Of a stretch of DNA of 64,000 nt, positions 1-64,000 are shown piece by piece (the stretch's first letter is position 1; each line of letters begins with the position of its first letter). Source of the DNA: Hymenobacter wooponensis (GTDB lineage Bacteria > Bacteroidota > Bacteroidia > Cytophagales > Hymenobacteraceae); assembly GCF_004745865.1 (NCBI RefSeq), contig NZ_SRKZ01000008.1:124001-188000 (forward strand), in the 5' to 3' direction. Below the pieces are notes generated by a model. It made no database searches, had not been told where the DNA came from, and saw only the letters and a program-made list of their open reading frames with translations. The position numbers and the translations under genes were made by a program.

Positions 1-29
1 TACCTCACCAAACCAACGGTACTACCCAG

Positions 30-935
30 ATGAAAACAATTGCCTTGACCATCGTCTTCCTGTTCACTTTTGTCCAAAGCCAACTCCTTTTTGCCCAAAG
101 CCGCAAGCCGGCCGCCTGGGGAAGAGAAGAATACATTGAGGTAGAAAAAAATGTAAAACTTCACGTCATCGACCTTGGCCAAGGCCAGCCTGTGGTACTG
201 ATCCACGGATGGCCGCTGAACAATGAGATGTACGAATATCAATACCAGTACCTGGTTGAAAAAGGGTTCCGGGTCATTGGCATTTCCCTCCGCGGGTTCG
301 GGAAATCAGACCGGCCCTACGGAAAATACGATTTCGATACGTTCTCCGATGACATCAAGGTCGTGTTGGAAAAACTTAAAATCGAGCAGGCCACGCTGGG
401 TGGATTTTCCATGGGCAGCGCGGTAACCTTACACTTTGTGACTAAATATAATGGGGCCCATATCAAGAAATTAGCCCTATTCGGCGCAACCGGCCCCTCC
501 TGGAAACAGCGCGAAGGCTACCCGTACGGCATCACCGACCAGGGCGCCGCTGAGCTGATTAAGCAAACTAAAACGAACCGGGAGCAACTGGTGGCAGGTT
601 TTGGAAAGGCCTTTGAAGGTCAGGAGGGCAGCCTTTCGCCAGCATCGATCAAATGGCTGGAAAGCATTAACCTGAATGCCTCCCCTTACGCTACTACCCA
701 GGCTATTAGCGCGTTGCGTGAGCTGGACCTTCGTTCTGCGTTGTCAAAAATCAACATGCCTGTCGCCATATTCCACGGAGTAAACGACAAATTATGTGCC
801 TTCGCCCAGGCCGAACAACTCAACAAAGCCATCAAAGGGTCTTACATCGTCAAGTTTGAGAAAGGTGGGCACGGGTTCTTCCTGGAAGAAATGGATAAGT
901 TCAACGCGGAGCTGGAAAAATTCGCCAGAGATTAA
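30..935 (+). CDS. Secreted alpha/beta hydrolase (chloroperoxidase/esterase-like)
   Basis: Encodes 301 residues with a Sec signal peptide (residues 1 to about 23, hydrophobic core ending LLFAQ). The mature part is an alpha/beta hydrolase: oxyanion-hole HGWP at 59-62, nucleophile elbow GFSMG with Ser127, acid Asp253 in GVNDK and His281 in GGHGFF, so the Ser-Asp-His triad is complete. The family includes non-haem chloroperoxidases and small-ester hydrolases; the substrate cannot be read from the sequence. An AraC regulator follows 92 nt downstream on the same strand and may control it (inference). The first ATG directly precedes the signal peptide and is a natural start. Confidence 0.85.
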   Translation: MKTIALTIVFLFTFVQSQLLFAQSRKPAAWGREEYIEVEKNVKLHVIDLGQGQPVVLIHGWPLNNEMYEYQYQYLVEKGFRVIGISLRGFGKSDRPYGKYDFDTFSDDIKVVLEKLKIEQATLGGFSMGSAVTLHFVTKYNGAHIKKLALFGATGPSWKQREGYPYGITDQGAAELIKQTKTNREQLVAGFGKAFEGQEGSLSPASIKWLESINLNASPYATTQAISALRELDLRSALSKINMPVAIFHGVNDKLCAFAQAEQLNKAIKGSYIVKFEKGGHGFFLEEMDKFNAELEKFARD

Positions 936-1027
936 GTAACCGCTTTCCCAGTGCAGCGAACCATCGCTTCACCGGGAAAGCGGAGTCGAAACAGAAAAAT
1001 CCCTGCTATTCGCTAGCGTACCTCGCC

Positions 1028-1873
1028 ATGAGCACAACCGTTTTCAACAACAGTTTAAAGACGTTGGGCCTGCTGCTGGTTAGTCAGGCGCAAACCCACG
1101 CCATCAACGGACCAGCCTATAAGGAATACATCAAGATCCTGTATCTGCCGGCTGGCTACAAGATTAAAGTGGATTTTACCTGCTACGACACGCAGCAACC
1201 AACCTTATTTTTTGTCAGCCCGAATCAATATCTGGAACTGCAAGCAACTGGCCAGGAACGCGGGTACTTCATTTTCTACAACCGCGATTTTTACTGCATC
1301 CAGATCCATGACCAGGAAGTTGCGTGTGATGGGTTACTGTTTAACAACAGCCGGAATATGCCCAAAGTGGAGCTTTCGGAGGTTGAAAACGCTTTCCTGA
1401 GCGGGCTATTCCAAGAAATGCTCGAGGAGTTCAACCTAAATGACCACTCATTGGAAGAGATGGTCCGCACCTACCTCAAACAATTACTTATCCGCGCGAC
1501 GCGCTCGTGGAAAAGACAACACTTGACCACTGAAGTAACGGATCAACAAACCGAGCTGGATTTTTTTCGCAAGTTCACCCGGCTCGTCGAAGAGCATTAC
1601 AAGGTCAAACACACCGTCGCTGATTACGCCGATTTACTGTGCATGGCCCCGAAAACCATCACCCACAAATTCAACCGCTTGCGGTTGCCGCAGCCCAATG
1701 AGGTGATCAAGAACCGGATTATGCTGGAAGCAAAGCGGCTGCTGGCTCATACTTCCCTCACCGCAAAAGAAATTGCCTACACGCTTGGGTACGATGACCC
1801 GGCCTATTTCAGTCGACTTTTTATGACCAAAACCGGCGAATCGCCGTCCAGTTTCAGGGCAAGCTTTGTCTAA
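1028..1873 (+). CDS. AraC-family transcriptional regulator
   Basis: 281-residue one-component regulator. The last ~100 residues form the double helix-turn-helix AraC/XylS DNA-binding domain, ending in the typical second-HTH pattern LGYDDPAYFSRLF followed by GESPSSFR. The N-terminal ~170 residues resemble the cupin-like sensory half of Bacteroidota AraC proteins, but no ligand can be assigned. It lies 92 nt downstream of the secreted hydrolase in the same direction, so a regulator-enzyme unit is plausible. Nothing looks truncated. Confidence 0.85.
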   Translation: MSTTVFNNSLKTLGLLLVSQAQTHAINGPAYKEYIKILYLPAGYKIKVDFTCYDTQQPTLFFVSPNQYLELQATGQERGYFIFYNRDFYCIQIHDQEVACDGLLFNNSRNMPKVELSEVENAFLSGLFQEMLEEFNLNDHSLEEMVRTYLKQLLIRATRSWKRQHLTTEVTDQQTELDFFRKFTRLVEEHYKVKHTVADYADLLCMAPKTITHKFNRLRLPQPNEVIKNRIMLEAKRLLAHTSLTAKEIAYTLGYDDPAYFSRLFMTKTGESPSSFRASFV

Positions 1874-2185
1874 CGTTATATCATCGCGCGTTTATCCTGA
1901 AAGTCAAACCGGGGTATCGATTTGCCTGAACGCGATTTATGGGGAAGCTTACCACCCGGCACCGCGACAGCATCATAGCTTAGGTGCTGTCAAGTGCTAG
2001 TGAATATAAAAACGACGTCAGACCCGATCCTGGCCTACCGGGTAGAGGTACCGCTGCGCCCCGAGATTGATTTTGCCGGCTTCCTTACGCCCTGCCGGCA
2101 AGAAACCTGCTCGACCCACGCCGCTTGAGCCCTTGCAGCCGCCAACCAGCTTCTCAACCGTTTTCTATCGCTCCCCTCCTACTCT
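1874..2185. other. Intergenic stretch, no gene seen
   Basis: About 310 nt between the AraC gene and the cytochrome c peroxidase pseudogene. No convincing coding frame, RNA gene or terminator was seen. Base composition near 1990-2020 is more AT-rich than the flanks. Confidence 0.4.
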
Positions 2186-3329
2186 ATGTTTTCGTCTGCT
2201 GGTCGTCTGAATCGTTCGGGGCTTTCCCGATTCTCGCTGCTGCTCAGCGGCGTGGCTCCTGGTTGTGGCGTGCCAGCAGCAAGAAGCCACGCCGGCCAGC
2301 AATGGCTTAACGGCGCTGCCGCCCGCCGTGTTGGCTCCGGCTGACAACGCCCGCGCCAGGGCGGCCAAAGTAGCCCTGGCGCGGGCGTTGTCAGCCGGAG
2401 CCTTTCCTCTTGGGTCCGCGGGAGGTAAGCTGCGCTACCTGCCACCACCTCAGCGCTGGCTACGCCGACGGGTTGGACCTGTCCATCAGCGTCAACAGCC
2501 GGGGCCGGGCCAGCACGCGCCGTTTTCTCGCGCCCAACGCTATTCCCTTTACCCAGCGTACCTGCACGACCGTGCTCAACGCGGCCTACAACGGCATGAC
2601 CAGCGACGCCAACTACACCCCCAGCCCGGCCCCCATGTTCTGAGATAACCGGGCGCAGTCGCTGGAAACGCAGGCCCTGCTGCCCCCTCACCACCCTGGA
2701 GGAAATGCGCGGCAGCCGCTACCCGGTGGCCTTCGGTACGGTGGTGGCGCCTTGTTTCAAGCGGCATTGCCGAGTCGAATCCAATTACAGCCAATATGGG
2801 CAAGGCGCTGACCAGCTTCGAGCGCCCCCTGGTTACTGCTGATGCCCCGTACGACGACGACCTGAAGGGCAATACCAGCGCCCTGACGGCCCAGCAAGTG
2901 CAAGGCCTGACCGCCGCTGTGGCCGCGGGCTGCGCCCGCGGCCACAGCGGCCCCATGTTCAGCGATTACCAGGCCCACGTGCTGGGGCTGCCCAATAGCC
3001 CCAAGCTGGCCGCCGACCCCGGCATCAACGACACCAAGGGCTTCCGCACGCCCAGCCTGCGCAACGTGGCCCTGACGGCCCCTTACATGCACAACGGTGT
3101 GCTGGCCACCCTGCAGGCCGTGCTTAACTTCTACGACCAGGGGGGCGCAACCGGCGCACGTCGCTCAACCCGCACGTGGCCACGAGTCAGCTGGCCCCAG
3201 CTGCCGGGGCGAGTGCAGAATACCGGGGCCATCCTGGCCTTCCTGCAGGCGCTCTCGGCAAAAAGCTATGCCCGCACCATCCCGGCTTCCGTGCCGAGCG
3301 GGCTGCCCGTAGGGGGTAACCTCAAGTAG
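2186..3329 (+). pseudogene. Decayed di-haem cytochrome c peroxidase (CcpA/MauG family)
   Basis: A periplasmic di-haem peroxidase/MauG-type protein can be followed through three reading frames. Visible pieces: a lipobox-like LVVAC (near 2265), a first haem site SCATCH followed by HLSAGYADG (from about 2425), PMF then a stop where the family has PMFWD (TGA at 2641-2643, one base from TGG), and a C-terminal third with GKALTSFER, the second haem region, FRTPSLRNV and APYMHNGV (to 3329). In the second haem site CxxCH reads CARGH, so haem attachment is lost as well. At least three frame changes and one nonsense codon make it non-functional. A 30-bp inverted repeat (2333-2402) sits where the sequence between the lipobox and first haem site is destroyed. 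Confidence 0.85.
2333..2402. repeat. Perfect 30-bp inverted repeat, 10-nt loop
   Basis: Arms 2333-2362 and 2373-2402 are exact reverse complements, with loop 2363-2372. The left arm reads as plausible peroxidase coding sequence (LAPADNARARA), while the right arm falls where the family should continue toward its first haem motif and no longer does. This suggests the right arm is an inverted copy of the left. There is no T-tract and it is inside a gene, so a terminator is unlikely. Confidence 0.9.
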
Positions 3330-3863
3330 CAACCCACTTTACTACCCTACCTTTTCCTACGCGCTGAGCCCCCTTGCACTTTGCAGCCACTTGTGGCTGG
3401 TCGCGGCGTTGCTTTCGCAGCGTCCTTCAAAAAAGCATCGGAGCAATCCCTGCCACCATGTGGACTACCGAGGAAGGGCGCCTCACGCAAGCGCTAGCCT
3501 TTTCCGGGTTATGCCACATCTGTGGCTCTGCTGCCGGGCCCGGAGGGCGCTGCTAAGGCCCCTAGCGCTTTGCTTCCTGCTTCAGTTCCAGGTGGCCCAT
3601 CAAGGGCTTTATCTCAGGTGGGCTTCCCGCCGTGGCTACGCGGCGGGGCGTACGCGCGGCGCCCCCTGGCCCGCTACCTCCAGGCTCACGCCAACGAGGC
3701 CCGCGTATTCCCATATCACTTCGCAGGCTATAGGAGACGCTTGATCGACAAGAAAGGCACTTTCACACCCCAAGGGCGAATCCTTTACCTGCTCTATACC
3801 ACCTTTGATCTTCTTCCGCTGCCTAGACGACCTTTTTACCACACACCTTGTTCCCCTCCTAGC
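3330..3863. other. Intergenic stretch, no gene seen
   Basis: About 530 nt with open frames but none with recognisable protein character. A frame continuous with the downstream gene runs through it, but the residues before position 3864 have shadow-like composition. No terminator or RNA gene was recognised. Confidence 0.4.
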
Positions 3864-4550
3864 ATGAAACTAAGTGCTAATCCATTTCACCCGACCACGG
3901 GCGATTTACTCCCGGCGTATCGGGACGCGTATTTACGCGGTGATTTATCGATTGAGAACTCGGAGGCGGTCGACGCCTACATGAACACCAACAGCGCACA
4001 GGCCGATGCCATCCTGCGTCGGTTTTATGAGCTGAAGAACCAGGGCCAGCAGGTGCGCCCGGTTGGCTGGGTCCAGCGCCAGTTCGAGCTGATTCGGACC
4101 GAGCCGCAGCGGTTCCGGCAGCGGGCGGCAGCGCTGCTCGTCGGTAGCGCCCTGCTTGGGGGTGCCGTGTTTGCCGGCACGAACACGCCCACTACGCCGA
4201 CCGAAAACTTCCCCGTGACGGCGGAGGCTACCCTGGCGGAGGCGGAAGCAGCCGCAGCTAACCTGACCGCCGTACGCGTGGTAACCATGCGCGGCCGCAT
4301 CCTGAATGAAGATGGCAAGCCACTGGTAGGCGCTACCGTACTCGACCGCGCCAACCGCCGCGGCGTATCAACCGACCGTGATGGCAACTACGCCATTGTG
4401 GTTCCAGCCAACCAGGCGACGCAGCTGCAGTACGCGTACGCCGGCTATAAGGAGGAAGAGATTCTGCTGACGGGCAAGAAATCGTACGACATGACGCTGT
4501 TACCTCGTACCACTGCTAAAACGAAAAAGCACCATTGGTGGCAGTTTTAA
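3864..4550 (+). CDS. Single-pass membrane protein with CarboxypepD_reg-like domain
   Basis: 228 residues from the ATG at 3864; the frame is open further upstream but that part is not protein-like. Layout: a charged N-terminal region (1-87), one membrane segment at about 88-106 (AAALLVGSALLGGAVFAG), an Ala/Glu-rich linker, then a carboxypeptidase-regulatory-like beta-sandwich (about 143-215) with GRILNEDGKPLVGATV and STDRDGNYAIVVP. Such domains usually sit on the periplasmic side in Bacteroidota, so N-in/C-out is likely. It is followed at 40 and 41 nt by two small roadblock-like genes and a terminator, suggesting one operon. The short N-terminal cytosolic part with a single anchor resembles anti-sigma-like architecture, but no zinc site is visible. 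Confidence 0.7.
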   Translation: MKLSANPFHPTTGDLLPAYRDAYLRGDLSIENSEAVDAYMNTNSAQADAILRRFYELKNQGQQVRPVGWVQRQFELIRTEPQRFRQRAAALLVGSALLGGAVFAGTNTPTTPTENFPVTAEATLAEAEAAAANLTAVRVVTMRGRILNEDGKPLVGATVLDRANRRGVSTDRDGNYAIVVPANQATQLQYAYAGYKEEEILLTGKKSYDMTLLPRTTAKTKKHHWWQF

Positions 4551-4590
4551 GTAGCTTGCCCAGTGGCAAAACTTCTGCTATTTCTATTAC

Positions 4591-5013
4591 ATGACTATTC
4601 CGTTCCTCACTAGAGTCCGCCTCCGCCAAATTACGGTAGGCACGCCCCACGAGGCAGGTCTACAAGCCCGCACAGTGCTGGAAAAACTCTTGGCCGAGAT
4701 GCCGGAGCTGCTCCTCACGTGCGTGGTAGAAGTGTCATCCGGGCGGGTGTTGGCTTCTTACACTAGGGAGGCCCACCTCAACCCCAATCAAATCAGTTTG
4801 CGCTACGCCAAGCTGCTGCAGCTAACAGCCAAAACGCTGGCGGCGCAGCAGATACCGGGTGGTCCTCTCACCGATATTACCGTGCTGCTGGAAGACCAGT
4901 TTCACACCGTCTGGCCCCTGCCTACTGGCCAGTGGTACTGCTTTGTGGCCGTACGCTTTGCCGATGCCAACCTGGGCATGGCCCGGGACGTGTTGCGCCG
5001 CCATACTGCTTAA
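4591..5013 (+). CDS. Small roadblock/LC7-like protein, paralogue 1
   Basis: 140 residues, second gene of the three-gene operon. The order of elements matches the next gene: ALxxLLAEMPELLLTCVVEVSSGRVLAS, then a helix, then LTDITVLLEDQFHTVWPL and a final FVAVRFADANLGMARDVL. The alternation of beta-hairpin and long helices is that of roadblock/LC7 (longin-like) proteins, which in bacteria partner small Ras-like GTPases or act as adaptors. No GTPase gene is next to it. The fold assignment rests on pattern only and function is unknown. Confidence 0.6.
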   Translation: MTIPFLTRVRLRQITVGTPHEAGLQARTVLEKLLAEMPELLLTCVVEVSSGRVLASYTREAHLNPNQISLRYAKLLQLTAKTLAAQQIPGGPLTDITVLLEDQFHTVWPLPTGQWYCFVAVRFADANLGMARDVLRRHTA

Positions 5014-5054
5014 ATCAGAGTAATTACCCCTTTACATCATTTTCATCATTTCCC

Positions 5055-5417
5055 ATGGCTTCGCCCAAACAAACCGTTAAAGAAATTCTGGAAGAGCTGC
5101 CCACCCTGTTGGCTGTCGCCGTCGTAGAGACCGAGACCGGCATGCCGCTGGCCGCGCACTCGAACCTGTCTGATTTCGACATTGACACTGCCGCTGCCTA
5201 CAACACGGAGGTCGTAAAGCAGAAACTGAAGGCCATCAAGGCGCTCAACCTGAACCAGACGGTACAAGACATCCTGCTCACCCTCACCGACCAGCTGCAC
5301 CTGATTAAGCTGTCACCCACCGGGGACAAATTCATCTACCTGGCCGTGAACTCGCGCGACACGAACCTGGCCGTAGCTCGCCAGATCCTGAAAGGCCAGA
5401 CGGCCGTGTTGGCCTAA
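5055..5417 (+). CDS. Small roadblock/LC7-like protein, paralogue 2
   Basis: 120 residues from the ATG at 5055. Aligns by eye with the preceding gene (ILEELPTLLAVAVVETETG; QDILLTLTDQLHLIKLSPTG; AVNSRDTNLAVARQIL), so the two are likely a tandem duplication. The pattern LP-hydrophobic-VVDxETG, a central helix and a closing beta-hairpin is typical of roadblock/LC7 dimers. A hairpin followed by T-rich sequence lies 21 nt downstream and closes the operon. A role as a paired adaptor for the membrane protein upstream is inference. Confidence 0.65.
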   Translation: MASPKQTVKEILEELPTLLAVAVVETETGMPLAAHSNLSDFDIDTAAAYNTEVVKQKLKAIKALNLNQTVQDILLTLTDQLHLIKLSPTGDKFIYLAVNSRDTNLAVARQILKGQTAVLA

Positions 5418-5438
5418 GCACTCGCGCTAGCGTACGGA

Positions 5439-5471
5439 AAAGCCCCACCGGCCGCTGGCTGATGGGGCTTT
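5439..5471 (+). terminator. Intrinsic terminator after the roadblock operon
   Basis: Arms 5439-5447 (AAAGCCCCA) and 5463-5471 (TGGGGCTTT) are exact complements around a 15-nt loop, followed by T-rich sequence. It starts 21 nt after the stop of the second roadblock-like gene. Confidence 0.7.
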
Positions 5472-6140
5472 GTGCTTTGTTAGCTGAAGTCTGAGGCCGC
5501 TGCCCCTCCATGCTCTCTCCCAGCGACCGGCTCTTGCCTAGTGCTCTCGGCCCGAGGACCTTCAGGCTCGTAGTATACCCGGGATTCTGCTCCGTCTGCG
5601 CTCCACCAGGAGCCAACGGCCCCGCGCAACAGAACACCAGCAGCCTTCTTTTTGGAGGGAATATTCTGATTCGCAGCGAGATAGCTAGCAATGGCCTACC
5701 ATGTGCCCCTTTTCGCCGCAATAGAGCATATCTCTTAGTGGCCAGCCCCGATAGTTAGCTAGACCTCTTTCGTGAAAATAGGCAAGGGCTTGGCCGCCGT
5801 TGTGGACTGAACACCTGCCCAACCGCCCACATAGCAAAAGAACGCAACATCAGGTGTGATCGCGTTTCGACAAAGATGTTACGATGTATTCCCTAGATTA
5901 TAGAGTATACTTATCCAGGGAGAAGTTGTCAGGAGCTCCTCAGCGGCCGTAGGCAACGAATCTACATCGAGGTAGTTACCAAGGGTACAACTGCGTAGGG
6001 TAGCCTTATAGGTTGAATTACGGACCTAGTGCCGGGTGAAGTAGCCTGGGTTTCGCCCGTGCAAGTGGCCCAAAATGTCCGGTAAACGACCCATGGTTGC
6101 GAATGCCATTCGGTACTTTTGCCCCTCTCCTCGTTGCCTG
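5472..6140. other. Long stretch without a recognisable gene
   Basis: About 670 nt. Short open frames on both strands have arbitrary composition, and the section 5800-6000 is noticeably more AT-rich. No family motif, tRNA or terminator was seen. Confidence 0.4.
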
Positions 6141-6149
6141 CGTGAAACC

Positions 6150-6791
6150 TTGGCCCCATCTCTAGTTTGTCGTGCCGCCCGCGGGGCAGCTGCTGGACCT
6201 GACCGGTCCGGTACAAGTTTTCTACGCGGCCGCGACGTACGGCCCGCCCTACCAGCTGACGTTTTGCTCCTATCAGCCCGTGGTGCATAGTGCGGCCGGG
6301 TTGGGGGTGGCCCCCGGGTGCCATTTGCCGAAGTACCCTTGTCTCCGGGGATATTATTTTCCTCCCCGGGCTGGCCATGGACTACCTGCGCTCGGAAGCA
6401 TTTCGGCAAGAAGGGACGTTGTTCTTTGCGTGGCTGCGGGAACAGCACGAACGGGGGTGCGGCTGTTCTCGGGGTGTACGGGCGCCTTGCTGCTGGCGCA
6501 CGCCGGGCTGCTGGACGGAACAAATGCACGACCCAGTGGCGGCGGCTGGCTGAACTCCAGGCCCGCTACCCCCAGGTGCGGGCGCAGGCCGACCCGCTCT
6601 TTGTGCGGGACGGCGGCATTGACACCAGTGCCGGCTTAACGGCGAGCATTGACCTGGCCTTGTTTTCACCGGAGGAATGGCACGAACCCGTGTTCGCCAC
6701 CAATATAGCCCGCGATGTAGCCGTCCACCCGATGTTGCAGCTGCTGGAAGAACAACGCGGTATTAAAGGGCTGGCAGAATACTTCGGCTGA
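6150..6791 (+). pseudogene. Broken GlxA-type regulator (DJ-1/PfpI domain), HTH missing
   Basis: The DJ-1/PfpI half of a GlxA-like AraC regulator can be read in pieces across frames: VVPPAGQLLDLTGPVQVFY (from about 6166), TFCSYQPVVHSAAGLGV, AMDYLRSEAFRQEGTLF, then TGALLLAHAGLLDG and a final long piece with RRLAELQARYP, GIDTSAGLTASIDLAL and VFATNIARDVAVHPML to 6791. The frame changes several times between these pieces, and an in-frame TAG sits just before the first. The C-terminal AraC helix-turn-helix expected after the last motif is absent. I infer a dead regulator. Functional GlxA proteins are about 310-330 residues. Confidence 0.75.
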
Positions 6792-7472
6792 GTGCCTCCC
6801 GTGCGGATTGTGCGGCGCCTGGGCTCCGTGGAGCGCTATCCTGCTCCCGTAAGCGTGCGACGGCCCGTCGACTGGTTTGTAGGCATGTAGATAGTATAGT
6901 AGTACAGTTGTTTAACTGCAATTCGCGTAATTCTCCCCTGGCGCTACAAGAAAGCCTATTCCACTACCCCAAGGGGGTAGTTCCTACGAACAGGCTAACC
7001 TATAACACTGCTTTTTAGTACGTTGTACAATACAAGCACCTGGCAGATGAGCCAGAGCTGCCTGATCGGAATCTTTAAATCAGTCGATCCAACGTACGAC
7101 CCGATGCCTCTTATTGATTGAGTTGCAGTCCAACGCTCCAATTTTAGTTGTAGCAGAGCATCCGGTCCTAGATGTAAACGTTCTATTCAGTTGGAAGCGG
7201 AACACCTGAGATGCTGCACGACGAGCTAGTCCTGAATCAGCGGGCGCAAACTCGGCGAGCGGTTCCCGAAGGCACCACGTTATCAAAGTATTTGACGAAT
7301 AGAGAGGTTTGCCGGAGACAAAATGCAATGGCGTATCACCTTTTTAAATTGAAGGTTTCGTCCCTCCAAAGTACTGCAACCTCATGGTGAGAGTCATAGA
7401 ATGGTGTTGTGAAACAAATCGGGGAAATCTCCACCTACCTTTAGCGCTTGCTTGACGGTTACCCGCTCCTTT
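6792..7472. other. Long AT-richer stretch without a recognisable gene
   Basis: About 680 nt, less GC-rich than its surroundings, especially 6890-7330. No protein motif was recognised on either strand. A TACCTTTA element about 30 nt before the WYL gene may be its -7 promoter box. Confidence 0.4.
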
Positions 7473-8168
7473 ATGAATCGCATCGACCGCCTGTTTGGCA
7501 TGGTTACTCTGCTGCAAGCCCAGCGCTACGTGCCGGCCGAACGCCTAGCGGAGCACTTTGACATTAGTGTGCGCACGGTGTACCGCGACATCCGGGCGCT
7601 GGGCGAGCAGGGGATTCCCGTGAGCTTCCAGGCGGGGTGGGGTTACTTTCTGGTGCCAGGGTATTTTCTGCCGCCGGTCAGCTTCACCCCCGAGGAAAGT
7701 AGCGCCCTGCTGCTGCTCGAAACCTTGGCCGCTACCCTGGCCGACCGCTCCATCCAGCCCCTGGTAGCCGCCGCCCTGCAGAAAGTGCGCGCCGTGCTGC
7801 GGCCGCCCGACCAGGCCCGCCTGGCGCAGCTGGACCACGCTATGCAGTTGGCCGTGCCCGAGTACCAGGAGCACGACACGCACTGCTTGGCGCCCATGCA
7901 ACGGGCCATTGCCGGGCGCCAGGTGCTGAACCTGGTGTACCGCGACAAGGAAGGCCACGCTACTGAGCGCCGCGTCGAGCCGATTGGGTTGGTGTTTTAC
8001 AATTTTACCTGGCAGCTGGTGGGCTGGTGCCAGCTGCGGCAGGGGTACCGGCAGTTTCGGGTGTCGCGGGTGCAGCAGCTCACGGTCACGACCCTACCCT
8101 TCACCAACCCGGCGCCGTTGTCGCTGCCCGCCTACCTCGCCAGCCTGAACCTACCGCCCGCGAAATAA
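7473..8168 (+). CDS. YafY/WYL-domain transcriptional regulator
   Basis: 231 residues from the ATG at 7473 (MNRIDRLFGMVTLLQ), the usual start of this family; an upstream in-frame start would add an unlikely tail. The N-terminal HTH_11-type winged helix contains AERLAEHFDISVRTVYRDI. The C-terminal half (about 130-231) is a WYL domain with VYRDKEGHATERRVEPIGLVF and QLVGWCQLRQGYRQFRVSRV. WYL domains sense ligands or nucleic acids; YafY types commonly regulate an adjacent small enzyme gene. A VOC protein follows 81 nt downstream and is the likely target. Confidence 0.88.
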   Translation: MNRIDRLFGMVTLLQAQRYVPAERLAEHFDISVRTVYRDIRALGEQGIPVSFQAGWGYFLVPGYFLPPVSFTPEESSALLLLETLAATLADRSIQPLVAAALQKVRAVLRPPDQARLAQLDHAMQLAVPEYQEHDTHCLAPMQRAIAGRQVLNLVYRDKEGHATERRVEPIGLVFYNFTWQLVGWCQLRQGYRQFRVSRVQQLTVTTLPFTNPAPLSLPAYLASLNLPPAK

Positions 8169-8249
8169 TTTTCGGCGGGCCGTAGCCGACTGCCATAGGG
8201 TTGTCAGTGGGCGGGGAGACCTTTGCGACCTCAACCTACTTTCTTTCCT

Positions 8250-8666
8250 ATGAATTTCACTTCTGTCCGCCTCATCACGGCCGATTTCGAGCGCCTCGTC
8301 AGCTTCTACGAGCAGCTGTTTGACCAGCCACTGACCCGCCTTGCCCCGGTGTTTGCCGAGCTGCGCACGCTGGGGGCCACCCTGGCCATTGGCCACACCA
8401 GCACCCTGGCACCCTTCGGCGGCGAGCCGGGGGCCCCAGCTGCCACCAACGGCTCGGTTATCCTTGAGTTTCGAGTGGCCGACGTCGATGCGACCTACCA
8501 GCGGCTGGCCGGCTGGCTCAGCGGCGCGCTGGTGCAGGGGCCTACCACCATGCCCTGGGGCAACCGCTCGCTGCTCTTCCGCGACCCCGACGGCAATCTG
8601 GTGAACCTCTTCACCCCGGTCACGGCGGACGCCGTCGAGAAGTTTGCGCAGCAGCCGGCGGCGTAA
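8250..8666 (+). CDS. VOC-superfamily (glyoxalase/bleomycin-resistance-like) protein
   Basis: 138 residues, start ATG at 8250. Two beta-alpha-beta-beta-beta modules are visible: TSVRLITADFERLVSFYEQLF at the N-terminus and FRVADVDATYQRL...GNRSLLFRDPDGNLVNLF at the C-terminus. The closing D-P-D-G-N-L-V-N-L-F has Asn where many metal-dependent members have Glu, so it may bind rather than transform its ligand. A GACCTTTG element (8218-8225) upstream fits the Bacteroidota -7 box. Placement after a WYL regulator suggests control by it. Confidence 0.85.
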   Translation: MNFTSVRLITADFERLVSFYEQLFDQPLTRLAPVFAELRTLGATLAIGHTSTLAPFGGEPGAPAATNGSVILEFRVADVDATYQRLAGWLSGALVQGPTTMPWGNRSLLFRDPDGNLVNLFTPVTADAVEKFAQQPAA

Positions 8667-9073
8667 GGCCTGCTGGCCCAAAGCTCCGCCTCGGCTGGTC
8701 ACCCGGCCGTGTTTTAGTCGGCAGCGAATAGAACGTGAGGTAGCGCAAGAGGAAGAACAGCAATTCCCGGTCGAGCCACCGCGCCGGGTTTGGGCGCGGG
8801 TGAGGTAAGTCAGGAAACGGGCGGGGCGGTTGCCGAACTCACCGGGCCGGTGTGGCTTATTCGGCCCGGAACCCCATTCGGCCGCCCTTGACCAACCGGA
8901 CCAGGCGCTGCCCCCTTCCCCGCTGCTGGCCCAGTTGTCTGACGTAGAGCAAGGCCCAGCGTAGGCCTTGCTCTACGCCACATGGGGGGGTGGGCACCAC
9001 TCCCTCACCCACGGTCGCAGCCAAACCGGCAAGGCCTTACCGTATTTCTTTGTGTAATTACTAACCAACGCGT
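8667..9073. other. Intergenic stretch with one hairpin
   Basis: About 400 nt without a credible gene. It contains the 14-bp inverted repeat listed separately and otherwise GC-rich sequence without motifs. Confidence 0.4.
8943..8977. repeat. 14-bp inverted repeat, 7-nt loop
   Basis: CGTAGAGCAAGGCC (8943-8956) and its exact complement (8964-8977). No T-run follows on either strand, so it is not a standard intrinsic terminator. It resembles in size and compactness the repeats found inside nearby broken genes. Confidence 0.75.
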
Positions 9074-9928
9074 ATGCAGTTTCTCACCGACCAGTTCAAG
9101 ACGCCGGCACTCGTCAGCAGTGCCTCCTTGCCGTGGCAGGGCCTGCGCATCGAACAGATACACCTGCCTTCCGCGACGCTGCCCGCCATCTACTACGCGG
9201 AACATGTGCTGGTCCTGCACCAAGTAGCGGAACCGCTCGTGATAAGGCGACGGCGCGCCGGGCAGGTACAGAAAACGGTGTACCGCACCGGCGACCTGGG
9301 ATTGTATCCGGGGGGCGACCACGCCGCAGAAGTGGACTGGGCCACTCCCAGACGCAACATCTACTTGACCCTCGACCATCGCTACCTGGCGCAGCTCGTC
9401 CGCGAAGATGCCAGCATAAGGCGCTTCGCTTTATGCGAGCGGTTGAAATTTAAAGATCCCCTGCTGAATCAGTTAATCCAGCAATTGCTGCAGGCCGCCG
9501 GCAGCCAACGAGCCCTCGGCCGGTTCTACGTGGAGTCGCTCACCAACGCCCTCTGTCAGCAACTCATCGAACACCACGCCACCTACCAGCGCCCAAGCCG
9601 CCAGCCCCGGCTGCCCGCGGCTGCGCTGGCCCGGATTCAAGCGTACCTGGAAGCCCATCCTGAGGCGCCCGTGACGCTGCAAACCCTCGCCGGATTGGCC
9701 AATTTGAGCATTTTTCACTTCGCTCGGCTCTTTAAGCACGCCACCGGGGTGTCGCCCTACCAGTACGTCGTGCAGTCGAAAATGCAGCGCGCCAAGCACC
9801 TGCTCCGCCAGGGCGGGGCAACGATCGACGGTATCAGCGACGCGCTAGGCTTTGCCTCGGCCAAAAGCTTTGTCGCCGCTTTTACCCGGGCCGTGGGCTG
9901 CACGCCTCAGCAATATCAGCGCGGGTAA
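9074..9928 (+). CDS. AraC-family transcriptional regulator
   Basis: 284 residues. The C-terminal AraC domain is complete: first HTH with LQTLAGLANLSIFHFARLFK, linker GVSPYQYVVQSKMQRAKHLL, second HTH ISDALGFASAKSFVAAF, ending CTPQQYQRG. The N-terminal half is cupin-like with no recognisable ligand signature. It stands alone: the next gene is a broken minus-strand gene, so its target cannot be inferred from position. Start ATG at 9074 gives a natural N-terminus. Confidence 0.87.
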   Translation: MQFLTDQFKTPALVSSASLPWQGLRIEQIHLPSATLPAIYYAEHVLVLHQVAEPLVIRRRRAGQVQKTVYRTGDLGLYPGGDHAAEVDWATPRRNIYLTLDHRYLAQLVREDASIRRFALCERLKFKDPLLNQLIQQLLQAAGSQRALGRFYVESLTNALCQQLIEHHATYQRPSRQPRLPAAALARIQAYLEAHPEAPVTLQTLAGLANLSIFHFARLFKHATGVSPYQYVVQSKMQRAKHLLRQGGATIDGISDALGFASAKSFVAAFTRAVGCTPQQYQRG

Positions 9929-10064
9929 GGCCCAGCCGCCAAGGACGAGGACGAGCCCGGGTAGGCTGGGCGAAGTACACTCTTGAGCAGGCCACCCCGT
10001 GCCCGCCCCCGCTGCTCCTCTGGCCAGGACGAACTAGGGCCGCCTAGTAGTTTATAACTGGGTT

Positions 10065-11308
10065 TCAGGACAATTGACTCCAAAAGACAATCTTGCCGGC
10101 CAGTTGGTGCACCAGCTGCACCCCACCGTCCTGCGAAATGGTCACGGCCAAGCAATCCGGGGCGGCCAGGCAGAGCCGATAGGCGGCCCGGTGGCGCGTA
10201 CCACCCTGGTCGGCCGGTTCGGCGCGCAGGTGCTCGCCGCTCAGATCCAGCGCCCGGTACACCTGATCCAGCTCCACGTGCGGCGCCCGGATTTCCACGC
10301 CAAAGCCCACAATTTCCAGATTATGGGTGAGTACCAGCGCACCGTCCACGGTCATGAGATCGGCTAGTAAGTCGGCAAACTGGTCGATGGCCCCGGCCAG
10401 GGCCCGCACCACCGGGTCCGTGGTGTGCTGGTAATACGCCCAGCTCGAATCCCCTAAGTCGGCTAGGCGCTGCAAGACGGCCAAGAAGAGGTGGCCGCCC
10501 CGCGCGCCAGCCCCCAGCTCTTGTACCGGGTACTTGGGTTGCGGCAGGCCGCGGGGCGAGAGCAACTCGGGCACGGCATCGGAGGGAACATAGACCAGCA
10601 TGCCACCGTGGCCGCCGGCCCGCACGCGGGCCACGGCCCGGCGCTGCATATGCTGACCCAGCAGGTCGAGGAGCTTTAATTGCGCCGGCGTGGGCAGCTG
10701 AGGCTGCCCGCTGAGGTGCAGGTAAAGTTGCCCCAAATCACCGAAGCGACCTTGGCTCCAGGCCGTCGGGAACTGTAAAAATCCGTGGTCGTCGATGCGG
10801 CCGCCCTGCAAAGTGAGGACGCGGGTCAGGCCGCAATAACACGTCAGCCGGCCCGGTCCCTGCCACCCGCTTCCAGCACCGCGGGTACGGTGCTGGAAGC
10901 GGGTGGCAGGCTGCCCGGCAGATAATCCCAGGGGGCATCGGCCACCAACAGACCCCAGAGCACCAAGTCGCCCGTCGTCGCTGCGCGCACGGCCAGCAGG
11001 GTCGATGGGCGCGCTACGGCCGGGCTTAGGCGCCGGATTTCCTGCTCCTCCCACGGGCGCGGCTCGCCCAGCGCCAGCACGTGATACCCACCCGGCGCCA
11101 GTGACGGGTGGGCCAACTGCTGCTCCGTGGCCAGCACGACATGGCATTCCACCCCGCGTCCTTCTTCCTGCAGTAAGCTAGCCTGGTAGATAGTGGACAG
11201 AAACTGCGTGAGCACCGGCGGCTCGGGTAACGGTACTGCGGCAGGAAGGGCAAGCCACCGCGCGTGGAGCGCCGCGGCTAGTTCACCCGGGTAGTAAGCA
11301 ACAGCCAT
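10065..11308 (-). pseudogene. Frameshifted DisA_N-like (DACNV-type sensor) protein
   Basis: Two overlapping minus-strand frames together make one protein. The N-terminal part (11308 down to about 10900) starts MAVAYYPGELAAALHARW and reaches LLVADAPWDYLPGS. The C-terminal part (about 10855 to 10065) continues GPGRLTCYCGLTRVLTLQGG and has the DisA_N signature elements: DGALVLTHNLEIVGFGVEI and GTRHRAAYRL, that is both the DGA and RHR motifs of diadenylate cyclases. Families with this layout are annotated as putative sensor domain DACNV; whether they make c-di-AMP is not established to my knowledge. The frame switches at a perfect 22-bp inverted repeat (10859-10910), so as sequenced the protein is truncated. 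Confidence 0.75.
10859..10910. repeat. Perfect 22-bp inverted repeat at a frameshift
   Basis: Arms 10859-10880 and 10889-10910 are exact complements around an 8-nt loop. It lies inside the DisA_N-like gene at the point where the reading frame changes. Confidence 0.9.
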
Positions 11309-11749
11309 AGAAAAGCAGGAGGGAAAAGACCAGCAGCCCCATTGACTCGCTGGGTTTCACGGAGCGGCCGTGCTGGCCCAACGCAGGGTAAAGGTACACG
11401 CTTGCGTAAAGGCTTCGTGTTCGGCTAGTCAGGTTACGGCAGTTGCCCACGCCCCCGGAATACTCTCTACCGGCCGGCTTAAGTTGGAGCTTATTGCCGG
11501 GGAAACCTACCCGCAGGCCGGGCTGGCCGATCCGTAGGCGCCGCCTCCAACAGCAAGGCTGGTCCTGACCCGTTTAAAAAAGAGCAAGAACCGGGGGGAA
11601 AACCGCAAGAAACAGGACCTGCGCTCCTGGCGGCAGGAATAGTTTTGCCAACCACTTCGCCGTGCGTCCTCTCTGATCCGGCCCGCGCTGGCGAAGGCCT
11701 TGCTCGTGAAAAGCCGTCGTGGCTCATTACCAACTTAGCCCCCCACCTT
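11309..11749. other. Intergenic region between divergent genes
   Basis: About 440 nt upstream of both the broken DisA_N-like gene (minus) and the hydrolase (plus). An open frame runs into the hydrolase from 11645 but its residues look arbitrary. No clear promoter or operator was identified. Confidence 0.4.
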
Positions 11750-12688
11750 ATGCCTCAGCCAACGCCAGCCTCCCCTCCCGTCGTGTCGTTCAGCCCCGTG
11801 GTGCTGCCGGTTCCGGGCCGCCAGGTGGATCTTCACCTCAAAGTCTCGGCCCCGGCGGCGGGCGACAATCTGCCCATCCTGCTGCTTTCCCACGGGCATG
11901 GGCAATCGACCTTTCTCTCCTCCTTCCGCGGCTATGGCCCGCTGGCCGATTTTTACGCCGCCGAAGGCTTCGCGGTGGTGCAGCCCACTCACCAGGATTC
12001 CAAGGCCCTCGGCCTCGACCCGAATGGCCCCGAGGGGCCGTTGTTTTGGTCTTCGCGAGCGGAAGATATGCGCCACATTATCGACCAGCTCGACCACCTC
12101 GAGGCGACCGTCCCCGGTCTGAGCGGGCGCCTCGACCGGGCCCGCATTGCCGTGCTGGGCCATTCAATGGGTGGGCACACCGTCGCCCTGCTCGCCGGAA
12201 TGCGGGTTACCAACCCGGTGGATGGACAGGAAGTAGACCTGGCGGAGCCCCGCATCACGGCGCGGGTCCTGCTGGCCCCGCCCGGCGATGGCGCCGACCT
12301 AGCCGCGTTTGCGGCCGAACACTACCGCGTGCTGGGCGCCACCCGCTTCGAGGCCATGTCGATGCCGGCGCTGGTGGTGGTCGGCGACAAAGACCAGAGT
12401 GCTCGTTTCTCCGACCGCGACGACTGGCGGGCGGATGCTTACCACCGGAGTCCGGGGGCGAAGTGCCTGCTTACCGTCTTTGGCGGGGAGCACATCCTGG
12501 GGGGCATTTCGGGCTACGACGCGGCCGAAACCACTGACGAAAGCCCCGAGCGGGTGGCCTTCGTGCGGGAAACGGTGTTGGCTTACCTGCGTACGGCGCT
12601 CAATCCGGCCGATGCCAGCTGGGAAGCTACCAAAGAGCGGTTGCAGCGCGACGCACAAGCTAAGGGACGCATCGAGTGCAAGAACTAA
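11750..12688 (+). CDS. Alpha/beta hydrolase (chlorophyllase/dienelactone-hydrolase-like)
   Basis: 312 residues from the ATG at 11750 (MPQPTPASPPVV); the longer upstream frame is less protein-like. Core features: LPILLLSHGHGQS oxyanion region, FAVVQPTHQDSKALG, nucleophile elbow GHSMGGHT, acid in VVVGDKDQS and a late His in FGGEHILGG. This order matches the PAF-acetylhydrolase/chlorophyllase-like branch that includes dienelactone hydrolases. No signal peptide, so it is likely cytoplasmic. Downstream is only IS debris, and no operon partner is visible. Confidence 0.82.
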   Translation: MPQPTPASPPVVSFSPVVLPVPGRQVDLHLKVSAPAAGDNLPILLLSHGHGQSTFLSSFRGYGPLADFYAAEGFAVVQPTHQDSKALGLDPNGPEGPLFWSSRAEDMRHIIDQLDHLEATVPGLSGRLDRARIAVLGHSMGGHTVALLAGMRVTNPVDGQEVDLAEPRITARVLLAPPGDGADLAAFAAEHYRVLGATRFEAMSMPALVVVGDKDQSARFSDRDDWRADAYHRSPGAKCLLTVFGGEHILGGISGYDAAETTDESPERVAFVRETVLAYLRTALNPADASWEATKERLQRDAQAKGRIECKN

Positions 12689-12856
12689 CGCTTGCATGCA
12701 GCACCGCCGCCCGCAGGGCCAAGATGCCGTCCGCAGGCGGCTGTTAGATCGACCACGCTATTGGGGCTAGCGGCCAGCAGCAGGAGGTGGTCTAGTTAAC
12801 GTGGACAGAATCAGGACCTACTTTCCCTGGCTAGGGCAAGTCCGCCAGGGAAACGG

Positions 12857-13058
12857 CGCAAATACGACGAGGCGTTCAAGGCCGACGTGCTGCGCCGCCG
12901 CACAGGAAAGCCGTTCAGCTCGTGCGGCGGCGCAGCAGTTAGCCACCAGCGAGAGGCGGCCCTACCGCTGGCGGCGGGCACAACCCGAATCGGATGCCGG
13001 TAGTGCCGCGCAGGAGCAAGACCCAGAGTCGAGAGTACTGCGGGCCGTGAACCAATGA
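12857..13058 (+). mobile_element. Remnant of an IS3-family OrfA (helix-turn-helix transposase subunit)
   Basis: Reading across two frames gives RKYDEAFKADVLR, a break, then ESRSARAAAQQLATSE, YRWRRAQPES and EQDPESRVLRAVNQ before a stop. This is the N-terminal HTH and start of the leucine-zipper part of IS3/IS911-type OrfA. The break coincides with a 16-bp inverted repeat (12888-12937). No OrfB was found, so the element is inactive. The 11-mer GTGGACAGAAT just upstream recurs near 43417 and may be an IS end (speculative). Confidence 0.7.
12888..12937. repeat. Perfect 16-bp inverted repeat, 18-nt loop
   Basis: Arms 12888-12903 and 12922-12937. The right arm encodes the expected OrfA residues (ARAAAQQ), while the left arm replaces the expected coding sequence and sits at the frame break, so the left arm looks like an inverted copy of the right. 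Confidence 0.85.
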
Positions 13059-13189
13059 GTAGAGCGCGAGGTAACTGTTTAGCACGTTAAGGTGAACGGT
13101 TGTATTGATAAACATACAGTCGGGCCTCTTTCTTTCTCTTACTATGGCCTATGCCGAAACAGATGACTGTAACGACTTCTAGTCCACCG

Positions 13190-13672
13190 TTTAGAAAATG
13201 TTGTAAGCTCGTCCGTATAGTAGGCAAGCATCCGCACCTGGAGCAAAGTTGGGGGCGGAAAACGCCGCGTAGCAGCCCCGTTCCAGGGCCCACCGCGCCC
13301 GGGCCCTGGAACGGGGCTGCTCGTCGAGCAGCCGCTGGAGCTTGGCCGCCGTCAGGGGCTTGTCCACCACGCCCTGGAAGAGCAGGCCCCGCAACTGCTC
13401 CACGTCCCGCTTCAGGGCCCGCCGCGCTGGTGCGCAGCAGCACCACCCTGCCCTGGCGCTGGGGGCGGGCAAGTGCTGGTAAGCGTGCAGCAACTCCAGG
13501 CCGTTGAGCCCGGGCATGTTCAGGTCCAGCAGAATCAGCTGCGGCCCCTGTTCCGGCGCCCCGGCCTCGGCCACCAGCAGGTGCTCCGTGACGCCAGCCC
13601 GCTCAAGCAGCAGCGCGTGCAGGAATTGGCGGTCGTCTCATCATCGACCAGCAGCCTCGTTAGGCGCGGCAT
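13190..13672 (-). pseudogene. Broken CheY-like response regulator
   Basis: Reads from an ATG at 13672 as MPRLTRLLVDDETTAN, then one base is missing and the frame changes to LLVAEAGAPEQGPQLILLDLNMPGLNGLELL, with the phosphoacceptor Asp in LLDLNMPG. A second shift affects the beta-4/T region, after which LRGLLFQGVVDKPLTAAKLQRLLDE carries the conserved Lys. The C-terminus runs into a 21-bp inverted repeat (13271-13321) and then arbitrary residues. Stand-alone receiver of the kind that follows hybrid kinases; a kinase C-terminus lies immediately upstream. Confidence 0.75.
13271..13321. repeat. Perfect 21-bp inverted repeat, 9-nt loop
   Basis: Arms 13271-13291 and 13301-13321 are exact complements. 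Located at the 3' end of the broken response regulator, where family-like residues stop. Confidence 0.88.
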
Positions 13673-13717
13673 GGAGGGCAGGGCACACAAAACGATGGAC
13701 CAGCGAAACACCAGCCC

Positions 13718-13876
13718 CTAGGCCGGGAAGGTGAGCGTGAAGCTCGTGCCCTCGCCCTCATGGCTGGCGACCGAGAGGGTGCCGCCCGCATTCTCCACGA
13801 TCTTCTTCACCGCGTACAGGCCCACGCCCGAGCCCTCCACGTGGGTTTGCAGCCGCTGAAAGAGCTGAAACAGGCG
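13718..13876 (-). pseudogene. C-terminal fragment of a sensor histidine kinase
   Basis: Only the end of the HATPase_c domain remains: LFQLFQRLQTHVEGSGVGL with the G2-type box, then VKKIVENAGGTLSV and GEGTSFTLTFPA up to the stop. Everything upstream (dimerisation domain, N box) is missing. The broken response regulator starts about 45 nt downstream, so the two are remnants of one kinase-receiver operon. Confidence 0.75.
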
Positions 13877-13953
13877 CGCCTGCTGCCAACTGCTGCATCG
13901 TGAAATCAAAAGGTCTTTAATAGCGCGGGCGTAACCGAGGGAGAGCACCGCTC

Positions 13954-14685
13954 CTAAATCTGGCCCATGCCGCCGTCGACGAAGAGTTCGATGCCGTTGA
14001 TAAAACTGGCGTCCGCCGAAGCCAGGAACAGGGCAGTGGCCGCCACTTCTTCGGGGTGCCCCATTTGCCCGCGCGGAATCAAGGGGGCGACTTGGGCCTT
14101 GAACTCCGAACCGGCCGCCGCCATCATGGGCGTATCAATCACGCCCGGACTCAGCAGGTTGACCCGAATGTGACGATCCTGCAAGTCCACCAGCCAGCCC
14201 CGAACGAAGGCCCGGAGCGCGGCTTTGCTGGCGCTGTACACGCTGTTGGCGGCATACCCCTTGATGGAGGCCATCGACCCATTGAGCACAATGGCGCCGC
14301 GCGCCGCCAACAAAGGCAGGGCTTTTTGCACCGTGAAGAGCGTACCACGTACGTTCAGGTCAAAGATGCCGTCGAAGAAGTCTTCGGTAATCTCCCCCAG
14401 TTTGCCAAAGCCGGCCGTCCCCGCGCTGGCGAACAACACGTCAATTTTGCCTTTTTCCTGCCGCACCGTCGCGTAGAGGCGGTCGAGGTCGGCCAGGTTG
14501 GCCGCGTCACCCAGCACCCCCGTCACGTTGCGGCCGATGAGTTGCAGGGCTTCGTCGAGCTTCTCCTGGGTACGGCCGGTGATGAAGACGTAGGCTCCTT
14601 GGTCCACGAATAATTTGGCGGTGGCCAGCGCTAGCCCCGACGTACCACCCGTAATAACTGCTACTTTTCCAGTGAGCTTTTCCAT
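13954..14685 (-). CDS. Short-chain dehydrogenase/reductase (SDR)
   Basis: 243 residues from the ATG at 14685 (MEKLTGKVAVITGG). Classical SDR: cofactor motif TGGTSGLAL at about 12-20, in which the third glycine of TGxxxGxG is Ala; DAANLADLDRLY acidic loop; ASAGTAG in place of NNAG; catalytic Ser in NGSMAS and Tyr-Lys in YSASK; C-terminal GIELFVDGGMG. NAD(P)-dependent oxidoreductase of unknown substrate. It is divergent from an HxlR-type regulator 158 nt away, the standard arrangement for local control. Confidence 0.88.
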   Translation of the reverse strand: MEKLTGKVAVITGGTSGLALATAKLFVDQGAYVFITGRTQEKLDEALQLIGRNVTGVLGDAANLADLDRLYATVRQEKGKIDVLFASAGTAGFGKLGEITEDFFDGIFDLNVRGTLFTVQKALPLLAARGAIVLNGSMASIKGYAANSVYSASKAALRAFVRGWLVDLQDRHIRVNLLSPGVIDTPMMAAAGSEFKAQVAPLIPRGQMGHPEEVAATALFLASADASFINGIELFVDGGMGQI

Positions 14686-14843
14686 GATTTTCGGTTGCTT
14701 GTTTGCGTTATTCACGGCGCAAAATTCCACCGCGTGATCAGAGCTGGCAAGTAGGGAGAAGTTATTCAGCCCCCGATACTTTTCGCGCCTAGGGCGGATT
14801 TCATCCCTATTCTCCTGCCCACTTTCCCTTAACTAGCTTCCCG

Positions 14844-15212
14844 ATGTACCAGAAGAAAATTGCCAACACGTTGAATTGCGGCTCCGTGCTCACCAAGGAA
14901 GTGCTGCACGGCAAATGGAAGTCCACCCTGCTCGCGGGCATTGCCCAGGGCATCCAGCGGCCCAGTGCCCTGCACCGCATGATTCCCAGCGCCAGCCGGC
15001 GCGTGCTCAACGTGCAGCTGAGCGAGCTGGAGTACCACGGCTTAATTAGCAAAACCATCTTCCCCGAATTGCCGCCCCGAGTAGAGTATCAGCTCACGGA
15101 CCTGGGACGGAGCCTGCTGCCGGTGATTGACGTGATGGAGCAATGGGGCAACGCCCATCGCCCGGAGTTGGAACAGGTGCTGGCCGTGAGTTTAGCCGAA
15201 CTGCCCAGTTAG
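14844..15212 (+). CDS. HxlR-family (MarR-like) transcriptional regulator
   Basis: 122 residues with the HxlR winged helix: CGSVLTKEVLHGKWKSTLL, then FxE-like PSALHRMIPSASRRVLNVQLSELE and the wing VEYQLTDLGRSLLPV. The usual redox/metal-sensing Cys near the N-terminus is present (NTLNCGS). HxlR proteins are small dimeric repressors/activators responding to aldehydes or oxidants and typically control a divergent oxidoreductase, here the SDR at 13954-14685. A TACTTTTC element about 65 nt upstream may be its -7 box. Confidence 0.88.
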   Translation: MYQKKIANTLNCGSVLTKEVLHGKWKSTLLAGIAQGIQRPSALHRMIPSASRRVLNVQLSELEYHGLISKTIFPELPPRVEYQLTDLGRSLLPVIDVMEQWGNAHRPELEQVLAVSLAELPS

Positions 15213-15776
15213 CCCCTCCAGCCGCCCCTACCGTACGAGCAGTGAGGTGGTCTAGCTAGCGAGCCTACTTTAGTCGGCCACTTGGCTGCTTATCCTGCTG
15301 CCCTGGTTGCCACAGTATTGACGCCCGAGAACACCCCGAGTTGGACCGCGCCTTCTCGCAGCCACCAAGTAAGTCCGGGCTGCCGATGCGGTCCGTAGCC
15401 GAGCTTAAGCAGTACCGAACGCAAGTTCAGCCCCGCCCCAGCGCCGGAGTCAACGCCCTTGCCCGTCAATGCTTGGTTTAGCCGGCATCAGGCTGTTTCA
15501 CAAGCGGACATTCAGTTGGAGCCGCCTCGCTCCAGCTCAGCGTGTTAGAGAAGCCCACGAATCACTGGGCCTACTATACCGACCTATTGATGCTCCGCAA
15601 CTAGGGGCACTTACTGCCCTTTTTCCGGGCACTACATAAGGAGGCGCTGCAAAGCAAACTGCGCTGGATCGAGCCTAAAACGGATTAGCACTGCGTCATA
15701 GCCCATTGGCTTGAAGAATAGTAGGACAAGCTAGCGGATCTCAAGAGGAAGTCTAGAGTAGGAACAGAAAATATGG
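15213..15776. other. Decayed region, no intact gene
   Basis: About 560 nt. A plus-strand run near 15565-15690 reads HWAYYTDLLMLRN, a stop, then GHLLPFFRALHKEALQSKL, which looks like protein debris but is not a family I recognise. The 12-mer GAGGTGGTCTAG at 15244-15255 also occurs at 12784-12795. Confidence 0.4.
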
Positions 15777-15995
15777 CTAGGCCAATTCGTTGAGCGACGC
15801 CTCCCGATTAGTTAGGGTACGCACCAAGCGGAGTTGCCCCGCTGCAATGGCTTCGGCCAGGGTGAAGCCGTAGCAGCCCAGCATATTGACGTATTCATGC
15901 AGCAACGGCGAGAGGCGCGCTACCTCGTCCAGGCTCAGGACTCCTTCAGTTTCTTGCCGCTGCGCCAGCGCTGCTGCCAAAAGCGGGGGTTTCAC
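15777..15995 (-). mobile_element. C-terminal remnant of a Tn3-family transposase
   Basis: 72 codons ending in a stop: ALAQRQETEGVLSLDEVARL, SPLLHEYVNMLGCYGFTL and QLRLVRTLTN. The pattern DVARLSPxxxxHxNMLGRYxF is characteristic of the extreme C-terminus of Tn3-type TnpA proteins, which are close to 1000 residues long. Nothing of the catalytic DDE part is present upstream on the minus strand. I infer a deletion remnant of a transposon. Confidence 0.6.
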
Positions 15996-16048
15996 AGCAC
16001 CAGCAAGTCCTAATGCCCTAACTGGTTTTCCATGCCCTCACGATATCG

Positions 16049-16092
16049 CTGGCGCAACTCCCCTGCCCGGCAAGAAAGGGGAGTTGCGCCAG
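16049..16092 (-). terminator. Hairpin downstream of the ABC exporter operon
   Basis: Arms 16049-16064 and 16077-16092 form a perfect 16-bp stem with a 12-nt loop, starting 19 nt after the stop of the permease gene. The position fits a transcript end, but a T-tract is missing, so it may instead protect the mRNA end or be one of the compact palindromes common in this window. Confidence 0.5.
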
Positions 16093-16111
16093 AATGCGCC
16101 GACGGTAGGTA

Positions 16112-18469
16112 TCACTCGGCCCGCAGGCTCAGCACGGGGTTGCGGCGGGCCGCCCGCCAGGCCTGCACGCTTACGGTGAGCCAGGCAATAAGTAGGGCCC
16201 CTAGGCCGGCCGCTGCGAAGTACCACCACTGCCATGCCACGCGGTAGGCAAAGCCCTCCAGCCACCGCTCCATGAGCAGGTAGCTCAGGGGCAGCGCCAG
16301 GACGATGGCCACGACGACCAGCCAAGTCAGGCTGCTGGTCAACAGCCAGACAATGCCCAACTCGCTCGCCCCCAAGGCCTTGCGGATGCCGATTTCCTTG
16401 CGCCGTCGCTCGGCCGTGAAGGCCGCCAGTCCCAGCAGGCCTAGAGCAGAAATAAGGATGGCCAGCCCGGCGAAGTAGCGGGCGAGCACCGCCACCCGCC
16501 GCTCGGCGACGTACTGGGCCTGGTAGTCGGCATCCAGAAACGTGTAATCGAGCGGAAAGCCGGGGCTGTAGGCGGCGTACAGTTGCTGCAGCCGCGCAAT
16601 CGTGGCCTGCTCCGCGCCCGGCTGGAGCTTCGCTAACACCGTGTTAATCGTGGGGTCGAGTTTGAGGAGCAGGGGTTTGATTTTTTCGTGCAGGGACTCG
16701 TAGTGAAAGTCGCGGACCACGCCCACGATGCGGGCCCCGTCGAGCTGTTGGCCCACGGGGTCCGGCATCCCTAGGCCAGCCACCAGGGCCTGGTTTACGA
16801 TGATGGCAGCGCTGTCGGCGCGGAACTGCGGCGCAAAGCTGCGGCCGGCTACCAGGTGCAGGCCCATCGTTTCCAACAGGTCGTAGTTGACCAGCATCGT
16901 CCCTACTGGCAGGCGCTTACCCCGCCAGCTCATCTCCTCCACGTGGCGCCCCCCCAGGAAGCCGCCCAAGACGGTAGACGCCTGCACGACGCCGGGCAAT
17001 TTCTTCACCTCGGCCAGAAACGCCGCCTGCTGGCGCGCCGCCCGGCCCGCCGTCTCAAAGCGGAGCACGTGGGCTTTATCGTAGCCCAGCGGCTGGTGCT
17101 GCACAAACGCCAGCTGCGCGTTGACCACTACCACGGCCACGATGAAGAGCACCGAGAGCGTGAATTGCAGCACGACCAAACCCTGCCGCGTCCATACGTC
17201 GCCGGCCTTGGTCGGCAGTTTGCCCTTCAGCACGGCTGCCGGCTGGAAACCTGATAGGTAGAACGCGGGGTAGCTGCCCGCCAGCAGCCCCGTACCTAGC
17301 GCCAGGGCCAGGCCGGCCCCCACCAGTTGCGGCTCCCACCGCAAGACCAGCGGCTTGCCCGTCAGCTCGCTGAACTGCGGGAGCACGAGCTGGACTAGCC
17401 CTACGGCCACGACCAGGGCCAGCAAGGCCATTACCACGGACTCGGTTAGGTACTGCCCCACCAGCGCGGCGCGGCTCGCCCCCAGGGCCTTGCGAATGCC
17501 CACTTCCTTTACCCGCCGCGAGGCCTTGGCGGTGAATAGGTTCATGAAATTGATGCTGGCAATCACCAGAATGAGCCCGGCAATCAGGGCCAGCAGCCGC
17601 ACGTAGGTAATGCGCCCCCCGGTGGCGACGCCGTTTTCGTAGGTGCCGTGCAGGTACCCCGCCGCGAACGGCCGCACGAACAGCGTACGCCCCTGGGCCT
17701 GGGCCTGCGCGCTTTTGGTTTTCAACAACCCCGCCAGCTTGGCTTGAAACTGCGCGGGGTCGGCCCCCTCCTTCAAGGCTAAGTAGGTGTTGAAGGGGCC
17801 TTCGTCGTCCCACTTGATGGTCTCGTTCATGTGCATCAGGTCCTTGAACGAGGCAAAGGGCAGCACGCAGTCAAACTGCTCCGACGAGTTGCGGGGCACC
17901 CCGGCAAACACCCCGGCCACTAGGCAGGTCTGTTTTAGGTCGGCCATTTGCCATTCCACGGCTTTGCCCAGGCTATTCTGCGGCGACCGAAAAAGCTTGG
18001 TTGCCAGAGCTTCGGAGAGTACAATCCCATTTTTATCTCGCAGTACCGTGGCGGGAGTGCCCACCAGCAGGGGGTAGGAAAACAGCTGGAAGAAGGCGGG
18101 GTCCGCGTATTTGGGGGCGGCATCCAGGTGCTGGCCGCCCGCCACCAGCGTGAACCCGGGGAAGAATGGTACCGGCGTGGTGGTGGCCACCAATTCAATC
18201 TCCGGCATTTCCCGCCGCAGGGCTTCGGCCAGCAGCGGCATCGTACCGCCTTGGGTCTCGATGCCGGCGGCGGTGCGGCGGTTTTCCAGCACCTGGTAGA
18301 GCCGGCCGTCCAGGGCGTGGTAGCGGTCGAAGCTGCGCTCGTCGCTTATCCAGAGGTAGATGAGCAGCGCGCCGGCCAGGCCGGTCGAGAGGCCAATCAG
18401 GTTGATGAAGAACGTGCTTTTGAACCGCTTAAAGTTGCGGTAGAGGAGCAGCAGGGGGTAGGGAAGCAT
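16112..18469 (-). CDS. MacB/FtsX-type ABC transporter permease
   Basis: 785 residues. The N-terminus FKSTFFINLIGLSTGLAGAL is the first membrane segment, followed by a MacB-like periplasmic domain (about 45-285). Three segments form the first FtsX block (about 285-430, with RRVKEVGIRKALGASR), then a second periplasmic section (about 440-670) and the last three helices, with ERRRKEIGIRKALGASE. The duplicated FtsX layout is typical of Bacteroidota exporters of about 780-800 residues. Third gene of an operon with an HlyD-like adaptor and an ATPase, 20 nt after the ATPase. Substrate unknown; no outer-membrane TolC gene is adjacent. Confidence 0.9.
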   Translation of the reverse strand: MLPYPLLLLYRNFKRFKSTFFINLIGLSTGLAGALLIYLWISDERSFDRYHALDGRLYQVLENRRTAAGIETQGGTMPLLAEALRREMPEIELVATTTPVPFFPGFTLVAGGQHLDAAPKYADPAFFQLFSYPLLVGTPATVLRDKNGIVLSEALATKLFRSPQNSLGKAVEWQMADLKQTCLVAGVFAGVPRNSSEQFDCVLPFASFKDLMHMNETIKWDDEGPFNTYLALKEGADPAQFQAKLAGLLKTKSAQAQAQGRTLFVRPFAAGYLHGTYENGVATGGRITYVRLLALIAGLILVIASINFMNLFTAKASRRVKEVGIRKALGASRAALVGQYLTESVVMALLALVVAVGLVQLVLPQFSELTGKPLVLRWEPQLVGAGLALALGTGLLAGSYPAFYLSGFQPAAVLKGKLPTKAGDVWTRQGLVVLQFTLSVLFIVAVVVVNAQLAFVQHQPLGYDKAHVLRFETAGRAARQQAAFLAEVKKLPGVVQASTVLGGFLGGRHVEEMSWRGKRLPVGTMLVNYDLLETMGLHLVAGRSFAPQFRADSAAIIVNQALVAGLGMPDPVGQQLDGARIVGVVRDFHYESLHEKIKPLLLKLDPTINTVLAKLQPGAEQATIARLQQLYAAYSPGFPLDYTFLDADYQAQYVAERRVAVLARYFAGLAILISALGLLGLAAFTAERRRKEIGIRKALGASELGIVWLLTSSLTWLVVVAIVLALPLSYLLMERWLEGFAYRVAWQWWYFAAAGLGALLIAWLTVSVQAWRAARRNPVLSLRAE

Positions 18470-18489
18470 GGCCGAAGGGGGAGAATCGG

Positions 18490-19182
18490 TTAGAACTGGT
18501 TGCGGCTGTTTTCCAGCACTACCTGCCCGTCGAGCAGGCGGATAACGCGCCGGGCGTACCGGGCATCGTGCTCGGAGTGCGTGACCATGAGCACGGTGGT
18601 GCCCGTCTCGTTCAGCTCGGTTAGCAGGCCCAGCACGTCGTGGCCGCTGGCCGAGTCGAGGTTGCCGGTGGGCTCGTCGGCCAGCAGCAGCGGCGGGGCG
18701 TTCACCACGGCGCGGGCCACGGCCACGCGCTGCTGCTGCCCACCCGAGAGCTGCAGCGGAAAGTGGTTGCGCCGGTGCAGCAGCTGCATTTTCTCCAGCA
18801 CCTGCTCTACCCGCTGCCGCCGCTCGGCGGCCCCCACGCCGAGGTAGCGCAGGGGCAGCTCCACGTTCTCAAACACCGTCAGCTCGTCAATCAGGTTGAA
18901 GCTCTGAAACACGAAGCCCAGGCTGCGCTTGCGCAGCTCGGCCCGCTGGCGCTCCGAGTAGCGGCTGGTTTCGGTGCCCAGCAGTTGCAGGCTGCCGCCG
19001 TCGGGCTCGTCAAGCAGGCCCAGCAGGTTGAGCAGCGTCGATTTGCCGCAGCCTGAGGGGCCCATGATGGCCACAAACTCCCCCTGCTCTACCGTCAGCG
19101 AGACGTGGTTCAGCGCCTTGGTTTGCACCTCCTCGGTGCGGTACACCTTTTCCAGGTTTTCGGTCTTAATCATGCGTTTCAT
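18490..19182 (-). CDS. ABC transporter ATP-binding protein (MacB/LolD-like)
   Basis: 230 residues with all nucleotide-binding motifs: Walker A GPSGCGKST (41-49), Q-loop FVFQSFNL, signature LSGGQ (145-149), Walker B LLLADE (165-170) and the H-loop in VTHSEH. Drives the permease encoded 20 nt downstream; the adaptor gene is 24 nt upstream. An alternative start three codons in (MIKTENLEK) is equally good. Confidence 0.93.
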   Translation of the reverse strand: MKRMIKTENLEKVYRTEEVQTKALNHVSLTVEQGEFVAIMGPSGCGKSTLLNLLGLLDEPDGGSLQLLGTETSRYSERQRAELRKRSLGFVFQSFNLIDELTVFENVELPLRYLGVGAAERRQRVEQVLEKMQLLHRRNHFPLQLSGGQQQRVAVARAVVNAPPLLLADEPTGNLDSASGHDVLGLLTELNETGTTVLMVTHSEHDARYARRVIRLLDGQVVLENSRNQF

Positions 19183-19206
19183 GCTTTACTAGTCAATTTT
19201 AACTAC

Positions 19207-20466
19207 CTAGGGGCGGCCATTATCCAGCACCAGCTCCTGCTGGTCGGCGTAGCCTTCGTAGCTGGAAGTCACGACTTGGTCGCCGGGCTGCAGGCCCGCC
19301 AGCACTTCATAATAATCAGGGTTCTGCCGCCCGAGCCGGATGGCCACCCGCTGGGCCCGGGTGCCGTCGGCCGCCAGCTTGAACGCCCAGTTGCCCACGG
19401 TTTGCTGGTAAAAGCCGCCTTTAGGCAGCAGCACCGCCGGGGCCTTCGCGCTCAGCGCTAAGCGGATGGGCAAGGTCTGGCCGCGCCGCAGGCCCGGGGG
19501 CGCGGTACCGGTAAAGGCCAAGTCGATTTGCACACCTTTAGCGACTTGCGCGAAGATTTTGGTCACCCGCAAGGCATACGCCTGGCCCTCCACCACCACT
19601 TCGCCCACCTGACCGGCCGCGATGCGCGCAATGTAAAACTCGTCCACCGCGGCGTGCAGTTTCACGCCCGCCAGCGCGTCAATCTGCCCTAGGCGCTGGC
19701 CCCGGGTTTTGACCTCGCCCACTTCCGCCGCCAGCGAGCTGAGTTGCCCGCCGACCGGAGCCCGCAGCAGCAGGTCGTCCATCTTGCGCCGCATCAGGGC
19801 CAGGTTGCTGGTCATGCGCCGTACCGACTCCTGCATGGTGCCCAGCTGCTGCTGCATGGCCACCGAATCCTGGCGCAGGGCCTGCCGCGTGAGCTGTCGC
19901 CGGCGTAGCTGGTAGCGGTAGGCGTTCTGGCTCTGCAAGTATTCTTGCCGCGCAATCGCCTTCAGGTCGTAGAGCACCTGGTTGGTGTCGAATACCCGCC
20001 GGGCCTCGGCCAGCTGGAAGTCGATGTCAGCCAGCTGATTTTGGCGCAGGATGCGGTTTTGCAGCAGCTGGGTTCGGGTGTTGCGCAGGTTGTTCATCAG
20101 GTCGTACACGGCCGTTTCGCGGTTTACCATTTCCAGCTGCAGGTCGGGGTTGGCCAGTTGGAGCAGGGGCTGGCCCGCCGTTAGGGTCGCGCCTTCTTCC
20201 ACCAGCACCTGCTGCACCGTGCCGGCCTCCGCCGCGTCGAGGTACACGGTGCGCAGCGGCTGGACCACCCCGTCGATGGCCGTGAACTCCTGAAAGTTGC
20301 CCCGCGTGACGGGGCTGATGGTCAGCCGGCTGGCCGCGACGTGCCGCCCCTGGCCCGGCCTAGGCCAGTAGATACCGGCCGCGCCCGTGCCGGCCAGCAC
20401 CAGGGCTCCCAGCCACCACCAGCGGGCTACAAACGACCACTTTTTTTTCGGTATCAAGATATCCAT
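19207..20466 (-). CDS. HlyD/MacA-type periplasmic adaptor subunit
   Basis: 419 residues from the ATG at 20466 (MDILIPKKKW). One N-terminal membrane anchor (about 14-33, WLGALVLAGTGAAGIYW) is followed by a lipoyl-like half (VQQVLVEEGATLTAGQPLLQL), a long alpha-helical hairpin (about 105-225, many Gln/Leu/Arg), and the returning lipoyl and beta-barrel parts (LLRAPVGGQLSSLAAEVGEV). It would bridge the inner-membrane MacB-like permease to an outer-membrane channel. First gene of the exporter operon and divergent from the NtrC-type regulator, which probably controls it. Confidence 0.9.
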   Translation of the reverse strand: MDILIPKKKWSFVARWWWLGALVLAGTGAAGIYWPRPGQGRHVAASRLTISPVTRGNFQEFTAIDGVVQPLRTVYLDAAEAGTVQQVLVEEGATLTAGQPLLQLANPDLQLEMVNRETAVYDLMNNLRNTRTQLLQNRILRQNQLADIDFQLAEARRVFDTNQVLYDLKAIARQEYLQSQNAYRYQLRRRQLTRQALRQDSVAMQQQLGTMQESVRRMTSNLALMRRKMDDLLLRAPVGGQLSSLAAEVGEVKTRGQRLGQIDALAGVKLHAAVDEFYIARIAAGQVGEVVVEGQAYALRVTKIFAQVAKGVQIDLAFTGTAPPGLRRGQTLPIRLALSAKAPAVLLPKGGFYQQTVGNWAFKLAADGTRAQRVAIRLGRQNPDYYEVLAGLQPGDQVVTSSYEGYADQQELVLDNGRP

Positions 20467-20771
20467 TTGGTTCGGCGCAGAAACTAACAGCAAGAAACTA
20501 GTGACCGGAGGGCCCAAGAACGGTGCCGTTGCCATAAATACTTGCTAATCAGCCGCCTGAATCGAAAGCCCAGGAGAAAGCTGTTGCCAAACGTCCGGTT
20601 TTGCTACAATTAACCGTTCGGTTCTGATACAGTCCGAAGCAGTTGCCAGACTGGAGAACAGCCTGGCTGACTGAAAACCAGTATTTTCCCAGGCCTGCAC
20701 GGTTTATGTGGCCGGGGTTGGGACGGGTGCCCGCCAGCCCCGACTTTTACAGTTTACCAAGCCCCTTTTTC
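20467..20771. promoter_or_regulatory. Divergent control region between exporter operon and NtrC/kinase operon
   Basis: 305 nt separating the two operons. It holds a perfect short dyad AACCG-TT-CGGTT at 20612-20623 and an imperfect dyad around TTGCCAAAC / GGTTTTGCT (20583-20605), both candidate sites for the Fis-type HTH of the regulator. I looked for a sigma-54 -24/-12 box and found no convincing match. Confidence 0.4.
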
Positions 20772-22145
20772 ATGAATCTGAAGCATGCCCGCATCCTGGT
20801 GGTAGACGACGAGCCCGATGTGCTGTTCGCCCTCAAGCTGCTACTCAAAACCGAGGTGCGGGAAGTGGTGACGGAGAAAAACCCGGAGCTGCTGCTCTCC
20901 CTGCTTCGCCAGCAGCATTTCGACGCCGTGCTGCTCGACATGAACTACCGCAGCGGTCAGGCGACCGGCAACGAGGGCTTCTACTGGCTGGGCCGCATTC
21001 TGGAGCACGACCCCACCACAGCCGTTATCCTGATTACGGCCTATGGCGACGTGCGCACGGCGGTCCGCGCCCTTAAAGCCGGCGCCACCGACTTTCTGCT
21101 TAAGCCCTGGCACAACGAACAGCTGCTGCAAACGCTGACCGCCGCCCTTCAACCTAAACCCGGCAACAAAAGCGGAGGTAGCCCGAAAAAAGTAGTCGGG
21201 CCGGCCGCCACTACTGCCTTGCTGGGTGAGTCAGCCGCCATGCAGGAAGTCCGAGCCATCATTGAAAAGGTCGCCCCGACCGAGGCCAACGTGCTGCTGC
21301 TGGGCGAGAACGGCACGGGAAAAGAGCTGGTCGCCAAATCCCTGCACGAGCAGTCGCGCCGCGCCGCCCGGCCTTTCGTGGCCGCCGACGTGGCCGCGCT
21401 CAGCGAGGGGTTGTTTGAAAGCGAGCTGTTCGGGCACACCAAGGGCGCGTTCACGGATGCCCAGGCCAGCCGCGTGGGCCGGTTGGAGGCGGCCGCCGGC
21501 GGAACCCTGTTTCTGGATGAGATTGGCAACATTGGCCTGCCGCAGCAAGCCAAGCTGCTCACGGCCTTGCAAAATCGCCAGGTGGTGCCCGTGGGGAGCA
21601 ATACCCCCATACCGGTAGATATCCGGCTGTTGTCGGCCACCAACGCCCCGTTGCACGCTCTGGTAGCCCGCGGTGCTTTCCGCCAGGACTTGATGTACCG
21701 CCTCAATACGGTCGAAATCACGCTGCCGCCCCTGCGCGAACGGGCCGACGACGTGCAGCTGCTGGCCCAGCACTTCGCCCAGGTGTACGCGGCCCGCAAC
21801 CGGCAACCCGTACCGGAATTCAGCGCTGCCGCCCTGCGCAAGCTCCGGGAGCACGCTTGGCCCGGCAACGTGCGGGAGCTGCAGCACGCCGTGGAGCGGG
21901 CCATTATCCTGGGGACAGGTCCCGTGCTGCTGCCGGCTGATTTCTTGTTTCGGGACCCCGAATCGACGGCGGCTGCCGCAGCAGCGGCGACCGGGGCGGA
22001 GCAGCCGCTGCCGTTGCTGGAAGTAGAAAAAAACACCATTCAGCAGGCCATTGAGCGCCACCGGGGCAACCTCACCAAAGCGGCCAAGGAGCTGGGCCTC
22101 ACCCGCACGGCCCTCTACCGTCGGCTCGACAAGCATGATATTTAA
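20772..22145 (+). CDS. NtrC-family sigma-54-dependent response regulator
   Basis: 457 residues from the ATG at 20772. Receiver domain (1-120) with acidic pocket DDE, phosphoacceptor Asp56 in LLDMNYR and Lys111 in LLKPW. The AAA+ domain has Walker A GENGTGKE (178-185), Walker B GGTLFLDEIG, and the sigma-54 contact loop, which reads GAFTDA (225-230), not the consensus GAFTGA. The C-terminus carries a Fis-type HTH (GNLTKAAKELGLTRTALYRR). Overlaps the kinase gene by 11 nt, so the pair is co-translated. Likely activates the divergent ABC exporter operon. The Asp in the loop occurs in some family members but would reduce sigma-54 coupling in well-studied homologues. Confidence 0.93.
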   Translation: MNLKHARILVVDDEPDVLFALKLLLKTEVREVVTEKNPELLLSLLRQQHFDAVLLDMNYRSGQATGNEGFYWLGRILEHDPTTAVILITAYGDVRTAVRALKAGATDFLLKPWHNEQLLQTLTAALQPKPGNKSGGSPKKVVGPAATTALLGESAAMQEVRAIIEKVAPTEANVLLLGENGTGKELVAKSLHEQSRRAARPFVAADVAALSEGLFESELFGHTKGAFTDAQASRVGRLEAAAGGTLFLDEIGNIGLPQQAKLLTALQNRQVVPVGSNTPIPVDIRLLSATNAPLHALVARGAFRQDLMYRLNTVEITLPPLRERADDVQLLAQHFAQVYAARNRQPVPEFSAAALRKLREHAWPGNVRELQHAVERAIILGTGPVLLPADFLFRDPESTAAAAAAATGAEQPLPLLEVEKNTIQQAIERHRGNLTKAAKELGLTRTALYRRLDKHDI

Positions 22146-23490
22146 GAGTCTGGACGTGCGCCTGCTGGGACGGTTGGTACTGCTGGTGGCCTCGCTGGCC
22201 GGGGGCGGATACGCTGCGCAGCACCACGCCTACGGGCTGGCCCTGGGGGGCCTAGTGCTGGTAGTAGTGCTGGTCCTAGACCTGACCCGCTACCTGACGC
22301 GCGGCCAGCGGGCCCTGGCCGACTTTACCCTGGCCCTCCAGTACCGCGACTTTTCGCGGGAGTACCCGGCGCAGTCCGGCCCGGCGGCGCTGCGGCCCTT
22401 CCATGAGGCCTTCAACCAGGTCAACGCCACGTTTCGGGAGCTGCGGGCCGAGCAGGAAGGGCAATTTCAGTACCTGCAAACCATCCTGGCCCTGCTCGAT
22501 ACCGGCATCGTCTCCTACGACGCGGCGGGCACCGTGGCCTGGGTGAACGAGGCGTTCAAACAGCTGCTGCACCTGCCCTACTTGAAAAATATTCGGGCGC
22601 TGCAAGCCCGGCAGCCAGTTCTGTACGAGGCCATCTGCCGGGCGGTGCCCGGCCAGCCCGCGGTGGTAAAACTGACGGTGGGCCTCCAAACGGTGCAGCT
22701 GCTCGTGTCGGCTACCCAGTTCAAGCTCCGCGGCGAAGCCTTTACCCTCCTAGCCTTTAAAAATGTGAGCCAGACCCTGGCCGATGCCGAAACGGCCGCC
22801 TGGCAGCAGCTGCTGCGGGTGATGACGCACGAAATCATGAACTCAGTTGCCCCCATCGCTTCGCTGGCGGATTCGTTGGGCCGCCACGTGCAGCGCGGCC
22901 GGCAGCCGGAAGTTCCCGGTGAGCTGCTCGACGACGTGGGCACCGGCATTCGCATCATCCAGCAGCGCAGCGAAGGGCTGCTGCGCTTCGCCCAGGTGTA
23001 CCGCAACTTTAGCAACCTGGCCTCGCCGCAGCGCACCACCCTCTACGTGCAGGAACTGCTCCAGACCACCCGGCAGCTGCTGGCGGAGCAGCTGGCCGCG
23101 CAAGGCATTGCGATTACCCTCAGCATCCGGCCCGCGCACCTCACCCTGCACGCCGATGGCCATCTGCTGGAGCAGGTGCTCATTAATCTGGTGCTCAATG
23201 CGGCGCAGGCACTCACCCAAACCCCCACCCCTCGCCTTAGCCTGCGGGCCTGGCCCGATGAACAGCAGCGGGTGGTCATCGAGGTGAAGGACAACGGGAG
23301 TGGCATTCCCGCCGACGTGCTGGACAGCATCTTTATTCCGTTTTTCACCACCCGACCCCACGGCTCCGGGATTGGGCTGAGCCTGGCCAAGCAAATCATG
23401 CAGCTGCACCAGGGTAGCATCCAGGTCCATTCCGTAGCGGGGGCGGGCAGCACGTTTCAGCTCTGGTTTCCTTCTTCGGTTACCCATTAG
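22135..23490 (+). CDS. NtrB/NtrY-like sensor histidine kinase
   Basis: 451 residues, start ATG at 22135 inside the end of the regulator gene. Two N-terminal membrane segments (about 10-28 and 33-50) separated by only a few residues, so there is little periplasmic sensor; sensing is probably by the PAS-like domain (about 115-215, LDTGIVSYDAAGTVAWVNEAF). HisKA with His232 in MTHEIMNS, then N box NLVLNAAQAL, G1 DNGSGIP, F box FFTTRP and G2 GSGIGLSLAK. Partner of the NtrC-type regulator. Confidence 0.92.
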   Translation: MIFKSLDVRLLGRLVLLVASLAGGGYAAQHHAYGLALGGLVLVVVLVLDLTRYLTRGQRALADFTLALQYRDFSREYPAQSGPAALRPFHEAFNQVNATFRELRAEQEGQFQYLQTILALLDTGIVSYDAAGTVAWVNEAFKQLLHLPYLKNIRALQARQPVLYEAICRAVPGQPAVVKLTVGLQTVQLLVSATQFKLRGEAFTLLAFKNVSQTLADAETAAWQQLLRVMTHEIMNSVAPIASLADSLGRHVQRGRQPEVPGELLDDVGTGIRIIQQRSEGLLRFAQVYRNFSNLASPQRTTLYVQELLQTTRQLLAEQLAAQGIAITLSIRPAHLTLHADGHLLEQVLINLVLNAAQALTQTPTPRLSLRAWPDEQQRVVIEVKDNGSGIPADVLDSIFIPFFTTRPHGSGIGLSLAKQIMQLHQGSIQVHSVAGAGSTFQLWFPSSVTH

Positions 23491-23523
23491 AGTACTATTC
23501 TGCTGGGAACGGCTTTGGTTAAG

Positions 23524-23600
23524 CGGACGAGGTGGCCGCGGCAGTTGCTTTTCTGGCGGCCACCGAAGCCTCCTATATTACCGGCGTTGACCGGCCGGCG
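23524..23600 (+). pseudogene. C-terminal scrap of an SDR gene
   Basis: In one frame the sequence reads ADEVAAAVAFLAATEASYI then TGVDRPAV, the end of an SDR (expected EEVAxxVxFLAS..ASYITGxxxxVDGG). The Rossmann and catalytic parts are absent and the closing DGG is lost. Pure remnant. Confidence 0.6.
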
Positions 23601-23864
23601 GTTAAACGCCGCTGTAAGATGCTCGGGGATGCGCGCAACCTGTTGACTAACCTATTGGGCATCCCCGACCACAATATCCCAAGTCGGGCACGAGGTGCCG
23701 CCGGCGACCGGCCACCCGCCCTCATCTTGCGGGTGGTTGCCCGCTTGGTGTTGCGCCCCTGTGTTGCGGCAGTTAGCCGTAGCCTCTTGTCCGCTTACGC
23801 ACGCGCCTTGCAGCTCTCCATCACAAGGTCCCCACGAAGCCGAGAGGCACCCCGCCGCTATTAC

Positions 23865-24753
23865 TCACCGCACGTATTCTAGAAGATGCGCAACAACGGC
23901 GCGGGCTACTTATTCTGGTGCCTCCCGATGAGGAAAATGGCCAATTCCTGCCAGCAGAAGCCGCCGATAGCCAGCGGTGAAGTACTGCTGCTGCCCTTCC
24001 GATTCCTGGGGGCCATCACAGGCGTCGGCGTCACCTTGCACCATGAGGGTGGGCACGGATAGGGATTCCGTAGCCAGCAGCTGTTGCACTAACGCTGCGT
24101 AGCGGTGGTCTGTGGCCTCTGTTGCTAGCCACCGGGCCCGATAGGCATTGAGCGTAATAGCCGCCCAGTATGGCCCAAGGAAGCTGGCGGCCGTGGCGGC
24201 AAACTCCGCCTCGTCCTACCAGCCCGGGGGGCTCCACGTGTGACAGTGGATGTGCGCAAAACCTACCGGGTCTTCTCGTACGGCGTTCGCGCCGGCCTCG
24301 GTGCACATAAACCACTGGTACCAGAACAAGCGCGCTTGCGCAAAATCGGGCAGCGAAAAACGGCCCCGGGGTTGGTAGGCCAGCGCCAGGGCCGTAATAG
24401 CCGTGATTCATTCCGGAAAAAGGGCCGCCAGCTTGTAGGCCACCCGCGCCCCCCGGTCGTGTCCCACCACGCCCACTTGCGCTACGCGCAGGGCATTCAG
24501 CAAATCCACGGCATCCTGGGCCAGCGCCACGCCGGAGCCCACGCGGGGGGTATGCGGGTCGAGAAACCGGGTGGGGGCCGTTCCGCGCAGCGCGGGGATG
24601 ATCGTGCGAAAGCCGGCTTCTTGCAGGCGCCGGGCTACGACCTGCCAGCCCCGGGGCATCCGGCCCTCCGTGCAATATCAGCACGGCGGGCCCCGTAGCG
24701 GGTCCGCCTTCTTCGTAGGCAATATCGAGCAGATCGGTGCGAATTGACAGCAT
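23865..24753 (-). pseudogene. Haloalkane-dehalogenase/epoxide-hydrolase-like enzyme with three in-frame stops
   Basis: From the ATG at 24753 (MLSIRTDLLDIAYEEGG) the gene needs one base restored near 24665 to join ILHG to RGWQVVARRLQEAGF. It then stays in one frame to 23865, interrupted by TGA after LAALFPE, TAG after the segment SPPGW, and TAA after the His motif GIGHFPHREAPE. The nucleophile elbow is GHDRGA, an Asp nucleophile as in haloacetate dehalogenases and epoxide hydrolases; acid QGDADA and His GIGHFP are also recognisable. Length (889 nt, about 295 codons) matches intact family members, so decay is recent. Confidence 0.8.
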
Positions 24754-24857
24754 GGAGTAGCCAGTAGCGTGGGGGGTGTGTGGGCTTAGAGGAGGCCGGT
24801 ATAGTAACAGCAGCTGGCCTAGGCGGTTGTCCTGTTGCTTGCTGGGCAGTTGATACG

Positions 24858-25130
24858 TTAAAACGACTCGCCCAACGAAAGCTGGTTGTCCGCCTGGGTA
24901 CTTGGCACGCCCGCTTTCTGGTAGTCTCCCACGCGCTTTTCAAAGAAGGTGATTTTGCCCTGCAGCGAAATCATCTCCATAAAGTCGAAGGGGTTAGTGA
25001 CGTGGTAGAGCGGGGCATACCCGAGCGATACTAGCAGGGGGCGGCTACAAACTTGATGGACTGGCTTGTGGCGTTCATGCCACGTAGGCTCACGGGCAGC
25101 GCGTCGGTTATGAGCTCCTGCTCAGTGGTC
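24858..25130 (-). pseudogene. nrdB: C-terminal fragment of ribonucleotide reductase small subunit
   Basis: Minus-strand pieces read [16 protein letters not shown], then after indels [55 protein letters not shown] and ESF-stop. This is the end of class I NrdB, including the flexible tail that docks on NrdA. At least one indel separates the two parts and everything upstream, including the iron ligands, is missing. The functional copy must be elsewhere; this is a duplicated or transferred scrap. Confidence 0.8.
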
Positions 25131-25148
25131 AGGTCCTCGCCGTTGCCG

Positions 25149-25186
25149 GGCCGTTGCGGCGCTCCTGCTTGAGCGCCGCAACGGCC
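25149..25186. repeat. Perfect 16-bp inverted repeat, 6-nt loop
   Basis: Arms 25149-25164 and 25171-25186. It marks the upstream limit of recognisable nrdB sequence. Confidence 0.85.
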
Positions 25187-25470
25187 TCCTCCTGCCCCCC
25201 GATGTTACCTAAACGCTATAAGTGCTGTTCGTCGGCCGGCGGTTCCAGGCGCGTGCCGTGGGTCAAACGCAGGATAAACGCCACCATCTGCTGGCGGGAG
25301 GCCGGGGTCTGGAGAGAAAAAAGCGGGGGTAACATCGCTCCCTCCGAGCGAATAATGCGCCGGATTTTCGCCTTAATTTGTTCTTTAGCAAGGCCTTACC
25401 GCAGATTTTCAGGAAAAGTGAACAGCTCTTGTCCGATACAATGCAACTTAGTACTGGGGCCGGTTGCCCA
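25187..25470. other. Protein-like debris of unknown origin
   Basis: On the minus strand 25230-25400 reads QIKAKIRRIIRSEGAMLPPL, FSLQTPASRQQMVAFILRL and THGTRLEPPADEQHL before a stop. It has protein character but no start and no family I recognise. Confidence 0.4.
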
Positions 25471-26160
25471 TCAGTTGACCAGCCCTTGCTGCAGGGCATA
25501 GCGCACGAGCGTTGCCGTATTACGCGTGCCCGTTTTCTCCAGCAGGCGCTCCCGGTACGTTTCCACGGTGCGTTTACTGGTCAACAGCTGCGCCGCGATT
25601 TCAGCGTTGGTGTAGCCCAGCACCAGCAGGTGCAACACCTGGTGCTCGCGGGCCGAGAGCGTCCCGTGTTCAGCAGGCTGCCGGCTGGCCGCAGCAGCCG
25701 GCTGCGGGGAGAAGGGCGCCGGCAGTGCGGGGAGAGCGGTGGCCGCGGGCAGCTGCCGCAGGGCCTGCAGGCCGCGCTCCGGGCTGAGGTACGGCCGGCC
25801 AGCGGCCACTAGGCGCAGCGCCAGCAGGAGTTCCTCGTGGGTGCTCGTTTTGTCGATATAGCCCGAGGCCCCGGCGGTAAAGATGGCGGCCACCAGGGCC
25901 GGCGTCGCTTCGGTGGAGAGCACCAAGACGCGCGGGGCCGCGGGACCAGCTGGCAGCTGGGTTAGCAGCGTCAGGACGTCCTGCCCGGGCATGATCCGGT
26001 CGAGCACGACGACCTCGGCGGGGGAGTGCGCCAGCCACTCCAGTACTTGTGCTCCCGTGCTTACCTCGCCGGCCACGCACAGGTCGGGCTGCTGAGCCAC
26101 CAGCAGGCGCATCCCTATTCGTGCCACGGGATGATCATCGGCTAACAGAATTCGAATCAT
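25471..26160 (-). CDS. LuxR/NarL-type response regulator
   Basis: 229 residues from the ATG at 26160 (MIRILLADDHPVARIG). Receiver domain with Asp54 in VVLDRIMPG and Lys in GYIDKTST; an Ala/Pro-rich linker (about 130-160); then the LuxR HTH (LSAREHQVLHLLVLGYTNAEIA and SKRTVETYRERLLEKTGTRN). Typical NarL/FixJ length. No histidine kinase is adjacent on either side, so it is an orphan in this window. Confidence 0.92.
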   Translation of the reverse strand: MIRILLADDHPVARIGMRLLVAQQPDLCVAGEVSTGAQVLEWLAHSPAEVVVLDRIMPGQDVLTLLTQLPAGPAAPRVLVLSTEATPALVAAIFTAGASGYIDKTSTHEELLLALRLVAAGRPYLSPERGLQALRQLPAATALPALPAPFSPQPAAAASRQPAEHGTLSAREHQVLHLLVLGYTNAEIAAQLLTSKRTVETYRERLLEKTGTRNTATLVRYALQQGLVN

Positions 26161-26462
26161 AGCAGACCGCAAGACGAAAGGATATTCGCTTTTACGTGGG
26201 GCCAGGTTACTGTACTCCCACGCGAGCGCTAAGGTTGGCGATAATAATACGTATCTAATCCAGGGCTTCCTCCACGCAAGTGAGGAAGCGGGGATTGCCC
26301 GGCCAGGGATTGGCAACGGACTGGTTTATTCGTTTCTTGTCGGGCAACATCTCCCCTTCTTCGTTAAAGCGGCAGGTGTACTACACCTGGTTATCCGCGC
26401 ACGATGCCACCATCAAAGGTATCTACCAAGTAGGTAGCCCAACCCGCAGCTCGCCAAGCTGC
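26161..26462. other. Intergenic stretch upstream of the LuxR regulator
   Basis: About 300 nt. Contains an 8-bp dyad GCTTCCTC / GAGGAAGC (26265-26289) and AT-rich sequence near 26245. No credible gene. Confidence 0.35.
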
Positions 26463-26945
26463 CTACTGTGACGGATAGTCAAGGATGGCTACAACTTTTG
26501 AAGGGTGAATTTTCCGTAGTTGACGAGCTACGTCTTTGGGGATCTGCAAGACCCGGTAGGTGTCTTGGGCTACTAGTACAAGGCGGCGCTTGCGGCGTTC
26601 GACTTTCCTCAAGCAGGAACAATTAATCGGCGTGTCTTTCTGAAAGCTCCACCGCATCGGATCTGCCCAGGCCCCTCCCACTAACGCGTCGCCACCCAGG
26701 GCACATAATATTTTTGATATAAAACGGAGATCTTGTTTGCTAATATCAGCATCAGCGGGCTGGGCTGGCAAGCCATGGGGCCGAGTCAAGCGCTCAGCTA
26801 CGTGGTGGAGCGCTACCGGCTGGATTATCCGAAGGAGGGGGAGCGGGTCAGCCGTGAGGTGGTAGATCACTGCGGGCACCGAGCGCGGGGGCGGCCACAA
26901 TAGCGCCTTGGCAGGGGTGGGTTCCGGGCTACGCTTCCCCCGCAT
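26463..26945 (-). CDS. Unrecognised protein, doubtful
   Basis: 160-codon frame. The first half has the Pro/Arg-rich look of chance coding in GC-rich DNA, but the last ~65 residues (RKVERRKRRLVLVAQDTYRV then PKDVARQLRKIHPSKVVAIL) have good protein character. There is no competing frame on the other strand. It could be a short gene with a later start, or the end of a decayed one. No family recognised. Confidence 0.3.
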   Translation of the reverse strand: MRGKRSPEPTPAKALLWPPPRSVPAVIYHLTADPLPLLRIIQPVALHHVAERLTRPHGLPAQPADADISKQDLRFISKILCALGGDALVGGAWADPMRWSFQKDTPINCSCLRKVERRKRRLVLVAQDTYRVLQIPKDVARQLRKIHPSKVVAILDYPSQ

Positions 26946-27011
26946 GCAACCATTTTAGCCCTGAAGGAATCTACGAGGCAGCTAGCTCTCGCTTTCCTCA
27001 CCCCTCTGACT

Positions 27012-27455
27012 ATGCGCCTTGTATTTGTACTCTTGATGGTAGGCAGCCTTATGAGTTGTCAAAAAGACAGTACCGCTGCTTCGGCGGCGGCGTTGCTGCC
27101 GGGCGATTGGTACCAGCAAAGCGTGACGTTCTACCACTACGACCTGGAGGGGCGCCTGCGCAGTGAGCAAACCAGCCCGTCTGGCCCCCATAATAAGCTG
27201 ATGGTAACCGACAGCACGATTGCTTACTACAGCGATATCAGCAGTGGTCCCGGCCCAGGTCCCACGCCCGGTCAGTGGGTGGTGCGCCGCTACTCGCTGC
27301 AGGGTGACACCATCCGCTATGTGAATGATGGTCGGCCCGAGGTGATTAAGGAGATTTCCGCCCATCGCCTCGTCCTGCATCATCCCGGCAGAGCCGCCAT
27401 TACCCCTGGCTTTAGTACGGGCTATAGTGAGCACGACGCGACCTATACCCGCTAG
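27012..27455 (+). CDS. Small lipoprotein of unknown function
   Basis: 147 residues with a type II signal peptide: MRLVFVLLMVGSLMSC, lipobox Cys at 16. The mature part looks like a lipocalin-type beta-rich fold (GDWYQQSVTFYHYDLEGRL, VTDSTIAYYSD, WVVRRYSLQGDTIRYVND), as seen in many Bacteroidota lipocalin-like lipoproteins of this size. A strong intrinsic terminator lies about 60 nt downstream. No operon partner. Confidence 0.7.
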   Translation: MRLVFVLLMVGSLMSCQKDSTAASAAALLPGDWYQQSVTFYHYDLEGRLRSEQTSPSGPHNKLMVTDSTIAYYSDISSGPGPGPTPGQWVVRRYSLQGDTIRYVNDGRPEVIKEISAHRLVLHHPGRAAITPGFSTGYSEHDATYTR

Positions 27456-27513
27456 CTCTACCAGTACGTAGCTAGCTTGATTGCTCGAACAGCGCAGCTC
27501 TGAGTTCATAATC

Positions 27514-27544
27514 AAAAGCCCCGGCCTGCTAGTCGGGGCTTTTT
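27514..27544 (+). terminator. Intrinsic terminator after the lipoprotein gene
   Basis: Arms 27514-27523 (AAAAGCCCCG) and 27534-27543 (CGGGGCTTTT) with a 10-nt loop and a T-run to 27544. Textbook layout. Confidence 0.88.
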
Positions 27545-27968
27545 GCTCCTAGTGAGTCAGCGTTTTTTGTGAGTATAAATGTATATCCGAAGATATGCGG
27601 CGGGTTCAGGCGCTAGCCAGCACCCGAGGCGATCTACGAATGATCCAGGAGCTGAGGGAGCAAGCCTAAGCCGCCAGCTGCTGCCCCACACCATATTCTC
27701 GGCGCAGTTTACGGCATCAACAAGCTGTAAATGAACTACTTACACGCCATGCATCGTTAACGGGGCAAGGAGTTATAGTATGGTAAGGCGGATTCCCGTA
27801 GGAGGGGCCCCGGTTTACCTTTTCATGAAATCACTGCCCGGGATGGGTGTTGCTGCGCTCCGTATGGGCATCCTTGCCCCAAGCTTGCCCGTGGGAATGG
27901 TTAGCGTAGGGGGCGACGCCAGCGGGAGGCGTCGCCCCTCGTCTATTAAGGCCCGTAGCTGTCCTGCC
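27545..27968. other. Intergenic stretch, no gene seen
   Basis: About 420 nt between the terminator and the TonB remnant. Short frames only; none recognised. Confidence 0.4.
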
Positions 27969-28300
27969 TGAGTGGCCAGCCTGCATACCACGCGAACGCC
28001 AGCCGGTCGTACGTTAAACTGGGCCAGCTGATTAGCCGTTGGGCTACCCCTACCCTGGATGCTGCGCAGCCCCACCCCGACACCGTCTTCGTCAGCTTCA
28101 CGGTGGGCCCCTCCGGCGGCGTGCTTCAAGGGCAAATTCAACACTAAGCCACTTCCGCCAGCGCTGCTACCCCTAATCAGGCGGAAGATGCCGTGCTGTG
28201 GGCCGTAAAAGACCTGCCTCGGCTGCACCCCGGCCGCATCAACGGAAAGCCCGTGGCGGTGCGGTGCGCATTCACGTGGCCGTGCCAGTAACCCGGCCAT
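27969..28300 (+). pseudogene. TonB C-terminal domain remnant
   Basis: One frame reads YVKLGQLISRW, DTVFVSFTVGPSGGVLQGQI, stop (TAA near 28144), then NQAEDAVLWAVKDLPRLHPG and RINGKPVAVR, after which the frame must shift for VRIHVAVPV. These are the three hallmarks of the TonB_C fold: the VxFTVxxDGxV strand, the hydrophobic helix and PGxxNGKPVxV. No N-terminal anchor is present. Family members energise outer-membrane receptors such as SusC; this copy is dead. Confidence 0.7.
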
Positions 28301-28380
28301 AGTAACGCCCCGAAGCCGCCCCAGCCGTTGCTCCCGCGGCGCCGGACAGGGAGGCTGGTGTATACCTCTCCAAGGTAGCC

Positions 28381-30255
28381 CTACTGGACGAGCAGCTCCG
28401 CCGGTGGACTTTTCCGGCCATTCGGCGCGATTGTGACGGCGCGCACCGTGAGCTGGCGGCCCTGGGGCACGTCGAAAGGCTTGGTGTACAGCTCCGTAGT
28501 TTCGTCGGGCAGCTTGCCATCCAGGGTGTACCGGATCTGGGCGCCCGGCACCAGGGAGCGCAGGGTAAACTGGGCCTTGCCGCCCTGCGCCACTAGGTTG
28601 GCGCTGTCCAGGCCCAGCGGCTCGGGAACTCGGTAGTTGACCTTTTTAGCATCCAGACGGGCAAAGTGCTGGCTCATGCGGGGCAGGAATGCGGCGTAGC
28701 TTTTGCGGGCGGCGGGGGTCCAGGCTACCTCCGAAACCGCCAGCAGCCGCGGGAAGAGCATGTATTCCACCTTCTGCGGGGTGGTGATGTACTCGGTCCA
28801 CATGTTGGCCTGGGGGCCGAGAATGTGCTTCTGCTCGTCCGGCGTCAGCTCCTTGGGCAGGGGGTTGTAGTTGTAGATTCTGTCCAGGGGCAGGTAGCCA
28901 CCAATCATTAGGGGCTCAAAGGGGCTGTGGGGCCGGGGGTTCTGGCCGTAGTCAATGTACATGTTCGTGGTGGGGGTCATCACCACATCGTGGCCGGCCC
29001 GGGCCGCCTCAATGCCCCCCTTCTCGCCCCGCCAGCTCATCACGGCCGCACTCGTCGGAATGCCGCCCTCCAGAATTTCGTCCCAGCCGATCAGCTTTTT
29101 CCCCTTGCTGGCCAGAAACTGCTCGATGCGGCGGTTAAACCAGCCCTGCACTTTCTCCACGTCCGTGATGCCCTCGCGCCGCATAATGTCCTGCACCGCC
29201 GCGCTCTCCTTCCACCGGGTCTTAGGGGCTTCGTCCCCGCCGATATGGACGTAGGGCCCGGGAAACAGGGCGCTGACCTCGGTTAGCACGTCCTCAAAAA
29301 AGCGGAAGGTAGGCTCCGTGGGGCACACAATGTCCTCGTTCACGCCCCACATGGTCCAGGTTTCGTAGGGGCCGGGCTTGCAGGCCAGCTCGGGGTAGGC
29401 GGCCAGAATAGCCACCGAGTGGCCCGGCATTTCAATTTCCGGCACCACCGTAATGTAGCGCTGCTGGGCGTAGGCCACCACCTCCCGGATCTGCGCCTGG
29501 GTGTAGAAGCCCCCGTACGGAGTGGCGTCGTACTTGAAATCCTCGGGCTTTTTGAACGTCTGCTGGGCGCCGATCAGAGTTTCCTTGCGGAAGGCGCTTA
29601 CCTGCGTGAGCTTGGGGTACTTTTTGATTTCAATGCGCCACCCCTGATCGTCGGTGAGGTGCCAGTGAAAGGTATTCAGCTTGTAAGCGGCCAGCAAGTC
29701 AAGGTAGCGCTTCAGGAACTCCACGGGAAAGAAGTGGCGGCACACGTCCAGCATGGCCCCCCGCCAGCGAAAGGCCGGCTCGTCGGCAATGCGCACGTAG
29801 GGCACGCGCGCGGTGGCCGCGGGCCGCGGGGGCAGCAGCTGCAGCAGGGTCTGGGCTCCGTAGAACAGACCGGCCCCACCCGGGGCCGTAATCCCGATGC
29901 CGTCCGGCCCCACGGCTACCTGGTAGCCCTCCGGGGTGGGGGCTACCCGGGCCGTTACCAGCCTGATCTGCGCGCCTTGGCGGTTGGTCGTCAGGGTAGC
30001 GGTTTTACCCAGCGCCGCCAGAAAGCCCTGCAGCAGGCCCGCGACGTTGCGCTCATCGGCGCTGACGGCGTAGATGTTGATTTTCTGGGGCAGGGCGTAG
30101 GTCCCGGCCGACATCTTCACTTCGCGGGGCAGGGGAATCAGGCCCAATTGCTGGGCGGGCGTCTCCGCCAGCTGGGCCGCGGCCGACTGCCCGAGCAACA
30201 GCAGGGCCGATAATAGAAGGAAAACACGAGCAGAAAGAGCGAAGTTGAAGGGCAT
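28381..30255 (-). CDS. GH20 beta-N-acetylhexosaminidase, secreted
   Basis: 624 residues from the ATG at 30255 (MPFNFALSARVFLLLS); a 22-codon upstream extension in the same frame runs into a hairpin and is unlikely. Signal peptide to about 27 (SAAAQ). Domains: GH20b-type alpha/beta N-terminal domain (about 37-160), then the (beta/alpha)8 barrel (about 165-510) with FRWRGAMLDVCRHFFP, HWHLTDDQGWRIEIKKYP and the catalytic Asp341-Glu342 pair in HIGGDEAP, and a short C-terminal beta domain. Removes terminal GlcNAc/GalNAc by substrate-assisted catalysis. Last gene of the chitin/GlcNAc operon; 239 nt with a large hairpin separate it from susD. Confidence 0.95.
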   Translation of the reverse strand: MPFNFALSARVFLLLSALLLLGQSAAAQLAETPAQQLGLIPLPREVKMSAGTYALPQKINIYAVSADERNVAGLLQGFLAALGKTATLTTNRQGAQIRLVTARVAPTPEGYQVAVGPDGIGITAPGGAGLFYGAQTLLQLLPPRPAATARVPYVRIADEPAFRWRGAMLDVCRHFFPVEFLKRYLDLLAAYKLNTFHWHLTDDQGWRIEIKKYPKLTQVSAFRKETLIGAQQTFKKPEDFKYDATPYGGFYTQAQIREVVAYAQQRYITVVPEIEMPGHSVAILAAYPELACKPGPYETWTMWGVNEDIVCPTEPTFRFFEDVLTEVSALFPGPYVHIGGDEAPKTRWKESAAVQDIMRREGITDVEKVQGWFNRRIEQFLASKGKKLIGWDEILEGGIPTSAAVMSWRGEKGGIEAARAGHDVVMTPTTNMYIDYGQNPRPHSPFEPLMIGGYLPLDRIYNYNPLPKELTPDEQKHILGPQANMWTEYITTPQKVEYMLFPRLLAVSEVAWTPAARKSYAAFLPRMSQHFARLDAKKVNYRVPEPLGLDSANLVAQGGKAQFTLRSLVPGAQIRYTLDGKLPDETTELYTKPFDVPQGRQLTVRAVTIAPNGRKSPPAELLVQ

Positions 30256-30302
30256 GAATAGTTCTAGTAGGAAAAGAAAAACCGCATGTGAATCTACAGC
30301 AC

Positions 30303-30392
30303 GTCCTGCTGCGCCCCGCAATGTAGCCTTACTCCCTTCCCAATTCAGGGGATGCGCAGAAGTAAGGCGGCAGTGCCGGGGCGCAGCAGGAC
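30303..30392 (-). repeat. Large nested hairpin between susD and the GH20 gene
   Basis: Outer arms 30303-30318 and 30377-30392 are perfect 16-bp complements; an inner pair GCCTTACT / AGTAAGGC (30326-30333, 30361-30368) nests inside. On the transcript this is a long stem in the susD-GH20 spacer. It could be a partial terminator or an mRNA-stabilising element that sets the SusCD to GH20 ratio. Confidence 0.7.
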
Positions 30393-30494
30393 CCTTTTAG
30401 TTGTAGGCATTTAGCATTGACCCTCGAATGCAGGCTTCATGCACTCGTTCCACTGGCCTAACGCCCGGCGGGAGCTGAACTTTACGTGAGAAGC

Positions 30495-32069
30495 TTATTT
30501 GTCCCACCACACGCGGCCGGTGAGGTTGTCGCCCCCGGGGACGGCGCCACTGGCGGCCCGGTAGTTGTCGGGGTTGCTGGTGATTTCCGACGTGGGGTAG
30601 GGAAACCGGCGCGGAATCTGGCCGTTGGTGGCATTGTTGGGATACATCACCGGGGCCAGGTTCGGGAAGCCCGTCCGGCGCCAGTTCGACCACGATTCGT
30701 AGAAGTCCAGCATGGTGTTGGTCAACACCCAGTACTGAGTATTGATCTGCTCCAGGCCCCGGCTGGCATTGTAGGGGTTCGCGGCGACGTAGGCGCTGGC
30801 TTCCGCCGGCGTAATGGTCAGCGCCGGGTCATACTGGCCTAGGTAGGTCATAGCGGCCGTCACGCCGTTGGTGTAGTGCTGGGTGGCGCTGCCCAGGCCC
30901 CAGCGCTGGGCGGCTTCGGCCAGCAGCAGCTCGGTCTCGGCGTAAGTCATCACGAAGGTGGGGCCGTTGCGCTTGATCATGCCCGGGCTGGGCGACGAGT
31001 AATCCGGAAAGGCGGTATAGTTCGGCTCAGTTGACACGTCGTAGGCCGGCCGGCCGCTCAGGTCCCGGCCGTTGGGCAAGCCCTTTTGCACGGCGGGCGC
31101 CGTCAGGGGAGCCGCGTTCTGGGTTTTGCTGGTGGGCGTCAGGTAGAGCTGGGTCACGGCTATTTTCGCCAGCCGCGGGTCGTTGTTGTTTTTCAGGTAG
31201 TCAATGAAGGTCTTCGACCACTTCACGTAATAGTGCTCCTGGCCCCCGTCGCCGAGCAGCACCTGGCTGTTGCGGTTCTGGGTGGCGCGGCCCCCGGCAA
31301 TGTCGTGCGGAACGAGGGCATTGTCCTGGTTGCTCTGCAGGGTTTTGCCCTGCACCTGCGTGGCATACGTGCGGGCAGTGGCTTCATTGACCTTGGTCAG
31401 GCGCATGGCCAGGCGCAGCAGCACGGAGTTGCCCAGGCGCTGCCACTGCGCAATGTTGCCTTTGTAGAATACGTCCCCCACCGGCGCGTCGGCGGCCGGG
31501 TCGAGGGCCGCGGTGGCCTCACTTACTTCCTTGAGCAAGTCGGCGTAAATGGCTTCCTGCTTGTCGTACTGGGGCGTGATGATGTTCTGGTAGTAGCCCT
31601 GGCCCGCCTGCGAGTAGGGCACATCCCCGTAGAGGTCGGTGAGGCGCTCCATCACCAGCACGCGCATAATGCGGGCTATCTGGTGCAGGTTTTTGTAGGC
31701 GTCCTTCCCCTGGGTGGAGGCCACCAGGTCGGTGACGGGCTTTACCTGCTCGCTGTAGCTTTTTTCCCAGTAGGCGGCCGTGTAGCCCTCGTTGAGCAGG
31801 TACTTGTCGCCGCCCCAGTAGCTGACTACCGTGGCGAGGCCCTGCATCATGGTGCCGCAGTAAATGAGGTTGCCGCGCCACGTTTCATAGGCAAAGTCGG
31901 TGCTGCCGGTGTACGTGAGCTGGGTTTGGGTCAGCACGTAGTTGGGGTTGAACGAGGCCTGACTGTAGGTCGTGGGGTTGGTGTTGATGTCCTCGAAGTT
32001 GTCGGTGCAGCCGCCGGCCAGCAGCAGGGCGCCCACCAGCACGGCGGGTTTGGAGAGTATATTTTTCAT
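30495..32069 (-). CDS. SusD/RagB-family outer-membrane lipoprotein
   Basis: 524 residues, type II signal peptide with lipobox LAGGC (Cys21). Typical SusD-like_2 features: DNFEDINTNPTT at the mature N-terminus, QLTYTGSTDFAYETWRGN, the TPR-like helical core (YKNLHQIARIMRVLVMERLTD then LYGDVPYSQA) and the C-terminal TYAETELLLAEAAQRWG and YESWSNWRRTGFPNL. Surface glycan-binding lid of the SusCD importer. Starts 33 nt after the susC stop, so the pair is translated from one message. Confidence 0.95.
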   Translation of the reverse strand: MKNILSKPAVLVGALLLAGGCTDNFEDINTNPTTYSQASFNPNYVLTQTQLTYTGSTDFAYETWRGNLIYCGTMMQGLATVVSYWGGDKYLLNEGYTAAYWEKSYSEQVKPVTDLVASTQGKDAYKNLHQIARIMRVLVMERLTDLYGDVPYSQAGQGYYQNIITPQYDKQEAIYADLLKEVSEATAALDPAADAPVGDVFYKGNIAQWQRLGNSVLLRLAMRLTKVNEATARTYATQVQGKTLQSNQDNALVPHDIAGGRATQNRNSQVLLGDGGQEHYYVKWSKTFIDYLKNNNDPRLAKIAVTQLYLTPTSKTQNAAPLTAPAVQKGLPNGRDLSGRPAYDVSTEPNYTAFPDYSSPSPGMIKRNGPTFVMTYAETELLLAEAAQRWGLGSATQHYTNGVTAAMTYLGQYDPALTITPAEASAYVAANPYNASRGLEQINTQYWVLTNTMLDFYESWSNWRRTGFPNLAPVMYPNNATNGQIPRRFPYPTSEITSNPDNYRAASGAVPGGDNLTGRVWWDK

Positions 32070-32102
32070 GGAGCTTTACGGTAGGATGGAGGGCAAAGGA
32101 CC

Positions 32103-35100
32103 CTAGAACTTCGCGCTTAGGTTGAGGCCGTAGGTCCGGAACGGCGGCACGCCGCCCAGCTCCAGGCCCTGGGAGAAGGCGTTGTAGCTGCCCTCGGGGT
32201 CAATGTTGTCGGCCAGGCGCCGGATGAAAAACAGGTTCCGGGCCACCAGGCTCAGGCTCAGGCGCTGAATCTTGCCCCCCAGCAGCGGGCTGCCAAAGGC
32301 GTAGCCCAGCGTCACCTGCCGCAGCTTGATAAAGCCGGCGTCCTGCACGAACTGGCTGGAGACGTTGTTGGCCAGGGTGCTGTAGTAGGTGGCGGCATCC
32401 AGGTTGCTCGGCCCGAAGGTCCCTTCCCGGTTTGCCAGGGTTTGCTTGTGCAGCCCGAAGATGGTGCCGTAGTAATCCGTGGCCGAGAAAATCTTGGCCC
32501 CAAACTTCCCGTCAATCAGCACGCCCAGGTTCAGGCGCTTGTAGGTGAAATCATTGCTCCAGCCCCCAGTCCAGGGGTGAAAGGCGGTGCCGAAGGAAGT
32601 CAGCTCGCCGCGGGCCGGCACCCCGTTGGGGGTCAGCACCACGTTGCCCTCCCCGTCGCGCTGGTAGTCGTAGGCCAGGATCTGCCCGAACGGCTTGCCC
32701 ACCAGCTGCCCCACGAAGCCCACGCCTGAGCGCGAGGTAGCGTACACCGACTGCTGCTGGCCGGCCGCCAGCGAAATCACGGTGCTCTTGTTGTAGGCGG
32801 CGTTGAAGGAGGAGGTCCAGGTAAAGTTGGTGGTGCGCAGGGGCACCACGGTCAGCAGCATTTCCACGCCCTTGTTTTCCAGCTCGCCCGCGTTGAGCAC
32901 GGCCCCCGAGTACCCCGACGTGATCGAGGCCGGCGTGTTCACAATCTCCTTCGATGACTTCTTCTTGTAGAAGGTAAGATCCAGCCGCAGGCGGTTTTGC
33001 AGGGCGGCCAGCTCCGTCCCAACTTCCACCTCCGTGGCCTGCGAGGCCACGAGTCGGCTATTAGGAATATTGGGGTCCGAGGGGCCCCCGAAGGGGAAGC
33101 CGGCCAGCGGAATCGAAGACAGGGAATAATTCAGCTGGGTGCGGTACGGGTCCGTGGCCTGCCCCACTCGCGAGTAGCCCGCCCGCACCTTGCCGAAGGA
33201 CAGAAAGTCGGGCTTCCACAGCTCCGTAAACACGAAGGAGCCGCTGACGCCGGGGTAGGTGGTGCTGAGGTCATTGTCGAGGCCCGGCGTGGCCAGCGTG
33301 GAAAACCAGTCGCGGCGCACGGTAGCGGTCAGGAACAGGTACTCCTTGTAGGCCAGGTCCAGGGAGCCGTACACCGACTGCACCTCCAAGTCGCTGAACA
33401 GGGGCGCCACGGTCCGGGTGCGGGTGTTGCCCAGGGCATTGATGCCGAACACGGCAAAGTCGTCGCCCGAATTGCGGAAGCCCTCCAGCTTGGTGCGGCG
33501 GTAGCTGGTTCCCAGGTTCGGGGTGAAGCTGAACGCTTCGCCGACGGTAAACGTCTTGCCGGCCAGCAGGTCGGCGTTGAGGTCGGTGAACTGGGAGGTT
33601 ATTTCCGTGATGCTGCCCGTGGGCCGGTAGGCCGTGCCCGAGGGCGTCACGTTGGTGATACGGTCGTTGTAAGCATCGCGCCCCGCCCGGCCCTGCAGAA
33701 ACAGGCCGTTGTCGAGGGTGTAGCGCGCCGACACCGAGGAAATCAGCCGCTCCCGCCGGGTGTCATTGGCAAACTGATAGGCCGCAAAGTAGGGGTTGGT
33801 GTTGAAGGGGTTGCCCGTGTTGAAGGTCAATTCATTGCGGTCGGCCCCGGTACCGTTGCCGTTAGGCCCCTTTAGGGTGCGCACATCCAGGCTGGTGGGC
33901 AGAAAGGTGACGTTGAAGTTGGCGTTGCCGGCCCCGTCGGACAGGATGGGCCGGTTCTTGGCCTGCTCCAGAATGTAGTTGGCCCGTGCGTCGATGGTCA
34001 GGCGCTTGAAGGGGTCAAACGTGCCCACGAAATTGAACGTCTGGCGGTCGAGGCGGGAGTTGGGCACCACCGACTTGTTGTCCAGGTTGCTGGCCGACAG
34101 GCGCACGGAGCCGCCCGTGAAGCTCTTGTTGAAGGCCAGCGTGTTGGTAAAGCTGCTGCCGGTGCGGTAGAAGTTGGCCGTATTATCTTTTTGCGCCACG
34201 TAGGGCCGCGACGTGCCGTCGAACTGCACCACCTGCGAGCCGTCGAGGCGGGCGCCCCAGCTGGAGTTGCCCGCCTGCGCCGCCACGGTGGCCGAGGTGG
34301 GCTTGAGGTTGTTGGCGCCCTGCCCGTACTCGTACTGCCAGTCGGTGAGGGTAAACACCTGCTGGGCCACGTAGTTGCTGTTGAACTCCACGCCGTCGTT
34401 GCCCTTGGCGCTCTTGGTCGTGATCAGAATTACCCCGGCCTTGGCCCGGTAGCCGTACAGAGCCGAGGCCGCCGCCCCTTTGAGCACCGAAATGCTCTCA
34501 ATGTCGTCGGGGTTGAGGTTGGAAATAGGGTCGCCGAAGTCGGGGGCGTTGTCGTACTGGCCGCCGCTGTTGCCGATGGTGGCCCCTGCCCCGCCGCTGG
34601 GCTGGCTTTCCACGGGCACCCCGTTGATAACGTAGAGCGGCTGGTTGGTCTGGTTCAGGCTGGAGGCGCCCCGAATGATGACGTTACTGGAAGAGCCCGG
34701 CCCCCCCGAGGTAGAGTTGACGTTCAGGCCGGCTACTTTGCCCACCAGGGAGTTGGCCACGTTCGTTTCCCGGGCCTGGGTCAGCGACTCCCCTTGGATT
34801 TCCGTCACGGAGTAGCCCAGGGCCTTGCGCTCCCGGGCTACCCCCAGGGCCGTGACGACCACCTCGTTCAAGCTCTGGGCGCTCTCCCGCAGGGTCACGT
34901 TGATGACGCGCTGGCCGGCCACGTTAATCGTTTGCGGATCGTAGCCGATGGAGGAAAACACCAGCGAGGCCGACTCCGCCACCTCCAGCGAAAACCGGCC
35001 GTCCGCGTCGGTGCTGATTCCCTGCTGGGTGCCCTGGGCCAGCACCGTAACGCCGGGCAGGGGCTGCCCTTTGCCGTCGGTCACGCGGCCGGTTACGGGA

Positions 35101-35171
35101 GCTGTTTGGGCCTGGGCCCAGCTTGCGGCGCTGAGTACACAGAAAAAGGTAAGCCTAGTAAATCTTTTCAT
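32103..35171 (-). CDS. SusC/RagA-family TonB-dependent outer-membrane transporter
   Basis: 1022 residues from the ATG at 35171 (MKRFTRLTFFCVLSA), signal peptide to about 22. N-terminal CarboxypepD_reg-like domain (GRVTDGKGQPLPGVTVLAQG), then the plug (LNEVVVTALGVARERKALGY; NVIIRGASSLNQTNQPLYVI), the 22-strand barrel and a C-terminal aromatic end (GLNLSAKF). Imports oligosaccharides with the SusD protein encoded next to it; neighbours GH18, GH20 and NagB-PIG-L point to chito-oligosaccharides or GlcNAc-rich glycans (inference). The 140-nt spacer to the GH18 gene has no obvious terminator. Confidence 0.95.
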   Translation of the reverse strand: MKRFTRLTFFCVLSAASWAQAQTAPVTGRVTDGKGQPLPGVTVLAQGTQQGISTDADGRFSLEVAESASLVFSSIGYDPQTINVAGQRVINVTLRESAQSLNEVVVTALGVARERKALGYSVTEIQGESLTQARETNVANSLVGKVAGLNVNSTSGGPGSSSNVIIRGASSLNQTNQPLYVINGVPVESQPSGGAGATIGNSGGQYDNAPDFGDPISNLNPDDIESISVLKGAAASALYGYRAKAGVILITTKSAKGNDGVEFNSNYVAQQVFTLTDWQYEYGQGANNLKPTSATVAAQAGNSSWGARLDGSQVVQFDGTSRPYVAQKDNTANFYRTGSSFTNTLAFNKSFTGGSVRLSASNLDNKSVVPNSRLDRQTFNFVGTFDPFKRLTIDARANYILEQAKNRPILSDGAGNANFNVTFLPTSLDVRTLKGPNGNGTGADRNELTFNTGNPFNTNPYFAAYQFANDTRRERLISSVSARYTLDNGLFLQGRAGRDAYNDRITNVTPSGTAYRPTGSITEITSQFTDLNADLLAGKTFTVGEAFSFTPNLGTSYRRTKLEGFRNSGDDFAVFGINALGNTRTRTVAPLFSDLEVQSVYGSLDLAYKEYLFLTATVRRDWFSTLATPGLDNDLSTTYPGVSGSFVFTELWKPDFLSFGKVRAGYSRVGQATDPYRTQLNYSLSSIPLAGFPFGGPSDPNIPNSRLVASQATEVEVGTELAALQNRLRLDLTFYKKKSSKEIVNTPASITSGYSGAVLNAGELENKGVEMLLTVVPLRTTNFTWTSSFNAAYNKSTVISLAAGQQQSVYATSRSGVGFVGQLVGKPFGQILAYDYQRDGEGNVVLTPNGVPARGELTSFGTAFHPWTGGWSNDFTYKRLNLGVLIDGKFGAKIFSATDYYGTIFGLHKQTLANREGTFGPSNLDAATYYSTLANNVSSQFVQDAGFIKLRQVTLGYAFGSPLLGGKIQRLSLSLVARNLFFIRRLADNIDPEGSYNAFSQGLELGGVPPFRTYGLNLSAKF

Positions 35172-35311
35172 AAACGTCGAATGAGATGTTTGGTGAGAAA
35201 AGCAGTAAGGCAATAGCCGCCCGATCGGCGACTTTCAACGGGCCTTACGGCCGGTGGCTCAGCAGGTAATGCGGCCCAGCTAGCCAGGGTGAGCAGGTAG
35301 AAATTGGGGCG

Positions 35312-36247
35312 CTACCGGGGGGCGGCCGGGGGGCGACTACGCTTGGCCCGCACCTGGCTAATAGCTTTAAGCAATGAATTTGAGCCCGTCGCGTCCTGGG
35401 TTAGCTCCCAGATCATGACGCCGCTGGCCTGGTCGGCGGCCAGGGCAACTTTGCGCTCAATAGTAGCTCGCCCGTTGTAACCCACGCCGTGGTGCAAATC
35501 GGCTTTGGGACTAGCCCCCTGGCCTAGCAGAACACTGTAGGCCACCCCACCGGGCTGGCCGTAAAACGGCAGCCCCAGCACGGCCTTGCTGGCCGGCAGC
35601 CCCAGATTCTGCCAGTAGGCCAGGGTCTGCTCGGCGGCCGCGTAGGTGGCGTGCGCCGGGGCGGGGTCGTCGTAGGCCATAATATTGAGGAAGTCGACCG
35701 CCTCAAACACGCTGGGCTGAATGCCGGGCCCGGCCCAGGTGCCGCCGGCCACGGCCGCCGTTAGCAGCTTGCCCTGGGGGTGGAGCAGCGCGGCCAGCTG
35801 CTGCATCAGCCGCGCGTAGCCCGCCGCGGACTTGGCATCGGGGTGTTCCCAGTCCATGTCTACTCCATCAAGCTGATAGTCGGCCGCCAAACGCACCAGG
35901 TTGTCCGCCAAGGCTTCGGTGTAGGCCGCGCTGCTCCCAATGGCGTCAAAGGCGCTGTGGTCTCCATCGTGCCAGCCGCCCACTGAAATCAACACTTTCA
36001 CTCCATTGGCGTGGGCCGTGGAAACCAGGCTTTGCAGCTTCTGCGGGTTCCGCACTGGCTCTAGGCCCCCCGTGGGAGTAGGCTGCACAAAGGCGTAGTT
36101 CACGTGGGTGAGCTGGCGCAGCTGGTCGGGCCGGACCTCCCCGCGCCAGGAGGGCACGTAGCCCACCACCCGGAACTGGGCGCGGGCCGCCCCGGGCCCC
36201 AGGAGCAGGGCTACCACTACGCAGCGCAGGTAACAGGTTACTTTCAT
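35312..36247 (-). CDS. GH18 chitinase-like glycoside hydrolase, secreted
   Basis: 311 residues with a signal peptide to about 23 (ARAQ). A compact single-domain GH18: VVGYVPSWRGE, THVNYAFVQP, KVLISVGGWHDGDHSAF, and the DxxDxDxE motif DGVDMDWE (127-134) with the acid Glu134; then FLNIMAYDDP and a late Trp in GVMIWELTQD. The family cuts beta-1,4 GlcNAc linkages in chitin or the chitobiose core of N-glycans (endo-beta-GlcNAcase). No carbohydrate-binding module. 90 nt after the NagB-PIG-L gene in the same operon. Confidence 0.93.
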   Translation of the reverse strand: MKVTCYLRCVVVALLLGPGAARAQFRVVGYVPSWRGEVRPDQLRQLTHVNYAFVQPTPTGGLEPVRNPQKLQSLVSTAHANGVKVLISVGGWHDGDHSAFDAIGSSAAYTEALADNLVRLAADYQLDGVDMDWEHPDAKSAAGYARLMQQLAALLHPQGKLLTAAVAGGTWAGPGIQPSVFEAVDFLNIMAYDDPAPAHATYAAAEQTLAYWQNLGLPASKAVLGLPFYGQPGGVAYSVLLGQGASPKADLHHGVGYNGRATIERKVALAADQASGVMIWELTQDATGSNSLLKAISQVRAKRSRPPAAPR

Positions 36248-36337
36248 AGGCTTGCCAATTGCTTACCGGAGAAATACCAACTAAAGTCACGCGTACCCGG
36301 GCCCGCGGAGCTAACTGGCCCGGGGGCGAAGGCCGGG

Positions 36338-38254
36338 CTAAAACCGGTAGCGCACAAAGGCCTCGATGGCTTCGTATTCGGTCAGCCCCAGCTGGTCGTA
36401 GAGCCGGGCCGTGGCGTGGTTGCGGTCCTCGGAGCGCTGCCAGAACTCGCGCTTGTCGTTGCCCGGAAACACCGCGCTGTCCTTCTGCGACTGGTGCTTG
36501 AAGATGGCCTTGCGCTTGCGCAGGAGCTCCTCGGGGCTGATGGGCACGGCCATTTCAATTTCGTCGATATCCCACTCCTGCCAGGCTCCCCGGTACAGCC
36601 AGAGGTAGCAGTCGTCCACCCAGGCTGCCCGGCCCTTCAGCCGGGCCAGGGCCGCAAAGATGGCGTCCAGACACACCCGGTGGGTGCCGTGCGGGTCCCG
36701 CAGGTCGCCGGCCGCAAATATCTGGTGGGGCTGGATGGCCTGCAGCACGTCCACAATGGCCTGAATGTCCGCCTCCCCCAGGGGATTTTTCTTTACCTGC
36801 CCCGTTTCGTAGAAGGGCATGTTCAGAAAGTGCACGTTCGTTTCCTTCACCCCGCAGAAGCGGCAGGCCGCCTCGGCCTCGCCCTTCCGAATCAGGGCCT
36901 TGATGTCGCGCACCAGCGGGCTGTCCTCCTCCCCCAGCTTCTTGCGTCCCAGAAACTCCACTACCTCGGCCTGCTCCCGCTCCATCTGATCGGGGCTCAA
37001 TTGCCGCTTCCGGGCAAAATCCAGGGCGAAGTCGGCGAAACGGCGGGCGTCGTCGTCGAACACGGCCAGGTTGCCCGAGGTCTGGTAGGCCACGTGCACG
37101 TCGTGGCCCTGGTCCACCAGCCGCAGCAGGGTGCCCCCCATGGAAATCACGTCGTCGTCGGGGTGGGGACTAAAGATCAGGGACCTTTTCTGCGGGGGCA
37201 GGGCCCGCTCCGGCCGCTGGGTGTCGTTGGAGTTGGGCTTGCCGCCTGGCCAGCCCGTAATGGTGTGCTGAATGAGGTTAAACACCCGAATGTTGAGGCT
37301 GTAGGCGTTGCCCGCCTCCACCAGCAAGTCGCTCAGGCTGCCGTCCCGGTAGTCCTCGTCGGTCAGCTTCAAAATGGGCTTGTGCAGTTTCAGGCTCAGC
37401 CAAATCACGGCCCGCCGGATCAGGCTCTCGGTCCAGGCGCACATGCCCACTAGCCAAGGGGTCTTGAGGCGGGTCAGCTCCTGGGCCGCCCACTGGTCTA
37501 CTATCACCTGCACTTGGGGGTGCTGCTGCAGAAAGGACGCCGGCACCTCATCCGAAACATGCCCCTCTACGGTTTGCTGCAGGATCTTGGCCTTGCCCTC
37601 GCCCCAGGCCATCAGAATAATCTTGCGGGCTTTCATGATCGTGCCGACCCCCATGGTCAGCGCCCGCAGGGGCACAAACTCCTCCTTGATAAAGTCTTTG
37701 GCCGCATCCGTAATGGTGAGGGCATCCAGCTTCACCAGCCGGGTGGCGGAAGTGAGGCCGGAACCGGGTTCGTTAAAGCCAATGTGCCCGGTGCGCCCAA
37801 TGCCTAGCAACTGCAGGTCTAGGCCTCCTGCTTGCTCAATCTGCTGTTCGTACTGCTGGCAGTACATTTTCACCTGCTCAATGGGCAGCGTACCATCCGG
37901 AATATGGATGTTCTCCGGCGGAATGTCGACGTGGTCGAAGAGCTGCTCGTGCATGAAGTAGACGTAGCTCTGCAGCTCGTCCGGCTTCATGGGGTAGTAC
38001 TCGTCTAGGTTGAAGGTGACCACATTGCGGAAGCTCAGGCCTTCTTCCCGGTGCAGGCGAATCAGCTCCTGGTACACGCCAATGGGCGAGGAGCCGGTGG
38101 CCAGCCCCAGCACGGCCTTTTCTCCCTGCGCCTGCTTGCGCCGGATCAGGTCGGCTAGTTCGTGGGCAACGTGAATTGCGCCGTCCCGAGCTTCGTCGAA
38201 AATGGTGACGGGCAGCTTCTCGTAGGTGGTTTCGGGGTAGCTTAATACTTCCAT
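36338..38254 (-). CDS. Two-domain protein: NagB-like isomerase + PIG-L-type deacetylase
   Basis: 638 residues from the ATG at 38254 (MEVLSYPETTYEKLP). Residues about 15-275 are a NagB (glucosamine-6-phosphate deaminase) fold: LGLATGSSPIGVY, FNLDEYY (Asp84), GIGRTGHIGFNEPG (His157, Glu162). Residues about 355-600 are a PIG-L/LmbE deacetylase with HPDDD at 364-368 and a zinc His in DPHGTH. This fusion is known in Bacteroidota (about 640-660 residues). Unusual: the E. coli NagB general base Asp141 is Thr155 here. Expected to act on GlcNAc-derived sugar phosphates. First gene of the operon, 560 nt from the divergent LacI-type regulator. Confidence 0.93.
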   Translation of the reverse strand: MEVLSYPETTYEKLPVTIFDEARDGAIHVAHELADLIRRKQAQGEKAVLGLATGSSPIGVYQELIRLHREEGLSFRNVVTFNLDEYYPMKPDELQSYVYFMHEQLFDHVDIPPENIHIPDGTLPIEQVKMYCQQYEQQIEQAGGLDLQLLGIGRTGHIGFNEPGSGLTSATRLVKLDALTITDAAKDFIKEEFVPLRALTMGVGTIMKARKIILMAWGEGKAKILQQTVEGHVSDEVPASFLQQHPQVQVIVDQWAAQELTRLKTPWLVGMCAWTESLIRRAVIWLSLKLHKPILKLTDEDYRDGSLSDLLVEAGNAYSLNIRVFNLIQHTITGWPGGKPNSNDTQRPERALPPQKRSLIFSPHPDDDVISMGGTLLRLVDQGHDVHVAYQTSGNLAVFDDDARRFADFALDFARKRQLSPDQMEREQAEVVEFLGRKKLGEEDSPLVRDIKALIRKGEAEAACRFCGVKETNVHFLNMPFYETGQVKKNPLGEADIQAIVDVLQAIQPHQIFAAGDLRDPHGTHRVCLDAIFAALARLKGRAAWVDDCYLWLYRGAWQEWDIDEIEMAVPISPEELLRKRKAIFKHQSQKDSAVFPGNDKREFWQRSEDRNHATARLYDQLGLTEYEAIEAFVRYRF

Positions 38255-38463
38255 AGTACGCCAGGTAAATGAATAGTGAAGAAGTATGTGCATGGCCGAC
38301 GGGCGGCCTTCCAACTCGTGTTATCCCCACTCCTAGCACCTAACTGCGGCCGTGGCCTCGACGTCGTGGGTTCCGATAGCTAAACGTATTCGTACTCCTA
38401 TACTTTCCGGCTAAAGCCGGCCCGCGTAATAGAACTTTTCAAGCACCAGCTTGCTAACTGCTT

Positions 38464-38494
38464 TAAATATAGACATATGCTATATACAACGCAA
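38464..38494 (-). promoter_or_regulatory. Bacteroidota-type promoter for the chitin/GlcNAc operon
   Basis: On the minus strand a TTGC box (plus 38491-38494) and TATATTTA (plus 38464-38471) are 19 nt apart, close to the -33 TTTG / -7 TAnnTTTG consensus of the Bacteroidota primary sigma factor. It is about 210 nt upstream of the NagB-PIG-L start and lies in a conspicuously AT-rich island. Confidence 0.65.
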
Positions 38495-38514
38495 TATTTG
38501 AAAAAGAAAAAATG

Positions 38515-38529
38515 TGTGCGCGCACGCAA
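38515..38529. promoter_or_regulatory. Operator copy 1 (likely LacI-family site)
   Basis: TGTGCGCGCACGCAA, with the perfect palindrome GTGCGCGCAC (38516-38525) and a central CG as in LacI/GalR operators. An identical 15-mer recurs at 38546. It lies about 20 nt upstream of the operon -33 box. Confidence 0.7.
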
Positions 38530-38545
38530 CTTCCCCCAACTTGAG

Positions 38546-38560
38546 TGTGCGCGCACGCAA
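38546..38560. promoter_or_regulatory. Operator copy 2 (likely LacI-family site)
   Basis: Identical to copy 1 over 15 bp, palindrome at 38547-38556, centre-to-centre distance 31 bp, close to three helical turns, so two dimers could bind the same face. Confidence 0.7.
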
Positions 38561-38813
38561 AAGGGCGGCTCGGATGTACCATTCCTTTCGGTATATTGAC
38601 ATCAAGTATAAAAATACCCAGACGCAACCTGCGGGCGGCAGACTCGTGGCCATGGGCGTGGCGAACCCGCCTAGGCCACGGGTCTGCTTGCAGCCGTAGG
38701 CGAAGCGCCCGCACCCGCATTCTTCAACCAGCTAATCACCGGCTAGGCCCCCTAAACTCCCTGGTTGGGCCGCCTGCTGCTCCCTTGTTTTCACAAAAGC
38801 TCTCCGCACGCTT

Positions 38814-39902
38814 ATGGGAACTACTGCCGTACGTATCAAGGATATTGCCGCCAAGGCCAACGTCTCGGTGGGAACCGTCGACCGGGTGCTGCACAACCGG
38901 GGCCGGGTGTCGGAGCCGGTGCGCCAGCGGGTGCTGCGGATGATGCAGGAACTGGCCTACGAGCCCAACCTGCTGGCCCGTACGCTCGGCACCAACAGCA
39001 CCCACCGAGTAGCCGTTCTGCAGCCCGACCACACCCTGGACCCCTACTGGCAGGCTCCTTGGGAGGGCATTGAGCAAGCTGCCCGGGAGCTGAAGCCCTA
39101 CGGGGTGTCGCTCACTTTCTACCCCTACGATTTAAACCAGGTCGGGTCCTTTGTCGAGCAGGCCGAGCAAGCCACGCTTTCGCGGCCGGATGGCATCCTC
39201 GTGGCGCCCTTATTCTACCAGGAGTCGCTGGCCTTTTTTGCGCGCTGGCAGCAGCAGAGCATCCCGTACGTGCTGTTCAACACCTACATTGAGGAGGCTT
39301 CGCCCCTGAGCTACGTCGGCCAGGACTCCTACCAGAGTGGCTTTCTGGCCGGCAAGCTAGTGCAGTTCGGGCAGCCCCCGGCCGGCACTTTTCTTATCGC
39401 GCACATTGCCGAAGATATTGCCAACTCGCTGCACATCACCCAGAAGGAAAAAGGCTTCCGGGATTATTTTGCCCACCTAGCGCTCAACCCGCTCCCCGCC
39501 GGGCGCCCGGAAACGGCTTACCGCATCAGCAGCCTGGAGCTGCCCCACCCTGCCGACCCCGCCTTTGCCCGGCGGCTAAACGGGTTGCTGGATGAGGAAG
39601 GAACGCAGCTGCGCGGCATCTTCGTGAGTACGTCCAAGGCCTACGAAATTGCGCCCTACCTCCAGGCCTACCAGCGCGATGACGTGCGGCTGGTGGGCTA
39701 CGACTTGCTGGCGCAGAACATGCATTTCCTGCGGGAGGGCGTGATTCATTTTCTTATCAACCAAAACCCGAAGCAGCAAGGCTACCGCGGGGTGTTCACC
39801 TTGGCCGACCAGCTGATTTTCAAGAAGCCGGTTTCCCCCCTGTACTACCTGCCGCTCGACATCATCACCCAAGAAAACCTGCAGTACTACCTCGACAAGT
39901 AG
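38814..39902 (+). CDS. LacI/GalR-family transcriptional regulator
   Basis: 362 residues. The N-terminal LacI HTH (VRIKDIAAKANVSVGTVDRV followed by LHNRGRVSEPVRQRVLRMM) and hinge lead into a type-1 periplasmic-binding-protein-like sensor (about 65-362; AVLQPDHTLDPYWQAPWEGI, YVGQDSYQSGFLAGKL, VRLVGYDLLAQNM). Faces the chitin/GlcNAc operon with a twin palindromic site between them, so it probably represses or switches that operon in response to an amino-sugar (inference). The start ATG at 38814 puts the HTH at the N-terminus as expected. Confidence 0.93.
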   Translation: MGTTAVRIKDIAAKANVSVGTVDRVLHNRGRVSEPVRQRVLRMMQELAYEPNLLARTLGTNSTHRVAVLQPDHTLDPYWQAPWEGIEQAARELKPYGVSLTFYPYDLNQVGSFVEQAEQATLSRPDGILVAPLFYQESLAFFARWQQQSIPYVLFNTYIEEASPLSYVGQDSYQSGFLAGKLVQFGQPPAGTFLIAHIAEDIANSLHITQKEKGFRDYFAHLALNPLPAGRPETAYRISSLELPHPADPAFARRLNGLLDEEGTQLRGIFVSTSKAYEIAPYLQAYQRDDVRLVGYDLLAQNMHFLREGVIHFLINQNPKQQGYRGVFTLADQLIFKKPVSPLYYLPLDIITQENLQYYLDK

Positions 39903-40224
39903 CCGGCATGCCAGCAGGGCCGCTGGAGCGCCGCCTACCGGGCAAGGCCCCCGGGAGTGCCTGGTTGGGAACTCACCCTGGGGGGGCGGCTAACCCGCCC
40001 GCGGCAAGTCCGGCCGCGTTCCGGCCCGGCGTATGCGCTGCGGGGCCACCTAGTGCTGCACTTCGTGGTGCTCTTCCCTACTACCGCATCCAGCGGTTTC
40101 CCCTGCCACCAGGCGGCATGCCCTGCGCTTCTCCGCGGAAGGCACGCCTAGTACCCTCCCCGCAAGGCCGTGGGCGGAAGCGGCGGCCCTAACCTTTTTA
40201 CGCGACCTAGTTGTTTACGCCCGT
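39903..40224. other. Intergenic stretch, no gene seen
   Basis: About 320 nt between the LacI and AraC genes. A CCTTTTTACG element shortly before the AraC start may be part of its promoter. No terminator hairpin was found. Confidence 0.35.
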
Positions 40225-41127
40225 ATGATAGTTCCTACGCAAACCCTACCCGACTTTTACGCCACCAAGCTGCGGCGGCCCCTGCCTGAGTTGCGGCGAG
40301 GTGGCGGGCATTTTGCCGTGTTCCGGCTGGAAGACTTCCCCGCCGCAACCGACCTGGCGGCAGTGTACGGGCGCAGGGATTTCTACAAAATCATGCTCGG
40401 CACCGGGCACGCCACCTATCACTACGGCGCGCACCAGGCCCTGCTGGCCCCCGGGCAGCACGCGCTGGTGTTTACCAACGCGCAGGTGCCCTACCGCTGG
40501 GAGCTGCACGGCCTGCCCTACGCCGGCTACTGCTGCGTGTTTACCGAGGACTTTCTGCCGGCCCATACCCGCCTCCACCCGCTGGACTTGGTGGTGTTTC
40601 AGGCGCAGGGCCAGCCTTTTTTCAGCCTCGATCCGGCGCAGGCCGCCGCGTTCGGGGCGCTCTTCGAGAAAATGCTGGCGGAGCAAGCCTCGGACTACCC
40701 CCTGAAGGACGAGCTCGTCTTCTACTATGTAATGGAGTGTGTACACGGGGCGTTGAAGCTCGCCCCGGCGGTCTTAGCGCCGCTGGCCGGCAGTCAGCTG
40801 GTGGCCGCTTTTCGGGGGCTGCTGGCCCAGCAGTTTCCCATCGTTTCGCCGAGCCAGCGGCTGGCGCTGCACACGGCCCAGGCATTTGCCGACCGGCTGG
40901 CCGTGCACGTCAACTCGCTCAACCGCACGCTCAAGGCCGCCACGGGCAAAACCACCTCGCAGCTGCTGGCCCAGCGGCTAATGCAGGAAGCACGGGCCTT
41001 GCTGGTGCACACCGATTGGCCCATCGGCCAGATTGGGTACTGCCTGGGGTTTGATGAGCAGACCCACTTCACGCATTTTTTTAAACGGCACGCGCAGTGC
41101 ACCCCCACGGCGGTGCGCCAGGTTTGA
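40225..41127 (+). CDS. AraC-family transcriptional regulator
   Basis: 300 residues. Cupin-type N-terminal half with RRDFYKIMLGTGHATYHYG and HALVFTNAQVPYRWEL, C-terminal AraC domain with AQAFADRLAVHVNSLNRTLK, TTSQLLAQRLMQEARALL and GYCLGFDEQTHFTHFFKRHA. The subfamily is the same as the AraC gene at 51193-52074, with matching landmarks (RRDYYKVLL; FTNPHIPY). Followed 85 nt later by an SDR gene it probably controls. Confidence 0.9.
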   Translation: MIVPTQTLPDFYATKLRRPLPELRRGGGHFAVFRLEDFPAATDLAAVYGRRDFYKIMLGTGHATYHYGAHQALLAPGQHALVFTNAQVPYRWELHGLPYAGYCCVFTEDFLPAHTRLHPLDLVVFQAQGQPFFSLDPAQAAAFGALFEKMLAEQASDYPLKDELVFYYVMECVHGALKLAPAVLAPLAGSQLVAAFRGLLAQQFPIVSPSQRLALHTAQAFADRLAVHVNSLNRTLKAATGKTTSQLLAQRLMQEARALLVHTDWPIGQIGYCLGFDEQTHFTHFFKRHAQCTPTAVRQV

Positions 41128-41212
41128 TTTCAGTCAATCCGGGTTTGAAAGTCGTTAACCAGCCGGGGGAGGGCCAGAATACTTTTGTCGGGTACTCGCT
41201 GACTCGCCCTTT

Positions 41213-42034
41213 ATGACTGCTGTTTCCACCCACACGATTCTCATTACCGGCGCCTCCTCCGGCATTGGGCTGGCTACTGCCCGCTACTTTGTCCAGCGCG
41301 GCTGGCAGGTCGTTGCCACCATGCGCACCCCCCACAAGGCCCCCGCCGACTTACTCACGCTGGCCAATGTGCTGGTGCTGCCGCTCGACGTGCTGGACGT
41401 GGCCAGCATTGAGGCCGCCGTGGCCGCCGCGCTGCACGCCTTCGGCCATCTGGATGTGCTCTTCAACAACGCGGGCTATGCCCTGGCCGGCGCCTTTGAG
41501 GCCCTCAGTCCCGCGCAGGTGCAGCAGCAGTTCAACACGAATGTGTACGGGGTGATGAACGTGACGCGCGCGGTGCTGCCCCATTTCCGCGCCCGGCGGC
41601 AGGGCCTTATTCTGACCACTACGTCCGTGGGCGGGCACATCGCCTTCCCACTCTACAGCGTCTATAATGCCACCAAATTCGCCGTGGAGGGCTTCATGGA
41701 GGGGTTACAGTACGAAGTGAAGCAGTTCAACATCCAGGTGCGCACCATCGTGCCGGGCACGGTGCGCACCGACTTTACAGCCGCCATCGAGTACGTCCCG
41801 GCCCCGGCTTACGACCCCTATGCCCAGCGCGTGCACGACCAAACGCTGGCCAGCTACGCCCAGGCGGCCACGCCGGAGTCGGTCGCCCGCGTCGTGTTTG
41901 CAGCGGCCACTCGGGGCGGCACGTCGGCCCGCGTACTGGCTGGCTCGCAGCCCAAACTGGTATATTTGCTGCGCTGGCTGCTGCCCCACCGTGTCTTCGC
42001 GAGCCTCCTCAACCGCACCAACGGCGGCCAGTAG
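41213..42034 (+). CDS. Short-chain dehydrogenase/reductase (SDR)
   Basis: 273 residues. TGASSGIG cofactor motif at 12-19, NNAGYA, catalytic Ser in TTTSVGGH and Tyr-Lys in YNATK, substrate loop after VPGTVRTDF. The sequence style (FVQRGWQVVATMRTP; GFMEGLQYEVKQFNIQVRTI) is that of the DhrS/17-beta-HSD-like 'SDR family oxidoreductase' common in soil Bacteroidota. Forms a pair with the AraC regulator upstream. Substrate unknown. Confidence 0.92.
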   Translation: MTAVSTHTILITGASSGIGLATARYFVQRGWQVVATMRTPHKAPADLLTLANVLVLPLDVLDVASIEAAVAAALHAFGHLDVLFNNAGYALAGAFEALSPAQVQQQFNTNVYGVMNVTRAVLPHFRARRQGLILTTTSVGGHIAFPLYSVYNATKFAVEGFMEGLQYEVKQFNIQVRTIVPGTVRTDFTAAIEYVPAPAYDPYAQRVHDQTLASYAQAATPESVARVVFAAATRGGTSARVLAGSQPKLVYLLRWLLPHRVFASLLNRTNGGQ

Positions 42035-42236
42035 CCCAGGGCCGATCGGCCCATCCGGCCCTTACCTTTATGTCCGGGCACCGTCGGCACAGAACGTAGG
42101 CGTTGGAGGCTTTAGTTGAATAGAGCGTTCGGTAACCACCTCCTGCATCGGGCCCGGTCTAAGGGCTGGGGTTACCGGCTCGGAGCCGGGCGGGAGCAAT
42201 GCGGCAGATAATGCTGTTTAACCACCGGGTGGGGGC

Positions 42237-43382
42237 TCATTGGCTGAGGGCCTTGGCTGGCTGAGGGCGGGCTGGTCCCGTTTTCCGCTGCAACCAGCGC
42301 CGAATGGGTTCATCATATAGCTTCAGGCTGGCGTAGGCCAGCCCGATGCTCCCCACAAAGACTAGCGCGCCCACGGGCAGGGCCTCCGGCAGGGTAGGCT
42401 TCGTATTCTGGACCCAGGCCGTGTAGGTGTAGATCAGCGGGTAATGGGTAATGTAGATGGGATACGAGAGGTCGCCTAAGAAGCGGCAGAACCAGGTGGC
42501 CCGCTGGCCGCGCACGTCTCCCCCGGCCCCGAGCAGCACGATTACGGGGAACAGGATAATAATACTCAAGGCATCGTAGAGGCCATTGGCCCACAGCTGC
42601 TGGCTGCCGCCCAGGCGGGGCATGGCCAGCACGGCCAGCAGCAGCAGGCTGCACACCAAAAAGGCCCGCCGCACCGGGAGCGGTTTGGCGACGCGCTGCA
42701 AGAGCAGGCCGGCAAAGAACGGATAGAGCACGCGCGCAACGCCAACGTGGAGTTGCGCGGGTTCCAGCGACCAGCCCCCGATGACGTCGCCCGTCTCACT
42801 GGTCAGGCCCAGGTGCAGCAGCAACCCGGCGGCCAGCACCACGAGCAGGCCCAGGGCTGGAACCGAGAGCTTACGCACGCCCAGGGCGTAGAGGATGTTG
42901 GCCACGTATTCATAAAACAACGACCAGCCCGGTCCATTCAGCGGGTACGTCTCGTGCCACCCGCGAATATCCAGGGCCGGGGGGACGGGAAGCAGGAAGG
43001 AGCCCAGCAGCAGCAGCAGCAAGACTTTCCAGCCCGGCACGTCCTGGATGTGGGGCCACAGGCCGCACTGCTGCAGGTAAAAGGTCAGCGCCCCCACCAG
43101 CATGCCCAGCACGACCAGGGGTTGGAGCCGGACCAGCCGCCGCCGGAAAAACTCGCCCAGGCTCATCCGGGGCCAGCGCTCGTCGTAGGCGTAACCAATG
43201 ACAAAGCCCGAGAGCAGAAAGAAAAAATCCACGGCCAGGTACCCGTGGTTGATAAGCTGATCGAGGTGACTGGTCGCGTGCGTTTCCAGGACGTGGAAGG
43301 CGACGACGGTCAGGGCCGCCACGCCGCGCAAGCCATCCAGGATGAGATAGTGCGGTTTAGCGAGGGGAGAAGGGGTTGACAC
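42237..43382 (-). CDS. OafA-type acyltransferase (Acyl_transf_3), integral membrane
   Basis: About 381 residues if started at the GTG at 43382 (VSTPSPLAKPHYLILDGLRG); an upstream GTG at 43430 would add 16 residues. Has the family start HYLILDGLRGVAALTVVAFH with the conserved His, then about ten hydrophobic segments, and the RxxR-like FFRRRLVRLQPLVVLGML. Transfers acetyl or other acyl groups to surface glycans, antibiotics or lipids in the inner membrane. Convergent with the SDR gene upstream. Confidence 0.85.
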   Translation of the reverse strand: MSTPSPLAKPHYLILDGLRGVAALTVVAFHVLETHATSHLDQLINHGYLAVDFFFLLSGFVIGYAYDERWPRMSLGEFFRRRLVRLQPLVVLGMLVGALTFYLQQCGLWPHIQDVPGWKVLLLLLLGSFLLPVPPALDIRGWHETYPLNGPGWSLFYEYVANILYALGVRKLSVPALGLLVVLAAGLLLHLGLTSETGDVIGGWSLEPAQLHVGVARVLYPFFAGLLLQRVAKPLPVRRAFLVCSLLLLAVLAMPRLGGSQQLWANGLYDALSIIILFPVIVLLGAGGDVRGQRATWFCRFLGDLSYPIYITHYPLIYTYTAWVQNTKPTLPEALPVGALVFVGSIGLAYASLKLYDEPIRRWLQRKTGPARPQPAKALSQ

Positions 43383-43521
43383 GGGATATAAAGAATAGGA
43401 AGTGAAGAGTAATAGGTGGACAGAATGCACTGGTAAGTCGAATGATCCGGCCCCCTACGAGGGCCTGCGTGGGGCTTGGCGGCACCCGGAAGAAAGATAG
43501 GAAAGGGAGTACTCCGGTCAC

Positions 43522-43908
43522 TTATACCGTAATCTCCAGCAGATTACCGTCCGGGTCGAGCACGACACTTTCGTAGTAGCCGTCGCCAGTTCGACGCGGC
43601 TCGCCCACCACCGCGTAGCCGGCGGAGCGCAAGCGCTCCGTCAGCTGCTGGACCTGCTGCTGGCTGCCCGTCGCAAAGGCCAAGTGCGCATACCCCAGGT
43701 GGGGGGAAGAGTGCGGGAGGCTTTCCGTCACCGTGGGCTGTTGCATCAGCTCCAAGCGCGCCCCGGAGGGAAAAGACAAAAAATAGGAGGTGAACTGGCG
43801 GCTGGGATTGTGGTAGCGCTCACCCGCTACGGCGTTGAAATAGGTCGTGTAGAACGCGCGGGCACGTTCCAGGTCTCCCGTCCATAAAGCGGCGTGGTCT
43901 AGGTGCAT
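43522..43908 (-). CDS. VOC-superfamily protein
   Basis: 128 residues. Starts MHLDHAALWTGDLERARAFY, with His in the metal-site position, and ends VVLDPDGNLLEITV with the terminal Glu ligand; middle section GYAHLAFATGSQQQVQQL supplies another His. Keeps the residues expected for a metal-binding glyoxalase/fosfomycin-resistance-like member, unlike the VOC gene at 8250. Substrate not predictable. Confidence 0.85.
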   Translation of the reverse strand: MHLDHAALWTGDLERARAFYTTYFNAVAGERYHNPSRQFTSYFLSFPSGARLELMQQPTVTESLPHSSPHLGYAHLAFATGSQQQVQQLTERLRSAGYAVVGEPRRTGDGYYESVVLDPDGNLLEITV

Positions 43909-44224
43909 AGCAGGGTAGAAAAATGAAGGAACGCACCCTCAACGGGTGACTTCCTCCGGCGCCTTCTTCCGGTAGTGAATGCCACCGCCGTACTAGGAAC
44001 AGGCGCCCTAAAAGGATCAGTGGTAGCCTACACCGCCCGGAAAGCCCGCCAAAGCGGCTATCTGTTTAGCTGCAATCGAATAGCTTTTGCAACATTATGC
44101 AAATTCGCATAATGTTGCAAACAGCATAAGCACATGATCTTTTCGCTAGCTCCCTAGTATGCCCTCTCCTCTCGTTGCCCAGTAGCGTAAGCAGGACACA
44201 TCAAGCTACCCGGACTATTTTTTC
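43909..44224. other. Intergenic region with an AT-rich hairpin
   Basis: About 315 nt. Its one feature is the 15-bp inverted repeat listed next. No coding frame. Confidence 0.4.
44086..44121. repeat. 15-bp inverted repeat TTTGCAACATTATGC, 6-nt loop
   Basis: Arms 44086-44100 and 44107-44121 are perfect complements and AT-rich, unlike the GC-rich repeats elsewhere. It lies upstream of both the VOC gene (minus) and the MFS remnant (plus), so an operator is as likely as a terminator. Confidence 0.7.
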
Positions 44225-44620
44225 TGGTCTGCGGGCTTGGTATCTCCAGTTGCCCCCCTGATTTCCTACGTCAAGAATCGTCTGCATATGGAGGAGGGTG
44301 GGATGGGGCTGGTGCTGCTGTTCTCGGTGGCGATGACCGGCATGCGCCTAGTAGGTGACCGCCTCGTGACTCGCCTCTCGGCCGCCACCGTCGTGATCGG
44401 GGGAGCATGCTGAGCGCTGGGGTTTCTCGTGCTTATTTTTCTCCCTGGCTGCCCCTGGCGCTACTCGGGTTGGGGCTGGGGCGGGGGCGGCCAAGATCGT
44501 CCCCGTATTCTTTAGCGAGGGCGGCCGGCTGGCGCCGGTGCCGAGCTCGATTGCCCTTCCCGCCCTAACGACCATGGGGTATGCGGGGCAGCTGGCCGGC
44601 CTAACCGGGTTAGTGCCGGC
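44225..44620 (+). pseudogene. Remnant of an MFS sugar/aromatic transporter
   Basis: Fragments in changing frames: VAPLISYVKNRLHMEEGG, LVLLFSVAMTGMRLVGDRLV, TRLSAATVVIGGA, then a stop, LGFLVLIF, LPLALLGLGLG, PVFFSEGGRLAP and ALTTMGYAGQLAG. The motif GDRL and the pattern of short hydrophobic helices are MFS-like. About a third of a transporter, with stops and frameshifts. A DeoR regulator starts about 30 nt after it. Confidence 0.65.
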
Positions 44621-44650
44621 GTCGCTCCCTATTTTTGTCCCGAAGTAATT

Positions 44651-45400
44651 ATGCTGAAAGAAGAACGATTCGATTTTATTCTCAAAGCCCTGCAGGCGGC
44701 CAACAAGGTGTCGTTTGAGACGGTAGCGAGCCAGTTGCAGGTGTCAGAAGATACCATTCGGCGGGACATTGAGGCCCTGAGCCGAAGTGGGCTGCTGGTG
44801 AAAGTACGCGGCGGGGCCATCAGCCCGGCCGTTAATCCGCTTTCGTTTCAGGATCGGGAAGGCCTATTTTCGGATGCCAAGCAGCGAATTGCCCTCAAGG
44901 TGCAACCCCTGCTGCAGCGGGCGCAGACGGTGTTTCTGGACGGGGGAACGACGATGCTGGCCGTCGCCGCCAGCTTGCCCAAGGCGGCTCACCTGCGTAT
45001 TGTAACCAATAATCTGGCCCTGGTGCCGCTGCTCTCGGCCCACCCGCACGTCGAGCTGCTGCTGTTAGGCGGGACCTATAACCGGCTGACCCAAACCACG
45101 CTGGGCATCCACACCGGACTCGAAGCCCAGAAGTACCGGGCGGACCTCTACCTGCTGGGCAGCTGCGCCATTGACAGCGAGCGGGGCGTGACGGCGAGCG
45201 TGCACGAGGACGGCGAGATGAAACGCGTATTCCTGCGCGCGGCGCATAAAACGGTGGCCTTGGCCAATCAAGAGAAGCTGGGCACCAGTGATTTTTTCCA
45301 CGTATGCGACCTGTCGTCGCTGGATGGCCTCATAACCGACCTGCCCAGTGATGACCCGCGCCTGGACCCGTACCGAAACCACGGGCTCGAGATTCGCTAG
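44651..45400 (+). CDS. DeoR-family transcriptional regulator
   Basis: 249 residues. N-terminal DeoR HTH (VSFETVASQLQVSEDTIRRD with VKVRGGAIS) and the C-terminal DeoRC sugar-phosphate isomerase-like sensor (FLDGGTTMLAVAASLP, IVTNNLALVPLL, ELLLLGGTYNRLT, LANQEKLG). These regulators respond to phosphorylated sugars and usually control a sugar operon. The only neighbour candidates are a dead MFS transporter upstream and the CE15-like esterase 407 nt downstream. Confidence 0.93.
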   Translation: MLKEERFDFILKALQAANKVSFETVASQLQVSEDTIRRDIEALSRSGLLVKVRGGAISPAVNPLSFQDREGLFSDAKQRIALKVQPLLQRAQTVFLDGGTTMLAVAASLPKAAHLRIVTNNLALVPLLSAHPHVELLLLGGTYNRLTQTTLGIHTGLEAQKYRADLYLLGSCAIDSERGVTASVHEDGEMKRVFLRAAHKTVALANQEKLGTSDFFHVCDLSSLDGLITDLPSDDPRLDPYRNHGLEIR

Positions 45401-45806
45401 GCCTGCCGCACCGTGCTCAGGGGCCAGCGGCTGCTCCGGGCCCGGAAAAACGGCCCCGGAACTCTGCTAGGGTAGCCATCCCCCGCCAGTGAGCCCCCCA
45501 TTCCGGGGGCGAAAATAGCTAGTGCCCAGCCGGACCTACCCGCCGCGGTCGAGCAGCCCGGCCGCAGCCGTACTGACAAAAGCTATGCAACCTGTTCTGC
45601 AAAACCTATCGATCGGTGTGCGCTCGTGCAGGCTCCCTATTTTAGCCCGGCCTTCTCTTAGGTTGTGGTCACCCTCTGTCCATTACGGGGTACTCCCGCT
45701 GGGGAGCAAACGGCTGCCTGTTTCATCTGGGCGATGAAGTAGCGCGGCATAGTGGTACCCCGTGGGCTAAGAGTGCCCGTCACCCCTGGCCAGCAAACCC
45801 TACTTC
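45401..45806. other. Intergenic stretch, no gene seen
   Basis: About 400 nt, including a weak 9-bp dyad ACGGGGTAC / GTACCCCGT (45685-45763). A short plus-strand frame has arbitrary composition. Confidence 0.4.
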
Positions 45807-47381
45807 ATGCACACCCCCCCTCCCTTTCCCCGCCGTCCTATGCGCCTTGTGTTACTTTCTGTCCTGCTCGTCCTGGCCCGCCTGGCCCCGGCGCAAGTGG
45901 CCGCCATCGATAGCAGCCGCTACCCGCGGCCCCGGCAGCTCACGGCCCAGCAAGACCAGGACTTGATGCTCAAGCAGCTCGGCATCCGCCGCCTGCGGCC
46001 GGGGCCGAGCGGCGACGCCACCGCCCCCAATCACGCCAACTACGACGAGGCGCTCGCCAACCCCTGCCCCGCGCTGCCCGGTGCCCTCACCACCAAAGCG
46101 GGCCGCCCAGTGAAGACGGCGGCCCAGTGGTGGCAGCAGCGCCGCCCGGAAATCGTGGAAGACTTCGAGCGCGAAGTGTACGGCCGCATCCCCCAACACG
46201 TCCCCTCAGTGGCGTGGCGGGTGAAGGTGACCGACCGGGAGTTTATCGGGCGCACCCCGGCCGTGGTCAAGCAGCTGGTGGGGCACGTTGATAACACCGC
46301 GTACCCGCTGCTCCGCGTCGATATCAATATGCTGCTGGTGGTGCCGGCCAACGTCAAAGGGCCGGTGCCGGTGCTGATGATGCTCGGCTCCGGCTACCCC
46401 ACGTTTCCGGCGCCCGCCCAGCCCAGTCCCGCCGAGATGGAGCAGCTTAATGCCGCCTTTAAGGACCTGCTGGGCAAAAGCAACCCCGCGGCCAAAGCTA
46501 TTTTTGACCGGTACCCGGCCTACGCGCCCCTCACCCGGCTGCCGGGCCCCAACTTCTTTGCGCCGCCCACCGACCCCTCCCCCACCGAGCAGCTGCTGGC
46601 CGCCGGCTGGGGCTACGTGATCCTCGACACCAACAGCATTCAGGCCGACAACGGCGCGGGCCTTACCAAAGGCATCATCGGGCTGGTAAACAAAGGGCAG
46701 CCGCGGCGGCCCGACGACTGGGGCGCGCTGCGGGCCTGGTCGTGGGGCGCGGCCCGCGCCCTCGACTACCTGGAAACCGACCCGCTGGTAGATGCCAAAA
46801 AAGTAGGCATCGAGGGCGTGTCGCGCTACGGCAAAGCGGCGCTAGTAACGCTGGCCTTTGAGCCGCGCTTTGCCGTGGGGCTCATCGGCTCCTCGGGCAA
46901 GGGTGGGGCCACGCTGCACCGGCGCGTATTTGGCGAAGCCGTGGAAAGCCTGACCGGGGGCGAATACTACTGGATGGCCGGCAACTACCTCAAGTACGGG
47001 GCTGCCGAGGCCAACACTGGCCCTAAAACGGGCTGCGACCTGCCCGTCGACTCCCACGAGCTGCTGGCCCTGTGCGCGCCCCGTCCCACCTTCGTCAGCT
47101 ACGGCATTCCGGAAAAAGGCGACGCCAACTGGCTCGACCAGCGCGGCAGCTACCGGGCTACGGTGGCGGCCGGAGCCGTGTTTAAGCTCCTGGGGGCGAA
47201 GGACCTCGGCGTGTCGAACGACTACCAAACCGAGCCCATGCCCCCAATGCTCACCAGCAAGCTCGAGGGGCAGCTGGCCTGGCGGCAGCACGATGGGGGC
47301 CATACCGACGCCCCGAATTATCCGTATTTCATACCGTGGGCCAGCCGCTGGCTGGGCTACCCTCGCACGCCCACTCCCTAG
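45807..47381 (+). CDS. CE15-like glucuronoyl esterase / acetyl-xylan-esterase-type hydrolase, secreted
   Basis: 524 residues from 45807; an ATG at 45840 gives the same signal peptide (MRLVLLSVLLVLARLAPAQ) with a shorter tail. The hydrolase part has EGVSRYGKAAL, the GxSRxGK nucleophile motif of CE15 glucuronoyl esterases (Ser339), followed by SSGKGGATLHRR, and a late HDGGHTDAPNYPYF that likely carries the catalytic His. CE15 enzymes split ester bonds between lignin and glucuronoxylan. No xylan genes are nearby, so substrate assignment is by motif only. Confidence 0.85.
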   Translation: MHTPPPFPRRPMRLVLLSVLLVLARLAPAQVAAIDSSRYPRPRQLTAQQDQDLMLKQLGIRRLRPGPSGDATAPNHANYDEALANPCPALPGALTTKAGRPVKTAAQWWQQRRPEIVEDFEREVYGRIPQHVPSVAWRVKVTDREFIGRTPAVVKQLVGHVDNTAYPLLRVDINMLLVVPANVKGPVPVLMMLGSGYPTFPAPAQPSPAEMEQLNAAFKDLLGKSNPAAKAIFDRYPAYAPLTRLPGPNFFAPPTDPSPTEQLLAAGWGYVILDTNSIQADNGAGLTKGIIGLVNKGQPRRPDDWGALRAWSWGAARALDYLETDPLVDAKKVGIEGVSRYGKAALVTLAFEPRFAVGLIGSSGKGGATLHRRVFGEAVESLTGGEYYWMAGNYLKYGAAEANTGPKTGCDLPVDSHELLALCAPRPTFVSYGIPEKGDANWLDQRGSYRATVAAGAVFKLLGAKDLGVSNDYQTEPMPPMLTSKLEGQLAWRQHDGGHTDAPNYPYFIPWASRWLGYPRTPTP

Positions 47382-47405
47382 GGCTGCCGTGGCACTTATG
47401 ATCCT

Positions 47406-47674
47406 CTTGCTTAGGCCAGTCAGCTCCAAAAGCTGTCAGCCCAGGCGCACGGCTGGGAGCGGCTTGGGCGCCTACTCGCCGAGCAGCACCTCGTACCCAG
47501 CCAAGCCAAAGCAGAAGCCATGTTCTTTTATACGGCCGGGCAACGCTACCTGGCTTTTCTGGCGCAGCTCCCGGCCATAACCAACCGGGTACCCTCGGGC
47601 ATATTGCGTCATATCTAGGCATCAAGGGCCCTTCGTTCAGCCGCATCCGGGCCCAATTAGGCACGCAGAAGTAA
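47406..47674 (+). pseudogene. C-terminal remnant of a Crp/Fnr-like regulator
   Basis: Reads LLAEQHLVPSQAKAEAMFFY, TAGQRYLAFLAQLPAITNRV then a one-base shift and GHIASYLGIKGPSFSRIRAQ before the stop at 47672-47674. This is the effector helix plus HTH of the Bacteroidota Crp-like family, the same type as the intact gene at 48310. The cNMP-binding domain is gone. Confidence 0.75.
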
Positions 47675-48215
47675 GCGTGGCCACCGTTCCCTTCGGCTTC
47701 GGCTGTTTCGGCCACGTGCATGATGCTCAACCTTAGTCGGCGAGCAGTTGAGTACCGTCTGGTTTGCGCAGGACTACCTGCCGTTACACGTTGATGGCTA
47801 CAGACTCACCCCGTCTACCCCGCCACTGGTTGAAATCCACCTAACGAGGGGTTGGCCGACGAACACGAACACTGGCAGAATAGGCGGTGCCGCCTCCTTG
47901 CCCGCTGAGTGACTCTAGTGGTAACTGAACCGGGCCCTAGCGTACTGCATCTCAAGACGGTTGTGTTAACAATTTTCATTTCTAGCTTACCTCTAAGTTC
48001 AGCTAAACGAGCAGATGATCTTGGGGATAAGATTGGATAGACAGCTCGCGCGCATGCTCTGCATTGGTGGTAGCTGGTGACCACGAGACAGCGGCTCCTT
48101 CTTTAACCTGCTCTTCCCGCCAAACCCAACGTTAGCTTCCGTTTGTTGCAGTGGGAACTGCCTCCTCTCCGGCGGCCAGCAGTGCCACCGGTTGGCTGGT
48201 GCCCGCCCCTACTTT
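47675..48215. other. Intergenic stretch, no gene seen
   Basis: About 540 nt of mixed composition, with short shadow frames only. AT-richer near 47960-48010. Confidence 0.4.
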
Positions 48216-48229
48216 TTACCAAAGGGTAA
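48216..48229. promoter_or_regulatory. FNR-like site TTACC-N4-GGTAA upstream of the Crp-like gene
   Basis: TTACCAAAGGGTAA; half-sites are perfect complements with a 4-bp spacer, the geometry of FNR boxes. It ends 22 nt before the -7-like octamer GACTTTTG (48252-48259). The SDR gene downstream has the same element at the same spacing. Confidence 0.65.
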
Positions 48230-48309
48230 CTTCTTACTGCGCTCCGGGCCGGACTTTTGTTCGTTGGCGCTGCCGGACGCGGCGCCAGCCTTCTGTATTC
48301 CTTGCTGCC

Positions 48310-48933
48310 ATGAACGACTCCCCGCTCACCAACTTTCTGCTGCAATTCCATTATTTCACCCCGCAGCAGCTGCGCCTAATTCAGAGCCGGGCCGTGGCCC
48401 GCACCTACCAACCGGGCGACTATTTTTCCCAAGCCGGACGGGTGGCGCAGGAAATCGGCTTCATCGTATCCGGCATTTTTCGCGTCTGCTATTATGACTG
48501 CGAGGGCACCGACCACACCAAGTACTTTCTCGAAGAAAACCACTTCGTGGTGGACCTGCAAAGCTACCAGTACCAGCAGCCCTGCACGGAGTACGTGCAG
48601 GCCGTCACCGCAACGCACGTGCTCGTGTTTCAGGCGCGCGCCTGGCAGGAGCTGGGCCTAACCATGGTGGATTGGCCCCGAGTCGAGCACAAGCTCTTCA
48701 CGCAGGCGCTGTTAGAGAAGTTGAACCGCCGCAGCGCCCTGGTCAGCCCCAACGGCACGACCCGCTACACGCAGTTCCTGACCACGTTCCCGGGCCTGGC
48801 CAATCGCATTCCGCTCGCGCAGCTGGCCTCCTACCTGGGCCTGACCCCACAGTCGCTGAGTCGCATTCGGCGCAACCTGGGCCAACGGCCCGCCGGGCCC
48901 GCCATTAGCGAGCCGGGTTCGGGGGGCAACTAG
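48310..48933 (+). CDS. Crp/Fnr-family transcriptional regulator
   Basis: 207 residues from the ATG at 48310 (MNDSPLTNFLLQFHYF); the frame is open upstream but that part covers promoter and operator. cNMP-binding beta-roll (about 20-125; PGDYFSQAGRVAQEIGFIV and HFVVDLQSYQYQQPC), long dimer helix, then HTH NRIPLAQLASYLGLTPQSLSR. Bacteroidota members usually do not bind cAMP; the signal is unknown. An SDR gene starts 111 nt downstream with a matching operator, so this is probably an activator of itself and the SDR. Confidence 0.92.
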   Translation: MNDSPLTNFLLQFHYFTPQQLRLIQSRAVARTYQPGDYFSQAGRVAQEIGFIVSGIFRVCYYDCEGTDHTKYFLEENHFVVDLQSYQYQQPCTEYVQAVTATHVLVFQARAWQELGLTMVDWPRVEHKLFTQALLEKLNRRSALVSPNGTTRYTQFLTTFPGLANRIPLAQLASYLGLTPQSLSRIRRNLGQRPAGPAISEPGSGGN

Positions 48934-48972
48934 CTCACCCCGTTACTTACGCTCGTGCAGCCGATGGCGTAT

Positions 48973-48986
48973 TTACCCAAAGGTAA
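48973..48986. promoter_or_regulatory. FNR-like site TTACC-N4-GGTAA upstream of the SDR gene
   Basis: TTACCCAAAGGTAA. Half-sites identical to the copy at 48216 and the same 22-nt distance to the -7-like octamer GACCTTTG (49009-49016). There is no good -33 box, as expected for an activator-dependent promoter. Confidence 0.65.
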
Positions 48987-49044
48987 GTGGGCCGCACCAC
49001 CACTGCGAGACCTTTGTGGGGTACTTCACCAACTTGTACTCCCC

Positions 49045-49779
49045 ATGAAACATGTTCTCATTACCGGTGCCAACAAGAGCATCGGCCTGGAAACTGCCCG
49101 GCTGTTGGCGCAGCAGGGCTATTTTGTCTACCTCGGCTGCCGCGACTTAGTCAAAGGGCAGCAGGCCGTGGCCCACCTGGCAGAAGCCGGCCTTGCCCAC
49201 GTCGAGGCTGTTCAACTCGATGTCTGCGATAAAGCCTCCATTCAGGCGGCCGCAAAGACTATCCGCGCGAAAACCTCGGTTCTGGACGTGTTGATCAACA
49301 ATGCGGGCGTGCTGGGCGCGATGCCGCAAAACGCCTTGCTTACCGGCCCTGACCAGATCCGCGAGGTCTTCGACACCAACTTCTTTGGTCCCATCGAGGT
49401 GACGCTGGCCTTTCTGGAGTTGCTAGAGCCGGCGCCGGTGCCCGTTATTGTCAACATCACCTCCGGCCTGGCCTCGCTCACGTTGCAAAGCGACCCCACC
49501 TGGATCCACGCGCCCTATAAGCTAGCGGCCTACGGCCCCTCGAAAACGGCGCTCAACGCTCATACGGTCTTTCTGGCCCACGAGCTGCGCGCGAAAGGCT
49601 TCAAAGTCAATGCCGTCGACCCGGGCCAGACGGCCACCGACTTTACCGGCCACCAAGGCGGGGCGGTAACGGATGCGGCTCAGTTCGTCGTGCACTACGC
49701 CACGATCGGTGCGGACGGCCCCACCGGGAAGTACTTTAGCCGGGATGCGCCGGCCGGCGAAACCGAAAGCCCCTGGTAG
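49045..49779 (+). CDS. Short-chain dehydrogenase/reductase (SDR)
   Basis: 244 residues from the ATG at 49045 (MKHVLITGANKSIGLE). Cofactor motif TGANKSIG (7-14), DVCDKAS acidic position, NNAGVLG, catalytic Ser in NITSGLAS and Tyr-Lys in YGPSK, closing DGPTGKYFSRD. Belongs to the carbonyl-reductase-like group, to which the remnant at 52325-52652 also belongs. Probably activated by the Crp-like regulator encoded just upstream. Confidence 0.92.
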   Translation: MKHVLITGANKSIGLETARLLAQQGYFVYLGCRDLVKGQQAVAHLAEAGLAHVEAVQLDVCDKASIQAAAKTIRAKTSVLDVLINNAGVLGAMPQNALLTGPDQIREVFDTNFFGPIEVTLAFLELLEPAPVPVIVNITSGLASLTLQSDPTWIHAPYKLAAYGPSKTALNAHTVFLAHELRAKGFKVNAVDPGQTATDFTGHQGGAVTDAAQFVVHYATIGADGPTGKYFSRDAPAGETESPW

Positions 49780-49953
49780 CGCAGGTACCGCAGCAAGGTA
49801 AAAGCCCCAGATGGGCGACTCTAGGCCGGTTGGCGGCTGTGAACTGACCGACTACGATCCTGACCACTGCGGTCCATCACCCATGAAGAAGCTATGAGCG
49901 AATGCGTGATGACCGGTTGATCGTTGGGGCCGGAGGGCTGCTTGACATACCAA

Positions 49954-50017
49954 AAAACCCCGTTTCACTACCTTCTTGCCGCTGTTACAGCATAAGGAGG
50001 TAGTGAAACGGGGTTTT
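49954..50017. terminator. Bidirectional terminator between convergent SDR genes
   Basis: Arms 49954-49972 (AAAACCCCGTTTCACTACC) and 49999-50017 are perfect 19-bp complements, with A-run on the left and T-run on the right, so it can end transcripts from both directions. Flanking genes are convergent. The 26-nt loop is unusually long. Confidence 0.8.
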
Positions 50018-50132
50018 GGGTGGCAATTGTAGATGTAACCTAAGGGGTATCTACGGGGGGCTGTAATCTGCTCCCGGAGAAGCCGGGTGGCCATGACGAG
50101 TACGCCCTCACTTTGGAAACGGGAGTGCTACA

Positions 50133-50204
50133 ACTCTGGGGCAGCAGGTGCACCTAACAGTTGACGGACAGGAGTACTACTTTCATCTGCTGTTCTACCA
50201 CGTC
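50133..50204 (+). pseudogene. Scrap of a YhcG/DUF1016-type nuclease domain
   Basis: One short frame reads GQQVHLTVDGQEYYFHLLFY then HV. The pattern GRQ..L.VxGxExYxDLLFYH is the core of the PDDEXK nuclease domain of YhcG (DUF1016) proteins. Only about 24 codons survive, and the Asp of DLLFYH is His here. Low-length evidence, hence modest confidence. Confidence 0.45.
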
Positions 50205-50216
50205 CATGGAGCAGCT

Positions 50217-51010
50217 TTATACCACGGGCACAGTCCCCCCATCAATTAAATAGTTGGCGCCGGTCAAGTAGGACGCGGCAGGGGAAACCAGAAAATGAAC
50301 CAGTGAAGCGACTTCCTCCGGTTCGGCCATGCGCCCCATGGGGATGCCGCCCACTTGCGCCGCCATTTGGTGAAAGGTTTCCTCCGCACTCAGGCCAGAA
50401 GTAGCCGCAACCTTCTGAATGAGTCCTTGCATCAGGGGCGTGTTGGTCGCCCCCGGGGAGACAGTCAGCACGCGGACACCTTGGGGGGCCAGTTCATTCG
50501 ACAGCGCTTTGCTGTAGGCATTTAGCCCCGCTTTGGAAACGGCGTACGCCAAATTGTGATTCCACACGGGCTTTACCCCCGCCACCGACGAAATGTGAAT
50601 AATCACCCCGCTTTTTTTCGCCAGCATGTGCGGCAACAGCGCGCGGTCCAGCCGAATGGTCGCCAGCAGGTTCAACTGTAACTCCTGCTCCCAGTCCTGG
50701 TCCGTTAAGCAGCTAAAGCCCCCGCGGGGCGCCGTCACGCCGCCAATATTATCGATGAGAATATCCAGTCCGCCAAACCTTTCGTGGATGGTGTGGGCCA
50801 GCTGGTCTACCTGGTGCGGCTGGGTGATATCGGCTTCGATGAACTGGTGGGCCGAATTGGGCTCCTCGGGCGGCTGGCGGGCGGTAATGATCACCTGGGC
50901 TCCGGCTTCACTTAATTTGTCGGCAATGGCTTTGCCAATGCCTTTGGTGCCGCCCGTTACTAAAGCCGTTTTGCGGCGAGATCTTGGTACTGCGGTGAGT
51001 TGCTTTCCAT
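50217..51010 (-). CDS. Short-chain dehydrogenase/reductase with a frameshifted 5' end
   Basis: SDR with TGGTKGIG, NIGGVTAP, catalytic Ser in HISSVAGV, Tyr-Lys in YAVSK and C-terminal GANYLIDGG. The natural start is the ATG at 51010 (MESNSPQYQDLA), but its frame is joined to the enzyme only if one A is restored in the run near 50972 (GCAAAACGG). The continuous frame as given would have to start with TTG at 51044, which overlaps the -7-like element GACCTTTG and so cannot be a real start. Either a genuine 1-base deletion or a sequencing error. Same-strand partner of the AraC regulator at 51193-52074. Confidence 0.75.
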
Positions 51011-51192
51011 CTGACTCTTTGTTCTGAATAAAATACAGCCGCAAAGGTCTCAGCCTGCTCCACCTGGTGGGTAACTCAAATCAATCGAAAAAGTATACAA
51101 ACCATGCCATTCCCCGCTCTGCCCGGCAGCCGCCCCACCCCAAGAAGCTAGCGTGCGCCGACGCGGGGCAGCGGGCCCGCGCCGGGGGTGGC

Positions 51193-52074
51193 CTAGGCCT
51201 TGCGGCGAAGGGAGAGGGGCGTACGGCCGGTGTGCTTCTTAAAGAAGTTCTGGAAGTAGGTGGGATACTCGAAGCCGAGGCAAGTGGCAATGCTGGCCAC
51301 GCTCCAGTCGGTGTGCAGCAGCAGCGCCTTGGCCTCGTCTAGGATGCGGCCGGCAATATGGGCCCTTGTGGGCTTGCCCGTCACCTGCTTCACGGCTTTG
51401 TTGAGGTGGTTAACCTTCACGGCCAGCCGGTCAGCAAAGTCCTGCGGCGATTTGAGGGGCAGCTGCTGCGCTGGCAGCTCGATCGGAAACTGGCGCTCGA
51501 GCAGTTCCAGAAAGAGCGACGTGAGGCGGGTGGCGGCGTTCTTGGGCTGCAAAACTGGATCCGCCGGCTGCAGGTGCAGCGCCTCGTGAATCAGCAGCTG
51601 CACGTACGTGCGAATCAGATCGCCCTTGAATGGATAGTCCCCTTGCTGTTCGGTCAGCATCTTGTGAAAAATACTCCTGACGTAGGCCGCTTGCGGGGCC
51701 GGAAGTTTAAACAGCGGGGGGCTGCCAAGACGAAACAGCGGCGACTTGTGCAGGCTTGCCGACCGGTCGGCGGTTTTCACAAACTCCTCGGTAAACAAGC
51801 AGGCGTAGGCGTGCAGGTGGTCCGTGCGCAGCTCCAGCGAGTACGGAATATGCGGATTGGTAAAGAACAGGTACGACCCGTCCAGCTCCAGGCTGTGGTG
51901 GGCGTAGTGCAGCAGACACTTGCTCTCCAGCAACAGCACCTTGTAATAGTCACGCCGGCTGAATACCTGCGCCGCCAGCCGGGACTGTTCCGCCGCCGGC
52001 AGCGTAAAGTTTTTCTCGTACACCTTAAAGCCTCGCAGCTGTAAGTCGACGAGGGAAGGGAGGCTAGGGCTCAT
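51193..52074 (-). CDS. AraC-family transcriptional regulator
   Basis: 293 residues. N-terminal cupin-like sensor (RRDYYKVLLLESKCLLHYAH; LFFTNPHIPYSLEL) and C-terminal AraC HTH (ADRLAVKVNHLNKAVKQVTG, RILDEAKALLLHTDWS and CLGFEYPTYFQNFFKKHTGR). Same subfamily as the gene at 40225. TACCTTTG sits only 5 nt before the ATG, so the transcript is probably leaderless. Precedes an SDR gene on the same strand. Confidence 0.92.
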   Translation of the reverse strand: MSPSLPSLVDLQLRGFKVYEKNFTLPAAEQSRLAAQVFSRRDYYKVLLLESKCLLHYAHHSLELDGSYLFFTNPHIPYSLELRTDHLHAYACLFTEEFVKTADRSASLHKSPLFRLGSPPLFKLPAPQAAYVRSIFHKMLTEQQGDYPFKGDLIRTYVQLLIHEALHLQPADPVLQPKNAATRLTSLFLELLERQFPIELPAQQLPLKSPQDFADRLAVKVNHLNKAVKQVTGKPTRAHIAGRILDEAKALLLHTDWSVASIATCLGFEYPTYFQNFFKKHTGRTPLSLRRKA

Positions 52075-52324
52075 GCGCCAAAGGTACAGAAATGGCTAGG
52101 CAGCGGCTGGCACGCGCTGGGTGTGGCTCCAGCACTCGCAAGCACCCGACGCCCACCGCTCTTTTATGCGAGTTGGGTACCGATCAGCCGCAAGTTCGGG
52201 CCCCATTTCCACGGGGTAGTCGGGCGTATCATGCTGCCACAGAACGTGGAGGTAGCACGTGAAAGACGAGCAAAAGGAAGCGAGAGGCTGATGTCAGACT
52301 TGATACAGTTGATAAGTAAATGTT

Positions 52325-52652
52325 GGTTTACGAGCCCATACTGCTCAGTTTAACGAGGACCTCGGACGATGCTGGGCGCTTGGGTTTACGCCGTGAAGGG
52401 AACCGTCTACCCCCCCTCCCAAACGGCCCTGAATCCTCCGCCGTGGCGCTGGCCTGTGAACTGCGGGATACGCCCTGCAATTTGAACCTCGTGTGCCCAG
52501 GCCAGGTGGACACCGATTTTGCCGACCACTTACACGAGATCAGGGTCACCGAGGCTGCCGCCCGCGTGGTGAAAGCCAGGCGGCGGGGGCCGGATAGTTA
52601 TACCGGGCAATTTTTCGGCCCAGAGCAAGGGGCTGACCCACCTTCTTCGTAA
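52325..52652 (+). pseudogene. C-terminal half of an SDR gene
   Basis: From about 52430 the frame reads AVALACELRDTPCNLNLVCP, GQVDTDFADHLHEI, EAAARVVK and SYTGQFFGPE before the stop, the end of a carbonyl-reductase-like SDR closely resembling the gene at 49045. Cofactor motif and catalytic Tyr-Lys are missing; the upstream part of the frame is arbitrary. Confidence 0.75.
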
Positions 52653-52771
52653 GCCGGAAGCGTACGAGTAGGGTATAGCACGCTCTGCCCTAGTTGTTGC
52701 ATTACCCGGCCAGAACTTCTGCTCAATCCGGTGGCCGTGAGCGCGCATAACCAAACGGTTAGCCACCGTTA

Positions 52772-53755
52772 CTAGCGCGACTTGGCGGCGTTGTGCAGAA
52801 TCAGCTCGGCCACTTGGGTAGTGAGCGCCGGGGCGAGGGAATGGCCCATGCCCGGAATGAGCACAAACCGCGCGTTCGGGACGTTGCTGGCCACGTCCCG
52901 GCCGGCCTCAGGGGTCACCAGCGGGTCGGCGCTGCCGTGAATCACGATGGTCGGCACCCGAATGGTTTGCAGTTGCCGTTCCCGCCCCGCATAAAAACCA
53001 GCCAGCGAAGCGGCCCCCTGCCGGCTCAGCCCGTCCGGGTAGTACGCCCGCCGCACATCCCCGGCGACGGCGGCGTGGGCGCTCAGCGAATCCAGCGGGT
53101 ACGAAGGGCCGCTGAGCGCCAGCAGGGCCCGCACCTCCCGCCGGATGTAGGCCGCCGTATCGGCCGGGGGCCCCAGCGCCGGAACCCCGGCCAGTGCTTC
53201 CGGCCGGGCAACCAGGGGAAACCCAGCCTTGCCGCCCCCGGCCATGAGGCTGGCCAGCGTCAGCACTCGCCCGGGGTGATGGTAAGCTAGGCGCTGGGCA
53301 ATCATGCCCCCCATCGAGGCCCCGACGACGTGGGCCCGGGCGATGCCCAGCGCCGCCAGCAAGCCCGCCGCATCGGTGGCCATGTCGTCGAGGGTATAGG
53401 GCAGCGGCGGCGGCGTATGGGCCTGCAGCGCCTGCCCGATAGCCGCCCAGTCGGGCAGGCCCGCCGGGGCCAGCTTGCTGGAAAGCCCCACGTCGCGATT
53501 GTCGAACCGAATCACCTGATAGCCCCGGCGGGCCAGGTAGTGGCAAAAGGGAGTGGGCCACGCCGTCAGCTGACTGTTGGTCCCGGCAATCAGCAAGATG
53601 GCTTCCCGGTTAGGGGAGCCGAACCGCTCGTAGGCCAGGGTGAGGCCGTTGGCGACGACCACTCCCCGTTGGAGCTGGGGCGGCCGATTCATCTGCGGCA
53701 GGCAGCCGCAAGCCCCCAGGCTGGCGGCTAGGCCAAGATAGAGCCAGGTTTTCAT
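52772..53755 (-). CDS. Alpha/beta hydrolase with lipoprotein-like signal
   Basis: 327 residues. N-terminus MKTWLYLGLAASLGACGC is a signal peptide with a possible lipobox (LGAC, Cys16). The enzyme has ILLIAGTNSQ oxyanion region, nucleophile elbow VVGASMGGM, acid in HGSADPLV and His in GMGHSLAP, so the triad is complete. The layout fits the TAP-like/AB hydrolase group that contains aclacinomycin methylesterase-like enzymes. It lies 21 nt downstream of the membrane gene that follows the ECF sigma factor, so all three form one operon. Confidence 0.88.
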   Translation of the reverse strand: MKTWLYLGLAASLGACGCLPQMNRPPQLQRGVVVANGLTLAYERFGSPNREAILLIAGTNSQLTAWPTPFCHYLARRGYQVIRFDNRDVGLSSKLAPAGLPDWAAIGQALQAHTPPPLPYTLDDMATDAAGLLAALGIARAHVVGASMGGMIAQRLAYHHPGRVLTLASLMAGGGKAGFPLVARPEALAGVPALGPPADTAAYIRREVRALLALSGPSYPLDSLSAHAAVAGDVRRAYYPDGLSRQGAASLAGFYAGRERQLQTIRVPTIVIHGSADPLVTPEAGRDVASNVPNARFVLIPGMGHSLAPALTTQVAELILHNAAKSR

Positions 53756-53776
53756 GGTGGTAAAGGAGCTATCGGG

Positions 53777-54397
53777 CTAGTGACTGAATTCCGCCAACAG
53801 GTCTTGCAACTGCCGCAGGGGCTGCTCGAAGTGGAGGCGATTCTCCCGCTGAATTGCCCACCCACTCGCCAGCAAGGCCAGCAGGTAGGTAAGGAGAGCC
53901 CCCGTCGGGTGTTGCGGCACGCCCCCCGGCACGTAGAGCCGGAACACTAACCACACCCCCAGCGCGGTAGAAAGCGGGATGAGCAGGTATTCATAGCCGC
54001 GCTTGAACCGGTAGAAGGCGCGCAGGCCGTCGTATTGCTGCTGAATACCGGCCCGCAGGGAAGCCCCGCCGGCCCGCCGGGCCGGGCTGGCCCGGGCAAT
54101 TCGCTTGAATTGCCGCAACAGCACGATCGTGAAGGGCAGGTAGAGCAGCGCCCCGCCCAAGCACAGCGCCTGCACCCCCAGCCCCCCCCAAAAGCGGATA
54201 AACACGTGACTCAACAGCCCGTACACGATAAGCTGGAGCATTAGCGAGGCCCAGAAGTAGTGCATGGCCCGGTTGACCTGCCGAGCGCCCCTGGCCTTGG
54301 TGATGGCCAGGAGCTGAGCCGGTTCCACCCGCTGCCCCCCCGCTGGCCCCGGCGCGCCCGTGGCCCATACGTGCTTAAGTTCATCCAGTGTCGACAT
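53777..54397 (-). CDS. Membrane protein, probable ECF sigma-factor partner
   Basis: 206 residues. Soluble N-terminus starting MSTLDELKHVWATG, four likely membrane segments (about 45-65, 72-92, 137-155 and 163-180), and a short charged tail (FEQPLRQLQDLLAEFSH). Starts 3 nt after the sigma-factor stop, so translation is coupled. By position it should be the membrane regulator of the sigma factor, although it is not a recognisable zinc anti-sigma factor; this is inference. Confidence 0.7.
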   Translation of the reverse strand: MSTLDELKHVWATGAPGPAGGQRVEPAQLLAITKARGARQVNRAMHYFWASLMLQLIVYGLLSHVFIRFWGGLGVQALCLGGALLYLPFTIVLLRQFKRIARASPARRAGGASLRAGIQQQYDGLRAFYRFKRGYEYLLIPLSTALGVWLVFRLYVPGGVPQHPTGALLTYLLALLASGWAIQRENRLHFEQPLRQLQDLLAEFSH

Positions 54398-54400
54398 CGG

Positions 54401-54898
54401 TTAGAGAGTAGTAGGGTTGACGGGTAAACGCGACTTCAGTTCCTTTTTAATCCGCACCAGCCGAACGCTCACGTTGGTTTTCGACAGGCCCGTGATGGTG
54501 GCAATTTCCTCGTAGCTCAAGTCGTCCAGGTAGAGCAGCACAATGGCTTTGTTCAGGGGCGAGAGCAGCGCAATGGCCTCGAAGAGCTCCTGGATAGCCT
54601 GCTCCCGGTCATCGGGCGGCGGGTCGGGAATTTGTTCGTGCCAGGCCACCAGGGGGTTGGTTGGCCGTTTACGCGCCGTGCGCTGAGCCATCAGGGCGGT
54701 ATTCAGGCACACGCGGTACATCCAGGTGGAGAACTTTGCCTGCCCCGTGAAAGACGGATAGGACCGCCACAGCTGATAAATCATCTCCTGCACCAAATCG
54801 GCCCGCTCGTCCGGCTCGGGCTGATAGGCTTGCCCAATCCGGTAGGCAATGCCCAGGTGCTGGTTGAGCTGGGCAAGAAAGAGTTGCTCGGTGACCAT
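54401..54898 (-). CDS. ECF-type RNA polymerase sigma factor
   Basis: 165 residues. Region 2 (about 10-75: YQPEPDERADLVQEMIYQLW, RSYPSFTGQAKFSTWMYRV) and region 4 (about 110-160: LSPLNKAIVLLYLDDLSYEE, IATITGLSKTNVSVRLVRIK) are both present and correctly spaced. Typical ECF length. Immediately followed by a four-pass membrane protein and a secreted hydrolase, a compact stress-response-like operon. Confidence 0.92.
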   Translation of the reverse strand: MVTEQLFLAQLNQHLGIAYRIGQAYQPEPDERADLVQEMIYQLWRSYPSFTGQAKFSTWMYRVCLNTALMAQRTARKRPTNPLVAWHEQIPDPPPDDREQAIQELFEAIALLSPLNKAIVLLYLDDLSYEEIATITGLSKTNVSVRLVRIKKELKSRLPVNPTTL

Positions 54899-55300
54899 GA
54901 TGCTGAGTTGCGAGTGCCTTTTCTCCGTTAGTTGTCAACCGGACCAAAAAACTACAACAGCCGGCAGCGCCCCCCAAAAAGAAGCATCTACTTCTTTGCC
55001 TACCTAGTATGATTATAGGCCTCACCGTTCAGCCCAGCCAGGGAAATTGCCCGTAGTTTTTAGTCTTGCTGTCCGCAACGCGTCAACGACCACTAAACGT
55101 CGACTTACCAATTGACATAAGGGCTGACAAGCCGCTTGCTGGCCATAATAAAGCATGGCCAGCTCTAGTTTATACCTCTATCCCTATCCCTAGATAAACT
55201 ACGGCTGTGCACTCGGTTTGCCGTTCGTACAGCTGCCTTGGAGAGGAAGAGGGAGTGCAGCACTGTCGGCCCACGATCTCCCTATTCATCTATTATCCTT
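54899..55300. other. Intergenic region with two small dyads
   Basis: About 400 nt upstream of the ECF operon. Contains GCTGGCCAT / ATGGCCAGC (55138-55163) with an 8-nt loop, and TAGTTTAT / ATAAACTA around 55166-55200 flanking a CTATCC repeat. No gene seen. Confidence 0.45.
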
Positions 55301-55590
55301 ATGCCCTTAGTAGTTATTTTTCTCGTGGCGGCCTGGCTGGTTCCGGTTCATACGGTTCTAGGCCAGCAGCGGGACGCGGACACTGCCACCCGCGCTCCGT
55401 CGGCGAGGTCAACCCCTACATTTTGGGGCGTCACAGTAGACCTTGGGTCTGCCACACTCGATGGGGACCAGCTCACCACCGTGTTTGCCCCCTACTCCGC
55501 CGCTTCCCTTTCGCGGGAGGGGTTTCGCAGGCCTTCCAGCTCGTCCTCAGTGACTAGGTGTTTGGCGCCGGCGCATTTACAACTTCCACC
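55301..55590 (+). pseudogene. Truncated secreted protein of unknown family
   Basis: Begins with a clear signal peptide (MPLVVIFLVAAWLVPVHTVL) and continues TPTFWGVTVDLGSATLDGDQ, LTTVFAPYSAASLS. After this the plausible continuation is in another frame (GGVSQAFQLVLSD, then a TAG one base from TGG, then VFGAGAFTTST). It then collides with the end of the minus-strand gene. The conserved-looking sequence is not one I recognise. Confidence 0.5.
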
Positions 55591-56023
55591 AAGGCCTCTT
55601 TCGGTCCGACTTCTGCTGGTAGACTTCTTCCATTGGCTTCAGCTCGCCGTTTACGGGCAGGAGGACGGGACCCTCAAAACTGGGGTCGTAAAAGCCAACT
55701 TGATGCTTGAGTGCCAATCGGTGGGCCATTTCGTTGGCTTCCCCTGTCAGTGACCAGCTGAAAGCGGCATAGATAACCACGCGACCAATACTATAGTCTG
55801 TTTCATAAGCATTCGTGTGGTCATCGGTTGCGTGCATCCCGTTCAAATCCGGAAAGACCTGCTCCATGTCCAGAAGCCAAGCCCGAAGCTCAGGAGTGGT
55901 TATTGCCGGGTCGTTGTACCCATGATCCTCTGCCCATTCCGTTTGGCTTTCATACCAAACCATAAACTCAGGCTTTGTTTTTGGCGCGGCTTCTTGGCTA
56001 AAAACCAGCAGGTCGTAGCTCAT
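55577..56023 (-). CDS. Conserved-looking protein of unknown function
   Basis: 148 residues starting MSYDLLVFSQEAAPKTKPEF and rich in aromatic and acidic residues (WYESQTEWAEDHGYNDP; SLTGEANEMAHRLALKHQVG). The opening MSYDLxVF and ETDYSIGRVVIYAAFSWS resemble a family of hypothetical proteins often found in toxin-immunity or stray contexts, which I cannot name with certainty. No signal peptide or membrane segment; probably cytoplasmic. Confidence 0.7.
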   Translation of the reverse strand: MSYDLLVFSQEAAPKTKPEFMVWYESQTEWAEDHGYNDPAITTPELRAWLLDMEQVFPDLNGMHATDDHTNAYETDYSIGRVVIYAAFSWSLTGEANEMAHRLALKHQVGFYDPSFEGPVLLPVNGELKPMEEVYQQKSDRKRPWWKL

Positions 56024-56199
56024 GCAGATATTACGGCTAAAGTACCACGCCGCGCGTAGCGGATGGTTGGACTACAACTTACCACTTTCCCTGGACCAGT
56101 CCGAGAAGCTAACGCTGTGATAACCCAAATGAGGAGGTGGCCTACGGAAGCTGCTATAATGCCACGAGCGAATCCACCTGCGGGGCGCTCCACCCGTGG

Positions 56200-56466
56200 C
56201 TAAGCAACAATAGTCACGTCGGTGAAAATACGTCTTCTGCCCACTCGATACGTTTTGATATAGGCCAGTACCGTCTCAAACAGCCTGTACGTTTCCTCTT
56301 CTCCGTACGGGAAGTACAGGTTGGCGGCTTTACCAGCCACGATGCCTTCCGCACTATTCAACGCCCAGATTACACGGGCTTGCGGATACTTTATGGACGC
56401 AATAGTTATTTTCCCGAAACACGGTATCTGCTCGTTATTGAAATGAGCGATGGCGGAAATTTTCAT
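56200..56466 (-). CDS. Small unrecognised protein
   Basis: 88 residues from the ATG at 56466 (MKISAIAHFNNEQIPCFGKI), with balanced composition (NLYFPYGEEETYRLFETVLA) and no low-complexity. Pairs with a divergent short gene starting at the same CATG. No family assigned. Confidence 0.5.
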   Translation of the reverse strand: MKISAIAHFNNEQIPCFGKITIASIKYPQARVIWALNSAEGIVAGKAANLYFPYGEEETYRLFETVLAYIKTYRVGRRRIFTDVTIVA

Positions 56467-56836
56467 GCGGCAATATGAGCCCGTTAACATTGTTACGATT
56501 CCACGGGGACTGCTAGCGGGGTGCTGCACTTCTCCGGCATCCCCCTTTCGCTTTGCCCCTTCTTTCACGTCTTACTCCGACGGAGGGTTACCCGCTACGC
56601 AAGGAGCCACTCTTTATCAGATCACCACCTGCCGGCTGACCGACACCTTACTGGCACTGCACTTTCAGGTCAAGAGGCCGGATGCGGGCCCCCACGTTAT
56701 TCGGCTTGCCATTACCTATGAGGCGGAAACGATTGACTACCAAACGGCTCTGAACTCATTCTTACCGCCCCCAGAGCCGGAGCCTCCGTACTATCGGGAA
56801 GTGGTGAGCTCGGCCAGCGGCCAGCATGCTCACTAG
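56450..56836 (+). CDS. Small unrecognised protein, doubtful
   Basis: 128 codons from the ATG at 56450 or 56465. The second half is protein-like (DTLLALHFQVKRPDAGPHVI, YEAETIDYQTALNSFLPPPE); the first half is less so. Its 5' end overlaps the minus-strand gene by about 17 nt. No family recognised. Confidence 0.4.
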   Translation: MAEIFMRQYEPVNIVTIPRGLLAGCCTSPASPFRFAPSFTSYSDGGLPATQGATLYQITTCRLTDTLLALHFQVKRPDAGPHVIRLAITYEAETIDYQTALNSFLPPPEPEPPYYREVVSSASGQHAH

Positions 56837-56914
56837 CGAGGCTAGTGGGCTACCGGAAGCCAGCGCCGCAGATTGCGTTTACCGCCCCCGCCCATTGACA
56901 GTCATGTCCAGCGG

Positions 56915-57066
56915 TAGTACTATCGGGTCCGCATTGGCGAGGCCGACTTCCTGTTTTTCAATACTGGGGATGAAGGCTACTATACGATCAACCAAAGGGA
57001 GGAGGTCCTCGCCCAGGATAGTTATGCGTGCCAGTGGAGTGAGCAGTTGCCTTCCCACCAACCATA
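56915..57066 (+). pseudogene. Remnant without a start
   Basis: One frame from a TAG reads YYRVRIGEADFLFFNTGDEG, YYTINQREEVLAQDSYACQW, then SEQLPSHQP and a stop. Protein-like but has no start codon; likely the end of a lost gene. No family recognised. Confidence 0.4.
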
Positions 57067-57112
57067 GAGCCCAGCTACGGTAGTTCACTGAACCCTCTAG
57101 GGTTAGCCGTTG

Positions 57113-59845
57113 CTAGTAGGGTCCGATCAACAGCTTCTGGTGCTGGACGGGCCCCTGGGCGGGGTGCAGGGTGAGGTGGTAGAGGCCCTTGGCCAGCCCC
57201 GGCGCCTGCACCGGCACCTGATTGTCGCCGGCCCGTAAAAGTACCTTTTGCCGCAGCACCACCCGCCCCAGTCCATCGCGCAGCGTGAGCTGGGCCGTTT
57301 GAACCTGCGTGCTGCGGCAGCTCACCGTGAACTCGCCCGCACTGGGGTTAGGGTACACGCCCACCGCTTCGCTCGGTTGCCGCCCTTGGGGGGCGGCAAC
57401 CTGCCGCATCGCGGGTGCGCGGCTCACCGGGCTGCTCGCCTCGGCGGCGGGCAGCACCTCGATGGCGGACACCTTAGGCTGGTCCACGCCGCCCTCGGCT
57501 GGCAGGGCGCTAAAATCCAAGTTCAGCTCCCCGTCCGTGAGGGTAACCAGGAAGGTCTCGGTGGTAGCGGTATTGGCCCCCACTTTTTGGTAGATGTCGT
57601 AGTTGTCGAGCACCTTGGTGCCTTCCGCACTTACATCGAATACCCGCTGCCCCGGCTGGGTCCAGTAAATTTCCGCAAAGTGTAGCACGACCTGGTAGCG
57701 CCCGTTGGGGACGGGCAGGGTGTAGCTTAAGTAACCGTTGGTGCCGTAGCGCTCGGTTTGGTACAGGGCATCATCGGCCGCCACGGCAATGGCGGCCGTG
57801 GTGCGGTAGGTGTTGCCGTGGCTAGGCCCGTAGTAGGCGTCGGCGGCGAAGTTCCCGCGGGCCGTGGCCAGGGCGCCGCCGCCGGCATTCAGCTGGTAGG
57901 TGGGGGTCAGCGGGTGCACCTCCAGGGCCGCGAGCTTGGGCTGATCAATCCCCCCCTCCGCGGCCAGGGCGGATAGGTCCAGGTTGAGCATGCCGTCGGT
58001 GACGTGGACGGAGAATGTCTCCGTGGTGGCCGTGTTGACGCCCACCTGGGCAACAATGTCGTAGTCCTCGAGCACCAACTGCTTTTCCAGGTGCACGTCA
58101 AACCGGCGTTGCCCCGGCTGGGTCCAGTAGATCTCGGCTAGGTGCAGCACCACTTGGTAAGTACCATTTGGTACGGGCAGGGCGTAGCTCAGGTATCCGT
58201 TGGTGCCGTAGCGCTCGGTTTCGTACAGGGCAACCTCCGACGTCCCGGCAAGCCGGGCGGTAGTGCGGTAAGTGTTGCCCGGCGTAGGAGCATAGAACTG
58301 ATCGGCCACAAACGTACCGAGCATGGTGCTCACCGTTGCGCCGCCGGCATTGATGCGGTAGTGGGTAGGTAAGGGCGCCGTAGCCGGGTTAAGCCGGATG
58401 CTGGCTGAGCCCCCGCTTCCGCTGCTTGCGTTGGCCGTCGCGAAGTCCAGCGTGCCGTCCCCATCCAGGTCGCCCACCGCAATGGCCCGGGGGCTTTCGG
58501 GCACCACCATAGTCTGGTCGCCACTGAAGTTGCCCAGGCCATCGTTGCGCCGCAGGCTCACGGAGTTAGGAAACCCGCCCGCCAGCAAATCCAAGTCGCC
58601 ATCCCCATCCACATCCCCCAAGGCCTCGAACACGGCGAAAGAGCCTAGGTTGACAAATCGGCTGCCGCCGAATGCGCCTTGTCCGTCGTTGAACACCACC
58701 GTAACGGTGCTGCCGGTATTGGCGGCCACCACATCCAGGTCGCCGTCCCCATCCACATCCCCCAGCAGCAAGCCCCCGGGCATGGTGGCAATATCTAGGC
58801 TCTGACCGGTGCTGGCAAACGAACCCTGCCCGATATTCAGGCGCACATCAATGAGCCCATTGCGGCCGCTCGCCAGCAGGTCCAGGGCCCCGTCGTTGTT
58901 AACGTCCCCTAGCACCACCGTCGAGGCGTTCAGGCTCACGGGCACTATGGGGCCTTCGCTGAAGCCAGCGCGGCCGTTATTTAGCCTTACCCGCACGACC
59001 GTGCTGGGCGCTGGCCCACTACTTGTCGCGCCTTCGGTCACTACATCCAGGTCGCCATCCCCATCCACATCGCCTAACGCCGCGCCGCCCAGGCCCGCTG
59101 GTTCCAGAGAACCGAAGTTCCCCCCGCTGTTTAAGCGCACGCCTCCCCGGGTTACCAGGTCCAGGTCGCCATCGTTGTCCAAATCGCCCAGCAGCAGTTT
59201 GCCCGCACTGCTACCGGGTATTTCCTGGCCGTTAGCAAAAGTGCCATTGCCCTTATTCAGGCGAACACTAACGGTGTTTTCGGGACCCGTACTGACCGCA
59301 TTTACGGCTAGCAAGTCCAGATCACCGTCGTTATCGATGTCGCCTAGGGCGAGACTAAACGGGTTGCTCAGCGGCACGTCGGGTTGGCTGCTGAACAGGC
59401 CCGTACTGGGGGCGGTGGCCGACGTAAACTGGAATACGTAGGGACGGGCTAGATTCTGCTGGCTGCTACTCTGCACGGCGCTAGTCACGGTTGCGGAAAC
59501 AACCTCCCCGGCCTTGAAGGGTACTGTGGGGCGGTACGTGAGCGTGTTGCCACTGACTGCGGGAGTCCCTTGTTTGTAGCCGCCCGCCTGTGAGCTGAAC
59601 ACGGCAAGCGCGGCCGCGGTAGTCGAACTGTGGCTTAAAGGCTGGCTGAACCCCACCGACACCGCCGTCGTGGGGGGAGCGGCTAACGCGTTGCGGGTAG
59701 GCGTCCACCCCGTGGGCGCTAGCTCTTGGGCGCAGGCGGTGTCCGCTAAGAAGATAACTAAACTTAACAGTCCCAGGTGCCCTCCCCGGAGGAAGAAGGC
59801 AGGGGCAGTAGCCACCGGACGAATAGCAGGACGAATAGCAGGCAT
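57113..59845 (-). CDS. T9SS-exported protein with VCBS/FG-GAP repeats and two malectin domains
   Basis: 910 residues. Signal peptide within the first ~39 residues (LLSLVIFLADTACAQ). Order: SbsA-like Ig domain (about 42-145), a seven-ish-blade FG-GAP/VCBS propeller (about 150-490; DIDNDGDLDLLAV repeats with calcium-type DxDxDGxxD motifs), malectin domain 1 (496-645; YRINAGGATVS, ERYGTNGYLSYALPVPNG), malectin domain 2 (650-800, near-identical to the first), and a Por-type T9SS sorting domain (828-910; VGVYPNPSAGEFTVSC). Exported by the Bacteroidota type IX system to the surface or medium; malectin domains bind glycans. Confidence 0.93.
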   Translation of the reverse strand: MPAIRPAIRPVATAPAFFLRGGHLGLLSLVIFLADTACAQELAPTGWTPTRNALAAPPTTAVSVGFSQPLSHSSTTAAALAVFSSQAGGYKQGTPAVSGNTLTYRPTVPFKAGEVVSATVTSAVQSSSQQNLARPYVFQFTSATAPSTGLFSSQPDVPLSNPFSLALGDIDNDGDLDLLAVNAVSTGPENTVSVRLNKGNGTFANGQEIPGSSAGKLLLGDLDNDGDLDLVTRGGVRLNSGGNFGSLEPAGLGGAALGDVDGDGDLDVVTEGATSSGPAPSTVVRVRLNNGRAGFSEGPIVPVSLNASTVVLGDVNNDGALDLLASGRNGLIDVRLNIGQGSFASTGQSLDIATMPGGLLLGDVDGDGDLDVVAANTGSTVTVVFNDGQGAFGGSRFVNLGSFAVFEALGDVDGDGDLDLLAGGFPNSVSLRRNDGLGNFSGDQTMVVPESPRAIAVGDLDGDGTLDFATANASSGSGGSASIRLNPATAPLPTHYRINAGGATVSTMLGTFVADQFYAPTPGNTYRTTARLAGTSEVALYETERYGTNGYLSYALPVPNGTYQVVLHLAEIYWTQPGQRRFDVHLEKQLVLEDYDIVAQVGVNTATTETFSVHVTDGMLNLDLSALAAEGGIDQPKLAALEVHPLTPTYQLNAGGGALATARGNFAADAYYGPSHGNTYRTTAAIAVAADDALYQTERYGTNGYLSYTLPVPNGRYQVVLHFAEIYWTQPGQRVFDVSAEGTKVLDNYDIYQKVGANTATTETFLVTLTDGELNLDFSALPAEGGVDQPKVSAIEVLPAAEASSPVSRAPAMRQVAAPQGRQPSEAVGVYPNPSAGEFTVSCRSTQVQTAQLTLRDGLGRVVLRQKVLLRAGDNQVPVQAPGLAKGLYHLTLHPAQGPVQHQKLLIGPY

Positions 59846-60457
59846 AGGATGACGGTAGTACCAGGCAAGGGCAAGCCCGCACCGTGGGGCCGGCCCTCTT
59901 CCAGCAGGTAGAAATAGGTGGCGCCAGATAGCAACCCACTAAAACTACTAGTTAATATTCAAATAGTTAAATAAATATTTAACCCATTACGCATGCTTAT
60001 GGGGGCCACCCCCAGGCTGGTGATGGAGTGAGGCGTACGGTAGGGCGCGGAGTTGTTTGGCCCGCCAGCGCAGCGTAAGCCGGTGGCGCCCCGTGGCCGG
60101 CCGCTACCGGCACTTGGTTTATTCCTGCTTGCCGGAGCACTACCCGGCCCAGCCTGTTGGTCAGCAGCAACTGCGCGGTTTACCCCGGGGTATCTGCCCG
60201 AAATTGCGCTTAAACCTAGCCAGGCCACGGCCACTCAGGCACGCAAACTGCGTTAGGGCAAGGTTAAACGGGAAATGGTGAATAATGAACGGCGCTAAGT
60301 CCGGCCGGCTAAAACCAGCCACGTTATCGATTATCGGTTTACGCCACACGCAAGCGCGGCTGCTCAGCAACAGTCTACCTTCCGCTAACGCGTTTTCTCC
60401 CCGGCCGAGCCGGCCTAGTTGGAAAGCGGGCGACCAGACTTCTACCTTCGCCGCCTG
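59846..60457. other. Control region of the T9SS gene and gap before the GNAT gene
   Basis: About 610 nt. The stretch 59940-59990 is very AT-rich and holds an 18-bp palindrome. A TACCTTCG element at 60443-60450 is the likely -7 box of the GNAT gene, 7 nt before its start. No further gene seen. Confidence 0.5.
59966..59983. promoter_or_regulatory. AT-rich palindrome GTTAAATA-N2-TATTTAAC
   Basis: Perfect 8-bp arms about 120 nt upstream of the T9SS protein gene; the half GTTAA also occurs 15 bp to the left (59951). In a GC-rich genome this is a good candidate operator. Confidence 0.5.
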
Positions 60458-61063
60458 ATGATGGATATGCCTCGCTTTTCAGTCTCCTACGGCCGCATTC
60501 GGTTGCGCCCCTTGCTGCCGACCGACCACCCGTCCTTCGCCACCTACCGGGCCGATCCGCAGGTGGCCCGCTACCAGGGCTTTGCCCCGTACACCGCGGC
60601 CGACGCGGCCGCGTTTATCGAAGCCAATGCGCAAACGCCCATTCCGCCCGAGCCGGGGCAGTGGGTGCAGCTCGCCCTCACGCGGGCGGCGGATGGGGTT
60701 TTATTGGGCGACTGCGCCCTGCACCGGCAGGCCGCGGAGCCTCGGTTTGGGGAGTTTGGCATTACGCTGGCTCCCGCCTGGCAGGGGCAGGGCTACGCCC
60801 GCGAGGCGGTGCTGGCCCTGCTGGGCTACTGTTTCGAAGAGCTCGTCCTGCACCGGGTCCTGGCGCTCACCGACGTGCGCAACCAGGGCTGCGTGCACCT
60901 GCTGGAAAGCGTCGGGATGCGGCGCGAAGCGCATTTCCAGCACAACGGGTGGTATAAAGGCGAGTGGTGCGACGAGCTGCAATACGCCTTGCTGGCCACC
61001 GAGTGGGCCCAACGGAGTACACCCGCTTCACCAGACGAAAAAATAGGCGCCCCAAACCCGTGA
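60458..61063 (+). CDS. GNAT-family N-acetyltransferase (RimJ-like)
   Basis: 201 residues from the first of three clustered ATGs (60458, 60461, 60467). Motifs: GRIRLRPLLPTDHPSFATYR at the N-terminus, acetyl-CoA motif A FGEFGITLAPAWQGQGYARE then AVLALLGYCFEEL, and the motif B end QGCVHLLESVGMRREAHF. This is the Acetyltransf_3 (RimJ/RimL) branch that acetylates ribosomal or other protein N-termini or small amines. The promoter element TACCTTCG ends 7 nt before the start, so the transcript may be leaderless. Confidence 0.9.
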   Translation: MMDMPRFSVSYGRIRLRPLLPTDHPSFATYRADPQVARYQGFAPYTAADAAAFIEANAQTPIPPEPGQWVQLALTRAADGVLLGDCALHRQAAEPRFGEFGITLAPAWQGQGYAREAVLALLGYCFEELVLHRVLALTDVRNQGCVHLLESVGMRREAHFQHNGWYKGEWCDELQYALLATEWAQRSTPASPDEKIGAPNP

Positions 61064-61395
61064 GGCGGTTATCCCGGTTTGGGCTCGAGACCGCACGAGA
61101 TGATAGGCCGGGCCGAAAAATCGTCGCAGCGCGGGCAGCTTACGCCTTAAGCTGAAGCGGCCCCGCTAGCCCCCGCGTACTCTGCTGGCCTAGGTCCAGC
61201 CTTCAATTCCGGAAAAACAAGCTAGCAGAGCTATTCCACGGGGGCCCGGTCTAGGGCGTGGCCTTACCAAGGCCTCGCTTCCATCCTTGGGTGCAAATAG
61301 CGCGGGGCTGACTACTGGGGGCGAGGGTACTGAGCACCCGCGGGCGCAAAAAGCCGTTGCCTACGATGAAAAATTCCGGCGGCTGGCTCGGTAAG
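61064..61395. other. Intergenic stretch, no gene seen
   Basis: About 330 nt. No credible gene; the end of the stretch (61330-61395) shares a reading frame with the protein below but is cut by TAA. Confidence 0.35.
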
Positions 61396-61787
61396 TACTA
61401 GAGACTATTGAAAAAGGCGCGTCAGCTACGGGCCTCGACCGGCGGCCGGCCGGCCCGAGCAACTATTTCCGGCAATTGCGCAGTAAACACGGGCCTACCC
61501 CTACCCGGGAGGAAAAGCTAAATGCCGTTCACAGACGAGGGGAGAGTGCTCGAAGGCACTGGAAAATCCACTCGGATAAGGCGCTGAAGATTCTGAAGTA
61601 TTCCATCAGCCTGCAATCGGCCTTCCATGCTGTTCGCAATAATAGGAGCCTGGCCCCCGACAACCGGCAGCGTAACCGGCAGGAGAGCGTACTGCTTATC
61701 AAGAATATATCGGCGCTCGTCAAGTTCGTGGAATCCATCGAGGAAGCCCCCGCAGCCACCCAAGACGAAAGCGCTAAACGCACCTGA
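61396..61787 (+). pseudogene. Unrecognised protein lacking a proper start
   Basis: An open frame of about 130 codons: TIEKGASATGLDRRPAGPSN, YFRQLRSKHGPTPTREEKLN, then a helical, basic section ending SALVKFVESIEEAPAATQ. The same frame runs upstream as QKAVAYDEKFRRLAR before a TAA (near 61399), suggesting a nonsense mutation in a longer gene. It has no ATG, only TTG at 61476. A proper terminator follows. No family recognised. Confidence 0.45.
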
Positions 61788-61810
61788 TACCAGGTGCCAG
61801 AAAAGAACAA

Positions 61811-61841
61811 AAACCGCATTCACAGCCTGTAAATGCGGTTT
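61811..61841 (+). terminator. Intrinsic terminator
   Basis: Arms AAACCGCATT (61811-61820) and AATGCGGTTT (61832-61841), 11-nt loop, starting 24 nt after the preceding stop. Little T-run beyond the arm. Confidence 0.65.
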
Positions 61842-61975
61842 CTTATGCGTATCTTAGGGGTAACGCACGGTATCCACCCCGCCAACTCGGTTGCCTATGA
61901 ACGGCGAAACCCTGGGGGCTGGGGGGCCTCCAGGGTTTCAAGAAGTGGGTGCAGCTACACCCTACTTCTAACGCA

Positions 61976-62107
61976 ATGGATAAGGAACGGGCTGCAACGG
62001 ATTTTAGGTTCACGCTTAAAATCCGAATACCCCAGGAGCTAGTCAAATGGCTGTTGGGGTTTCTATTGGGCGGCGGCGCCGTGGCGCTGCTCGAACACTG
62101 GAAGTAA
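61976..62107 (+). CDS. 43-residue membrane miniprotein
   Basis: ATG at 61976, stop TAA at 62105. The protein starts MDKERAATDFRFTLKIRIPQ, a polar, basic-amphipathic part, and continues with a membrane segment (residues about 24-38, VKWLLGFLLGGGAVAL) ending LEHWK. The next 4 nt lead directly into a GAAA-tetraloop terminator, a strong sign of a real transcription unit. It resembles small single-pass proteins of phage or mobilome origin, but I do not recognise it. A 10-bp dyad (61906-61939) lies upstream. Confidence 0.6.
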   Translation: MDKERAATDFRFTLKIRIPQELVKWLLGFLLGGGAVALLEHWK

Positions 62108-62111
62108 GGGT

Positions 62112-62142
62112 AAGGGGAGCCGAAAGGCTTCCCTTATTTTTT
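62112..62142 (+). terminator. Intrinsic terminator with GAAA tetraloop
   Basis: 10-bp stem (62112-62121 with 62126-62135, one G-U pair), loop GAAA at 62122-62125, then a run of six Ts at 62137-62142. Begins 5 nt after the stop of the 43-residue gene. Confidence 0.9.
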
Positions 62143-62228
62143 ACTGTATAAAGATACGGTTCTCGGGTCAACAAAGTCAAGAGCTATCCTTCGCGCGGGT
62201 AGCAGTTCAGGCCGCACGAGCGCTCGAT

Positions 62229-62370
62229 CTTTACCCTGCCTGCCTTCCTGGCTGACTTTGAGTGCGAGCTTATTCGTGAACGCACGGCAGCCGGTCTAGC
62301 CCCGGCGCGCATCGTCGGCCGGCGTTCAGGTCTCGCCGAAGCGGCCGGGCGCCCGGCAATCGGGGCCGGG
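62229..62370 (+). mobile_element. C-terminal catalytic-domain remnant of a serine recombinase
   Basis: One frame reads IFTLPAFLADFECELIRERT then AAGLAPARIVGRRSGLAEAA and GRPAI. The pattern LxxLAEFERELIRERTxAGLxxARxxGRxGGRP is diagnostic for DNA invertases/Tn3 resolvases. The nucleophilic Ser domain upstream is missing, and the DNA-binding HTH after GRP is degraded. Mobile-element scar. Confidence 0.7.
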
Positions 62371-62604
62371 ACGCTCCACTAGGAGCAGCAAGTCGGCGGG
62401 ACTATTCAGCCCTCCCGGCAAGCTTCCTGATTCAGATAACCTCTGCGGGGATACTTACCGAGCAGTAAAGCTCCGTCGAAAGGCAACTACCTTCGTGTCC
62501 CCACGTGCCCCCGCCTCTACTCCGCCTCTTGTGTATGGGCGTACGGGGCCAGGGTGAGCCGTCGTTCTTAGCCCAAAGGGCAGCCGGAATATTTAACCGC
62601 AACC

Positions 62605-63678
62605 ATGACCCGAAAGCTACTGCTCGGCCCTAGTATTATCGCCTGGACAGTTGTGCTCACGTCCTGCCACGAACCGGGTAAAACGGACTTGCCCGCAGAA
62701 AAAGTGAGGCAACGACGTGTCGCCGACCACCCACCCGCCCAAGGCTCCCCAAAGAGTGGCACCGCTGGCCGTCTGCTGCAGGACCGCGCCGGCAATATTT
62801 GGTTCGGCACCTTTGCGGGACTCTATAAATATGACGGCAACTCGTTTCGCCACTTTACCACTACAAACGGGCTGAACAGCAATTGGGTGTGGTGTCTGTT
62901 GGAGGATAAAGCCGGTACCCTCTGGGTCGGTACCGAAGCGGGAGTGTGCCTGTACGACGGGAAAACGTTTACTCCCATTGCCATCCCGGTGCGCAAAGAC
63001 CTGCCCCCCAACCAGTACCGCAGCTCCCACACTGTATTCAGCATAATGCAGGATAGAAGCGGCAAACTATGGTTTGCCACCGTTGACGGGGTGTATATCT
63101 ACGATGGCAAATCCTTCACGCCCTTTATAATCAAACAGGGCGGGAGTGGGTATATGAGTAGCAACCACAACGTGGAATACATGTTGGAAGATAAAGCCGG
63201 GACCATCTGGTTGGGAGGCAGGGGTAACGAAGGGGTGTTTCGCTATGATGGCAAAACCATTACCACCCTGCAAATCAACGAACGAAAAGAGTTTAACTGG
63301 GCCTGGCCACAGCTGCAAGACAAGCAAGGAAATATCTGGTTTAGCAATTGGACGGGGGCCTACCGGTATGATGGCCGCTCCTTTAGCAAAATGAGCGGCT
63401 TATCAATGGGTCCGATCAATCCGGTTACCCGCATTATTGAAGACCAGCGAGGCACCATTTGGATCGGAGGCAGCCAGGGAATTTGCCGAAACGATGGCAT
63501 CGCCTTCACCTGTTTTACCGAACAAGATGGCTTGATCGATAATGACGTGTGGTCAGTTTTGGAAGACAGAGCGGGAAACCTGTGGATTGGGAATAGAAAC
63601 ACTCACCTATCTCGCTACGATGGAAAAACCTTCACCAATTTTTTGGTAGAGAAAGGCTTTTCCCCTAGTGAACAGTAA
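62605..63678 (+). CDS. Lipoprotein beta-propeller of two-component-regulator type (Reg_prop)
   Basis: 357 residues with lipobox VVLTSC (Cys21). About seven repeats with the signature LLQDRAGNIWFGTFAGLYKY (also LEDKAGTLWVGTEAGVCLYD, QDRSGKLWFATVDGVYIYDG), which form the ligand-binding propeller of hybrid two-component sensors. Here there is no membrane-anchored kinase, only a lipoprotein, so it is a stand-alone propeller of the outer membrane or periplasm. The gene is followed in the same frame by a Crp-like remnant. Confidence 0.88.
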   Translation: MTRKLLLGPSIIAWTVVLTSCHEPGKTDLPAEKVRQRRVADHPPAQGSPKSGTAGRLLQDRAGNIWFGTFAGLYKYDGNSFRHFTTTNGLNSNWVWCLLEDKAGTLWVGTEAGVCLYDGKTFTPIAIPVRKDLPPNQYRSSHTVFSIMQDRSGKLWFATVDGVYIYDGKSFTPFIIKQGGSGYMSSNHNVEYMLEDKAGTIWLGGRGNEGVFRYDGKTITTLQINERKEFNWAWPQLQDKQGNIWFSNWTGAYRYDGRSFSKMSGLSMGPINPVTRIIEDQRGTIWIGGSQGICRNDGIAFTCFTEQDGLIDNDVWSVLEDRAGNLWIGNRNTHLSRYDGKTFTNFLVEKGFSPSEQ

Positions 63679-63981
63679 AAAACCTTCCGGCTCCTGTTCC
63701 AACATGCTTTTCTGCTGGAGCAGCACCAGTGCCTGGACCTGCTGCACTATCCGGCCGCCGAACGCTACGCCCGCTTCTGCCACCTATATCCCCGCCTGCG
63801 CCACCGCGTCGTCCAGAAGTACATTGCCTCGTACCTGGGAATGACGCCCGAATTTCTGGGCCACCGGCGCCAATTCCTCACCGGAGTGAGTAGCGGGGAA
63901 ACCGTCCTGAAAAAGCGTTTCCCGGGCGGGCTGCTCCCCTGTGCTTATACCTCTGAAAGTACGGGCAGCCCCAACAACTGA
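63679..63981 (+). pseudogene. C-terminal Crp/Fnr-like remnant in frame with the propeller gene
   Basis: Immediately after the propeller stop, the same frame continues without a start: FRLLFQHAFLLEQHQCLDLL, AAERYARFCHLYPRLRHRVV, QKYIASYLGMTPEFLGHRRQ and stops at 63979-63981. These are the dimer helix and HTH of a Bacteroidota Crp-like regulator, with the recognition helix degraded (SLSRIR is FLGHRR). The tail is arbitrary. Confidence 0.65.
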
Positions 63982-64000
63982 TGTCTGAGTGGCTCTGCGG

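Follow-up and report, generated by a model that had tools for sequence, protein, structure and literature searches.

The window analysed here is a 64,000-nucleotide stretch of contig C19 in the genome of Hymenobacter wooponensis (6.01 Mb, 20 contigs; G000 below), in which a gene for a Crp-like regulator (P0001) is followed by an SDR gene (P0002). Each gene is preceded by a TTACC-N4-GGTAA palindrome and an octamer resembling the Bacteroidota -7 box, as set out here in window coordinates.

48216..48229, + strand: operator 1, TTACC-AAAG-GGTAA (TTACCAAAGGGTAA), upstream of the Crp-like gene; predicted to span -48 to -35
48252..48259, + strand: GACTTTTG, the -7-like octamer of the crp promoter, separated from operator 1 by 22 nt; transcription predicted to start at about 48264
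48310..48933, + strand: Crp-like regulator gene P0001, 207 aa, with a cNMP-binding domain and a C-terminal helix-turn-helix
48838..48870, + strand: recognition helix of P0001, residues 177-187, GLTPQSLSRIR; Gln181 codon at 48850-48852
48973..48986, + strand: operator 2, TTACC-CAAA-GGTAA (TTACCCAAAGGTAA), lying between the two genes
49009..49016, + strand: GACCTTTG, the -7-like octamer of the SDR promoter, separated from operator 2 by 22 nt; transcription predicted to start at about 49021
49045..49779, + strand: SDR gene P0002, 244 aa, a classical SDR resembling carbonyl and monoterpene-ketone reductases
49954..50017, strand not assigned: inverted repeat of 24 nt behind the SDR gene, enclosing a loop of 16 nt

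A preliminary description of this DNA had reported the two palindromes, an exact 22-nt spacer leading to an octamer at each of them, and the two start codons, and all of these are present at the positions listed. The N-terminal cyclic-nucleotide-binding domain of P0001 is recognised by PF00027 (34.8 bits, cut-off 27.5), while Pfam helix-turn-helix models gave no match to the protein at E <= 0.001. A profile of the P0001 family compared with solved chains found 3dn7 as the best match (positions 2-185 of 187, E 8.6e-29), followed by DNR and CAP, and by profile the helix GLTPQSLSRIR aligns to 3dn7 and to ..QPETFSRIM of DNR, where position 181 faces the Glu of PETFSR. Within the helix and its equivalents in 22 aligned sequences, G177, T179, S182, L183, S184, R185 and R187 are invariant. 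An AlphaFold2 prediction made from three alignment rows had a mean pLDDT of 46.5, too low for use. In the profile alignment to CAP, V81, D82, C92 and T93 of P0001 face phosphate-binding positions, which we take to be G71, E72, R82 and S83 of CAP; the regulator thus appears to lack the phosphate-binding Arg, making cAMP an unlikely ligand. Its only three cysteines are C60, C64 and C92, and there is therefore no N-terminal cysteine cluster of the FNR type.

A scan of the contigs of this genome with one protein returned two loci. Among the Crp paralogs of G000 whose helix was read, a tally that leaves out a fragment on C20 and the longer cNMP proteins, P0001 is the only one with Gln181, the others carrying Ser (L002), Glu (L003-L006, L009 and L010) or Val (L007 and L174). 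The window itself holds two further Crp-like traces on the + strand: a broken C-terminal remnant with an interrupted frame just upstream of the pair (47540-47662, IASYLGIKGPSFSRIRAQLG; tblastn E 0.004), and a C-terminal stretch at 63694-63906 that is 31% identical to P0001 (E 9e-6) with the helix TPEFLGHRR.

P0002 scores 127.6 bits against adh_short and has both the TGxxxGIG-type cofactor motif (TGANKSIG) and YxxxK (YGPSK). Among solved structures it comes closest to menthone:neomenthol, isopiperitenone and salutaridine reductases, with CBR1 further down. The inverted repeat behind it is possibly the terminator of the crp/SDR unit. Elsewhere in the window, another SDR gene lies beside an AraC-like gene at 50217-52074 on the - strand (identified by eye), and nearby, at 52425-52616 on the + strand, is a short fragment of an SDR C-terminus.

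Two exact copies of TTACC-N4-GGTAA in the 64-kb window compare with 0.05 expected, and two copies were reached in 0 of 100 window shuffles; with one mismatch permitted, there are four palindromes against 1.19 expected. The bare palindrome carries little weight on its own, given that it occurs 11 times genome-wide compared with four matches for a reversed control pattern. Extending the pattern by N26-TTTG leaves two matches and none for the control, and both are operators 1 and 2 of the window. In the genomes of the family the spaced pattern gave 50 matches in 38 of 200 genomes and four for the control. We considered these 50 matches as members of a regulon and dropped the idea upon inspecting 30 of them, of which 14 lie beside a Crp-like gene and 15 look like chance, most of the latter falling inside genes. 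At one further inspected locus (L057) a spaced site precedes what by eye is an NmrA-like gene.

The family search of 200 genomes found homologs at E <= 1e-30 in 28, including the genome of the window. Five close relatives (L022, L023, L024, L025 and L049) come from four other genomes, L022 and L049 sharing one, and encode Crp proteins 74-93% identical to that of the window; all five keep the SDR neighbour, at 79-90% identity to P0002. The comparison of orthologous upstream regions proposed in the preliminary description gave 12 of 12 sites at exactly 22 nt for the window pair and these five relatives. Mean pairwise identity across the six loci is 1.00 for the half-sites and 0.89 and 1.00 for the octamers, compared with 0.53 and 0.54 for the spacers and 0.34-0.55 for flanks of 20-30 nt. 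Seven other Gln181 relatives (L026-L030 and L050, at 58-65% identity, plus L090 from the same clade) have no strict operator beside crp, and a P0002-like SDR adjoins crp in none of the seven, L026 having a distant SDR of 30% identity; L027 and L029 have a spaced site before an upstream gene. The Crp proteins of L029 and L030 are very close on the tree; no counterpart of the L029 operator was detected in L030, where a transposase-like gene (by eye) lies upstream. At L041 (G029) the Crp-like gene has an internal stop, and both palindromes and the SDR neighbour are still there.

To place this locus among its relatives, searches with other Crp-like groups in 395, 395, 198, 24 and 247 genomes were assembled into a wider set of 241 distinct crp genes, a sample chosen by similarity that is no census and does not include many matches of two of the searches. 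Pattern-selected loci (L051-L080 and L163-L166), duplicates, sequences with a gap at position 181 and those with less than 60 nt after the stop codon were dropped before counting. In 44 of the 241, crp is followed by a P0002-like SDR (blastp E <= 1e-30). Persistence of the sites wherever the gene pair persists had been an expectation of the preliminary description, and before the SDR it is seen in every one of the 44 pairs, each with a 5-4-5 operator and at least three bases of TTTG at 22 nt. The third base of the half-site is A in both arms in 15/15 Gln181 pairs and G in both arms in 28/28 Ser181 pairs, and the single Pro181 pair has TTCAC. Before crp, the palindrome occurs in 37/44 pairs (Gln 12/15, Ser 25/28, Pro 0/1), and together with a box of at least three bases of TTTG at 22 nt in 19/44 (nine Gln, ten Ser). 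Self-control thus appears to be common but less uniform than control of the enzyme gene. Of the self-activating circuit proposed earlier, the DNA anatomy is well supported, with operator and box more regular on the SDR side than on the crp side. These counts also bear on a reading of the two sites as chance resemblance or a recent functionless duplication, for which the weak genome-wide excess of bare palindromes could be cited; considering the excess within the window, half-sites that remain identical in relatives despite diverged spacers, and an operator before the SDR of every pair, we regard it as extremely improbable.

The spacing between operator and box is the second recurrent element. 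In a strict scan of crp genes taken from the protein and family searches, leaving out pattern-selected loci and stopping at 200 nt, 53 downstream sites lie exactly 22 nt from TTTG, no other distance occurs more than four times, and five sites have no TTTG. Upstream of crp, ten sites lie at 22 nt and 26 have no exact TTTG within 50 nt. In E. coli CRP and FNR, the class II activator position is -41.5. The TAnnTTTG box of F. psychrophilum is located at -12 to -5 in the relevant passages of PMC9723704, and if the octamers here sit as in Flavobacterium, both operators would be centred at -41.5 and span -48 to -35, the class II position. On the same basis transcription is predicted to start one nucleotide before each of the positions given in the preliminary description (48265 and 49022). 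Both GACTTTTG and GACCTTTG lack the first T of TAnnTTTG. In the downstream promoters of relatives the A and TTTG of the box are conserved; the first base is not conserved as T and is G or C in most of the listed Crp/SDR pairs. An argument from the absence of a -33 box was considered and then dropped.

A spacing held constant at 22 nt speaks for contact between regulator and polymerase, and hence probably for activation. The same regulator could instead repress, keeping polymerase off both promoters in the absence of an inducer and so acting by derepression and negative autoregulation, a role compatible with an operator that covers the -33 region and could occlude it, and one assumed for another Bacteroidota Crp homolog, CrpPg, in the sections of PMC12040651 that treat it. 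We regard repression as unlikely, although not negligibly so, as an identical distance to TTTG in 53 downstream sites is better explained by polymerase contact than by occlusion, and a -7 box whose first base is not kept as T is what would be expected of promoters needing help.

Boxes on the crp side show variation of their own. In crp promoters of the Ser type the box is often TAACTTGC or TAACTTTC. In this genus, the Ser181-type crp promoters of L035-L039, L126 and L002 carry TAACTTGC or TACCTTGC at 22 nt, which fit TAnnTTGY (SM5) and not TAnnTTTG as these motifs appear in part of PMC9723704, where SM5 is a proposed alternative-sigma motif. In eight loci (L040, L044, L081, L082, L084, L085, L086 and L089) the -7-like box ends a few nt 5' of the crp ATG, which would put the predicted start at or near the start codon and may indicate a leaderless crp mRNA.

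The identity of the half-site follows residue 181 of the adjoining regulator. Downstream of crp, the strict scan found 16 A/A, no G/G and 25 without a site among 41 Gln181 genes, two of the 25 (L024 and L049) being placed there solely because the 200-nt scan stops short of their sites; among 40 Ser181 genes it found 37 G/G, one mixed, no A/A and two without a site. Upstream of crp the corresponding figures are 14 A/A and 27 without a site for Gln181, and 28 G/G, two A/G, one A/T and nine without a site for Ser181. A blind scan of the 241 genes ignored bases 3-5 of the half-site, asking only for outer TT at both ends, at most one arm mismatch, the 22-nt distance and a box with A and at least three bases of TTTG. 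It found an operator before the next gene in 102/241; mononucleotide shuffling of these stretches gives an expectation of 2.6. The results were as follows for each residue at 181.

Ser: operator in 39/42, all with G
Gln: operator in 22/47; in 19 the third base is A in both arms and at least one arm is TTACC; the others TTCAC/TTCAC, TTAAC/TTCAC and TTAAG/TTAAG; none in 25/47
Glu: operator in 19/79, 17 with TTGA in both arms (TTGA[C/T/G]); the remaining two, TTTTT/TTATT and TTATA/TTAAA, look like chance
Val: operator in 11/28, TTAAC/TTTAC in seven and TTATC/TTAAC in four
Thr: operator in 4/7, one arm with A
His 3/3, Phe 2/3, Tyr 1/2, Pro 1/3
Arg 0/22, Lys 0/3, Asn 0/1, Asp 0/1; with the outer bases relaxed, the Asn gene has CTACC-AAAT-GGTAG at 22 nt

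The half-site therefore tracks residue 181, with TTACC for Gln, TTG[C/T]C for Ser, TTGA[C/T] for Glu and TTAAC or TTATC for Val. A rule by which Gln and Val go with no G at base 3 and the other residues with G fits 98 of the 101 operators with agreeing arms and is broken by three, and a base-4 rule (A for Glu and Val, C for others) fits 88/92. The pairing of Glu181 with TTGA[C/T] matches the HcpR1 motif printed in the portion of PMC1274295 that covers it, as well as the FNR site, and provides a check on the method. A stricter version, in which Gln is required for A, was dropped, as Val and, among pattern-selected loci, Gly and Asn (L068 and L069, both with TTACC) also go with A; Gln is thus not the sole route to TTACC. 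Lys179 occurs with TTCAC-N4-GTGAA in L135 and L150 and may be a second specificity residue; against such a rule, TTGAC is what accompanies L334 (Lys179/Glu181), and no operator was seen at five further Lys179 genes. In a separate PF00027 survey of 24 genomes (40 stretches), 17 genes had a helix recognised by script and four of these a strict operator.

The tracking of half-site and helix is also what speaks against assigning the sites to a different regulator, such as another Crp paralog or an HxlR-type protein, with the adjacency to P0001 being coincidental. TTACC..GGTAA does occur within longer TGATTACC..GGTAATCA-like palindromes at L038 (position 882) and L015 (position 1460), the former directly before what by eye is an HxlR-like gene. 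That L038 site, however, has ATCTTGCC and no TTTG box at 22 nt, and the possession of Gln181 by P0001 alone among the paralogs whose helix was read further argues for the neighbouring gene as the source of the binding protein, so that we consider another regulator very unlikely.

A quick tree, from which the recognition helix had been left out, served to ask how often the two characters changed together. On it the residue class changes eight times and the base ten times. The best tree yields eight independent pairs, of which seven differ in the predicted way, none in the opposite way and one not at all (196 of 200 random pairings; sign test for 7/7, 0.016). Two pairs lie on strongly supported branches; an earlier, smaller tree gave three pairs with one strongly supported. 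With so few strongly supported pairs, the tree supports the independence of the residue and base changes only modestly. In CAP, mutants of Glu181 shift specificity at the corresponding base pair. Contact of CAP residue 181 with DNA, as described in part of PMC1274295, is support separate from the tree.

A second Crp/SDR pair in the same genome, on C15 (L002/L118), has Ser181 in its regulator, a TTGCC operator before the SDR and TTGTC-AAAT-GACAA before crp. The spaced TTGYC pattern has one match in G000, the C15 SDR promoter; the C15 crp promoter has TAACTTGC and falls outside that pattern. As spaced TTACC is confined to C19 (two matches) and spaced TTGYC to C15 (one), each pair appears to have its own operator, and with Gln181/TTACC and Ser181/TTGCC-N4-GGCAA side by side in one genome the two circuits should not cross-talk. 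Neither this second pair nor the wider residue-181 code was part of the preliminary description.

From features that can be read in the DNA itself, namely the sites, their exact spacing and conservation, the genome-wide uniqueness of the spaced pattern, the adjacency of the two genes and the way the half-site varies with residue 181, we posit that this locus is probably a local self-regulating class II switch, in which the Crp-like protein acts through TTACC-N4-GGTAA on its own gene and the adjacent SDR gene. The protein would bind each operator as a dimer, in which Gln181 of the recognition helix reads the third base, A, of each half-site, and would be centred at -41.5 of two sigma-A-type promoters. 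With a signal present, it would recruit RNA polymerase to crp and to the carbonyl-reductase-like SDR gene, whose product may remove a reactive carbonyl or similar compound that triggers the switch. Genes adjoining operator-linked Crp genes in the survey, mostly identified by eye, include several SDR types, an aldo/keto reductase, an SRPBCC-like protein, an SMR-like efflux pump and other transporters, which suggests that such circuits sense reactive or foreign small molecules.

More broadly, we lean towards the view, held with little more than even confidence, that Bacteroidota possess a large number of Crp-like activators with a single target apiece, each encoded just before its target gene and acting from an operator placed 22 nt ahead of the -7 box. 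The half-site would depend largely on residue 181 (TTACC for Gln, TTG[C/T]C for Ser, Thr and His, TTGA[C/T] for Glu, TTAAC or TTATC for Val), and paralogous circuits would be kept apart by one residue and one base change per half-site. An isolated pair of palindromes would then become a predictive rule, by which the helix of a Bacteroidota Crp often predicts operator, promoter and neighbouring target, in a phylum where few regulators of this kind have known sites. If true, this would amount to a collection of orthogonal switches already supplied by nature and to a recognition code for the CRP/FNR family that lends itself to testing, the residue-181 rule being testable by exchange of one amino acid and one base. 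Paralogs with different operators could serve as orthogonal components in Bacteroidota genetics and would illustrate cleanly how specificity diverges after duplication of a regulator.

A limited look at the literature found no earlier report of a TTACC-N4-GGTAA Crp operator, its pairing with Gln181, a Crp/SDR pair or a constant 22-nt architecture. To call TTACC-N4-GGTAA a new operator type, as the preliminary description did, is nevertheless too strong: the half-site varies with residue 181 and TTACC is one form among several, and contact of CRP residues 180, 181 and 185 with DNA, with 180 and 181 correlating with operator bases, is already described in portions of PMC1274295, published in 2005. 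Evolution of the CRP/FNR family is treated in PMC12531629, in the main text of which the stem 'Bacteroid' is absent.

Comparison with characterised systems places P0001 within this framework. We know of no operator for 3dn7, annotated as a 'cyclic nucleotide binding regulatory protein' and the closest solved chain to P0001, and its helix differs (TPEYLSEIR, with Glu at 181 and also in place of Arg185). CAP, the cAMP-CRP of E. coli, belongs to the same superfamily and makes the DNA contacts just named (PMC1274295, in part), but its site is TGTGA-N6-TCACA and P0001 lacks the phosphate-binding Arg. CrpPg of Porphyromonas gingivalis is a cAMP-independent Bacteroidota Crp homolog, as P0001 probably is; it is described as a global regulator, and the sections of PMC12040651 concerned with it give no operator of the TTACC-N4-GGTAA type. 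With FNR and HcpR1 (site wyTTGACnnnnGTCAArw in the corresponding part of PMC1274295) the window shares the 5-4-5 palindrome, the S-R helix motif and a class II placement, here predicted, and the surveyed Glu181 relatives give TTGA[C/T] half-sites near the known TTGAC and TTGAT. It differs from them in combining Gln181 with TTACC, in the lack of the N-terminal FNR cysteine cluster and in forming what appears to be one local unit, with two spaced sites in the genome, and no broad regulon. HcpR2, found in Bacteroides, Clostridia and others with GTAACnnnnGTTAC and Pro181, is linked to hcp and has no SDR pair, whereas P0001 adjoins an SDR gene and goes with TTACC, not GTAACnnnnGTTAC; Ser181 and Gln181 variants of HcpR2 have different motifs, which the text of PMC1274295, as far as it covers them, does not print. 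In that partial account HcpR2 resembles the present case in that a change of operator is explained by residue 181.
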